DNA of 38,439 nucleotides from an uncultured Candidatus Poseidoniales archaeon. Lineage in GTDB: Archaea > Thermoplasmatota > Poseidoniia > Poseidoniales > Thalassarchaeaceae. The stretch covers positions 1 through 38,439 of the forward strand of contig CABXQY010000005.1 in the NCBI GenBank assembly GCA_902514485.1, given 5' to 3'. Both the position numbers and the translations under genes were made by a program. Positions 1 to 38,439 of this stretch are shown here, piece after piece; within the stretch, counting starts at the first letter, position 1, and the number at the start of each line of letters is the position of its first letter. The notes below the pieces were generated by a model, which made no database searches, was not told the origin of the DNA, and was given only the letters and a program-made list of their open reading frames with translations.

Positions 1-420
1 GCAGCTCAATTAGGTTTACCTGACCCAATCGATGGAGTTACAAGAGAGCCGTACGGTTTTCATCTCAAATTTTGTACTGCTACGTACAAAGATTCTGGGC
101 AACTCCGAAGAAGATTTATTCGAAGAGGAGAGCATACAATATCTCCTCATGAAACTTTAACAGATGATGGTACTCTAATTTTTGGTGCTTTGTCCTCAAC
201 TCCTGATGAACAGGAGGAATGGATTAATGAAATTTGTAAAGAAACAGGACTCCCCTCTCGTTTTCTCTATTGGGATGAGTTAAATTCAAGGATAGAAATG
301 CCATTAGTAGTTGCGGAAGATATTGCGAGCACAGTTGATGCTGATGTATCAATGGTTGAAGTTACCCCTACTTATGAGAGGATGGAATTAACAGTAGTTT
401 TCCTCAATTCTAAATCTTGA
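1..420 (+). CDS. C-terminal part of a hypothetical protein, truncated by the window start
   Basis: Frame 1 is open from base 1 to TGA at 418-420, so the 190..420 ORF is only the tail. No recognised family. Confidence 0.7.
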   Translation, partial: AAQLGLPDPIDGVTREPYGFHLKFCTATYKDSGQLRRRFIRRGEHTISPHETLTDDGTLIFGALSSTPDEQEEWINEICKETGLPSRFLYWDELNSRIEMPLVVAEDIASTVDADVSMVEVTPTYERMELTVVFLNSKS

Positions 421-485
421 TTATCGATTCCATTTAGTTTGATATACACGTTTAGTTCATTTACCCCTGACTTTAGTCATGTGTC

Positions 486-2330
486 ATGCCAGTTAGGCGA
501 GCCGACCCTGATTCAACAGGTGTTGATCCATATAGGCGTCTTTCAGCATCACAGGTTATCACTTGGAATACATGCCCTCGACTCTGGTACTATTCGTATA
601 TTCCAAAGTTGAAGAGTCCTCTCCCACCTCAGATATTACGTGGTAATGCTGTTGAAGAATGCATATCTAGGATACTTAGAGAGTCTCCAGTCTATATTTC
701 TTCCTCAGATATTGATAGAATCATATCTCCTCTGAATTCAGATGGGTCCGTAGCCTATGACTCGGTTGAGGGTTGGGTTGGGCCAAAGTTAGAAGTGATT
801 TCTAAAGAAAACTGGCCGTTAAATCGTAAACAATTATTTGATTGGGCTGTATCAAGGATGGAAATACATTTTGATAAGTGTTGGAATTCGGCAATCAAAG
901 ATTGGGAATCCAGCTCCAATAGAATAGGTAAGTCAGAAGATATCAATCCAGATGAAGGGCGCCAGATGATTATTGCTGGAATCAATCTCCATTTAGATCA
1001 GGTTGAATTGTGCTTGAAATCAGATGGTGGCCCTAACTTTGAGTCTTGGAGGAGAGGCGAATACCGACCTGAATGGCCGGCCCCCGATGGCTTTCCTAGG
1101 AAATGGAATCATATTCATCCTGCTGCTGAAAATGATTCCTCTCCAATAACTTGGGTAGAAGCATGGGAAGTTTCTCGTCCCTGGTTTGTAGATCCTGATG
1201 GTTCCAGTTTCACTGAAACAACTTCCCACCCCGAGGGCTGGTTTCAAGGAGAATACGATATTGTTTATCGTTGGACAGGAGGAGTTCGAATTGTAGACTT
1301 GAAAGCATCTGTTGGAAAAGGTGATCGTTCTGGAGGTTATATTGAGCAATTAAGATTGTATTCTTGGATTTGGTGGGAAACTCATGCAAGGAATGATGAA
1401 GTTGAGGGGTTGGAAATTTGGTATTTAGGTCCCGGTACTATCAAGAAAGTACCTATGCCTAGTGAATTAGAGATGTCAGAATATAATGAAGTATTAGGAG
1501 AATTATATCTTAAAATTCATTCTAAAGACCCCGAAATATCTGATTGCCCTCCGAATCCCTCTCCATTAAGGTATTTTGATGTAGGAGGCATACCTTCTGA
1601 CCCTCCAGTTGATCCTAATCCAAAAGCACGTTGTGGAAAATGTGAACTTAGAGGAATTTGTGAAAATAGTGATTATGAGTTAGTTCTACCTTCAGAAAAT
1701 AGATTAGAAAAATTTTCACATGCGTGGCCAATTACTCTGATGGATGATATCAAGACACGTCATACAGTAATAGGGGAAGTTCGAGAATTAGAGGGACCTA
1801 ATCTTAACCCTGACGGCACAGTAGATTTATCTTTCAAATTAATAGATGGTTATGAGAGAGCTAAAGTGAAGGTCCATCGTTTTGGAGGGCCAAAGAATGT
1901 GTCGCGCTCAATACAAAATCAAAGTACCGTTAAAATAGAAAATTCATTAACTTCAATCTGGCGAAGTGAATTAGTAATTGATTTGGACTCCAAGTCGATT
2001 ATCACTATTGCTGGTTCAGAAGAAAGGGCACCGGTGATTGATATTGAGACTCGCGTTAATGTAATAGGCAGAATTTGGTCAATTAATGCATTTCCTAATG
2101 GCGAAGGAGTTGCGCGTTGGGCAATTACTCTAGTAGACAGCAGTGGTTCAGTTGGTATCGTAGCTTTTAAGCAATTTATCCCAGTTATTGCTGCTGGTCT
2201 GTCTAGAGGTGATGAAATCGCCATACTCAATGGTGAGATAGGTGAATTCGCAGGTCAGAAGCAGGTAAGACTTGGCCCAGGGGCTAGGGTAGTTCTCCTG
2301 AAAAGTTCAGAAGATTTAGATCCGTTCTAA
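486..2330 (+). CDS. PD-(D/E)XK (RecB/Cas4-like) nuclease with candidate Fe-S cysteines and C-terminal OB-fold-like region
   Basis: SASQVITWNTCPRLWYYSY; GEYDIVYRW..VRIVDLKAS; QLRLYSW (QxxxY); CGKCELRGIC (Cx2Cx5C); C-terminal VIGRIWSI..GVARWAITLVDSSGSVGIVAF is OB-like. Confidence 0.75.
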   Translation: MPVRRADPDSTGVDPYRRLSASQVITWNTCPRLWYYSYIPKLKSPLPPQILRGNAVEECISRILRESPVYISSSDIDRIISPLNSDGSVAYDSVEGWVGPKLEVISKENWPLNRKQLFDWAVSRMEIHFDKCWNSAIKDWESSSNRIGKSEDINPDEGRQMIIAGINLHLDQVELCLKSDGGPNFESWRRGEYRPEWPAPDGFPRKWNHIHPAAENDSSPITWVEAWEVSRPWFVDPDGSSFTETTSHPEGWFQGEYDIVYRWTGGVRIVDLKASVGKGDRSGGYIEQLRLYSWIWWETHARNDEVEGLEIWYLGPGTIKKVPMPSELEMSEYNEVLGELYLKIHSKDPEISDCPPNPSPLRYFDVGGIPSDPPVDPNPKARCGKCELRGICENSDYELVLPSENRLEKFSHAWPITLMDDIKTRHTVIGEVRELEGPNLNPDGTVDLSFKLIDGYERAKVKVHRFGGPKNVSRSIQNQSTVKIENSLTSIWRSELVIDLDSKSIITIAGSEERAPVIDIETRVNVIGRIWSINAFPNGEGVARWAITLVDSSGSVGIVAFKQFIPVIAAGLSRGDEIAILNGEIGEFAGQKQVRLGPGARVVLLKSSEDLDPF

Positions 2331-2334
2331 ATAA

Positions 2335-3030
2335 TTAGTTTCCTCTATTGAAGTATGGGATCATTCTCCCTACTGTGTCTCCAATTACTCTAGAAGCAAG
2401 ATTGTTGAAGCGGCTTGGTACTGGTGACAGGTATACTTTTCCAGTACCAGAAATGATATTTACAAATCCTTCTCCACCTGCTAACTTTGAAATAGCACTT
2501 TTCCCTAGCATTCTTGTCTCATAATTTAAAGATGCATCTCTTGCGACAGCGAAATTTCCATCAACTGTCAATGTACTATTTTGTAAATTAATCTCTTGAA
2601 TAGGGCCGTCTGAATAGTATACTAAGGTTCCAGTTCCTGAAACGGTTGTTTGGTATATTCCTTCTCCACCAAAGGCCATTGATGCGATTCCCTTATTTCT
2701 AATAATCCCTACTTCAATTCCTTCATCGGAACAAATGTATGCTCCAGCATCAAGAACAATAGAATTGCCACTCAGTTCTAGTATGTGGTATTCTCCAAAT
2801 GTAGGTGGTCCGAAGAAAACTTCGCCAGTTCCTGTATATGTTGGTCTGAAAACGGACTCTCCAGACACCATCGATTTCAGAAATCCTCCTACACTAGGTT
2901 TCTTCGTAACCATTTCGATATCCCCAATCATGTAGTGTAAAGCACCTGATTCTGCACGAACAGTGTCTCCATCTAGAGTTACTTTTACCATTCTTAGTTC
3001 TTGTTTATCCACTATTTCATATTGGGGCAT
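2335..3030 (-). CDS. AIM24 / TIGR00266 family protein
   Basis: MPQYEIVDKQELRMVKVTLDGDTVRAESGALHYMIGDIEM and repeated SGTG motifs. Start set at ATG 3030 because the track ORF extends into the tRNA. Confidence 0.75.
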   Translation of the reverse strand: MPQYEIVDKQELRMVKVTLDGDTVRAESGALHYMIGDIEMVTKKPSVGGFLKSMVSGESVFRPTYTGTGEVFFGPPTFGEYHILELSGNSIVLDAGAYICSDEGIEVGIIRNKGIASMAFGGEGIYQTTVSGTGTLVYYSDGPIQEINLQNSTLTVDGNFAVARDASLNYETRMLGKSAISKLAGGEGFVNIISGTGKVYLSPVPSRFNNLASRVIGDTVGRMIPYFNRGN

Positions 3031-3077
3031 AAAATTTTCATTTACGCTTGTCTTATCAATCTTTGTAATTCTTTTGA

Positions 3078-3163
3078 TGGCGCCGAGAGAGGGATTTGAA
3101 CCCCCGCGTCCATAGGACAATGGATTTCGAATCCATCGCAATACCGGGCTATGCGATCTCGGC
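3078..3163 (-). tRNA. tRNA-Ser(CGA), CCA encoded
   Basis: Acceptor GCCGAGA/TCTCGGC, loop TTCGAAA with anticodon CGA, long variable arm, T-arm GGGGG-TTCAAAT-CCCTC, 3' GCCA. Confidence 0.93.
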
Positions 3164-3184
3164 CGTAATTATTCCTGATACGGA

Positions 3185-3418
3185 TTGGTCATAAGCATGA
3201 CTCGTCTCGAGAGATATATGCGTATTCACATTAAGCATCATGATGAAGTTTTAAAGTTTGAATCTGAAGAGCCTGTGGCGATTTCTCAAATCCTTAAAGA
3301 ATTAGAAATACCTTCGTCAACAGTTCTTGCAGTTTATAATGATACAATTGTACCTCATTCTTCAATAATTAGTGAAGATATAGAACTCGAACTAGTGGTA
3401 GTTTCATCTGGTGGATAA
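3185..3418 (+). CDS. Ubiquitin-like beta-grasp protein (ThiS/MoaD/SAMP-type) ending in GG
   Basis: 73-77 aa with C-terminal IELELVVVSSGG; alternative start at MTRLERYMRIHIKH. Confidence 0.65.
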   Translation: MVISMTRLERYMRIHIKHHDEVLKFESEEPVAISQILKELEIPSSTVLAVYNDTIVPHSSIISEDIELELVVVSSGG

Positions 3419-4133
3419 GTCATAATTTAATTTTTGATTCTCATCAACTGTCAGCAATTCCTGATTTTTCTTAATTATCACAGCCTTATTCCCTAGTAAT
3501 TCTATTCCTTCATCATCACATCTTAGGAAAGATCCCTCATATAGCCCAATAACTGGATTATCATTATATTGATGAAATTCTTCAATTCTTCTTTCCCTAG
3601 TTTCACCAAAATGTTCGTTTAAAACATCCTCGTCTTCATCCTTCCACCAAATTCCTCCAGGGTAATAATGAGGATTTATTTGGAACCCAACGATACCAAA
3701 TGTTTCGAAGGAAGGTACCAATTCAATTGGCATATCATTTGTTGTTTGCATAGTGGGGCAAGCAACATTAGAGCCAGCACTAACTCCTGCATATGGGATA
3801 TTATCTTCTTTAACTCTCTTCCTAATTGGTTCTATCAATCCTTCATCATGTAACTTTCTAACTAATGTGAATGTGTTTCCACCTCCCACATAGATTCCTT
3901 CCATCTCTTCGATTTCTTTTATTGGATTATCCAATTCATGAATCCCTATAATTTCATATTCAGATTCTCTGAACATTTCTCTCACTTTATTCGTATATTC
4001 GTCATAATCTCTACTTGCATATGGAATGAAAAGAATCCTCTGGCAATCTTTGAAATTCTCATTCATAAGTTGTAAATACATACTTTTTCTTTCAGGAGTT
4101 CTTACCCCCCCCACTTCCTAAAAGTAGCTTCAT
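3404..4133 (-). CDS. pepE: Peptidase E-like (S51) protein; N-terminus requires a frameshift at a G8 tract
   Basis: GVRTPERK, EGIYVGGGNTFTLVRKL, GVSAGSNVACPTMQTTNDMP. ATG at 4133 encodes MKLLLGSGG in the frame that joins GVRTPERK only if the tract is 7 G. Confidence 0.75.
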
Positions 4134-4142
4134 TTAACAACC

Positions 4143-4904
4143 TCAAGCATAAAAGTTTGAATCACTCTGATTTTCACCTGTTTCAAGAATCTCATTAATT
4201 GTTCCTGAAACTTCCATATTTTCTAGTAGTGTTTTAGCAGTTTTTTCTGTAGTATCCAAATCTAATTTCAGAGGCAGATCTAATCCTTCTTCTATCCAAG
4301 AAGCCAGTCTATCTGCTGCCAGAACATCAGCGCTAGCACCTATTGTGTCGGCGACAAGCCCTATTGCGGGAACCTCATGTAGTGGTGAGAGTGAGATTAG
4401 CAGCCCTGCAATACCAATCATCCCTGAAGATGGCTGTTCACTAGTCACTGTTATATCATTTTTCTCTAATGATTTTCTAATCTTTGCATCTGCACAAATG
4501 ACATGAATATTCCTATCTTCGGCGCCAGCAGCTAGTCCTGCTAGGACTAATAATTGAGGAGTTTCATATTTCTTTGCTAGCTCAAGAATACTATCCGATA
4601 CTTCGAACTGCCCGTTCGCAGTCATCGGTTGTAAATCCCCCCCTATCGTGATTATAGTCTTACCATCAGGTAGTATGACTGAATTAATATCTAATCTCGG
4701 GGGCGACATTAATCCTTCTTTAGATAATGTTGCATGAGGTGGAAAATCTGGATGTAAAATCCAACCTATAGTTCTAGATGGATGTTTCTCAACTAATGCA
4801 TCTACAACTAGCTTTCCAACATTCCCTACACCCGGTACTGCCTCTAATATTGCAGAATGTTCAGGTAAACCATTACCAACAATCCAATGAAATCTAGTCT
4901 TCAT
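4143..4904 (-). CDS. PAC2 family (proteasome assembly chaperone-like) protein
   Basis: PGVGNVGKLVVDALVEK...; LVLAGLAAG; SSGMIGIAGLLISLSPLHEVPAIGLVADT typical of archaeal PAC2 proteins; sits next to Nop10. Confidence 0.8.
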   Translation of the reverse strand: MKTRFHWIVGNGLPEHSAILEAVPGVGNVGKLVVDALVEKHPSRTIGWILHPDFPPHATLSKEGLMSPPRLDINSVILPDGKTIITIGGDLQPMTANGQFEVSDSILELAKKYETPQLLVLAGLAAGAEDRNIHVICADAKIRKSLEKNDITVTSEQPSSGMIGIAGLLISLSPLHEVPAIGLVADTIGASADVLAADRLASWIEEGLDLPLKLDLDTTEKTAKTLLENMEVSGTINEILETGENQSDSNFYA

Positions 4905-5122
4905 TCTTCTTCCCTCTCGATTACTCTCCGAGGGGTTGGAAGAGACTCAATCCATTCGTCGCTTCCTGCGTCGACTCTCTGCCTTCTTCTTGTTCCTTGA
5001 GGGTCTTCTGGAGAATATTTTAATGGAGCAACTGTATCCATTTTGCCATTACAATGCTTACAGATATCCCCCAGACCATACTCTCCGCAGTCCTTACAAC
5101 GCTGTAATTTTGTACGTACCAT
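4901..5122 (-). CDS. nop10: H/ACA RNP protein Nop10
   Basis: MVRTKLQRCKDCGEYGLGDICKHCNGKMDTVAPLKYSPEDPQGTRRRQR. A longer start at 5188 (ATGA overlap) is also possible. Confidence 0.85.
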   Translation of the reverse strand: MVRTKLQRCKDCGEYGLGDICKHCNGKMDTVAPLKYSPEDPQGTRRRQRVDAGSDEWIESLPTPRRVIEREEE

Positions 5123-5184
5123 GTGACCCCTCAGATTGTTGTGATGTTTGAGGGTGTATGAATTAATATGTTCGAAAACCCTAA

Positions 5185-5991
5185 TCATAGTCTTTCTATA
5201 GTGATTGACCCCTCAACCGACTTGATTTTTTCCGTTGCAATTTTCTTTGCCGCTTCCCAAGCAGATTCAGCTAGTGAATAATCAGGTGCTCTAATATCAA
5301 TTCGGTAATGAGGTGCGCCATCGTAATGGCAAGTTAATGTTACTTCTTCTTCATTTTCAACTACAGATTCTGCCGCAGCTAAGGTTTCTCTAATCGCATT
5401 TACTCCTTCGGAGCCCCAAACTTCAATGTCATATATGCCTCTAATCTCTACAAAAGGTGGAACAATATTTTCGACAGCTAATTCAGTAACTATCTTTATC
5501 CATTTACCTGAGAATCCAGCATCGGCAAGAGCGGTTTCTGTAATTGCACATTCCTCCAATGCTCCATAAAGTGAGCCGAATTGTTCAATCATTTCTTCAG
5601 ATATGGCTTCTGTTTTTTCAGTATCCCAATTTACTCTTTCGGCCGCTACTCGCATGATTTGACTTGCACGTTGTTGATTCTTCCAAGTCTGTAGAGTATC
5701 TTTTTTTCTTTCTGCTGAAACTGCTTTGATAGATAGATCGACTCTTTGCCTATCTTTCTTAACATTAACAACCTTGGCTACTACTCTTTGTCCCTCTCTT
5801 AGATGCGCTCGGATATTTTTTACCCATCCAGACGCAACTTCTCCTATGAATACGAATCCTTCTCTCTCTCCATATCCATTTAGATTTAGGTAGGCACCAT
5901 TTTCCTTAACGCCCTTGACAGTACAAACAAGAAGTTCTCCTTCTTCAGGCCATAGTTCGTTGGCATCACTCATTGTATCTGTCCCCTTCAT
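5185..5991 (-). CDS. Translation initiation factor aIF2 subunit alpha
   Basis: S1 domain (GELLVCTVKGVKENGAYLNLNGYGEREGFVFIGEVASGWVKNIRAHLREGQRVVAKVVNVKKDRQRVDLSIKAVS); alternative start 5973. Confidence 0.9.
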   Translation of the reverse strand: MKGTDTMSDANELWPEEGELLVCTVKGVKENGAYLNLNGYGEREGFVFIGEVASGWVKNIRAHLREGQRVVAKVVNVKKDRQRVDLSIKAVSAERKKDTLQTWKNQQRASQIMRVAAERVNWDTEKTEAISEEMIEQFGSLYGALEECAITETALADAGFSGKWIKIVTELAVENIVPPFVEIRGIYDIEVWGSEGVNAIRETLAAAESVVENEEEVTLTCHYDGAPHYRIDIRAPDYSLAESAWEAAKKIATEKIKSVEGSITIERL

Positions 5992-6158
5992 TCGAGGACG
6001 TCTACAACTGTGCTTCCAGAAAGATCTGCTTTTCCACCTGCTGGACGTGCTAATGTAGCACCGCAGATAGAACAGGAGATAGCGGTTGACGCCCTGTCAA
6101 AAAGAATGGTTTCATGTCCGCAGTCAGTGCAGCTCACACGTAGGAATTTTCCACTCAT
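5988..6158 (-). CDS. rps27e: Ribosomal protein S27e
   Basis: Own translation: MSGKFLRVSCTDCGHETILFDRASTAISCSICGATLARPAGGKADLSGSTVVDVLE. Zn-ribbon; absent from the ORF track (<60 aa); stop overlaps aIF2-alpha start (ATGA). Confidence 0.9.
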   Translation of the reverse strand: MSGKFLRVSCTDCGHETILFDRASTAISCSICGATLARPAGGKADLSGSTVVDVLE

Positions 6159-6171
6159 CATTATCCCTCAA

Positions 6172-6444
6172 TCATTTATCAATTAATTCGAATTTCTTCG
6201 CACGCTTTCCTGCAGGAGAGTGACCTTTGCCAGTCTCTGTACATCTGAAAACTAGATTTACACGCTTTGTTGGTTTTTCTCCTGATGGTTTAGGACGAGG
6301 AAAACCTCTGTAACCTGAAGTAACTTTACGGAATCTTCTCTGACCCCATTTTAATTCGCTAGCACGCCTTTTCTTTACGCGCTCAACTGTATGTTCTGTG
6401 TGCTTACCTGCAGAAGGACTGTAACGCATTACTTTACGCGGCAT
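6172..6444 (-). CDS. rpl44e: Ribosomal protein L44e (L42e)
   Basis: MPRKVMRYSPSAGKHTEHTVERVKKRRASELKWGQRRFRK...; alternative starts 6453/6462. Confidence 0.88.
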   Translation of the reverse strand: MPRKVMRYSPSAGKHTEHTVERVKKRRASELKWGQRRFRKVTSGYRGFPRPKPSGEKPTKRVNLVFRCTETGKGHSPAGKRAKKFELIDK

Positions 6445-6598
6445 CTTAACCATCTTTAGCACCTCAGCGTCTTACGACGGAGCGGGCGACTGAAGACCCG
6501 TATATGAACTCTGTCGCGCAATCTCCGTTCGAAGTCATTGCAGATTTAGTGATTTAATCTAAAAAAGATAGATGAAGTAGTAGTGTCGGGGAACCGTC

Positions 6599-7147
6599 GT
6601 GATTGTTGACTTTATGCTGGTTTGGTTAGGTTTTTTCATCATGCTAGTCGGTATATCTTGGGCAAGAATGGGGCCAGCATTTCAAAGAAATAGATACTAC
6701 AGGCCGATTTTCATTATTGGACTTTTATGCATTATTAGTGATTTATCGCAATCTCAAGATCAATCAAAACATATAGAAGAGTTTCTTAATCTCATTATTG
6801 ACTTCTTACCATGGTTCTTCACAGGATTTCTAGGTTATTATCTTGTTTTATCCGGTGCCCCAACTTACATGAAAGTTAGATACCCTCCTCTAATTACGGG
6901 GTGGGTAATTATTCTGTACTCATTTCATTTATATTTTGAATATAATAATCATCTATCTGTTGGAGATATTCTAGTTTCTCTTTCAACGATTGTTGGAATT
7001 TCTTTTTCCTTTATCTTTTTCTTTTTCCTTGTTAGATTTGTAGAAAATCGAATCCCCCCTGAGGGCCCTGCTCCTGAATTAACGGACAGTGAGAAAGAAT
7101 TAGTGCGGAAAATTATTTCCAAGAACATAGGGGTCGATGAGAAATGA
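6599..7147 (+). CDS. Predicted multi-pass membrane protein
   Basis: 182 aa with several hydrophobic helices; GTG start; ATGA overlap with next ORF. Confidence 0.6.
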   Translation: MIVDFMLVWLGFFIMLVGISWARMGPAFQRNRYYRPIFIIGLLCIISDLSQSQDQSKHIEEFLNLIIDFLPWFFTGFLGYYLVLSGAPTYMKVRYPPLITGWVIILYSFHLYFEYNNHLSVGDILVSLSTIVGISFSFIFFFFLVRFVENRIPPEGPAPELTDSEKELVRKIISKNIGVDEK

Positions 7148-7503
7148 ATGATATCTTAGTAGATGTATTACTTTCTATATTTGGCGGATTTATACTCACG
7201 ACGATTTCATTAATAATTTTCCAAGTAGTATCCTATCACCCATACAGTCGACCAATAGTTCCAATATTTTTCCAATCAATTTCAGTATTTCTTGGTCTTG
7301 TAATAATTATTCTAATAGATGGAAAAGAAATCTCATTATCTTCTCAATGGACCTCGATACTTGAATCATCATTGATTTTAGGCATTACAGATATTATGAG
7401 AATTCTCCCTCTTTTCTACGTTTTAATGCTATATTTCCTTTTCAGAGCGTCTACAAGGACTCCTCTAGAGTCGCCTCTTCTGGAACTTTTAGAATCAGAA
7501 TAG
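7144..7503 (+). CDS. Predicted multi-pass membrane protein
   Basis: 119 aa, three to four hydrophobic segments, overlaps previous ORF by 4 nt. Confidence 0.6.
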   Translation: MNDILVDVLLSIFGGFILTTISLIIFQVVSYHPYSRPIVPIFFQSISVFLGLVIIILIDGKEISLSSQWTSILESSLILGITDIMRILPLFYVLMLYFLFRASTRTPLESPLLELLESE

Positions 7504-7582
7504 GTGGTTAGTTTACAACTCCTCTCAAGGGTAACTCTCATAACAAGTCGGTAAGTCGCCGCGCTATCCAATAGGTGTTATC

Positions 7583-7765
7583 ATGTCCAAAGGCACTCCA
7601 AGCATGGGTAAGAGACAAAAGTCAACTCACATTCGTTGTAGACGTTGCGGCCGTCATTCTTACCATAAGCAAAAGTCAGTATGTGCCTCTTGTGGATATG
7701 GTGAAACTTCACGTATGCGTAAGTATCAATGGAGTAAGAGAAATCGCTCCATGGGTAGTAAATAA
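7583..7765 (+). CDS. rpl37e: Ribosomal protein L37e
   Basis: [53 protein letters not shown]; two CxxC motifs. Confidence 0.92.
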
Positions 7766-7823
7766 TCAAGTACCATATTAGCAAAGTGCTAAGACCCTTA
7801 TGACTGAGCGAGGTTTGTTCTAC

Positions 7824-9326
7824 ATGTGTGGTATCATTGGTATTGTTGGCAGTCCAGAACATCAAGTTGCTTCAGATATATACGATGGATTACTGGTCCT
7901 TCAACATCGTGGTCAAGATGCAGCAGGTATAGTTACTTTTGATGAACATAATATGTATCACAGAAGAGCGAATGGATACGTTCGCGATATATTCAAACAA
8001 AGACATATGAAATCTCTCAAAGGATCAGTGGGAATTGGGCATGTCAGATATCCTACAGCAGGAAGTTCTTCAGTAGCAGAGGCTCAACCATTCTATACAA
8101 ACACTCCATTTGGAGTCAGTTTGGCGCATAACGGTAATCTAAATAATACAGAAGAAATATTAGAAAGCTTACTTGAATATGACCACCGAAGAATCAACAC
8201 AAGTTCTGATTCAGAGGCTCTACTCAATTTATTTGCTGCTGAGATTCAACGTTCACTAAATGGTCGCCCAGGTGGCATAAATATGTTAAATTCAGAAGAC
8301 ATATTTCGTGCAATAGAAAGAACACACATAAGGGCCGAAGGGAGTTATAGTGTCGTTTCATGCATAACTGGTTGGGGAGTGATTGCTTTTAGAGACCCCA
8401 ATGGTATCAGGCCATTATGCATGGGTACTAGAGAAGTAGATGGATTCAAAGAATATGTATTTGCTTCGGAAAGTGCTGCTTTAATGGCATTAGGGTTCGA
8501 ACTAGAAAGGGATGTTGAACCAGGTGAAGCGATTGTTGTAAGAAGAGATGGTAGTTTTTCATCCAAACAATGCCATCCTGAACCACAACATCGTCCATGT
8601 ATATTTGAACACGTATATTTTGCTCGACCTGATTCCGTAATTGATGGAGTATCAGTTCATGCAGCACGTCTTAGAATGGGTTCATCTCTAGCGCGTCGAA
8701 TTATGGAAATAGAACCTAACCACCAAATAGATGCTGTAATTCCTGTGCCAGATAGTGGTTGTATCGCAGCGCTTGAGTTAGCAAGAGAATTAGGTGTTCC
8801 TTATCGTGAAGGCTTTGTCAAGAATAGATATATTGGTCGTACTTTTATCATGCCAGGACAATCGGTTAGAAAAGATTCAGTAAGGAAAAAATTGAACACA
8901 ATTGAGAGCGAATTCATCGGCAAAATAGTGCTTATTGTTGACGATAGTATTGTTAGAGGAAACACCTCTAAGAGAATTGTTGAGATGGCTAGGAAAGCAG
9001 GTGCTACCAAGGTGTTCTTTGCGTCTGCTGCTCCTCCAATAATTCATCCTAATGTCTATGGAATTGATATGCCTGCTAAGAATGAATACGTGGCGCACAA
9101 TCGTTCTAACTCTGAAATTTGTGAGGCAATTGGTGCCGACTGGATGATTTACCAAGACTTAGATGATTTAGTTGAAGCATGCTTGGGTGCTGGTAATGAC
9201 AATATTGCTACATTTGATTGTTCCTGCTTTGATGGTATTTATGTTACTGGTGGTGTTACTGATGAATACCTTAACCGAATTGAGAAATCGAGAAATGATA
9301 ATGCGAAGAAATCTGTGTCTGTTTAG
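7824..9326 (+). CDS. purF: Amidophosphoribosyltransferase
   Basis: MCGIIGIVG with N-terminal Cys, GHVRYPTAGSSS, PRPP loop VLIVDDSIVRGNTSKRIV, CSCFDGIYVTGG. Confidence 0.93.
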   Translation: MCGIIGIVGSPEHQVASDIYDGLLVLQHRGQDAAGIVTFDEHNMYHRRANGYVRDIFKQRHMKSLKGSVGIGHVRYPTAGSSSVAEAQPFYTNTPFGVSLAHNGNLNNTEEILESLLEYDHRRINTSSDSEALLNLFAAEIQRSLNGRPGGINMLNSEDIFRAIERTHIRAEGSYSVVSCITGWGVIAFRDPNGIRPLCMGTREVDGFKEYVFASESAALMALGFELERDVEPGEAIVVRRDGSFSSKQCHPEPQHRPCIFEHVYFARPDSVIDGVSVHAARLRMGSSLARRIMEIEPNHQIDAVIPVPDSGCIAALELARELGVPYREGFVKNRYIGRTFIMPGQSVRKDSVRKKLNTIESEFIGKIVLIVDDSIVRGNTSKRIVEMARKAGATKVFFASAAPPIIHPNVYGIDMPAKNEYVAHNRSNSEICEAIGADWMIYQDLDDLVEACLGAGNDNIATFDCSCFDGIYVTGGVTDEYLNRIEKSRNDNAKKSVSV

Positions 9327-9372
9327 CACATTTACCAGTTAGGATGAAAGAGTATTGTCGCTTAGTATATTC

Positions 9373-10869
9373 ATGTTACCTACTATCGACGTCATCAAAA
9401 GTATCGATATTAGTGGGATACCTACTGCTACTTGCAATACCTCCGATGGCAGTATAGCCGTGGGTGATGACGATGGTCTCGTGTCGATTTTCAATATTGA
9501 GGGGGAGTTAACTGATTCATACTCGGTCGAGGGGAAAGTCACTGATTTAGCATTTATACAGAAAAATCTAATCGTAGGTTCTAGTATTTCTGGGATATCA
9601 ATTTTCTCAGATTCATCGGAATTTCATATTCCAAACCCTGGCTGTGAGATAATTGTAGTTTCAGGAATGAATTTTCTAGTTTCCGATGGCTCCGATTCGT
9701 TGTATTGTTTCAATTCTAGTGGAAAGTTACAATGGGAAAAAAAAATTGGGCATATCACTCATATTTCAAGTTCTGCCGATGGTTATTCAGCTATTGCCTT
9801 AGAAAATGGCAGTATCGTAATATTGGATCAAAGGGGGGGAGTATTGCATGAATCATCTGCCTCTGAGGATGATATTGAAACCGTCTCTTGTATGGTTTTT
9901 CGCCAAGATAATATTCTAGTCGTTGCTCGAAATTCTCTTGGTTTAATTATAGATAATAGGCCCGAAAATCGTATTGAATGTTGGAGTGTGAAAAGAGGTT
10001 TAATCCATACATGCGAGGTAGAAAGTCTCGTCAATTCAATTTGTAGTAATGCGGAAGGAGTCCTTCTAGGGTGTTTTAATGGGAAGTTATTATCTCTCAA
10101 GATAGACTCCATTTTTCAAGAACTATTAGCGGAATTCGATTATCCAGTGACGAATATATTTCCATGGGACGACGATGTCCTGATTGCTTCGTGGTTTGAT
10201 GTTGCCCGAGTCAATTCCGAAGAAGGTATTACTTGGAGTTTGGAGCATAAAGGTATAGTTGAGCACATTGTAAGCATAGGTGAGGCTAAAGTAGCCGTAT
10301 TGGGTGATGATAAAAAAAGTGGTAAATCTAATCCAATATACATCATAGACCCCAATTCTGAGACCAAATCTGCAGACTTTTTGTTTGAGGAAGAATTTAC
10401 TAATAGTCTGAATAGTTCAGATGAATTTTCGGGTGCACTCTCAGAAGACGAAGAAGAAGCATCATCTAGGAGGCCTGAGCTTCCCAAAAACACCTCTGAA
10501 ATTTTTGATGCATTGGATGAAGAATTACAGATAATAATAGATGACCCAGTAGTTGAGATAGATTTACTCGAAGATTTATCCAAATCTGCCAAATCGTTAA
10601 ATCTTCCTCCAATTGTGGATGTTGGTGAAGATAGAACAATAGCTTCAGAGTCTGATGGTACTGCAATAGTTTTACTCGATGGCAGTAAATCATATGATCC
10701 TGATGGTTTCATTAAAAGTTGGTCATGGGAAAATGAGAATGAGAAGGTAATTTCAGAATCATCCCAAGTCAAGGTTAAATTACCTAAGGGCGTACATATT
10801 TTTTATCTAACAGTATTTGATAATAAAGGTGCATCTTCTCGAGCAACTCTTACAATACAAGTGACTTAA
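9373..10869 (+). CDS. Beta-propeller-like repeat protein with C-terminal PKD-like domain
   Basis: Repeated GSIVILDQRGG/SIAVGDDDGLVSIFNIEG blades; C-terminal DGSKSYDPDGFIKSWSWEN...FYLTVFDNKGASSRATLTIQVT. Alternative TTG start 9355. Confidence 0.65.
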   Translation: MLPTIDVIKSIDISGIPTATCNTSDGSIAVGDDDGLVSIFNIEGELTDSYSVEGKVTDLAFIQKNLIVGSSISGISIFSDSSEFHIPNPGCEIIVVSGMNFLVSDGSDSLYCFNSSGKLQWEKKIGHITHISSSADGYSAIALENGSIVILDQRGGVLHESSASEDDIETVSCMVFRQDNILVVARNSLGLIIDNRPENRIECWSVKRGLIHTCEVESLVNSICSNAEGVLLGCFNGKLLSLKIDSIFQELLAEFDYPVTNIFPWDDDVLIASWFDVARVNSEEGITWSLEHKGIVEHIVSIGEAKVAVLGDDKKSGKSNPIYIIDPNSETKSADFLFEEEFTNSLNSSDEFSGALSEDEEEASSRRPELPKNTSEIFDALDEELQIIIDDPVVEIDLLEDLSKSAKSLNLPPIVDVGEDRTIASESDGTAIVLLDGSKSYDPDGFIKSWSWENENEKVISESSQVKVKLPKGVHIFYLTVFDNKGASSRATLTIQVT

Positions 10870-11507
10870 TCTGTTTCAGCGATCTCTACTTTACTCGTAT
10901 ACCAAACAACTTTTGCATTATTCTCCCATACATCATCATCTGACATTCCGTCTAATAGTATTGTACTTCCTACTGAAAGAAACGCGGGGTCTACAGTCGT
11001 ATTAGTCCCCCAAGGGAATTCATCGTTATCCTCTGCGAAGATATCCCAATTGCTATTTATGGTTTCATGATTTATGACTTCCTGTTCAAACATACGATAT
11101 TCGAAAGAAACAGATCTCAATGCATAATCCGCAACTTGGAATACACAATTGTGCGAAGGTCTAGTGAAAGTTGTATTTTCAAAAATTGTCATATTGAGGA
11201 TACATACTTGACCATTTAGCATCCCTTCACTATCTCCATTATCATTGTAACCGAGAACTAATGTTACATTTGTATCTTGATCTAATTCCTCGTGAATTAC
11301 TTCAACTAATGTAAATCTCAATCCTGCATCTCCATTGGGATCTAAATCAGAATTGTCAGGTACACCATCGTTATCAGAATCAGAGAGTCCTGTTTGATAA
11401 TTGTCAAAGACAATATCTGCTGTTGCATAACCGATTAATATTCCAACAAATATTGCAGATAGAATAGATATTCTTACATTTCTATCTTCGAACACATTGT
11501 TACTCAT
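10866..11507 (-). CDS. Membrane-anchored protein with one TSP3-like calcium loop
   Basis: N-terminal hydrophobic helix ISILSAIFVGILIGYATADIVF then DSDNDGVPDNSDLDPNGD. Confidence 0.6.
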   Translation of the reverse strand: MSNNVFEDRNVRISILSAIFVGILIGYATADIVFDNYQTGLSDSDNDGVPDNSDLDPNGDAGLRFTLVEVIHEELDQDTNVTLVLGYNDNGDSEGMLNGQVCILNMTIFENTTFTRPSHNCVFQVADYALRSVSFEYRMFEQEVINHETINSNWDIFAEDNDEFPWGTNTTVDPAFLSVGSTILLDGMSDDDVWENNAKVVWYTSKVEIAETD

Positions 11508-11551
11508 AATTAAACCGAAAGGTCACCATAATTTCAACGCATTGCAACTAA

Positions 11552-12481
11552 TTAAGATTTTAGTTCAGAAAGTGCTGATTTCAGTGCAGGAATTGCCTCT
11601 TCCCAAGTTGCGACAATGCCATAGTCTGCAACTCCAAAAATAGGTGCATCCGGATCTTTGTTTATTGCTAAAATGTATTTACTCGACCTCATACCTGCAA
11701 GATGTTGAATTGCTCCTGAAATCCCTACTGCGATATATAATGACGGAGTTACTGTTTTCCCAGTTTGCCCGACTTGCATTCTATGAGGCATCCCCCACTC
11801 GTCAACAACTGCTCTGCTAGCCCCTACTGCTGCACCTAAAATATCTGCAATATCTTCTAGATGGGAGAAATTCCCTATTTCCCCCATTCCTCTACCTCCA
11901 GAGATGATAATATCTGCTTCTGTAACATCTAAGCGTTCACTTGCTTTATTAATTGCTTCTTGGATTGATATTTTGATATCTGCGGACTGATTAACCGTAT
12001 TGATAGGCGCCTCTCCTCCTAATTCCGCTGCTTCAAAAGCATTTGGCCTTAGTGTAATTACTGCATCTCCTGATATTGTCAGAGTTTCTACTGCTTTACC
12101 AGAATAGATAGGTCTTTTTACTGTAATTCCTTCTGAAATCGATACAATATCTTGGATTATAGGTATGTTCCTCTTGGCCGCTAATCTCGCGCCGATTTCT
12201 CTTCCATTTGGTGATGCTGAAATTAAAATTTTACCTTCACATACTGTATTTAACGCAGTACTCCATGCACCACCGTCAAAGATATCAAAGCATTCGCCAA
12301 CTACAGAAATTACCTTTTCAACTCCCTCGATACTCGCTGCTTCAGATTCAGCTTTACCATTCGGACAAATAACTATTGATTTCGAACCAATGCTAGATGC
12401 TGCACCAATTAATTGATACGTGGTAGGATGAAGATTTTCGCCATTTGTTTCTGCTATTATTGTAAAATTCATTATATTCAC
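11552..12481 (-). CDS. etfA: Electron transfer flavoprotein alpha subunit
   Basis: ADIIISGGRGMGEIGNF, VGQTGKTVTPSLYIAVGISGAIQHLAGMRSSKYILAINKDPDAPIF. Confidence 0.93.
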   Translation of the reverse strand: MNIMNFTIIAETNGENLHPTTYQLIGAASSIGSKSIVICPNGKAESEAASIEGVEKVISVVGECFDIFDGGAWSTALNTVCEGKILISASPNGREIGARLAAKRNIPIIQDIVSISEGITVKRPIYSGKAVETLTISGDAVITLRPNAFEAAELGGEAPINTVNQSADIKISIQEAINKASERLDVTEADIIISGGRGMGEIGNFSHLEDIADILGAAVGASRAVVDEWGMPHRMQVGQTGKTVTPSLYIAVGISGAIQHLAGMRSSKYILAINKDPDAPIFGVADYGIVATWEEAIPALKSALSELKS

Positions 12482-12482
12482 C

Positions 12483-13238
12483 TCAAATTACATTTGCCTC
12501 ATTACGTAGTTTGGAAACAACTGTGGAGACATGTTCTGAACCCTCAAATTTTTGACCTGCTGCTTTTTCAGGTGGAGGGGTCTGTGAATCTAGATGGACA
12601 TTTGAGTCTCCTAAGTGAACGCCTAAGTCAGATGGAGTAATTGATTCAATAATCTTCTTTTTAGCCATCATAATTCCTCTGACGTTTGGCCTTCTAAGTT
12701 CTGTGGAACCTTTGTCAAAAGCAAAGACGCTGGTTCCCTGAGTAGATACTTTTTCTGAGCCAGCATTACTTGGCCTCATTGTGATATAGTTCCCATCAGT
12801 ATAACTTACTTCTGAAACTAAGGTTACGCATGTCGCCTCAAGTATTTCTGCAACTCCTGGGCCGGTAGAGCCTGCATTAGTGTCCGCTGCTTGTTTACCG
12901 CAGAGTACGACATCTGCCTCATATTTTCTAATCGCTGCAGCTAACAGTTGCTGGACATGAGTGCTGTCCATTACTCCTTCATCAGAAATGTAAACCAGAG
13001 TGTCTGCTCCTACGGCAGCAGCATCTGTAAGCATTTTCTTCGATCTGTCTGGTCCGCAAGTAATCGCGATCAGGACTCCTCCATTGTTCTCTTTCATTCG
13101 CAATCCAGATTCTAGGGCATATTCGTCATATGGGCTCATAGACCATTTACTCACGGAATTTTCATCAACTCCTTCTCCTGCGATTATTATCTTGGCGGTA
13201 GTATCTGGAACCTGTTTTAGTAACACTGCAATATTCAT
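12483..13238 (-). CDS. etfB: Electron transfer flavoprotein beta subunit
   Basis: MNIAVLLKQVPDT, SPYDEYALESGLRMKE, VLCGKQAADTNAGSTGPGVAEIL. Confidence 0.93.
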   Translation of the reverse strand: MNIAVLLKQVPDTTAKIIIAGEGVDENSVSKWSMSPYDEYALESGLRMKENNGGVLIAITCGPDRSKKMLTDAAAVGADTLVYISDEGVMDSTHVQQLLAAAIRKYEADVVLCGKQAADTNAGSTGPGVAEILEATCVTLVSEVSYTDGNYITMRPSNAGSEKVSTQGTSVFAFDKGSTELRRPNVRGIMMAKKKIIESITPSDLGVHLGDSNVHLDSQTPPPEKAAGQKFEGSEHVSTVVSKLRNEANVI

Positions 13239-13302
13239 ATCCAACCCTCTATTTTCTCCGAATGTTTTTTCATGTTTCAATTTAACTAATCAATCATTAG
13301 TC

Positions 13303-14484
13303 TTATGCATCTCTTGTGAATGCTTGAATCCCCGTAATATGCCTTCCAATAATCAGGTTGTGTATGTCATGCGTCCCTTCATATGTTTTGACAGATTCTA
13401 AATTCGCCATATGTCTCATAATAGGGTATTCATCTAGTATCCCATTGGCGCCATGGATATCTCTAGCAACTCTAGCAATTTCTAGAGCAATGTCCACATT
13501 ATTCATCTTAGCAAGTGAAATATGCTCTGGGATCCAAGTCCCTGCATCTTTCTTTTGCGCTAAATGATATGCTAACAATTGCCCCTTCGTAATTTCCCTC
13601 AGCATCCAGGCTAATTTGTTTTGGACAAGTTGATAGGATGCTATAGGATGATTAAATTGTATTCTACTCATTGCGTATTCCTTTGCCGAATCAAAGCATG
13701 CCTGTGCTGAGCCCAGTGCCCCCCATGAGATACCAAATCTTGCATTATTTAGGCATGAAAAAGGCCCTCTAAGGCCCTTAACTCCTGGTAATATACGATT
13801 TTTAGGTATCTTACAGTCTTGAAATACTAATTCACTCGTAACACTCGCTTTAAGTGAATGTTTACCTTTCATTTCAGGAGCTGAAAAGCCAGGGTCATTC
13901 TTCTCAACTATGAACCCTCTGATAACTCCATCTAATTTCGCCCAAACTACAGCAACCTCTGCTATAGTTCCGTTCGTTATCCACATTTTGGCACCATTGA
14001 TTAGATAATGATCTCCCTTATCTTCAGCCTTGGTAATCATGTCACCTGGATTAGATCCATAATCAGGCTCAGTTAGTCCAAAACAACCTATCCATTCTCC
14101 ACTTGCCATCTTTGGCAAATAATGATTCTTCTGTTCTTTGCTACCAAAGTCCCATATTGGATACATTGCTAGAGAACCTTGTACACTTGCAAATGACCTT
14201 AGTCCACTATCTCCTCTTTCAAGTTCTCTACAAATGACTCCATAAGCAGCATATGAGAGTCCGGGGCATCCGTATCCTTTCAGAGGTGCTCCTAGAACTC
14301 CCATCTCTCCCAAGGATACTCTCCATTCGTCAGGAAATACTCCGTCTCTACACGCATTTTCGATGTTTGGTATGACTTCTTCATCTACCCAGTCTCGTAC
14401 CATGTCGCGGACCATTCTCTCTTCTTCACTCAATAACGAGTCAACATCGTAGAAGTCTAATGCCTCATATGCCATAATTCTCAT
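13303..14484 (-). CDS. Glutaryl-CoA dehydrogenase-like acyl-CoA dehydrogenase
   Basis: LGAPLKGYGCPGLSYAAYGVICRELERGDSGLRSFASVQGSLAMYPI, GCFGLTEPDYGSNPGDM, NLESVKTYEGTHDIHNLIIGRHITG. Confidence 0.85.
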   Translation of the reverse strand: MRIMAYEALDFYDVDSLLSEEERMVRDMVRDWVDEEVIPNIENACRDGVFPDEWRVSLGEMGVLGAPLKGYGCPGLSYAAYGVICRELERGDSGLRSFASVQGSLAMYPIWDFGSKEQKNHYLPKMASGEWIGCFGLTEPDYGSNPGDMITKAEDKGDHYLINGAKMWITNGTIAEVAVVWAKLDGVIRGFIVEKNDPGFSAPEMKGKHSLKASVTSELVFQDCKIPKNRILPGVKGLRGPFSCLNNARFGISWGALGSAQACFDSAKEYAMSRIQFNHPIASYQLVQNKLAWMLREITKGQLLAYHLAQKKDAGTWIPEHISLAKMNNVDIALEIARVARDIHGANGILDEYPIMRHMANLESVKTYEGTHDIHNLIIGRHITGIQAFTRDA

Positions 14485-14543
14485 CCTCCGGCAATAATCG
14501 GTGCCAAATGAATGTTCCTAATTGAGCCAGTAGATTTTAGAGG

Positions 14544-15755
14544 TTATCTTTTTCTCCGACCTTTCCTCTTTGCATCTCTTTTCTCTTGCTTATTACCAAA
14601 TTTCATTGTCATCCAATATTGCATTTTTGGTGACGCAGTGTATGCTAGAGTTATTATTAGCATGGCTATTGTCAATGGTATTAAGAATCCAATAAATCCA
14701 CCGAGTACGATTCCAATGCCTCCAGATTCTTCTGTAGAGTGAAACTCTACCATTGTACCGCGGCTAGTGATTAACCATCCACTATCCTTCCCAGTATTCC
14801 ATGTTCCAACAATTCTTTCTCCAGAAATTGTAGCATCGAAAGATTGTGCATCTTCATTATCTAGCCAAGGATAAGTGGCATTCTCTTTGATATTATGTTC
14901 AAGCAGCGCGAAAGGCGCAACGATAATCAATGACCTAGAATCTTCTTGATGACTTAGGTGAGTGAATTTTCCCTCAACTCCTTTGATATCACTGACTGAT
15001 AATTTACTTTCGAGAGCTCCTGCTGTATGCAGTTCAATCATGCCAACTTGTTGGTCACTAGATACCGATACACAGTATTGGATATGATTAGCGGGACATA
15101 TCACACTAGTCCAAGGGTAGAAACTTCCTCCTATCCAAGTGAGAACATGATCTCTATCAATTATTCCAATCCCGTCCGTCGATGACGATATTACGCAGAG
15201 CATCAGGTCATTGTGACAGTCAATACTCGTGATGTCTCCTTCTCCTCTTCCATCAATTAAATGTGTTTCAAGTCCCCCATCTCCCTCCGCTCTAATCCGC
15301 CAAAGCCATCCATCATCTCCACCTACATAGGCCCAAGAACCAGCAGTATTCCAAGAAACAGCAGTTAATTGTGTTTGACCAAAATTTAGTTGTTCACCTG
15401 CTTGAGTTAGTGAATAATCATCAGATGTATAACGTAGTACCATTCCCTCATCTCCAACTAGGAAGGCAGTCCCTCCACCTGGGTGCCAATCTGCATGTCT
15501 CATAGTCTGTTTATCAGTTGCAGAGAGAGGTATTCTGATTTCGGGGTTATTTGCGAATATAATTTCAGCATAACTTTCGGCACCGTAAATCAAAATTCGG
15601 TCTCCTTCAGGATTCTCTGCTATTCCTTGAATTCCCAAATCATTTTCACGAGATATTATTGAATCTAACTCTACGGCTGAATCTGCATTAACTATTGGGG
15701 ATAACAATACAGTCATCATCACAGTAACCATTAGCACTGCCCGCCTTGCTCTCAT
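14544..15755 (-). CDS. Exported beta-propeller-like protein with C-terminal TM and basic tail
   Basis: Signal-like N-terminus (RRAVLMVTVMMTVLLSPIVNA), repeated W/GD blades, TM helix GIVLGGFIGFLIPLTIAMLIITLAYTA, tail EKRDAKRKGRRKR. Confidence 0.6.
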   Translation of the reverse strand: MRARRAVLMVTVMMTVLLSPIVNADSAVELDSIISRENDLGIQGIAENPEGDRILIYGAESYAEIIFANNPEIRIPLSATDKQTMRHADWHPGGGTAFLVGDEGMVLRYTSDDYSLTQAGEQLNFGQTQLTAVSWNTAGSWAYVGGDDGWLWRIRAEGDGGLETHLIDGRGEGDITSIDCHNDLMLCVISSSTDGIGIIDRDHVLTWIGGSFYPWTSVICPANHIQYCVSVSSDQQVGMIELHTAGALESKLSVSDIKGVEGKFTHLSHQEDSRSLIIVAPFALLEHNIKENATYPWLDNEDAQSFDATISGERIVGTWNTGKDSGWLITSRGTMVEFHSTEESGGIGIVLGGFIGFLIPLTIAMLIITLAYTASPKMQYWMTMKFGNKQEKRDAKRKGRRKR

Positions 15756-15856
15756 AGTAGTCGGAATACGAACATAGGTTTAGCCCTGTTTAATAGCCTC
15801 TCAGATGTTATCCTTCTCTCGTAGTATTGAATAACCAACTACTGTGCGCATTACTT

Positions 15857-16372
15857 ATGGAGAGATTCGACGTTAAGCGAGGATTAATGAAACAAATTAT
15901 GGCAGATGGTGGATTAGCGGTATTAGGAAAGAAATATTTTGATACTGTTGAAGCAGAGGGAGAGGCATCTTTTTCAGGTTCTCATGATATTATGATATCT
16001 ATTAAAGCACATTTTTCTGAAAGTGGTGCTCTAGTAATCGATGTCAAGAACATCCCACCTAATTTTGATGACCCTGAAGCAATGAAAATTGCTCAGGATA
16101 GCCGTAGAAGATGGACTCAATTTTTAGATGAAGCAACAGGATATAACTCGAAACAACGTGGAGATAAGGCCAAAGAATGGGCTAAGAAAGCATCCAAAGC
16201 TAAATCTGCGGTTAGTGCAGCTAGACATTTCATGAAGATGTCATCCAATGTTACAGAAGAGGTTCAAGAACAGGCTGAATCTTTAATTCAAGAAATCGAG
16301 TCAGCATTAGAACAGGGTGAAAATACTAGAGCTGCTGGTCGTGGCGAAAAATTAGATAAATTATTCAAATAA
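15857..16372 (+). CDS. Hypothetical protein
   Basis: ATG 15857 (MERFDVKRGLMKQIMADGG...); coiled-coil-like C-terminus. Track start 15827 is TTG. Confidence 0.55.
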   Translation: MERFDVKRGLMKQIMADGGLAVLGKKYFDTVEAEGEASFSGSHDIMISIKAHFSESGALVIDVKNIPPNFDDPEAMKIAQDSRRRWTQFLDEATGYNSKQRGDKAKEWAKKASKAKSAVSAARHFMKMSSNVTEEVQEQAESLIQEIESALEQGENTRAAGRGEKLDKLFK

Positions 16373-16381
16373 GGTGATTCA

Positions 16382-17500
16382 GTGACTAAACCCGATCCTC
16401 TATCACTTCTTGATGAAGAGTCTCGAAGTATGATAGAGAGAATGTTTAGCAGTTGTGAGGAAGTAGTTGGAATAAATCATATTGCTAAAGTCCTATCTGG
16501 AAAACCGACACATTCAGGTGATAGCCAGTTGAATGCATATATCGGCCTCGAGCCAAGTGGCAAAGCTCATTTGGGTTGGATGATTCTTGCTGAAACTATG
16601 GGTAAAATGCTTGATGAGGGAGTCAACATCACTATTCTATTAGCTGATTGGCATGCTTGGGTCAATGATAAATTTTCTAGAGATATGGAAAAAATTTCAT
16701 TGGCAGCAGATTATATGTCTGAAGTATTCAGAGTCCTATTGGGCCATCCTTCAGAGGGTACCGGGCCTGGTGAGATTAGATTCATCCGCGCTTCAGAAAT
16801 GATGGACTCAGGTAAGTATTGGGAACGAGTCTTAAGATGCTCAAAGAATATGAGTCTATCTCGTGTAAGGAGGACATTCAGTATCATGGGTAGAGATGAA
16901 GATTCATCCGACCATGACTTATCTGCATTTTTTTATCCAGCATTACAATCAGCAGATATATTTGAATTGGAAATTGACATCGCATTAGGGGGTATGGACC
17001 AGAGAAAGGCACATATGTATATGCGTGAAGTAGCTGATAGGAACAAATGGGTCAAAGCTACTTGTATCCATACTCCTATGCTATCTGGATTAAAAGGTGC
17101 AGGAGGAAGGATGGATTCTTATGACCATAAGATGTCTAAATCCGATCCGAATAATGCTATACTTCTACATGACAATCCAAAGAAACTAGGTAAAAAGATA
17201 CGTAAAGCATTTTTGGAGGTTGGAAATAATAATTCAGCTATATATGAAATTGCAAGATATGTGTTATTCCCAAGATTAGGTATTCTAAAAGTAAATCCCA
17301 AGCCTGAGTTTGGTCAACCTTCTGAATGGAAAGATATTGATTCGTTTATTTCAGCCGTAAATGACGGAACAGTTCATCCATTTGATGCTAAAATGGCTAT
17401 TTCTAGCGGTCTTGGAGAAGTATTAGCGCCTATTTCAGAGCATTTTTCTGATAAGTCTGAGATATTAGATAGTATGAATTTAATCACTGGCTCTCAGTAG
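16382..17500 (+). CDS. tyrS: Tyrosyl-tRNA synthetase
   Basis: AYIGLEPSGKAHLGW, LLADWHAWVNDK, ALGGMDQRKAHM, KMSKSDPNNAI; GTG start. Confidence 0.9.
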   Translation: MTKPDPLSLLDEESRSMIERMFSSCEEVVGINHIAKVLSGKPTHSGDSQLNAYIGLEPSGKAHLGWMILAETMGKMLDEGVNITILLADWHAWVNDKFSRDMEKISLAADYMSEVFRVLLGHPSEGTGPGEIRFIRASEMMDSGKYWERVLRCSKNMSLSRVRRTFSIMGRDEDSSDHDLSAFFYPALQSADIFELEIDIALGGMDQRKAHMYMREVADRNKWVKATCIHTPMLSGLKGAGGRMDSYDHKMSKSDPNNAILLHDNPKKLGKKIRKAFLEVGNNNSAIYEIARYVLFPRLGILKVNPKPEFGQPSEWKDIDSFISAVNDGTVHPFDAKMAISSGLGEVLAPISEHFSDKSEILDSMNLITGSQ

Positions 17501-17587
17501 AGCGTTTTGATATTTGACTGCTTATACCTAATATCGTAGTAGGTATCATAACCCTCTTTCCTTGCGCCAAGGTTCGGAGGAGTTGTA

Positions 17588-19141
17588 ATGACAGAGGTAG
17601 GAATTGATGATATAGCAATACATTTCCCTAAATTATATTTCGATATGGAGGATTTTGCGGAATTCCGTGGAGCGGATTTCGGTAAATTAAATCGAGGTTT
17701 AGGTTTGAAAGCAATGGCAATACCAGATGTACACGAAGATACTGCAACTATGGGCGCTAATGCCTGTGCTCGTCTAATAGATAGAAATAATCTTGACCCG
17801 AATGAAATAGGTAGAATCTACCTTGGTACTGAATCAGCACTTGATGGTGCTAAGCCTACTGCGACTTACATAATCGATATGTTGGAGCAAAGATATCAGA
17901 GTCAATATGGAGTAGATTGCTTTAGAAATTGTGATGTTGTAGATCTGACCTTTGCCTGTATCGGAGCCGTCGATGCCATGCATAATACTCTAGATTGGGT
18001 CGCAAGAGGTGGAGAGTCACAAGATAGAATGGGGATAGTAGTATTCGCAGATAATGCAAAATATGATCTTGAATCATCCGGTGAGTATACTCAAGGAGCA
18101 GGTGGTGGAGCCATCCTAATACGCCATAATCCTAGGTTAATTGTAATTCCTGATAATTGGGGGGTTTCAACAATGCCAGTCCATGACTTCTTCAAGCCTA
18201 GGAGAGAAGTTGATATGAAAACAGTCGTAGAAAATGTTCTAGACCTAGCAGAAGAAGCCGGAGAAAAACCAAGAAAAGCAGGCTTAGTAGAGAAAATTCT
18301 CGATGTATTGCCTTTATCCACTCTAAAAGATAATATTCTCTTTGAATCTAAAACTTTGAAAATTCATAAAGATACTCCTGTATTTGATGGTCAGTTTTCA
18401 AACCGTTGTTATTCTGAGTCAGTTAAACAGGCTTTCATTAATTTTAGAATCGAAGCAATACGCTCAGGCCGTTATGACCCTGAAAACGATGAAATACTTA
18501 CAAATCAGTGGAAAAGAATAATTGTACATCTCCCCTATGCTTTCCAAGGGAAAAGAATGTTCCCAGATGTTTTCAGACATGACCGCAGACATCTACCAAT
18601 ATGGGATGAAATAATTCAGGAGATTGGTGAAGAACCATTTCCTGAGAATTTTGAAGATACTCGAGAGGGTTATGAGGAATTCGAGAAAGCTAATGATCAA
18701 TACAGGAGACTTATTTCTAAGACTCCGATGTTTAAGGAATTCGTTGAAGCAAGAATTGAGAAGGCTCAGCGTGCTTCCAGTCTTGTAGGAAACCAATATA
18801 CTGGTTCAATTTTCCTTGCTTTGATGTCAACAATTGAATCGGACTTTTTGGAGAATGAGGAAATGGTAGGAGAAAGAATAGGTCTTTGTGGCTATGGTTC
18901 TGGTGCTAAAGCAAAAGTATTCGAAGGAATTCTCCAACCCAATTGGGGAGATGTTGCAATTAAGTTCAACCTGTTTTCTAGACTCACTGAAAGACATCCA
19001 ATTAACAAAGAAATCTATGAATCTCTTCATCGAGGGACACAGAATCAGTCAGTTGTTCAACCCAAGCAAGAGTTTGCATTAATATCTATAGGCGGTACCG
19101 ATGTTTTAGAAGGTCAGAGAAAATACTCTTGGATTGAATAA
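17588..19141 (+). CDS. Hydroxymethylglutaryl-CoA synthase
   Basis: VGIDDIAIHFPKLYFDMEDFAEFRG, LGTESALDGAKPTATYI, DLTFACIGAVDAM, GYGSGAKAKVFEG. Confidence 0.9.
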   Translation: MTEVGIDDIAIHFPKLYFDMEDFAEFRGADFGKLNRGLGLKAMAIPDVHEDTATMGANACARLIDRNNLDPNEIGRIYLGTESALDGAKPTATYIIDMLEQRYQSQYGVDCFRNCDVVDLTFACIGAVDAMHNTLDWVARGGESQDRMGIVVFADNAKYDLESSGEYTQGAGGGAILIRHNPRLIVIPDNWGVSTMPVHDFFKPRREVDMKTVVENVLDLAEEAGEKPRKAGLVEKILDVLPLSTLKDNILFESKTLKIHKDTPVFDGQFSNRCYSESVKQAFINFRIEAIRSGRYDPENDEILTNQWKRIIVHLPYAFQGKRMFPDVFRHDRRHLPIWDEIIQEIGEEPFPENFEDTREGYEEFEKANDQYRRLISKTPMFKEFVEARIEKAQRASSLVGNQYTGSIFLALMSTIESDFLENEEMVGERIGLCGYGSGAKAKVFEGILQPNWGDVAIKFNLFSRLTERHPINKEIYESLHRGTQNQSVVQPKQEFALISIGGTDVLEGQRKYSWIE

Positions 19142-19161
19142 TTCCTCTAGATTATATTTAT

Positions 19162-20334
19162 TCAAGGTTTTATGGCCCTATTTATTACTATTCTTTGCAC
19201 TTCTTGTGTGCCTTCATAGATTTGAGTTATTTTTGCATCTCTAAAGAATCTCTCAACAGGGAAATCAGTAGTATAACCGTATCCTCCAAGTATTTGTACA
19301 GCCCTCTCAGAAACCCACATTGCGGTATCTCCTGCGAATAGTTTAGCCATACTTGCTTCCTTTGTATGCCTCTTCCCTCCATCTTCGTAGTGTTTCTGTT
19401 TAGCCCATGCTGCTTTGTATACCATCATTCTAGCGGCTTCTGTTTGTGTCGCCATATCTGCAAGATAATTTCCAATACTTTGATGATGCGAGATAGGTTT
19501 TCCAAAAGCCAATCTTTCGTGAGAGTAGTTTAGTGCTGATTCAAACGCTCCCTGAGCAATTCCTAATGCCTGTGCTGCTATTCCAATTCTAGAGTTATCT
19601 AATGCATTCATCGCAATGGGAAAACCTTCTCCTACTTCTTTCAATACATTTCCTACAGGAACCTTGCAGTTTTCTAATAATAATACACATGTATCTGAAG
19701 ATCTTATTCCTAATTTTTCTTCCTTTTTACCTACTGTAAATCCTTCCATCGATGAATCAACTATGAATGCAGTAGTTCCACCATGCTTCTTTACGCCGTA
19801 ATCAGGATGATCTACATCCTTTGCAAATAAAACATAAATGTCTGCACTTTTTCCATTTGTCACCCACATTTTTTCTCCATTAATTATGAAATGTTTCCCA
19901 TCTTCTGATAACTTTGCTTTGCAAACCATTGCGGCCGCATCTGTCCCCGCTCCGGCTTCTGAGAGTGAATAAGCACCAATCTCATTACCTGCGAGTCTTG
20001 TCAAGTATTCTTCTTTTTGTTTTTCATTGCCATGAAGTGCTATAGTTTTAGCACACAACCCTACATGAACGCAATACATGACTGAAAATGAAGGGTCTAC
20101 TCTTGCAAGTTCTTCAATGATTATCGCTTCTGAAACATCATCTACTGGACTACCTCCGTATTTCTCTGGAATAGTGATGCCCTGCAAGCCATATTCACAA
20201 AATTTCTTCCACTCTTCTAGAGGGGGTAAAGCATTCCTATCTCGATCTAAACATGTAGGTGCTAACACCTCCTCTGCAAAGCCACGAACCATCTCTCGAA
20301 TCATGCTTTGTTCTTCAGTTTCCATGAACTCCAT
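19162..20334 (-). CDS. Acyl-CoA dehydrogenase
   Basis: AYSLSEAGAGTDAAAM, GEKMWVTNGKSADIY, GGYGYTTDFPVERFFRDAKITQIYEGTQEVQRIVI. Confidence 0.92.
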   Translation of the reverse strand: MEFMETEEQSMIREMVRGFAEEVLAPTCLDRDRNALPPLEEWKKFCEYGLQGITIPEKYGGSPVDDVSEAIIIEELARVDPSFSVMYCVHVGLCAKTIALHGNEKQKEEYLTRLAGNEIGAYSLSEAGAGTDAAAMVCKAKLSEDGKHFIINGEKMWVTNGKSADIYVLFAKDVDHPDYGVKKHGGTTAFIVDSSMEGFTVGKKEEKLGIRSSDTCVLLLENCKVPVGNVLKEVGEGFPIAMNALDNSRIGIAAQALGIAQGAFESALNYSHERLAFGKPISHHQSIGNYLADMATQTEAARMMVYKAAWAKQKHYEDGGKRHTKEASMAKLFAGDTAMWVSERAVQILGGYGYTTDFPVERFFRDAKITQIYEGTQEVQRIVINRAIKP

Positions 20335-20455
20335 TATCTCACCTAACGCTGCGAAGTCAATGGTGTTGTTAATGTCTCGTAATGAGAAATGTTACAAGTT
20401 CCGTCAATAGAAGAATTGAAAACGGTCGTCAGTTGGGCGCAGGTCGAGAATTAGT

Positions 20456-20965
20456 ATGGCGGATAGCGATTATTACGAATTTGGCGTTGCACATGGAAGA
20501 AAATATACTCTCGAACATCTTTGGTTACAAGTATTAGATGCAAAGAAAGCAGATTCTCAAATTAAGATTGGATTAAGCGAGTTTGTTAGGGCAGAATATG
20601 GCGATATTGTCAGAGTTATTCTAACAAAACCTGAAGACGATACTGAGTTTAAATCAGAAGACTCAGATGCTGATGAAGATGATGTTAACCAAGATGACGA
20701 TGCAGCAACTCCAATGACTAGTGGTGACGAAGTTGGACTTGATGATTTACTTCTTCAAGTAACTACGGAACATGATAAATTATTGATAAATGCTCCTTTT
20801 CCTTGTAAAATTGTATCACTGAATGGAGATATCGAGGATAACCCAGATCTCGTTAATGATGATGCTTATGCCGATGGGTGGTGTGTTATTGTTCAACCTC
20901 ATGAGTTCGACCCGGATCAATTTTTAGATGAACTTGAGTATATTGAGTATCTGAATGAAGTTTGA
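20456..20965 (+). CDS. Glycine cleavage H-protein-like (lipoyl-domain fold)
   Basis: KYTLEHLWLQV..IKIGLSEFVRAEYGDIVRVIL; NAPFPCKIVSLNGDIEDNPDLVNDDAYADGWCVIVQ; acidic insertion. Confidence 0.75.
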   Translation: MADSDYYEFGVAHGRKYTLEHLWLQVLDAKKADSQIKIGLSEFVRAEYGDIVRVILTKPEDDTEFKSEDSDADEDDVNQDDDAATPMTSGDEVGLDDLLLQVTTEHDKLLINAPFPCKIVSLNGDIEDNPDLVNDDAYADGWCVIVQPHEFDPDQFLDELEYIEYLNEV

Positions 20966-22186
20966 TTATGGCCAAGATAAAACAGGCCATTTGTCATAAT
21001 TATCATTTTTCCAATCAATCTGCTCTAGATTCTTTAGAACATCCTCTTTGCTTGTAATATTTTTTTCTATTTGTTGTCTAAATAACCATCCCTTAAGCAT
21101 ACCAAGCTTTCGACCAGGTTCTATTCCAGTGATTCTTGAAAGTGTATTTCCATCAACAAGTGGTGTTTTTCTTTTATATGGTTCTAATTTTTCTAATTTT
21201 TTAATAAAATCTTTTGGACAATGATATTCTAAAATAGCGCTCTTTTGTTCATCTGACAAATAATTGTTGAATCTTCTCAAACTTTCTATATTACTTTTGA
21301 AGTCCACATTTCTATGCTCATGTAAAAAGGAAATAATATCAAGTTCTTTTTTCGAATATTTGAGTTTGTTTCTGATCCTTGCATAAAAATCCGCCTTATC
21401 TAATTCATTTCCCTTCAAGATTTTAGCCAGTATTACTAGAGGGGATGTGCAATTTATATTGTTTAAATCAATAGACAAATCATTAAAAATAATGCCTAAA
21501 ACACCGGTTTCTTCCATTTTAACCAATATTTCGTCCGAATATTTACTTGTTAATATTCTTTTTATTTCGTCTCCTATTCTCTCGTTTGATACATTTGTAA
21601 GCATTTCTTTATTTTCACAAATCGCATTTTCGAGATCATCTTCCATCGTTCTTATGCTATTTTCACCATTATCTAAGAATCTAAATGCGCGCATTATTCT
21701 TAATCCATCTTCAGCAATTCTTTCACTAGCTTCACCTACTGCTCGGAGAGTGTTATTTTGTAAATCGTTCTCACCTCCAAAAAGATCTATTATTCGACCT
21801 TCATCATCTATTGCCATAGCATTTATGGTAAAGTCACGACGTGCTAAGTCTAGCTCGATTTCCTTTCCAAAGATTACATTATCCGGTCTTCTTCCATCAC
21901 CATACGTCCCTTCTTTACGCAGTGTAGTGACTTCCCATTCATTTTTACTTCCTCCTTCTAATCTAACAATTACTGTGCCATAGTCTTCTCCAATCGGTAT
22001 TGTTCTTGGAAACAGTTCTTTTACTCTATCTGGAGTTAGTGTCGTTGCTATGTCTAGGTCCGGATTAATTTGCCCAATCAGTGAATCTCTAACCCAACCA
22101 CCTACAATCCATGCTTTACCTTCGGTTCTCAGTCTTCCTAAGACTAAATTATCTTCGATACTAAGAAGATTGAGAGGGGCACTCAT
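20966..22186 (-). CDS. cca: CCA tRNA nucleotidyltransferase / poly(A) polymerase family (class II, bacterial-type)
   Basis: AWIVGGWVRDSLIG..NPDLDIATTLTPDRV, RRDFTINAMAID..IIDLFGGENDL, LRAVGEASERIAEDGLRIMRAFRF. Confidence 0.88.
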   Translation of the reverse strand: MSAPLNLLSIEDNLVLGRLRTEGKAWIVGGWVRDSLIGQINPDLDIATTLTPDRVKELFPRTIPIGEDYGTVIVRLEGGSKNEWEVTTLRKEGTYGDGRRPDNVIFGKEIELDLARRDFTINAMAIDDEGRIIDLFGGENDLQNNTLRAVGEASERIAEDGLRIMRAFRFLDNGENSIRTMEDDLENAICENKEMLTNVSNERIGDEIKRILTSKYSDEILVKMEETGVLGIIFNDLSIDLNNINCTSPLVILAKILKGNELDKADFYARIRNKLKYSKKELDIISFLHEHRNVDFKSNIESLRRFNNYLSDEQKSAILEYHCPKDFIKKLEKLEPYKRKTPLVDGNTLSRITGIEPGRKLGMLKGWLFRQQIEKNITSKEDVLKNLEQIDWKNDNYDKWPVLSWP

Positions 22187-22261
22187 GTTCCTGCGTATAT
22201 GGTATAGAACATCAGGTCTTCGGGCATCAGAACTAACAGTGAGGCACTTCTCGCAACTACA

Positions 22262-22669
22262 ATGATGGTCGAGTTGGTGCCTTTAGAAATTCTTCGACCC
22301 CATGAAGAAGTATTGCCGAAGAAGGTAGATCAATTAGAGAAAATGACTCATCGTTGGAATGCTTACACGAAGCCATTACTAATTGATAAGTCGACGGGCA
22401 CAATCCTTGATGGTCATCATAGATATCATGTCGCTATGAGATTAGAGTTACTATGTGTCCCTTGTGTTCTTATCAATTATCTCGAGGATGATACGATTGA
22501 ACTGGATGTTTGGCCTAATTGTGGCCGTGAAAATGTTAGTAAAAAGGAAGTCATTGAGGCAGCACTTTCAGGAGATTTATTCTCTCCTAAGACTAGCCGT
22601 CATAGACTTTCTGACCACCTTCCTCCCATTGCGATTCCATTATCTAGACTAAGAATGCCTGCATTGTAA
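22262..22669 (+). CDS. ParB/Srx-fold protein, SerK/SbnI-like putative free L-serine kinase
   Basis: LRPHEEVLPKKVDQL, TKPLLIDKSTGTILDGHHRYHVAMRL, GDLFSPKTSRHRL resembles archaeal SerK (..GEVYSPKTTRH.., from memory). Confidence 0.7.
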   Translation: MMVELVPLEILRPHEEVLPKKVDQLEKMTHRWNAYTKPLLIDKSTGTILDGHHRYHVAMRLELLCVPCVLINYLEDDTIELDVWPNCGRENVSKKEVIEAALSGDLFSPKTSRHRLSDHLPPIAIPLSRLRMPAL

Positions 22670-22672
22670 ATC

Positions 22673-23731
22673 TTAACTAATACTTTTGATAAACATTTGA
22701 GCAGAATTTGATATTGATTCGCTCTTTGAGTTTTGTAAGCTTGTTACAATTCTTATGAATTCTTCATCATCCTGTTTCTTACCGAATAAATCTTCTATTA
22801 AACGTGCCCGGAGTACATCACTTCTTTTTTCATCTTGTAATATTTTTTTTCTAAAACTATTTGCTTTAGATGAGTTACTTCTTCTTAAGACTCCAGAAAT
22901 TAATTTTTCATTAGATGAATTAAAGATTGCTGTAATCAGATAGTCTATACCCTCCCAATCTTTATTTTTCAAGGATTTAACAACTGCTCTAACCAATTGT
23001 GGATTCTGCTGTTCTATCCACTCTGGTATCTTTTTCCGAATCAAATCGGATTCTCTGCCACTTTCTATTAACATTATAATCGCTTCAATTTGTACATTTT
23101 TATCATTTTCAGCAATATTAATTATAATCTCATCATATTCTCCTGAAGTATTGAGTTCAGGCCTCATCATTAGAATCGATACAGTTTTCTTCCTTATCCT
23201 CGTTGATTTATCCTTTAGAGCAATTTTAATCATTTCTTCATCTATCAGTTCCATTTGTTCAATCTTTTCTAGAGCAAGTATGCGTATCCCGGTATCTTCA
23301 GTTTTCATCGCTTCTCTGATTGATAGTTCATCTTCTTGAATCCTAATTTTCCACGCATTTTGTTTGACTAAGTGGTCATTATCTTTCGATAATTTTTCTA
23401 GTATTGATTTTGATGATTTACCAATTCTTGGAGCGATTCTAGATGCTAAAATTCGCTCTTCAACTTTTTTGGAAGAGGCGAGTCTCTCTGCCAATTTGAG
23501 ATCTTTCATCGATGCCCACTTTTGAATCGCAATTAGCGCTCTCTCTCTAAACCATTCATCTGAATCATTTAGTAAAGGTATGAATGCATCAATTGCTGTA
23601 GGATCATCTAACTCAAACAATTTCCTTACGGCTCTTCTTCTTTGTCGAACGTCCTTATCGTTCAACTGTCGTATTGCCGCTCTAACCACAAAACTCCCAA
23701 GCGTATGCAGTGCAAGAATACTCCTATTCAA
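22673..23731 (-). CDS. HEAT-repeat-like protein
   Basis: Helical repeats: NDKDVRQRRRAVRKLFELDDPTAIDAFIPLLNDSDEWFRERALIAIQKWA... Confidence 0.7.
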   Translation of the reverse strand: MNRSILALHTLGSFVVRAAIRQLNDKDVRQRRRAVRKLFELDDPTAIDAFIPLLNDSDEWFRERALIAIQKWASMKDLKLAERLASSKKVEERILASRIAPRIGKSSKSILEKLSKDNDHLVKQNAWKIRIQEDELSIREAMKTEDTGIRILALEKIEQMELIDEEMIKIALKDKSTRIRKKTVSILMMRPELNTSGEYDEIIINIAENDKNVQIEAIIMLIESGRESDLIRKKIPEWIEQQNPQLVRAVVKSLKNKDWEGIDYLITAIFNSSNEKLISGVLRRSNSSKANSFRKKILQDEKRSDVLRARLIEDLFGKKQDDEEFIRIVTSLQNSKSESISNSAQMFIKSIS

Positions 23732-24747
23732 GGAACTAGATCTCTGTGGCCACCAGCCATCGATGAACTCTCATCATCTAAATTTCCAAAACTCATTAAA
23801 TCCATAGGTGTCAAGTGACTAAATATAGGCCATATCGGAGCTAACCATTCCATCTCTGACATAATCAAATCCACGACAGGATGTTCTAAAATTTCCTCCT
23901 CTGAAGTTTCTTCTGATATTGGGGGGATGTCTTTGGGTAGTTCTCTTAGTGTGATGATAAGTTGCTCAACACTCTGATAAATAGTTTCATTTATTTCAAT
24001 AATATCTGAAATTAGAGTTAGCGAATCTTCTAGATGTTCCGCTAGAACATGTGGGTCGAGAGGATTTCTTTCAGCATTAAAAGTATCCATTGGACCAAAA
24101 ACCACGCCTCCCAAATCAGTATCTAGCCACTGGTTGGCATTTTTTTCTCTTTTCAGTAACCTTTGCTGTATTGTCCCTCCAAATGGCCCTATCATAAATG
24201 TTCCATCTTGTAAGATTACTTCTAAAAATTCAGGGATTTCTCTAATCGCGCCTGTAATCAGAACTCTATCTATTGGTTTTTCAAAATCTTCAAAATAATC
24301 CATACTAGATGCTGATAATACTCGAATAATACCTTTTGAATTATACTCCTCTAGAGTATCTACAGTATGTTCAAGAACTTCATTATGTGGTTCGATTATG
24401 GTAACTATTCCGTCAACTCCTAGAAGTTGATCTAGCATCGCTGCCAAGTATCCACCTTTGGAACCGATTAGTAAGAAGTGTTGGCCATTTCGAATTTCTA
24501 AATGGTGTAACAAAGTAGCGATCATATGCGGCGCGGAAATATTTTTTTCTGCTCCAGCCATAGTTGTCATGAATGTTACAGGTTTATCCTGCCAAAAAGG
24601 TTCAACCGAGTAATCAACAAAATCTTCAATATTCACTGATTTGAATGCATATTCGATGTTTTTATCTAATCTAACTCCTGATGACTTCAGACTTTCTAGC
24701 AGGTCCTCAATACGACTCAAAACACCACACCCTGACAGAATGTTCAA
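23728..24747 (-). CDS. Protein-L-isoaspartate O-methyltransferase (PCMT)-like protein
   Basis: ISAPHMIATLLHHLEIRNGQHFLLIGSKGGYLAAMLDQLLG..GIVTIIEPHNEV; overlaps HEAT gene by 4 nt. Confidence 0.75.
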   Translation of the reverse strand: MNILSGCGVLSRIEDLLESLKSSGVRLDKNIEYAFKSVNIEDFVDYSVEPFWQDKPVTFMTTMAGAEKNISAPHMIATLLHHLEIRNGQHFLLIGSKGGYLAAMLDQLLGVDGIVTIIEPHNEVLEHTVDTLEEYNSKGIIRVLSASSMDYFEDFEKPIDRVLITGAIREIPEFLEVILQDGTFMIGPFGGTIQQRLLKREKNANQWLDTDLGGVVFGPMDTFNAERNPLDPHVLAEHLEDSLTLISDIIEINETIYQSVEQLIITLRELPKDIPPISEETSEEEILEHPVVDLIMSEMEWLAPIWPIFSHLTPMDLMSFGNLDDESSSMAGGHRDLVP

Positions 24748-24789
24748 CCGCCAATCATTTGAATGCGACGCCGCCCGAGTCTCTTTGTG

Positions 24790-24865
24790 GGGCCCGTGGT
24801 CTAGGGGTTATGACGTTGCTCTTACAAAGCGAAGATCGCAGGTTCAATTCCTGCCGGGCCCACCA
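24790..24865 (+). tRNA. tRNA-Val(TAC), CCA encoded
   Basis: Acceptor GGGCCCG/CGGGCCC, loop CTTACAA with anticodon TAC, T-loop TTCAATT, 3' ACCA. Confidence 0.95.
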
Positions 24866-24923
24866 CTTTAACCTTCTATTAGTCAGTGTAAACAGTCAAG
24901 AAGGACTGCTATGAGGGCTACGT

Positions 24924-25604
24924 GTGGTAGAAGAGACGGCGGGATTAGCATCTCGGATGACTAGACGTCTTCGAAAGAAGGGGTGGACCATATCTACTGC
25001 AGAGTCTTGCACTGGTGGATTATTAGCCTCATTGATTACAGATATCTCTGGAGCATCTCAATGGTTTAGTCAAGGATGGGTAGTTTATTCCAATGAAGCA
25101 AAGATGAGAGAATTGGGTGTAGAAAAATCTGCTTTTGACGATGGTGAAGCAGGAGCCGTTTCACACGAAGTAGCAGTACAAATGGCTCAGGGCGCAAGAT
25201 ATCAATCAGGTTCTGATGTCTCAATTGCAATTACTGGAATTGCTGGCCCAGGAGGTTCGACTCCAGAAAAAGAAGTCGGCAGAGTACATGTTGCGGTAAT
25301 TGCAGGAGACTATTTCCTAGTTCGCAGAATGGACTTTGGAGATAACGATAGACTAGATAATAAGCGTTCATTTGCAGTTTTTGCGCTTCGTCTTGCCCTT
25401 GAAACATTAGATAGACTGGAAGGTCAGCTAGATGAGCCAGAAGATAATGGTAATCAGTCAGAAGACATTCAATCAAATCTCTCTGAAATGGACCCTTCTT
25501 CAGAGGAATGGGAAGGTAGTATGTCCTGGACAGTTGAAGAAACAACCGTGGCTGAAGAGATTCAAAAAGTAGATTTGGCATCCCTCACAGATTGGGATGA
25601 ATGA
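24924..25604 (+). CDS. CinA C-terminal domain / PncC nicotinamide-nucleotide amidase-like with acidic C-terminal extension
   Basis: WTISTAESCTGGLLASLITDISGAS, VVYSNEAK, ITGIAGPGGSTPEKEVGRVHVAV; GTG start. Confidence 0.88.
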   Translation: MVEETAGLASRMTRRLRKKGWTISTAESCTGGLLASLITDISGASQWFSQGWVVYSNEAKMRELGVEKSAFDDGEAGAVSHEVAVQMAQGARYQSGSDVSIAITGIAGPGGSTPEKEVGRVHVAVIAGDYFLVRRMDFGDNDRLDNKRSFAVFALRLALETLDRLEGQLDEPEDNGNQSEDIQSNLSEMDPSSEEWEGSMSWTVEETTVAEEIQKVDLASLTDWDE

Positions 25605-25653
25605 CTTCTTTGCATCGATATTATCATGAGCGTGTGTATCTGACAGGGAACAT

Positions 25654-27267
25654 ATGGCGTCGGACGATTGGGCGGAACGGCAGAAGATATTGCTTGCCGC
25701 AGGTATTCTCGTAACAACGCAAGATGCTAAAGAGAAAATAGAATCATTAGATGATTTAACTCCATTAATTGAAGCAGCTAATTCATCTAATATCCAGATT
25801 TTAAATTCTCAATCAATCGATCAGTTACTTTCTTTGGTGCCTCCTCTGATTGATGAATCCACAGCCTCAATAAAGACCTCCCAAGCAACATTACCTGCTC
25901 CCGACAATCCATCTCCTATTGGCCGAGTTATTGCTCCAATCTCTAGTAATGAGATATCTCTCGCCCCCCGACCTCATGGATTATCTCATTATAGCCTCCA
26001 TGATTTCCCTATGTTGGCTAAAGATGTAGACTCAGAAATAGAAATCCATTTCGATATTACCGGGAACTCCGTTACAGAAGGAAAATTATCCGATATCAAA
26101 TCATTTTTCAATAGTCGTTTAACTAAAATTCGTAATTTGATGATTGAGGGACGTTCGTTACCAAGGCGTCCAGTTTCCAATGCTGAGGCTTATCGAAACC
26201 GTCAGCGGTACTCCTCACCTGAGTATGAAATTACTATTATTGGTCTTGTAAGTGAACCTCGTTGGGCTAAATCTGGTAACCTCATGTTTACGCTTGAAGA
26301 TGAAACTACACAAATTCAATGCCTTCTGAAACCACCTTCTAGCGCAAATCCATTACATGCAGCTTTAGACGGTTTGATGAATGATGATGTCATAGGCGTC
26401 AGTGGATATTTTATAGGTGACCGTACTGATTTGTTTATTTCTTCGAATTTACATATGCCTCCTTTACCAAGAAGAGCGAAGAATTCAGCCAGTGCAGATG
26501 AGGCAGTTTCAGCAGCATTTCTTTCAGACGTTCATGTAGGAAGTAAAACCTTTCTTGGTCCACAGTGGGAAAAAATGATTCATTGGTTTCAGAACGACCC
26601 GCTGGCTCGTACAATCAAATATTTTGTTCTAAGCGGCGATGGGGTAGATGGAGTAGGAATTTATCCAGGTCAAGAAAGACATCTTGCAATTACTGACTTA
26701 TTCAAGCAATATGGGGAACTTGCCAATCTTTTGAGTGGTCTTCCAGATTGGGTTGATGTGATTATTCTACCTGGTAACCATGATGCAGTACGACCTGCTG
26801 AACCACAACCTGCGCTTGAACCCGAAGTTCAACAAGATTATTCTGATGCTGTTTTCGTAGGTAATCCATGTGACTTCAGCCTTCATGGTGTTAGAATCCT
26901 CTCCTATCATGGTAAAAGTATTGACGATTTTGTAGCAGGATTAAGATCAGTAACTTATGCTAAACCGGAAATGGCTATGCGTTCTATGCTTGAAAGAAGA
27001 CATTTGGCTCCATCATGGGGTGGTAAGACCCCATTATCTCCCGAGCCAGAAGATAGTATGGTTATTGGCACTATACCAGATATATTCGTCACAGGTCATG
27101 TACATGGACAATTTATTGGAGACCATAAGGGCACAACAATCGTGCATAGTTCAACATGGCAAGATCAAACGGATTACCAGAGAATGTTAGGTTTCCAGCC
27201 CAAACCTTGTATATTAACCGTAATTAATCTACATACTCATGCTTCGGCATCAATACCGTTCGCATAA
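25654..27267 (+). CDS. DNA polymerase D small subunit DP1
   Basis: OB-like PEYEITIIGLVSEPRWAKSGNLMFTLEDE then phosphodiesterase motifs SDVHVGS, GDGVDGVGIYPGQE, LPGNHDAVRPAEPQPAL, GHVHGQ. Confidence 0.92.
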   Translation: MASDDWAERQKILLAAGILVTTQDAKEKIESLDDLTPLIEAANSSNIQILNSQSIDQLLSLVPPLIDESTASIKTSQATLPAPDNPSPIGRVIAPISSNEISLAPRPHGLSHYSLHDFPMLAKDVDSEIEIHFDITGNSVTEGKLSDIKSFFNSRLTKIRNLMIEGRSLPRRPVSNAEAYRNRQRYSSPEYEITIIGLVSEPRWAKSGNLMFTLEDETTQIQCLLKPPSSANPLHAALDGLMNDDVIGVSGYFIGDRTDLFISSNLHMPPLPRRAKNSASADEAVSAAFLSDVHVGSKTFLGPQWEKMIHWFQNDPLARTIKYFVLSGDGVDGVGIYPGQERHLAITDLFKQYGELANLLSGLPDWVDVIILPGNHDAVRPAEPQPALEPEVQQDYSDAVFVGNPCDFSLHGVRILSYHGKSIDDFVAGLRSVTYAKPEMAMRSMLERRHLAPSWGGKTPLSPEPEDSMVIGTIPDIFVTGHVHGQFIGDHKGTTIVHSSTWQDQTDYQRMLGFQPKPCILTVINLHTHASASIPFA

Positions 27268-27268
27268 A

Positions 27269-27943
27269 TCAGTTAGAGAATTCTTCATTGAATATTACCG
27301 GCCAGATTTTTCTCAAATCTTTTTCTAATACAATAGGGACCTCTGCATTTTTGAATGCGTCAGAAGCCCTCTGTCGTGCTGGATTAAATCCTATGAAATT
27401 AGATCCCGGTATTTGCATCGACAGATCGGTACTCGAGTCCCCTATACTCCAAATTTTTTCGGGATTAAAATTATTTATTTCTGATAATTTCTTAACCATT
27501 ATTCCCTTATCATGTGAATCTACCATTGATGGTGTAGGCCCCGACAGAAAGCCATTTTCATCCCAACTGAAATCATTTGCTGCCCAATCATCAACGTTTA
27601 GCATGTGTGCAATAGATCCAATGAATCTAGCAACTCCTGATGATACGATTGCAACATATATCCCTCTCTTCTTTAATTCCTCAACCACATCCCGGGCACC
27701 TTTCATTAATTTCACTCCTGAAAAGCATCTCATGATTTCATCCATATGGATATTTTCTTGAATATCAAGCCACATCTTGATGTCCATTGCCATGAATTCA
27801 TCATCTGTAATTTCCTTTTTCAGGAATCTTTCTAGGTTTTCAAGGTTATTCGTACCAAAGTAATCATGTATTTGTTGCCATGATGAACCTATATCGACTA
27901 AAACACCGTCACAATCGAAAACAACAGCCTCTATTTTTTTCAC
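27269..27943 (-). CDS. HAD-family phosphatase, phosphoserine phosphatase-like
   Basis: VVFDCDGVLVDIGSSW, VAIVSSGVARFI, WSIGDSSTDLSM. Confidence 0.8.
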   Translation of the reverse strand: MKKIEAVVFDCDGVLVDIGSSWQQIHDYFGTNNLENLERFLKKEITDDEFMAMDIKMWLDIQENIHMDEIMRCFSGVKLMKGARDVVEELKKRGIYVAIVSSGVARFIGSIAHMLNVDDWAANDFSWDENGFLSGPTPSMVDSHDKGIMVKKLSEINNFNPEKIWSIGDSSTDLSMQIPGSNFIGFNPARQRASDAFKNAEVPIVLEKDLRKIWPVIFNEEFSN

Positions 27944-28023
27944 GACCTCACGAATCGTTCTTATGATTTAGATTCTACGAGTCGCATAGATGGTTTGATT
28001 GCTGTAACACTACTCGGAGTGTT

Positions 28024-28290
28024 ATGACGGAAATATTGCCTAATCAAGGTGCGATTAAGGTAAAAGTTCTTTTTTTCGGCCCGTTAGCTGAAACGATAGG
28101 TCATAAAGTCATAGAATTATCATTATTTAGCGGAACTACAGTGAGTCAATTAGCTGAAAGATTTGATTTGGCAACAATGCTCTCAAAAGGTCTAGTTGTT
28201 GCGATTAATGGAGAGATGGGTGCTGATTTAGAGACAATCTTGGAGGATTCTTCTGAAATCGCCTTTTTACCTCCTGTTTCTGGCGGTTGA
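28024..28290 (+). CDS. MoaD-like ubiquitin-fold sulfur carrier/modifier
   Basis: KVLFFGPLAETIG..., C-terminal IAFLPPVSGG. Confidence 0.85.
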   Translation: MTEILPNQGAIKVKVLFFGPLAETIGHKVIELSLFSGTTVSQLAERFDLATMLSKGLVVAINGEMGADLETILEDSSEIAFLPPVSGG

Positions 28291-28340
28291 GAGATTAATT
28301 AGCCGAAGCCTTTGAACGATACCCCCGACTCAGAGTTAGC

Positions 28341-28547
28341 ATGGGAGTCCTTGGTCCTCAAGAAATGGTAATAATTATTGGACTTATGTTTGTCCTTTTC
28401 GGCGCAAAGAAAATACCCGAATTAGGCTATAATTTGGGTCTTTTCAAGGGGCAAGTCCAGAGAGGTCTTCAAGAAAATAGATCTTCAGCTGGATCTGATA
28501 TGGATCGTGGTGGAATGACTGAAGAACATAAAGAAGAATCAGAGTAA
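28341..28547 (+). CDS. tatA: TatA/E-like twin-arginine translocase component
   Basis: LGPQEMVIIIGLMFVLFGAKKIPELGYNLG: one TM plus amphipathic helix. Confidence 0.75.
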   Translation: MGVLGPQEMVIIIGLMFVLFGAKKIPELGYNLGLFKGQVQRGLQENRSSAGSDMDRGGMTEEHKEESE

Positions 28548-29042
28548 TTATTTTTTCTTCCTTAATTTCAGTTGTGATCCGCAGTCAATACATTCTCCCC
28601 AGTCTGATTTTTTCTTATTCGGTACATCAGGATTAGGAAACTCTTTCTTACATGCTACACATCTTAACTCCCATTCCCATAATTTACTAATTCCATCTGT
28701 TGAAACTGTTATCCAATCGATTCCTGCCCTTTCTGCTATATTTTGCAGTCTGTAGTCATCAGTTACGAGCGTTCTTTTTTCACCAATTGACAATGCTAAT
28801 AAATCTAGATCTACTCTAGATAATCCAGCCATATCTCCGGTTTCAATAGCTAACCTACTCGCTTTAGATATACTTTCTTCAGTTGGTATCATCCATACTA
28901 AGTTAGCTGCATTAATCACTACTTCTCTTTCCGGAGCAATTCGAATTAATTCCTCTTTCTGAGATGGTATCACAAGACAACTATCCATCCTATTTATTGG
29001 CCATGATATCAAGGCCGCTGTATCAAGAACCTCTCCACCCAT
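28548..29042 (-). CDS. Nob1-like PIN domain + zinc ribbon endoribonuclease
   Basis: LDTAALISWP, SRVDLDLLALSIGEKRTLVTDDYRLQNIAERAG, C-terminal CVACKKEF..CIDCGSQLKLRKK. Confidence 0.82.
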   Translation of the reverse strand: MGGEVLDTAALISWPINRMDSCLVIPSQKEELIRIAPEREVVINAANLVWMIPTEESISKASRLAIETGDMAGLSRVDLDLLALSIGEKRTLVTDDYRLQNIAERAGIDWITVSTDGISKLWEWELRCVACKKEFPNPDVPNKKKSDWGECIDCGSQLKLRKKK

Positions 29043-29145
29043 AATGTTGCGAGTCGATACTTACATATCAGTAATCGGTGTAATCTCGTACCTATGTTCG
29101 GAAAATGTTCATTCGGGTAATGAGACAGGACTCTTTGTGAGTGGT

Positions 29146-29739
29146 ATGAGCCCAAGTGACTATTTCCAACCATTTATTGATTGGGCAGATGGTTTTGGTC
29201 TACTTGGATTGGCTTTGGTTTCAGCCTCTGAGGCTGCTTTACAACCAATCCCTCCTGATGTTTTAGTAATACCTATGGTGGTTGAAGCAGATAGTTTTTT
29301 ATCAATATCAATAATAGTATTGGTCGCAACACTTAGTAGTGTTTTTGGGGCATTTATTGGATATGCCATAGGGTACTATGGCGGAATCCCGATATTAGGG
29401 AAATTTGTCAGTCAAGCCAACATAAATCGTCTTAATTCTTTAACCGAGAAATATGGTGCTACTGGAGTATTTATCGCGGCTGTTTCTCCAATACCTTACA
29501 AAGCATTAGCTTGGATTGCTGGTGCCGGCCGTATGGATATCCGACTTTTTGCATTAGCAGGTTTTTTTGGTCGAAGTATTAGATTTGGTTCTATTGGGAT
29601 ACTGATTGGAGTTTATGGTGAATCTGTAAAGAGCTCATTTACATGGTTAAATTTCAGTATTATGGCTATGATTTGTATCATTATCTCAATTCCATTAGTT
29701 AATTGGTGGAATTCATTAAATGTGGAGACTTCTCAATGA
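29146..29739 (+). CDS. DedA/YqaA-like (SNARE-associated/VTT) membrane protein
   Basis: SEAALQPIPPDVLVIPMVV, GAFIGYAIGYYGG, FIAAVSPIPYKALAWIAGAGRMDIRLF. Track start at 29044. Confidence 0.8.
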   Translation: MSPSDYFQPFIDWADGFGLLGLALVSASEAALQPIPPDVLVIPMVVEADSFLSISIIVLVATLSSVFGAFIGYAIGYYGGIPILGKFVSQANINRLNSLTEKYGATGVFIAAVSPIPYKALAWIAGAGRMDIRLFALAGFFGRSIRFGSIGILIGVYGESVKSSFTWLNFSIMAMICIIISIPLVNWWNSLNVETSQ

Positions 29740-31871
29740 TAAGGTCCCAAGTAATTTCGTTTCTGATAGTATTAATTTTCATTACACAACCTTTTGCATT
29801 ATCTCCAAATAATTCTATTACTCGGTTCGAAGAGAACAACTCTAATGTCGATGTAAGATATTCTATTGAGTATACAGATAACCACACTACAGTAGAGATT
29901 GGTCCTTCTTCTAGAAAAGCCATATTAGAGATGCCTGGTGGCCATAATACTACCTATAGATTACCATTAGTTGTTGCTTTACATGGTTTTACTAATTCAG
30001 GTTCTTTTGTTTCTTCATACTTTGATTTAATAGAAAGTGTACATAAAAACGGTCATCTTTTATTGAGACCAGATGGGTCTTACAGTGCTACTGGTCAGAG
30101 GTACTGGAATGCCACTGATGCATGCTGTAATATTTGGGGTGAAGATGTTGATGATGTTTCTTGGCTGACAGTTTTGATAAATGAGGCAATTACATATCAC
30201 GGCGCAGATCCTGAGGGAATAATACTCGTGGGCCATTCCAATGGTGGTTTCATGGCTCATCGTATGGCCTGTGAAAGAGGCGATATGATCAGAGCTGCAA
30301 TATCTCTTGCAGGAGCCACATATTCTGATTTTAATGATTGTCAAAATACAGGTTACCCCAACATCTTACAAATACATGGAACCCTAGACTCTGTAATTCA
30401 GTATGATGGTGGTTCATTATTTGGTGGCAACTATCCCTCAGCGCCTCAAACAGTTAATTTTTGGGCGAATCGCTCAGGATGTGATACCTCTCTAACTTTG
30501 ATAGATGAATTAGATATTATTTCTCCTAGTGGACAAAATGATACGATTGAATATGAATATCTAAATTGTAACTCAGGTAATCGTGTTTCTCTTTGGAAAA
30601 TTCCAGATGGAGGTCATCTACCCGCTGTTTCTTCCGCAAGTGGTGATGATTTCGCTGAAACAATACTAAATTGGGGTCTAACTGGTTATTTTCCTGATTC
30701 TGATGGAGATGGTTTCAGAGATGATGTAGATGAATTCCCCCATGATCCTCTTGAAAATCAAGATACTGATGGCGATGGAGTAGGAGATAATTCTGATGCC
30801 TTTCCTTATGATTCCAATGAGACATTAGATTCTGATGGTGATGGCGTTGGAGATAATTCTGATGCATTTCCCAATGATTCGACTGAAACAGTAGATTCAG
30901 ACAACGATGGAGTGGGAGATAATTCAGATTCTTTCCCTAACGATTCAACTGAAACAGTAGATTCAGATAATGATGGAGTAGGGGATAATTCTGATGAGTT
31001 CCCAAATGATTCTAGTGAAATTTCAGATACTGATAGAGATGGCATTGGGGATAATTCTGATCTTTTCCCTCTTAATCCGAACGAATATCTAGATTCAGAT
31101 GGTGATGGAGTAGGAGATAATTCTGATATGTTCCCATATAATCCATTAGAGAACATGGATTCTGATGGCGATGGTATTGGAGATAACTCAGATGCTTTCC
31201 CTTATGATTCAAATGAGACTTTAGATTCAGATAATGATGGAGTAGGAGATAATTCTGATATGTTCCCATATAATCCAGGTGAAACAATTGATTCAGATAA
31301 TGATGGAGTGGGAGATAATTCTGATGTTTTCCCTCTTAATCCGAACGAATATCTAGATTCAGATAATGATGGAGTAGGAGATAACTCAGATGCTTTCCCT
31401 TATGATTCAAATGAGACTTTAGATTCAGATAATGATGGAGTAGGAGATAATTCCGATGCTTTCCCTAATGATTCCAATGAGGTATCTGATTTAGATGGTG
31501 ATGGCGTTGGAGATAATTTAGATATGTTCCCCGAAGATTCTAATGAAACAATTGATTTTGACAATGATGGCGTTGGAGATAATTCAGATATGTTTCCAAA
31601 TAATCCTAGTGAATATTTAGATTCAGATGGTGATGGCGTTGGAGATAATTCTGATGCCTTTCCTTATGATTCCAATGAGACATTAGATTCTGATGGTGAT
31701 GGTGTTGGAGATAATTCTGATTTTTTCCCTACAGATTCGGAAAGATGGGTTAAATCTGACACTCAAAATCCCTTACCAATATTCTACCTATTAGCTTTAA
31801 TTTCATTTCTCTTTTTAGTATCTTATTATTCTCCATCTAGTCGGTCTATTGAAGATGATATAGATGATTAA
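29736..31871 (+). CDS. Secreted PHB-depolymerase/LpqC-like esterase with TSP3-like repeats and C-terminal TM anchor
   Basis: Signal peptide, LPLVVALHGFTNSG, GHSNGGFMAHRMAC nucleophile elbow, 16 DSDGDGVGDNSD repeats, TM IFYLLALISFLFLVSYY; ATGA overlap with upstream gene. Confidence 0.82.
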   Translation: MIRSQVISFLIVLIFITQPFALSPNNSITRFEENNSNVDVRYSIEYTDNHTTVEIGPSSRKAILEMPGGHNTTYRLPLVVALHGFTNSGSFVSSYFDLIESVHKNGHLLLRPDGSYSATGQRYWNATDACCNIWGEDVDDVSWLTVLINEAITYHGADPEGIILVGHSNGGFMAHRMACERGDMIRAAISLAGATYSDFNDCQNTGYPNILQIHGTLDSVIQYDGGSLFGGNYPSAPQTVNFWANRSGCDTSLTLIDELDIISPSGQNDTIEYEYLNCNSGNRVSLWKIPDGGHLPAVSSASGDDFAETILNWGLTGYFPDSDGDGFRDDVDEFPHDPLENQDTDGDGVGDNSDAFPYDSNETLDSDGDGVGDNSDAFPNDSTETVDSDNDGVGDNSDSFPNDSTETVDSDNDGVGDNSDEFPNDSSEISDTDRDGIGDNSDLFPLNPNEYLDSDGDGVGDNSDMFPYNPLENMDSDGDGIGDNSDAFPYDSNETLDSDNDGVGDNSDMFPYNPGETIDSDNDGVGDNSDVFPLNPNEYLDSDNDGVGDNSDAFPYDSNETLDSDNDGVGDNSDAFPNDSNEVSDLDGDGVGDNLDMFPEDSNETIDFDNDGVGDNSDMFPNNPSEYLDSDGDGVGDNSDAFPYDSNETLDSDGDGVGDNSDFFPTDSERWVKSDTQNPLPIFYLLALISFLFLVSYYSPSSRSIEDDIDD
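30696..31751 (+). repeat. Coding tandem repeat, 16 x 66 bp (22 aa, TSP3-like calcium-binding motif)
   Basis: In-frame units D-[ST]-D-x-D-G-x-G-D-N-S-D-x-F-P-x-[DN]-[SP]-x-E-x-x, counted by reading the translation. Confidence 0.92.
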
Positions 31872-31937
31872 TTTATTTTTTTTTGTAGTAGTTTGAACCG
31901 TTGCGATTATGTGGGGTTCGCTTCTCGGCTGCTCACC

Positions 31938-32015
31938 GCTCGTGTGGTGTAGTTCGGTCCATCATGCCGCCCTTTCGAGGCGGCGACCCGGGTTCAAATC
32001 CCGGCACGAGCACCA
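31938..32015 (+). tRNA. tRNA-Glu(TTC), CCA encoded
   Basis: Acceptor GCTCGTG/CACGAGC, loop CTTTCGA with anticodon TTC, T-loop TTCAAAT, 3' ACCA. Confidence 0.95.
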
Positions 32016-32091
32016 AAAACTTCTTTTTTCGCTTGATTTTACATCATTGCAGGCAAAAGTAACATAAATCTCATACGGCGCTGTAACTTCA

Positions 32092-33162
32092 ATGTGGACC
32101 ATACTCGAGTCTTACTTTCAAGATTTACAGTCTTCAAGTACAATGATTCAAATTTCCGTTGGTATCTCAGTTAGCATAGTTGCTACTTTAATTTCCAGAT
32201 TAATTTTACGTGGACCAATTTTGAGGGCAATTAGTGCAAGTAATAACATATATGATGATCGTATTTTTAATTTAGCTACACCAATTCTCAATACAGGAGT
32301 ATTCCTGATAGGAATATGGTTGACTTTCCGTTTAGTGTTTGAAGAGGGATCCTTCGAGAGGTCTGCATTTGCAGGTGGTTCAGCTGCTATATTGCTCATA
32401 TTATTCGCTCAATTTCTTACTTCTTTAGTAGATGAATTTATTCCTTCTTTATTCGAATCAATGGACGAAAAAACATCTCTTGATCTGTCTACATTAAAAA
32501 CAATCACAGTAAGTACCTCGAAACTTCTTGCTTGGTTAGCAGCAATACTCATTGCCCTTGATCAAATGAATATTGATATTACTGCAATTGTTGCATCTGC
32601 AACTATACTCACATTAGTAATAGGGCTCGCACTACAAGAGACTGCAGCTAACCTCGTTTCAGGATTACTAATGCTACTTGACAAACCCTTCTCTAAAGGA
32701 GATAAAGTCATAGTAATGGGGGTCAAAGGAAGAGTCGATGATGTCGGTCTTATGACTACTAAAATTCGTACAGGTAACGAACGTTTAGTAGTAATACCAA
32801 ACACTACTCTTTCGGGCGAAATAGTGGAAAACTATGCATTAGGAGGGTCACGAGGTGATCAAGATTCAATGAATCTTCGATTCCGAATTCGAACTTCTCT
32901 AGACGCGGATCCCAAAATTGTAAAATCTTTAATATTGGATATAATTAATGATTGTAGTTTCACAATAGATAATCCAAAAACCGAAGTATTGCTCTACGAT
33001 ATAACTGAGTCTGCATTAGTTTTCCGACTTGATTGCTGGGTTGATGACTATAATAGCGAGAGGAAAGCTAAGGATTGGCTTCTTATAGAAATCTTAGAAA
33101 GATTCAAGTCAAATAATATTGGAATACCATATCCTCATCTCACAGTCAAACAGGAAGAGTGA
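32092..33162 (+). CDS. mscS: MscS-family mechanosensitive ion channel
   Basis: IGLALQETAANLVSGLLMLLDKPFSKGDKVIVMGVKGRVDDVGLMTTKIRTGNERLVVIPNTTL. Confidence 0.9.
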   Translation: MWTILESYFQDLQSSSTMIQISVGISVSIVATLISRLILRGPILRAISASNNIYDDRIFNLATPILNTGVFLIGIWLTFRLVFEEGSFERSAFAGGSAAILLILFAQFLTSLVDEFIPSLFESMDEKTSLDLSTLKTITVSTSKLLAWLAAILIALDQMNIDITAIVASATILTLVIGLALQETAANLVSGLLMLLDKPFSKGDKVIVMGVKGRVDDVGLMTTKIRTGNERLVVIPNTTLSGEIVENYALGGSRGDQDSMNLRFRIRTSLDADPKIVKSLILDIINDCSFTIDNPKTEVLLYDITESALVFRLDCWVDDYNSERKAKDWLLIEILERFKSNNIGIPYPHLTVKQEE

Positions 33163-33245
33163 TTTTTTTATTTATCCAATCTAATATTCTGATATTAGAA
33201 CTTACTTGTAAATCATTAAGATACAAACTTATGCCGAGTTAGAAT

Positions 33246-35003
33246 ATGTCTTTAGCCCCAACTAATTATGATTTCGGAAATGCCTCGAATTTTTCATTCG
33301 CAACTACGATAACTTGTGCCAATGAGGAAGCTAGAAAAATGTTTGTCCGTGCTTATGGACATATGCTGAATTATAATCATGAAGAAGCGATTGCATGCTT
33401 CAGTAAATGTGCAGAACTCGATCCCGATTGTGCTATGGCATGGTGGGGAATTGCATATTGTGTTTCTTCAAATTACAACTGGGCCCCGGGCCTAGGTTCA
33501 GGGCATGACCATATCCAAAAAGCAATAACTCTCAAAGATGGTTGTTCTGAGTTAGAAAAAGACCTTATTGATGCGCTAGCAGAACGTCACTCTGAAGAAG
33601 CTCGCGATGCAGCAGACCCTTCAGTCCTCAACATGGGTAATAGCCCTGAATTAAACGTAGCATTCGCGCATGCCATGGCTCCTCTTTATGAAAAATATAG
33701 TGGTAACTTAGATGTTACAGCAATTTACGTAGAGGCCCTAATGAATCTAAAGGCTTGGCAATTATGGGATAAAAATACAGCAACAGGAGAAATCACTCCT
33801 GCGGATGATAATACCTTACTTCTGGTTAAAATTTTGGAGGATGCCTTTGATAGTGGTGACGAAGCAAAAGTCCATCCAGCACTTTGTCACCTATACTGCC
33901 ACGCTCTAGAACTTTCACCATTCCCTGAGAGAGCTTTACCAGCAGCTGATGTACTACGTACTCTAATGCCAGGGCTAGGGCACTTGGTTCACATGCCATC
34001 TCACATTGATGCTTGGGTAGGACAATGGAAAGAGGCAATGGAATGTAATATTGCAGCAGTTGAGGCTGACGATAGATATGTTGAAATTACAGGTAATGAG
34101 TCACAATTCTACAAGTTTTACAGGATGCACAACCATCACTTTGTTGTATGGTGTGCAATGTTCGAAGGCCAATATGAAACAGCACTAAAGTATGCTCGTA
34201 AAGCAGTTAGCACACTACCTGCTGGAGATGCAGAATCTGGAGTTCAATTCATGTTAGCAGGAATCATACCAATGGGTGCAATCTTCCTTGAATCATATGT
34301 TACTATGCCATGGCATGTAATGATTAGATTTGGTAAGTGGGATGAAATTCTCGATGAACCTCTTCATACAGATAAAGACGTATTCCCTGCAGCAATTGCA
34401 ACACAGCACTATGCTAGAGGTGTAGCTTATGCCTCCAAGGGAATGGTTCCGGAAGCAGAAGCAGAACAAGTTTTGTTCAAGGAAGCATTACTGAACCCTG
34501 CTCTTGCAGGACGAGTACTGCATAACAATTTGATGTATCAAGATCCGAATGATGGACCATGTATCCTCTTGGTAAACGATGCTATACTCGATGGCGAGAT
34601 AGAATATCGCAGACAGTATCTAGCAAAGGAAAGTGGAAATGATTCTAACTTCAATGAAGCGTTTGATCATCTACGTCGTGGCGTAGATCTCTCGTTGAAT
34701 CTTGCATATAACGAACCTTGGGGACAAATGCAGCCAGTACGTCACATTCTGGGTGCACTTCTCCATGAACAAGGAGAGATCGAAGAAGCAGAAGCAGTTT
34801 ATCGTGCAGACATCAAACTCTGGAAAGATAACATGTGGGGGTTATTGGGTCTCAAACTTTGTCTCGAAGCTCGTGGCGACGCGCCTGAAGAGTTGGCTGA
34901 AGTTACTGCTTTGTTTAACGAACGCAGTTCTCGTGCTGACATTATGCCTGCAAAGACATGTTTCTGCGCACAGAACAGTGTCGAGAAGACTTGCTGTGAT
35001 TGA
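33246..35003 (+). CDS. TPR-like repeat protein with Cys-rich C-terminus
   Basis: AYGHMLNYNHEEAIACFSKCAELDPDCAMAWWGIAY; GLGHLVHMPSHIDAWVGQWKEA; C-terminal CFCAQNSVEKTCCD. Confidence 0.75.
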   Translation: MSLAPTNYDFGNASNFSFATTITCANEEARKMFVRAYGHMLNYNHEEAIACFSKCAELDPDCAMAWWGIAYCVSSNYNWAPGLGSGHDHIQKAITLKDGCSELEKDLIDALAERHSEEARDAADPSVLNMGNSPELNVAFAHAMAPLYEKYSGNLDVTAIYVEALMNLKAWQLWDKNTATGEITPADDNTLLLVKILEDAFDSGDEAKVHPALCHLYCHALELSPFPERALPAADVLRTLMPGLGHLVHMPSHIDAWVGQWKEAMECNIAAVEADDRYVEITGNESQFYKFYRMHNHHFVVWCAMFEGQYETALKYARKAVSTLPAGDAESGVQFMLAGIIPMGAIFLESYVTMPWHVMIRFGKWDEILDEPLHTDKDVFPAAIATQHYARGVAYASKGMVPEAEAEQVLFKEALLNPALAGRVLHNNLMYQDPNDGPCILLVNDAILDGEIEYRRQYLAKESGNDSNFNEAFDHLRRGVDLSLNLAYNEPWGQMQPVRHILGALLHEQGEIEEAEAVYRADIKLWKDNMWGLLGLKLCLEARGDAPEELAEVTALFNERSSRADIMPAKTCFCAQNSVEKTCCD

Positions 35004-35005
35004 TA

Positions 35006-35030
35006 TCTAAATGGTGGACGCTGGGGTCTG
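35006..35030. repeat. 25-bp direct repeat copy 1
   Basis: TCTAAATGGTGGACGCTGGGGTCTG, identical to 35624..35648. Confidence 0.92.
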
Positions 35031-35058
35031 CGAACCTGATTTGAATGAGCAATTTATA

Positions 35059-35427
35059 CTAGATTTTTTTTGTTGAATATGATGAGAGAGTTAGTGATAA
35101 TGCAGTACAATATGATTGTAGGTCTTCGTTAAGTTTTCTTTGAGTTTCAAAATCCTCGTTAGGAATGTAATAGTCAGACCAACTGCCATATCCACCTTGC
35201 ATTGATTGCCAATTTTCCCAAGCCAAATTCATCCCGTACGAATTTGGGTGCTGTGTGATATCCGATTTCATTTTCGCGAACCCTCTTCTCCAACTATCAG
35301 TTGCTGACATTGTAGAAGTTATCCAATCAATACACTCTATCGTCAAGTCAATATCTGACTGGTCAGCCGGTTTCGCATTTTGTTTTTCTGATTTTTTTTT
35401 GAATATTCTCGAGATAAAAGAAAACAT
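35059..35427 (-). CDS. Hypothetical 122-aa protein
   Basis: ATG at 35427 (MFSFISRIFKKKSEKQNAKPADQSDIDLTIECIDWITS...); no recognised family. Confidence 0.5.
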   Translation of the reverse strand: MFSFISRIFKKKSEKQNAKPADQSDIDLTIECIDWITSTMSATDSWRRGFAKMKSDITQHPNSYGMNLAWENWQSMQGGYGSWSDYYIPNEDFETQRKLNEDLQSYCTALSLTLSSYSTKKI

Positions 35428-35441
35428 TTTAATCAACTAAA

Positions 35442-35567
35442 TTAGATTTTCTCCTTGTCGTCTAAAGATAGTTTTTCCATATTTTTTTTGGCAGTTCTAC
35501 CTGCTATTTTAGAAATTAAATTCATGAGCCATGCATACATGATAACTCGCAGAACTACCATTTTCAT
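35442..35567 (-). CDS. Putative 41-aa small basic/hydrophobic ORF
   Basis: Own translation MKMVVLRVIMYAWLMNLISKIAGRTAKKNMEKLSLDDKEKI; 14 nt upstream of the 122-aa ORF start; below track cutoff. Confidence 0.3.
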   Translation of the reverse strand: MKMVVLRVIMYAWLMNLISKIAGRTAKKNMEKLSLDDKEKI

Positions 35568-35623
35568 ATATTTTTTGTTTATCTTGACTAATCTCGTGCC
35601 AGTTCATCTGAAATGGCATGGAC

Positions 35624-35648
35624 TCTAAATGGTGGACGCTGGGGTCTG
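35624..35648. repeat. 25-bp direct repeat copy 2
   Basis: TCTAAATGGTGGACGCTGGGGTCTG, identical to 35006..35030. Confidence 0.92.
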
Positions 35649-35672
35649 TATAACTTAGAAAAATAATCTAAA

Positions 35673-36473
35673 TTGAACTCATTCAATAGAATAACTGTTG
35701 AACTAGGGCCTCTCCGACAATATATGGTAGACCCTACAGTTGTGTTAATTCATTCTCAAGGGAACTCCGAAGGTCCTCTCCGTGAGGCAATAGAATTTTA
35801 TAATCCGAAAATGGTTTTTCTTATTAGCAATCATGGTGCTAGTGGTGCTCTTTTAGTAAACAAGCATCTTGAGGAGAAAGATACGAATAAACTTGGAAGA
35901 TTTGTTAAAGACATTGAGTATTCGGAATTACTATTCATTGAAGATGCCTTCAGTAGCGACACAGTATTACAAATGTTTACAGAAATAGATAATGCGAAAA
36001 ATAAAGCTAAAGAGATATCAGATTCACAGGAATTGAAATTCTATGCAGGAATTTCGGGAGGGACGAAGATGATGGTTGTTGGTTCTGCTTTGGCCGCAAT
36101 AAATGGCGGTATATCTACTTATTACGTGAATAAGGAGAGTCTAGAGGACTCAGACAATTTATTGTTAGAACTCGATTTTTTGAATGATTTAATGTCGACT
36201 ATATCTTGGCTTCGTGAACATTATGCAAACGAGAAAAACTTAGCTTATCTAGAAGAAGTCATCCGTCGTGATAAAAACAGATTATCGACGAATGCTACAG
36301 AAATCGCAGAATCAATGAAGCCAATAACTGAGAAATCGGTAAGGAATTCTATGAGGAAGTTGAAGATCAGATCACTAATTACATATGATGAATCCAAGAA
36401 ACCTTATCAATACAAACCTACTCAATTAGGGAAATATGTTGTAAAAATGTTCTATAATGGCCAAAATGAATGA
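35673..36473 (+). CDS. CARF-like sensor domain + winged-helix (HTH) putative regulator
   Basis: TVVLIHSQGNSEGPLREAIEFYNPKMVFLIS; FYAGISGGTKMMVVGSALAAINGGISTYYV (GGTK motif); C-terminal LSTNATEIAESMKPITEKSVRNSMRKLKIRSLI..TQLGKYVVKMF. TTG start; alternative ATG 35724. Confidence 0.7.
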   Translation: MNSFNRITVELGPLRQYMVDPTVVLIHSQGNSEGPLREAIEFYNPKMVFLISNHGASGALLVNKHLEEKDTNKLGRFVKDIEYSELLFIEDAFSSDTVLQMFTEIDNAKNKAKEISDSQELKFYAGISGGTKMMVVGSALAAINGGISTYYVNKESLEDSDNLLLELDFLNDLMSTISWLREHYANEKNLAYLEEVIRRDKNRLSTNATEIAESMKPITEKSVRNSMRKLKIRSLITYDESKKPYQYKPTQLGKYVVKMFYNGQNE

Positions 36474-36480
36474 TATTTCA

Positions 36481-36499
36481 CGGAAGTGATTTACTTCCG
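36481..36499. promoter_or_regulatory. Perfect inverted repeat CGGAAGT-N5-ACTTCCG
   Basis: 7-bp arms, 5-nt spacer, directly after the CARF-like gene stop; shares TTCCGA with the second inverted repeat. Confidence 0.55.
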
Positions 36500-36540
36500 A
36501 TTTGGATAATTTGGGGCAAAAAAACATTGAATTAGCCCTT

Positions 36541-36568
36541 TTCCGATACTCTATTATTTACATCGGAA
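36541..36568. promoter_or_regulatory. Inverted repeat TTCCGAT-N14-ATCGGAA around an AT-rich TATA-like stretch
   Basis: Spacer ACTCTATTATTTAC; lies 40 nt upstream of the 110-aa ORF. Confidence 0.5.
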
Positions 36569-36608
36569 GGAATTGGTTAGTAATAGAACTCAAACTTCGT
36601 AATAATTA

Positions 36609-36941
36609 ATGAGCCGAAAAAGCATCCACCCAACCAATCATGCTGTAGAACGTTTTGAGGAGAGAGTTCTCCCTCAACTTCCAGAATCTCAAAGGATAAT
36701 AATGCAGAAGAAAGAGAAAATCCGTCATACTCTTTACAAAATCACTCGGAGTATTGATATTGAAGAGGAGAGTAATTTAGCGATACATGTTAATGCCTTT
36801 TTAATTTTAAAGGGAAACCCGCCGATTCCTTTGACATTAGTTATTCATCCATTAAAAAAAATATTGCTTACTCTCTATATCTCACCTAATTGGGAAAATA
36901 TAGGTTCTCAAGAAAATCCTACCTGGAGGTTTTGTTTGTGA
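36609..36941 (+). CDS. Uncharacterised 110-aa protein with HxxxRFxER motif
   Basis: HPTNHAVERFEERVLPQLPESQ...LTLVIHPLKKILLTLYISPNWEN; overlaps viperin GTG (GTGA). Confidence 0.7.
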   Translation: MSRKSIHPTNHAVERFEERVLPQLPESQRIIMQKKEKIRHTLYKITRSIDIEEESNLAIHVNAFLILKGNPPIPLTLVIHPLKKILLTLYISPNWENIGSQENPTWRFCL

Positions 36942-37849
36942 GTCAATTGCCACTATCTGTAAACTGGCATTTTTGGCCATGGTGCAACTACGGCTGCAAA
37001 TTTTGTTTTGCTAGATTTGAAGATATCCCTAGAGCTGATCGTTTACCAAAAGAAGTTGCAATAACCATACCCGAAATGCTTGCTGATGCAGGAGCAAATA
37101 AGATTACTTTCGTTGGTGGGGAACCAACGCTTTGCCCTTATTTAGGGGATTTACTTGCAGCGTCCAAAGATGTCGGTCTAACTACTTGTATTGTTTCAAA
37201 TGCAACAGGATTAACAGAGAAGTTTCTTGATGAGTTTGCACACCTAATCGATTGGATAGGAATATCTATTGACGCTTCAAATGATAAAATCCACAAAGAA
37301 ATTGGTCGAGGTATGCGTGGTGATTTAGCCAGACAACGAAGTCACCATTTAGAGCAAGCAAAGCAAGTATGGAGGAGTTGTGTGCAGCGCGGTATTCGAA
37401 TGAAACTAAACACAGTTGTTTGTAAATCAAATATAGATGATAATATGTCAAATCTAGTTTTAGAATTAAACCCTGAGCGTTGGAAAATTTTTGAAGTGCT
37501 TCCAGTAGAAGGTCAAAACGATGGAGATGTTGATGAATTATTACTTGATGACGGAGAATTTGAAACCTGGGTCGATAGGCATTCATGGGTTGCTGAGAAA
37601 GGAATTCAGTTTGTACCAGAAAGTAATGATCTGATGCGTGGGTCTTATGCTATGCTCGATGCTCTTGGTCGCTTTTATTCTAATGTAAATGGGGGGCACT
37701 CATATGGTCCTTCTATACTTGACATCGGAGTCAAAAACGCTTGGGAAAAAAATATTTTTCTTGAAGATAGATTCCATAATCGAGGAGGATTATATGAATG
37801 GGGTTCCAGCAATGTTAACCTTCCAATAATAGGTCAGGGTAGTGATTAG
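36938..37849 (+). CDS. Prokaryotic viperin-like radical SAM protein (putative ddhNTP synthase)
   Basis: SVNWHFWPWCNYGCKFCFA, ITFVGGEPTL, LNPERWKIFEVLPVEGQN, FVPESNDLMRGSYAMLDALGRF, SILDIGV, RGGLYEW colinear with animal viperin. GTG start with GGAGGT 7 nt upstream. Confidence 0.88.
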   Translation: MSQLPLSVNWHFWPWCNYGCKFCFARFEDIPRADRLPKEVAITIPEMLADAGANKITFVGGEPTLCPYLGDLLAASKDVGLTTCIVSNATGLTEKFLDEFAHLIDWIGISIDASNDKIHKEIGRGMRGDLARQRSHHLEQAKQVWRSCVQRGIRMKLNTVVCKSNIDDNMSNLVLELNPERWKIFEVLPVEGQNDGDVDELLLDDGEFETWVDRHSWVAEKGIQFVPESNDLMRGSYAMLDALGRFYSNVNGGHSYGPSILDIGVKNAWEKNIFLEDRFHNRGGLYEWGSSNVNLPIIGQGSD

Positions 37850-37932
37850 TATGATTTCGAATATTATTGCGATTTCCGGAGAATACCTCATAAGAGTTGA
37901 GCCAACAGCAAGTTATCTTGGGAGGGAAGACT

Positions 37933-38439
37933 ATGTCTGAAGAATCAGAATTTGGCAAAGGCTTTGCTGATGATCACGACGATTGGGGGATGAACGTTAA
38001 CCCAGAGAAATTGAACACTCTCAATTGCCTGAATGGCCATCTCTCTGCCGAGGAAGATTACTATCGAGATCCTCGAAGAAGACCCCGGTTCACTTTTTAT
38101 GCTGTGAGTGAAAAGTTACCCCCTGACAATTTCAATATCGAACGACTAATGTCATCTCAAGACATTCGCCCTGATGATTTGAAGAAATTAAGCGAAGGAG
38201 GGGTTCGCACTGTTAGACACATTCGAAAAGTGGGTGTAGATGAGCTTGTCAAATCATTAGGCCTTCATTCAAGTATGCGTTATGCATTGAATAGTATCCT
38301 CGATTCTCTCCCACAACCTTCTGCTTGGGCCCGAGTGGCCAAGAATAGAGTTACAGATCCATTTCGTATTCGCCTACACAAGGATTCTGTTGGGGTTCCA
38401 CCCCGCTGGAGTGAAGGTAATTTCCAAGTTGAAATAGAA
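37933..38439 (+). CDS. N-terminal part of a hypothetical protein, truncated by the window end
   Basis: Own translation MSEESEFGKGFADDHDDWGMNVNPEKLNTLNCLNGHLSAEEDYYRDPRRRPRFTFYAVSEKLPPDNF...DLKKLSEGGVRTVRHIRKVGVDELVKSLGL; GGAGGGA upstream; open to end, HhH-like stretch. Confidence 0.7.
   Translation, partial: MSEESEFGKGFADDHDDWGMNVNPEKLNTLNCLNGHLSAEEDYYRDPRRRPRFTFYAVSEKLPPDNFNIERLMSSQDIRPDDLKKLSEGGVRTVRHIRKVGVDELVKSLGLHSSMRYALNSILDSLPQPSAWARVAKNRVTDPFRIRLHKDSVGVPPRWSEGNFQVEIE

Follow-up and report, generated by a model that had tools for sequence, protein, structure and literature searches.

Interferon induces human viperin; what induces the viperins of prokaryotes is, to our knowledge, largely an open matter. 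Prokaryotic viperins (pVip) are radical SAM enzymes with a CxxxCxxC motif, and nucleotide kinases are encoded nearby in several relatives. In Mokosh, an SF1 helicase (MkoA) and a PLD nuclease (MkoB) share one operon, and the MkoA of type I Mokosh bears a protein kinase domain. Regulators that join a CARF domain to a winged helix (wHTH) are represented by Csa3, a transcription factor of type I-A CRISPR loci with an N-terminal CARF Rossmann domain and a C-terminal winged helix (PDB 2wte, 6wxq, 6w11), and by the PADLOC CARF3-clade CARF-HTH proteins (PDLC01866 and relatives), for which no link to viperin was found in the accessible literature. For type II/III CoCoNuT systems, it has been proposed that a CARF regulator switches an operon encoding nucleases and a UPF1-like SF1 helicase, and that RNA ends bearing a cyclic phosphate are the signal, in a paper that names neither viperin nor Mokosh (PMC11090510). 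Asgard archaea have been proposed as the source of eukaryotic viperin (PMC11291487).

Here we describe the end of a 38,439-nt stretch of DNA (the window) from a Poseidoniales archaeon whose genome bin is 53% complete. We put the probability at roughly 0.6 that this end is the front of an inducible archaeal antiviral operon under the control of a CARF-wHTH regulator; we infer the ligand, the sign of regulation and the antiviral activity of the operon. Judged on the open literature, such control of a viperin/Mokosh-like operon would be a new variant within known elements (CARF regulators, viperin and Mokosh). No description of a viperin-CARF pairing was found in open-access papers, and an earlier one in subscription papers is possible; open-access papers on Asgard and archaeal defence describe viperin and Mokosh with the term CARF absent, and one on WYL regulators mentions viperin and CARF only in passing.

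Gene content of the locus

Three forward-strand genes stand at the end of the window, encoding a 249-aa CARF-wHTH regulator (35724-36473), a 110-aa small protein without known family (36609-36941) and viperin, a radical SAM enzyme (36938-37849). The same gene order occurs at locus L012, from another family of the order, where the CARF protein, the small protein and viperin are 54%, 49% and 79% identical, respectively, to those of the window. The regulator more plausibly starts at ATG 35724 than at TTG 35673, because the L012 and L044 homologues begin there and the matching upstream stretch of L012 has an in-frame stop. On side-by-side reading, a near-identical stretch, AATAACTGTTGAACTAG (35690-35706, forward strand), lies 5' of this ATG in the window, L012 and L044; it is non-coding in L012 and may be a leader or an operator.

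The third gene scores 267.7 bits against the NCBIfam viperin profile NF038283 (cut-off 180), matches the PADLOC pVip profiles and solved viperins, and carries the radical SAM motif as CNYGCKFC at residue 15; it is thus identified as a viperin, and is predicted to produce ddh-nucleotides. Its GTG start (36938) overlaps the stop of the small ORF by 4 nt (GTGA; ATGA in L012), which makes translational coupling plausible. The small protein itself matched no family in profile searches and no PDB fold reliably (model pLDDT 72), and a RelE/HigB-like fold was considered and found unsupported. We regard as very improbable a toxin-antitoxin-like or enzyme-partner relation between the small protein and viperin that stands apart from CARF signalling: the overlap, the conservation of the pair in L012 and a helices-then-strands topology in the low-confidence model speak for such a pair, but the small protein offers no family or fold to support it, and its gene was seen only in Poseidoniales and was absent from the other viperin loci inspected.

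The regulator and its candidate operators

The regulator matches many PADLOC CARF/Csx1 profiles (E about 1e-12), and its GGT..M motif is invariant across 8 homologues. Its AF2 model (pLDDT 83) matched the cA4-bound Csa3 structure 6wxq in Foldseek (E 2.9e-9) and Csa3 2wte in VIA (Z 15.4, 206 residues). The protein is accordingly modelled as a CARF Rossmann fold followed by a winged helix, Csa3-like across its full length, and the fold bears out the CARF-wHTH assignment made in a preliminary description of this locus, with the profiles agreeing on its CARF part. At 16.7 bits against the NCBIfam Csa3 profile, far under the 60.2 cut-off, it is not Csa3 proper by sequence score. It also differs from Csa3 in its setting, since it adjoins viperin in a window without a CRISPR array and in an order without detected Cas10. 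The viperin-adjacent regulators of Asgard and Thermoplasmatota matched the CARF3-clade profiles (E 4e-84 to 2e-8); unlike these viperin-paired regulators, PDLC01866 names no partner or function.

The intergenic stretch 36474-36608, which had been singled out as the place where the regulator might bind, does hold a conserved candidate operator. This inverted repeat, CGGAAGT-N5-ACTTCCG (36481-36499), contains ACTTCCGAT (36493-36501), an exact 9-mer that lies directly behind the CARF gene in the window, L012 and L044 and has no other exact copy in those sequences. A second candidate, TTCCGAT-N14-ATCGGAA (36541-36568), surrounds a TATA-like stretch (36552-36560), and a single half-site of it is kept in L012. 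Between the CARF and small genes both inverted-repeat patterns occur, once each in the window and in 0/100 window shuffles; shuffling the gap nevertheless yields a perfect 7-nt inverted repeat in 19% of cases, and at least two in 7%. Because symmetry of this kind is within chance for the gap, it is the conservation of ACTTCCGAT in three genomes that carries the weight.

The first repeat could instead act in RNA, as a hairpin closing the CARF transcript at its 3' end, given its place directly after the CARF stop codon, its 7-bp stem and 5-nt loop, and the ease with which repeats of this size arise in gap shuffles. We think this quite unlikely: the repeat is not followed by a T-run, a terminator scan lists none there, and the half-site recurs downstream, twice around the TATA-like stretch.

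Co-occurrence of CARF regulators and viperin in archaea

The viperin survey comprised 32 archaeal loci, from 10/318 Poseidoniales genomes, 13/227 Asgard genomes (14 loci) and 8 further genomes of other Thermoplasmatota; all the locus counts that follow are limited by kinship between loci, by the incompleteness of bins and by contig ends. A CARF gene lies at most three genes from viperin in 11/32 loci, spread over Poseidoniales, other Thermoplasmatota and Asgard (the window and L012; L122, L124 and L125; L035, L037, L064 and L067; L066 and L072), with L020 left out since its CARF gene is six genes away. The remaining 21/32, some of them cut by contig ends, lack a CARF gene within that distance. 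Co-conservation of regulator and viperin, set beforehand as the test on which the preliminary description would stand or fall, thus held across phyla.

Within Asgard, four CARF genes were seen within two genes of viperin against about 0.015 expected (12 CARF matches in 13 genomes; kinship ignored). In G318, G360 and G355, the exactly one CARF match of this kind in each genome is the viperin neighbour. Two architectures, CARF3-wHTH and wHTH-CARF_m5, were found divergent beside viperin, and the gap between divergent partners is only about 50-110 nt. The domain-swapped regulators (N-terminal wHTH, C-terminal CARF_m5) are at L066:8357-9076 and L072:8759-9478, divergent beside Asgard viperins without a helicase module. 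One apparent third Poseidoniales adjacency, in G202, with CARF and viperin both at contig ends, was withdrawn because the G211 viperin, a close relative, is preceded by a different gene, of 194 aa, and because the flank of the CARF gene has its match in another contig.

We considered whether CARF, viperin and the helicase/PLD genes described below are simply independent genes gathered in mobile defence islands, with the CARF protein regulating itself or something else. Viperin is indeed sparse in Poseidoniales, other defence genes adjoin other viperins (e.g. the Piwi protein gene of L069), and on the viperin tree about nine changes of CARF label are needed and the clustering is not significant, which fits repeated gain or loss and equally a loose association. 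Against this, direct adjacency recurs in several lineages far above the expected rate, equal gene order and a conserved motif are found in two families, and divergent pairs are closely spaced; we consider gathering in islands unlikely. No CARF relative was found on plasmids, and the four of eight plasmid viperin loci examined (three bacterial, one methanogen) had neither a CARF gene nor a helicase/PLD module; no viperin relative was found on viral contigs.

Several neighbourhoods seen in the survey merit mention in their own right. At L069:1390-4801 an Asgard viperin is divergent beside an 806-aa Piwi-domain protein. A PF00696 amino-acid-kinase-family (UMP-kinase-like) protein follows Asgard viperins at L064:10644-11366, L067:1419-2135 and L065:3921-4610, the place held by a P-loop kinase in Poseidoniales. 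In four Poseidoniales genomes (L040-L043, e.g. L041:337-2032) a different CARF-like gene (232-237 aa) directly precedes, in the same orientation, a DHH-phosphoesterase-like gene (287-290 aa; DHH by eye).

The downstream helicase and nuclease module

In L012, viperin is followed by genes for a 198-aa P-loop kinase, an SF1 helicase, a 451-aa protein without known family and a PLD nuclease. The helicase matches PADLOC MkoA (E 3e-97; 1e-78 for the L035 helicase), and the nuclease matches the PLDc_2 and DrmC/MkoB profiles. In the window, the Mokosh-like helicase gene comes directly after viperin (37933-38439, forward strand, open at the contig end); its N-terminal 169 aa share 89% identity with the L012 helicase, and the counterpart of the nuclease lies beyond the contig end. 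The operon is consequently larger than the three genes first proposed, as the module that follows viperin in full relatives starts within the window, and of the proposed coupled two-gene unit ending in viperin, coupling to the small gene stands as plausible and the end at viperin does not, given the helicase ATG at 37933. The viperin-helicase gap (37852-37932) is likely a deletion scar of the viperin-associated kinase gene that is intact in L012: its first part (37852-37881, forward strand) reads MISNIIAISG and the L012 kinase begins MVSSQVIALSG, a reading made by inspection of a remnant that global alignment alone did not place.

An MkoA-like SF1 helicase and a PLD nuclease in one operon are shared with Mokosh. 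Unlike Mokosh, an extra gene without known family separates the two here, and, unlike type I MkoA, the L012 and L035 helicase proteins showed no protein-kinase domain in a Pfam scan. The radical SAM signature and the nearby nucleotide kinases of relatives are features in common with other pVip, from which this viperin differs in its putative control by a CARF regulator and in the helicase/PLD module downstream.

Helicase loci with viperin are the window, L012, L013, L035, L037, L064, L067, L071 and L122 (several truncated), and those without viperin on the contig are L099, L100, L101, L102, L103 and L129. A CARF gene is present, with or without viperin, at 11/12 helicase/PLD loci with a readable flank, the exception being L013; L071, L102 and L103, cut by contig ends, are left out of the 12. 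The presence of CARF in helicase loci without viperin means that it may work for the module no less than for viperin.

The regulator may accordingly belong to the Mokosh-like helicase-X-PLD module, viperin being an extra effector that came to lie between the promoter and the helicase gene, an explanation that overlaps our main one and that we rate somewhat short of even odds. It draws on the four readable CARF-bearing loci without viperin on the contig (L099, L100, L101 and L129), from which viperin may not be the regulator's main target, and on L099, L100 and L122, which additionally hold a CARF_m1 gene and a PIN-like effector gene, the latter matching the remainder of a CARF_m1-PIN effector. 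It does not account for L066 and L072, where a CARF regulator adjoins viperin and the helicase module is missing, nor for L124 and L125, where CARF is likewise close to viperin and the module again missing.

Ligand and proposed mechanism

The window showed no CRISPR-like array of direct repeats, as the preliminary description had stated, and Cas10 was found in 0/309 Poseidoniales genomes, with positive controls detected. Cas10 was present in 2/10 selected genomes. Since bins are incomplete, absence is weak evidence for any one genome and strong across the order. A ligand made by type III CRISPR, be it cA3, cA4 or cA6 (the cyclic oligoadenylates named in the preliminary description), is therefore unlikely. 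A search for SMODS cyclases returned matches in G318 and G319 that may be CCA-adding enzymes, because their frames are about 470 aa long and archaeal control genomes match too.

By analogy with CoCoNuT, RNA ends with cyclic phosphate are a lead for the signal here. The likeness lies in the CARF regulator and the SF1 helicase with nucleases; CoCoNuT's CnuB/McrB GTPase was not among the scanned operon genes of L012 and L035, and the window operon is truncated. Tentatively, and with the odds against so specific a proposal, we suggest that in these archaea without Cas10 the CARF-wHTH protein may sense a non-CRISPR nucleotide signal (cyclic-phosphate RNA ends or viperin's own ddh-nucleotides) and switch on one operon that yields chain-terminating nucleotides and also breaks down nucleic acid.

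The antiviral operon under CARF-wHTH control remains the reading we prefer, on account of the full-length Csa3-like fold, the co-location in 11/32 loci, the Asgard excess and the two architectures, together with the L012 gene order, ACTTCCGAT in three genomes and the overlap of the small gene with viperin. Four points tell against it: no ligand synthase was found (Cas10 in 0/309 Poseidoniales genomes), 21/32 viperins have no CARF gene close by, CARF also accompanies the helicase/PLD module where viperin is missing, and the inverted repeats taken by themselves are within chance. The original notion of viperin under a nucleotide-signal regulator is thus kept, through the regulator's fold and the recurrent co-location, and has lost its three-gene extent. 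In the proposed mechanism, the CARF domain would bind a nucleotide signal of infection and the wHTH would bind ACTTCCGAT-type sites between the CARF and small genes; ligand binding would then either relieve repression (two half-sites flank the TATA-like stretch) or activate the promoter. The operon would yield viperin, whose ddh-nucleotides would stop viral polymerases, and the helicase/PLD nuclease would attack viral nucleic acid alongside it.

On this mechanism, cells may reserve viperin for times when an alarm signal, a nucleotide, reaches the regulator. A recurrent pairing of ligand-sensing regulator and viperin in Thermoplasmatota and Asgard would suggest signal-controlled viperin outside eukaryotes, would extend CARF signalling to lineages in which Cas10 went undetected and would link viperin and Mokosh-like nucleases in one operon; the locus offers a concrete promoter and regulator for study.

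Elsewhere in the window (29703-31871), a secreted esterase-like protein carries a long run of DxDxDGVGDNSDxFP repeats that, by eye, resemble thrombospondin type 3 calcium-binding repeats.
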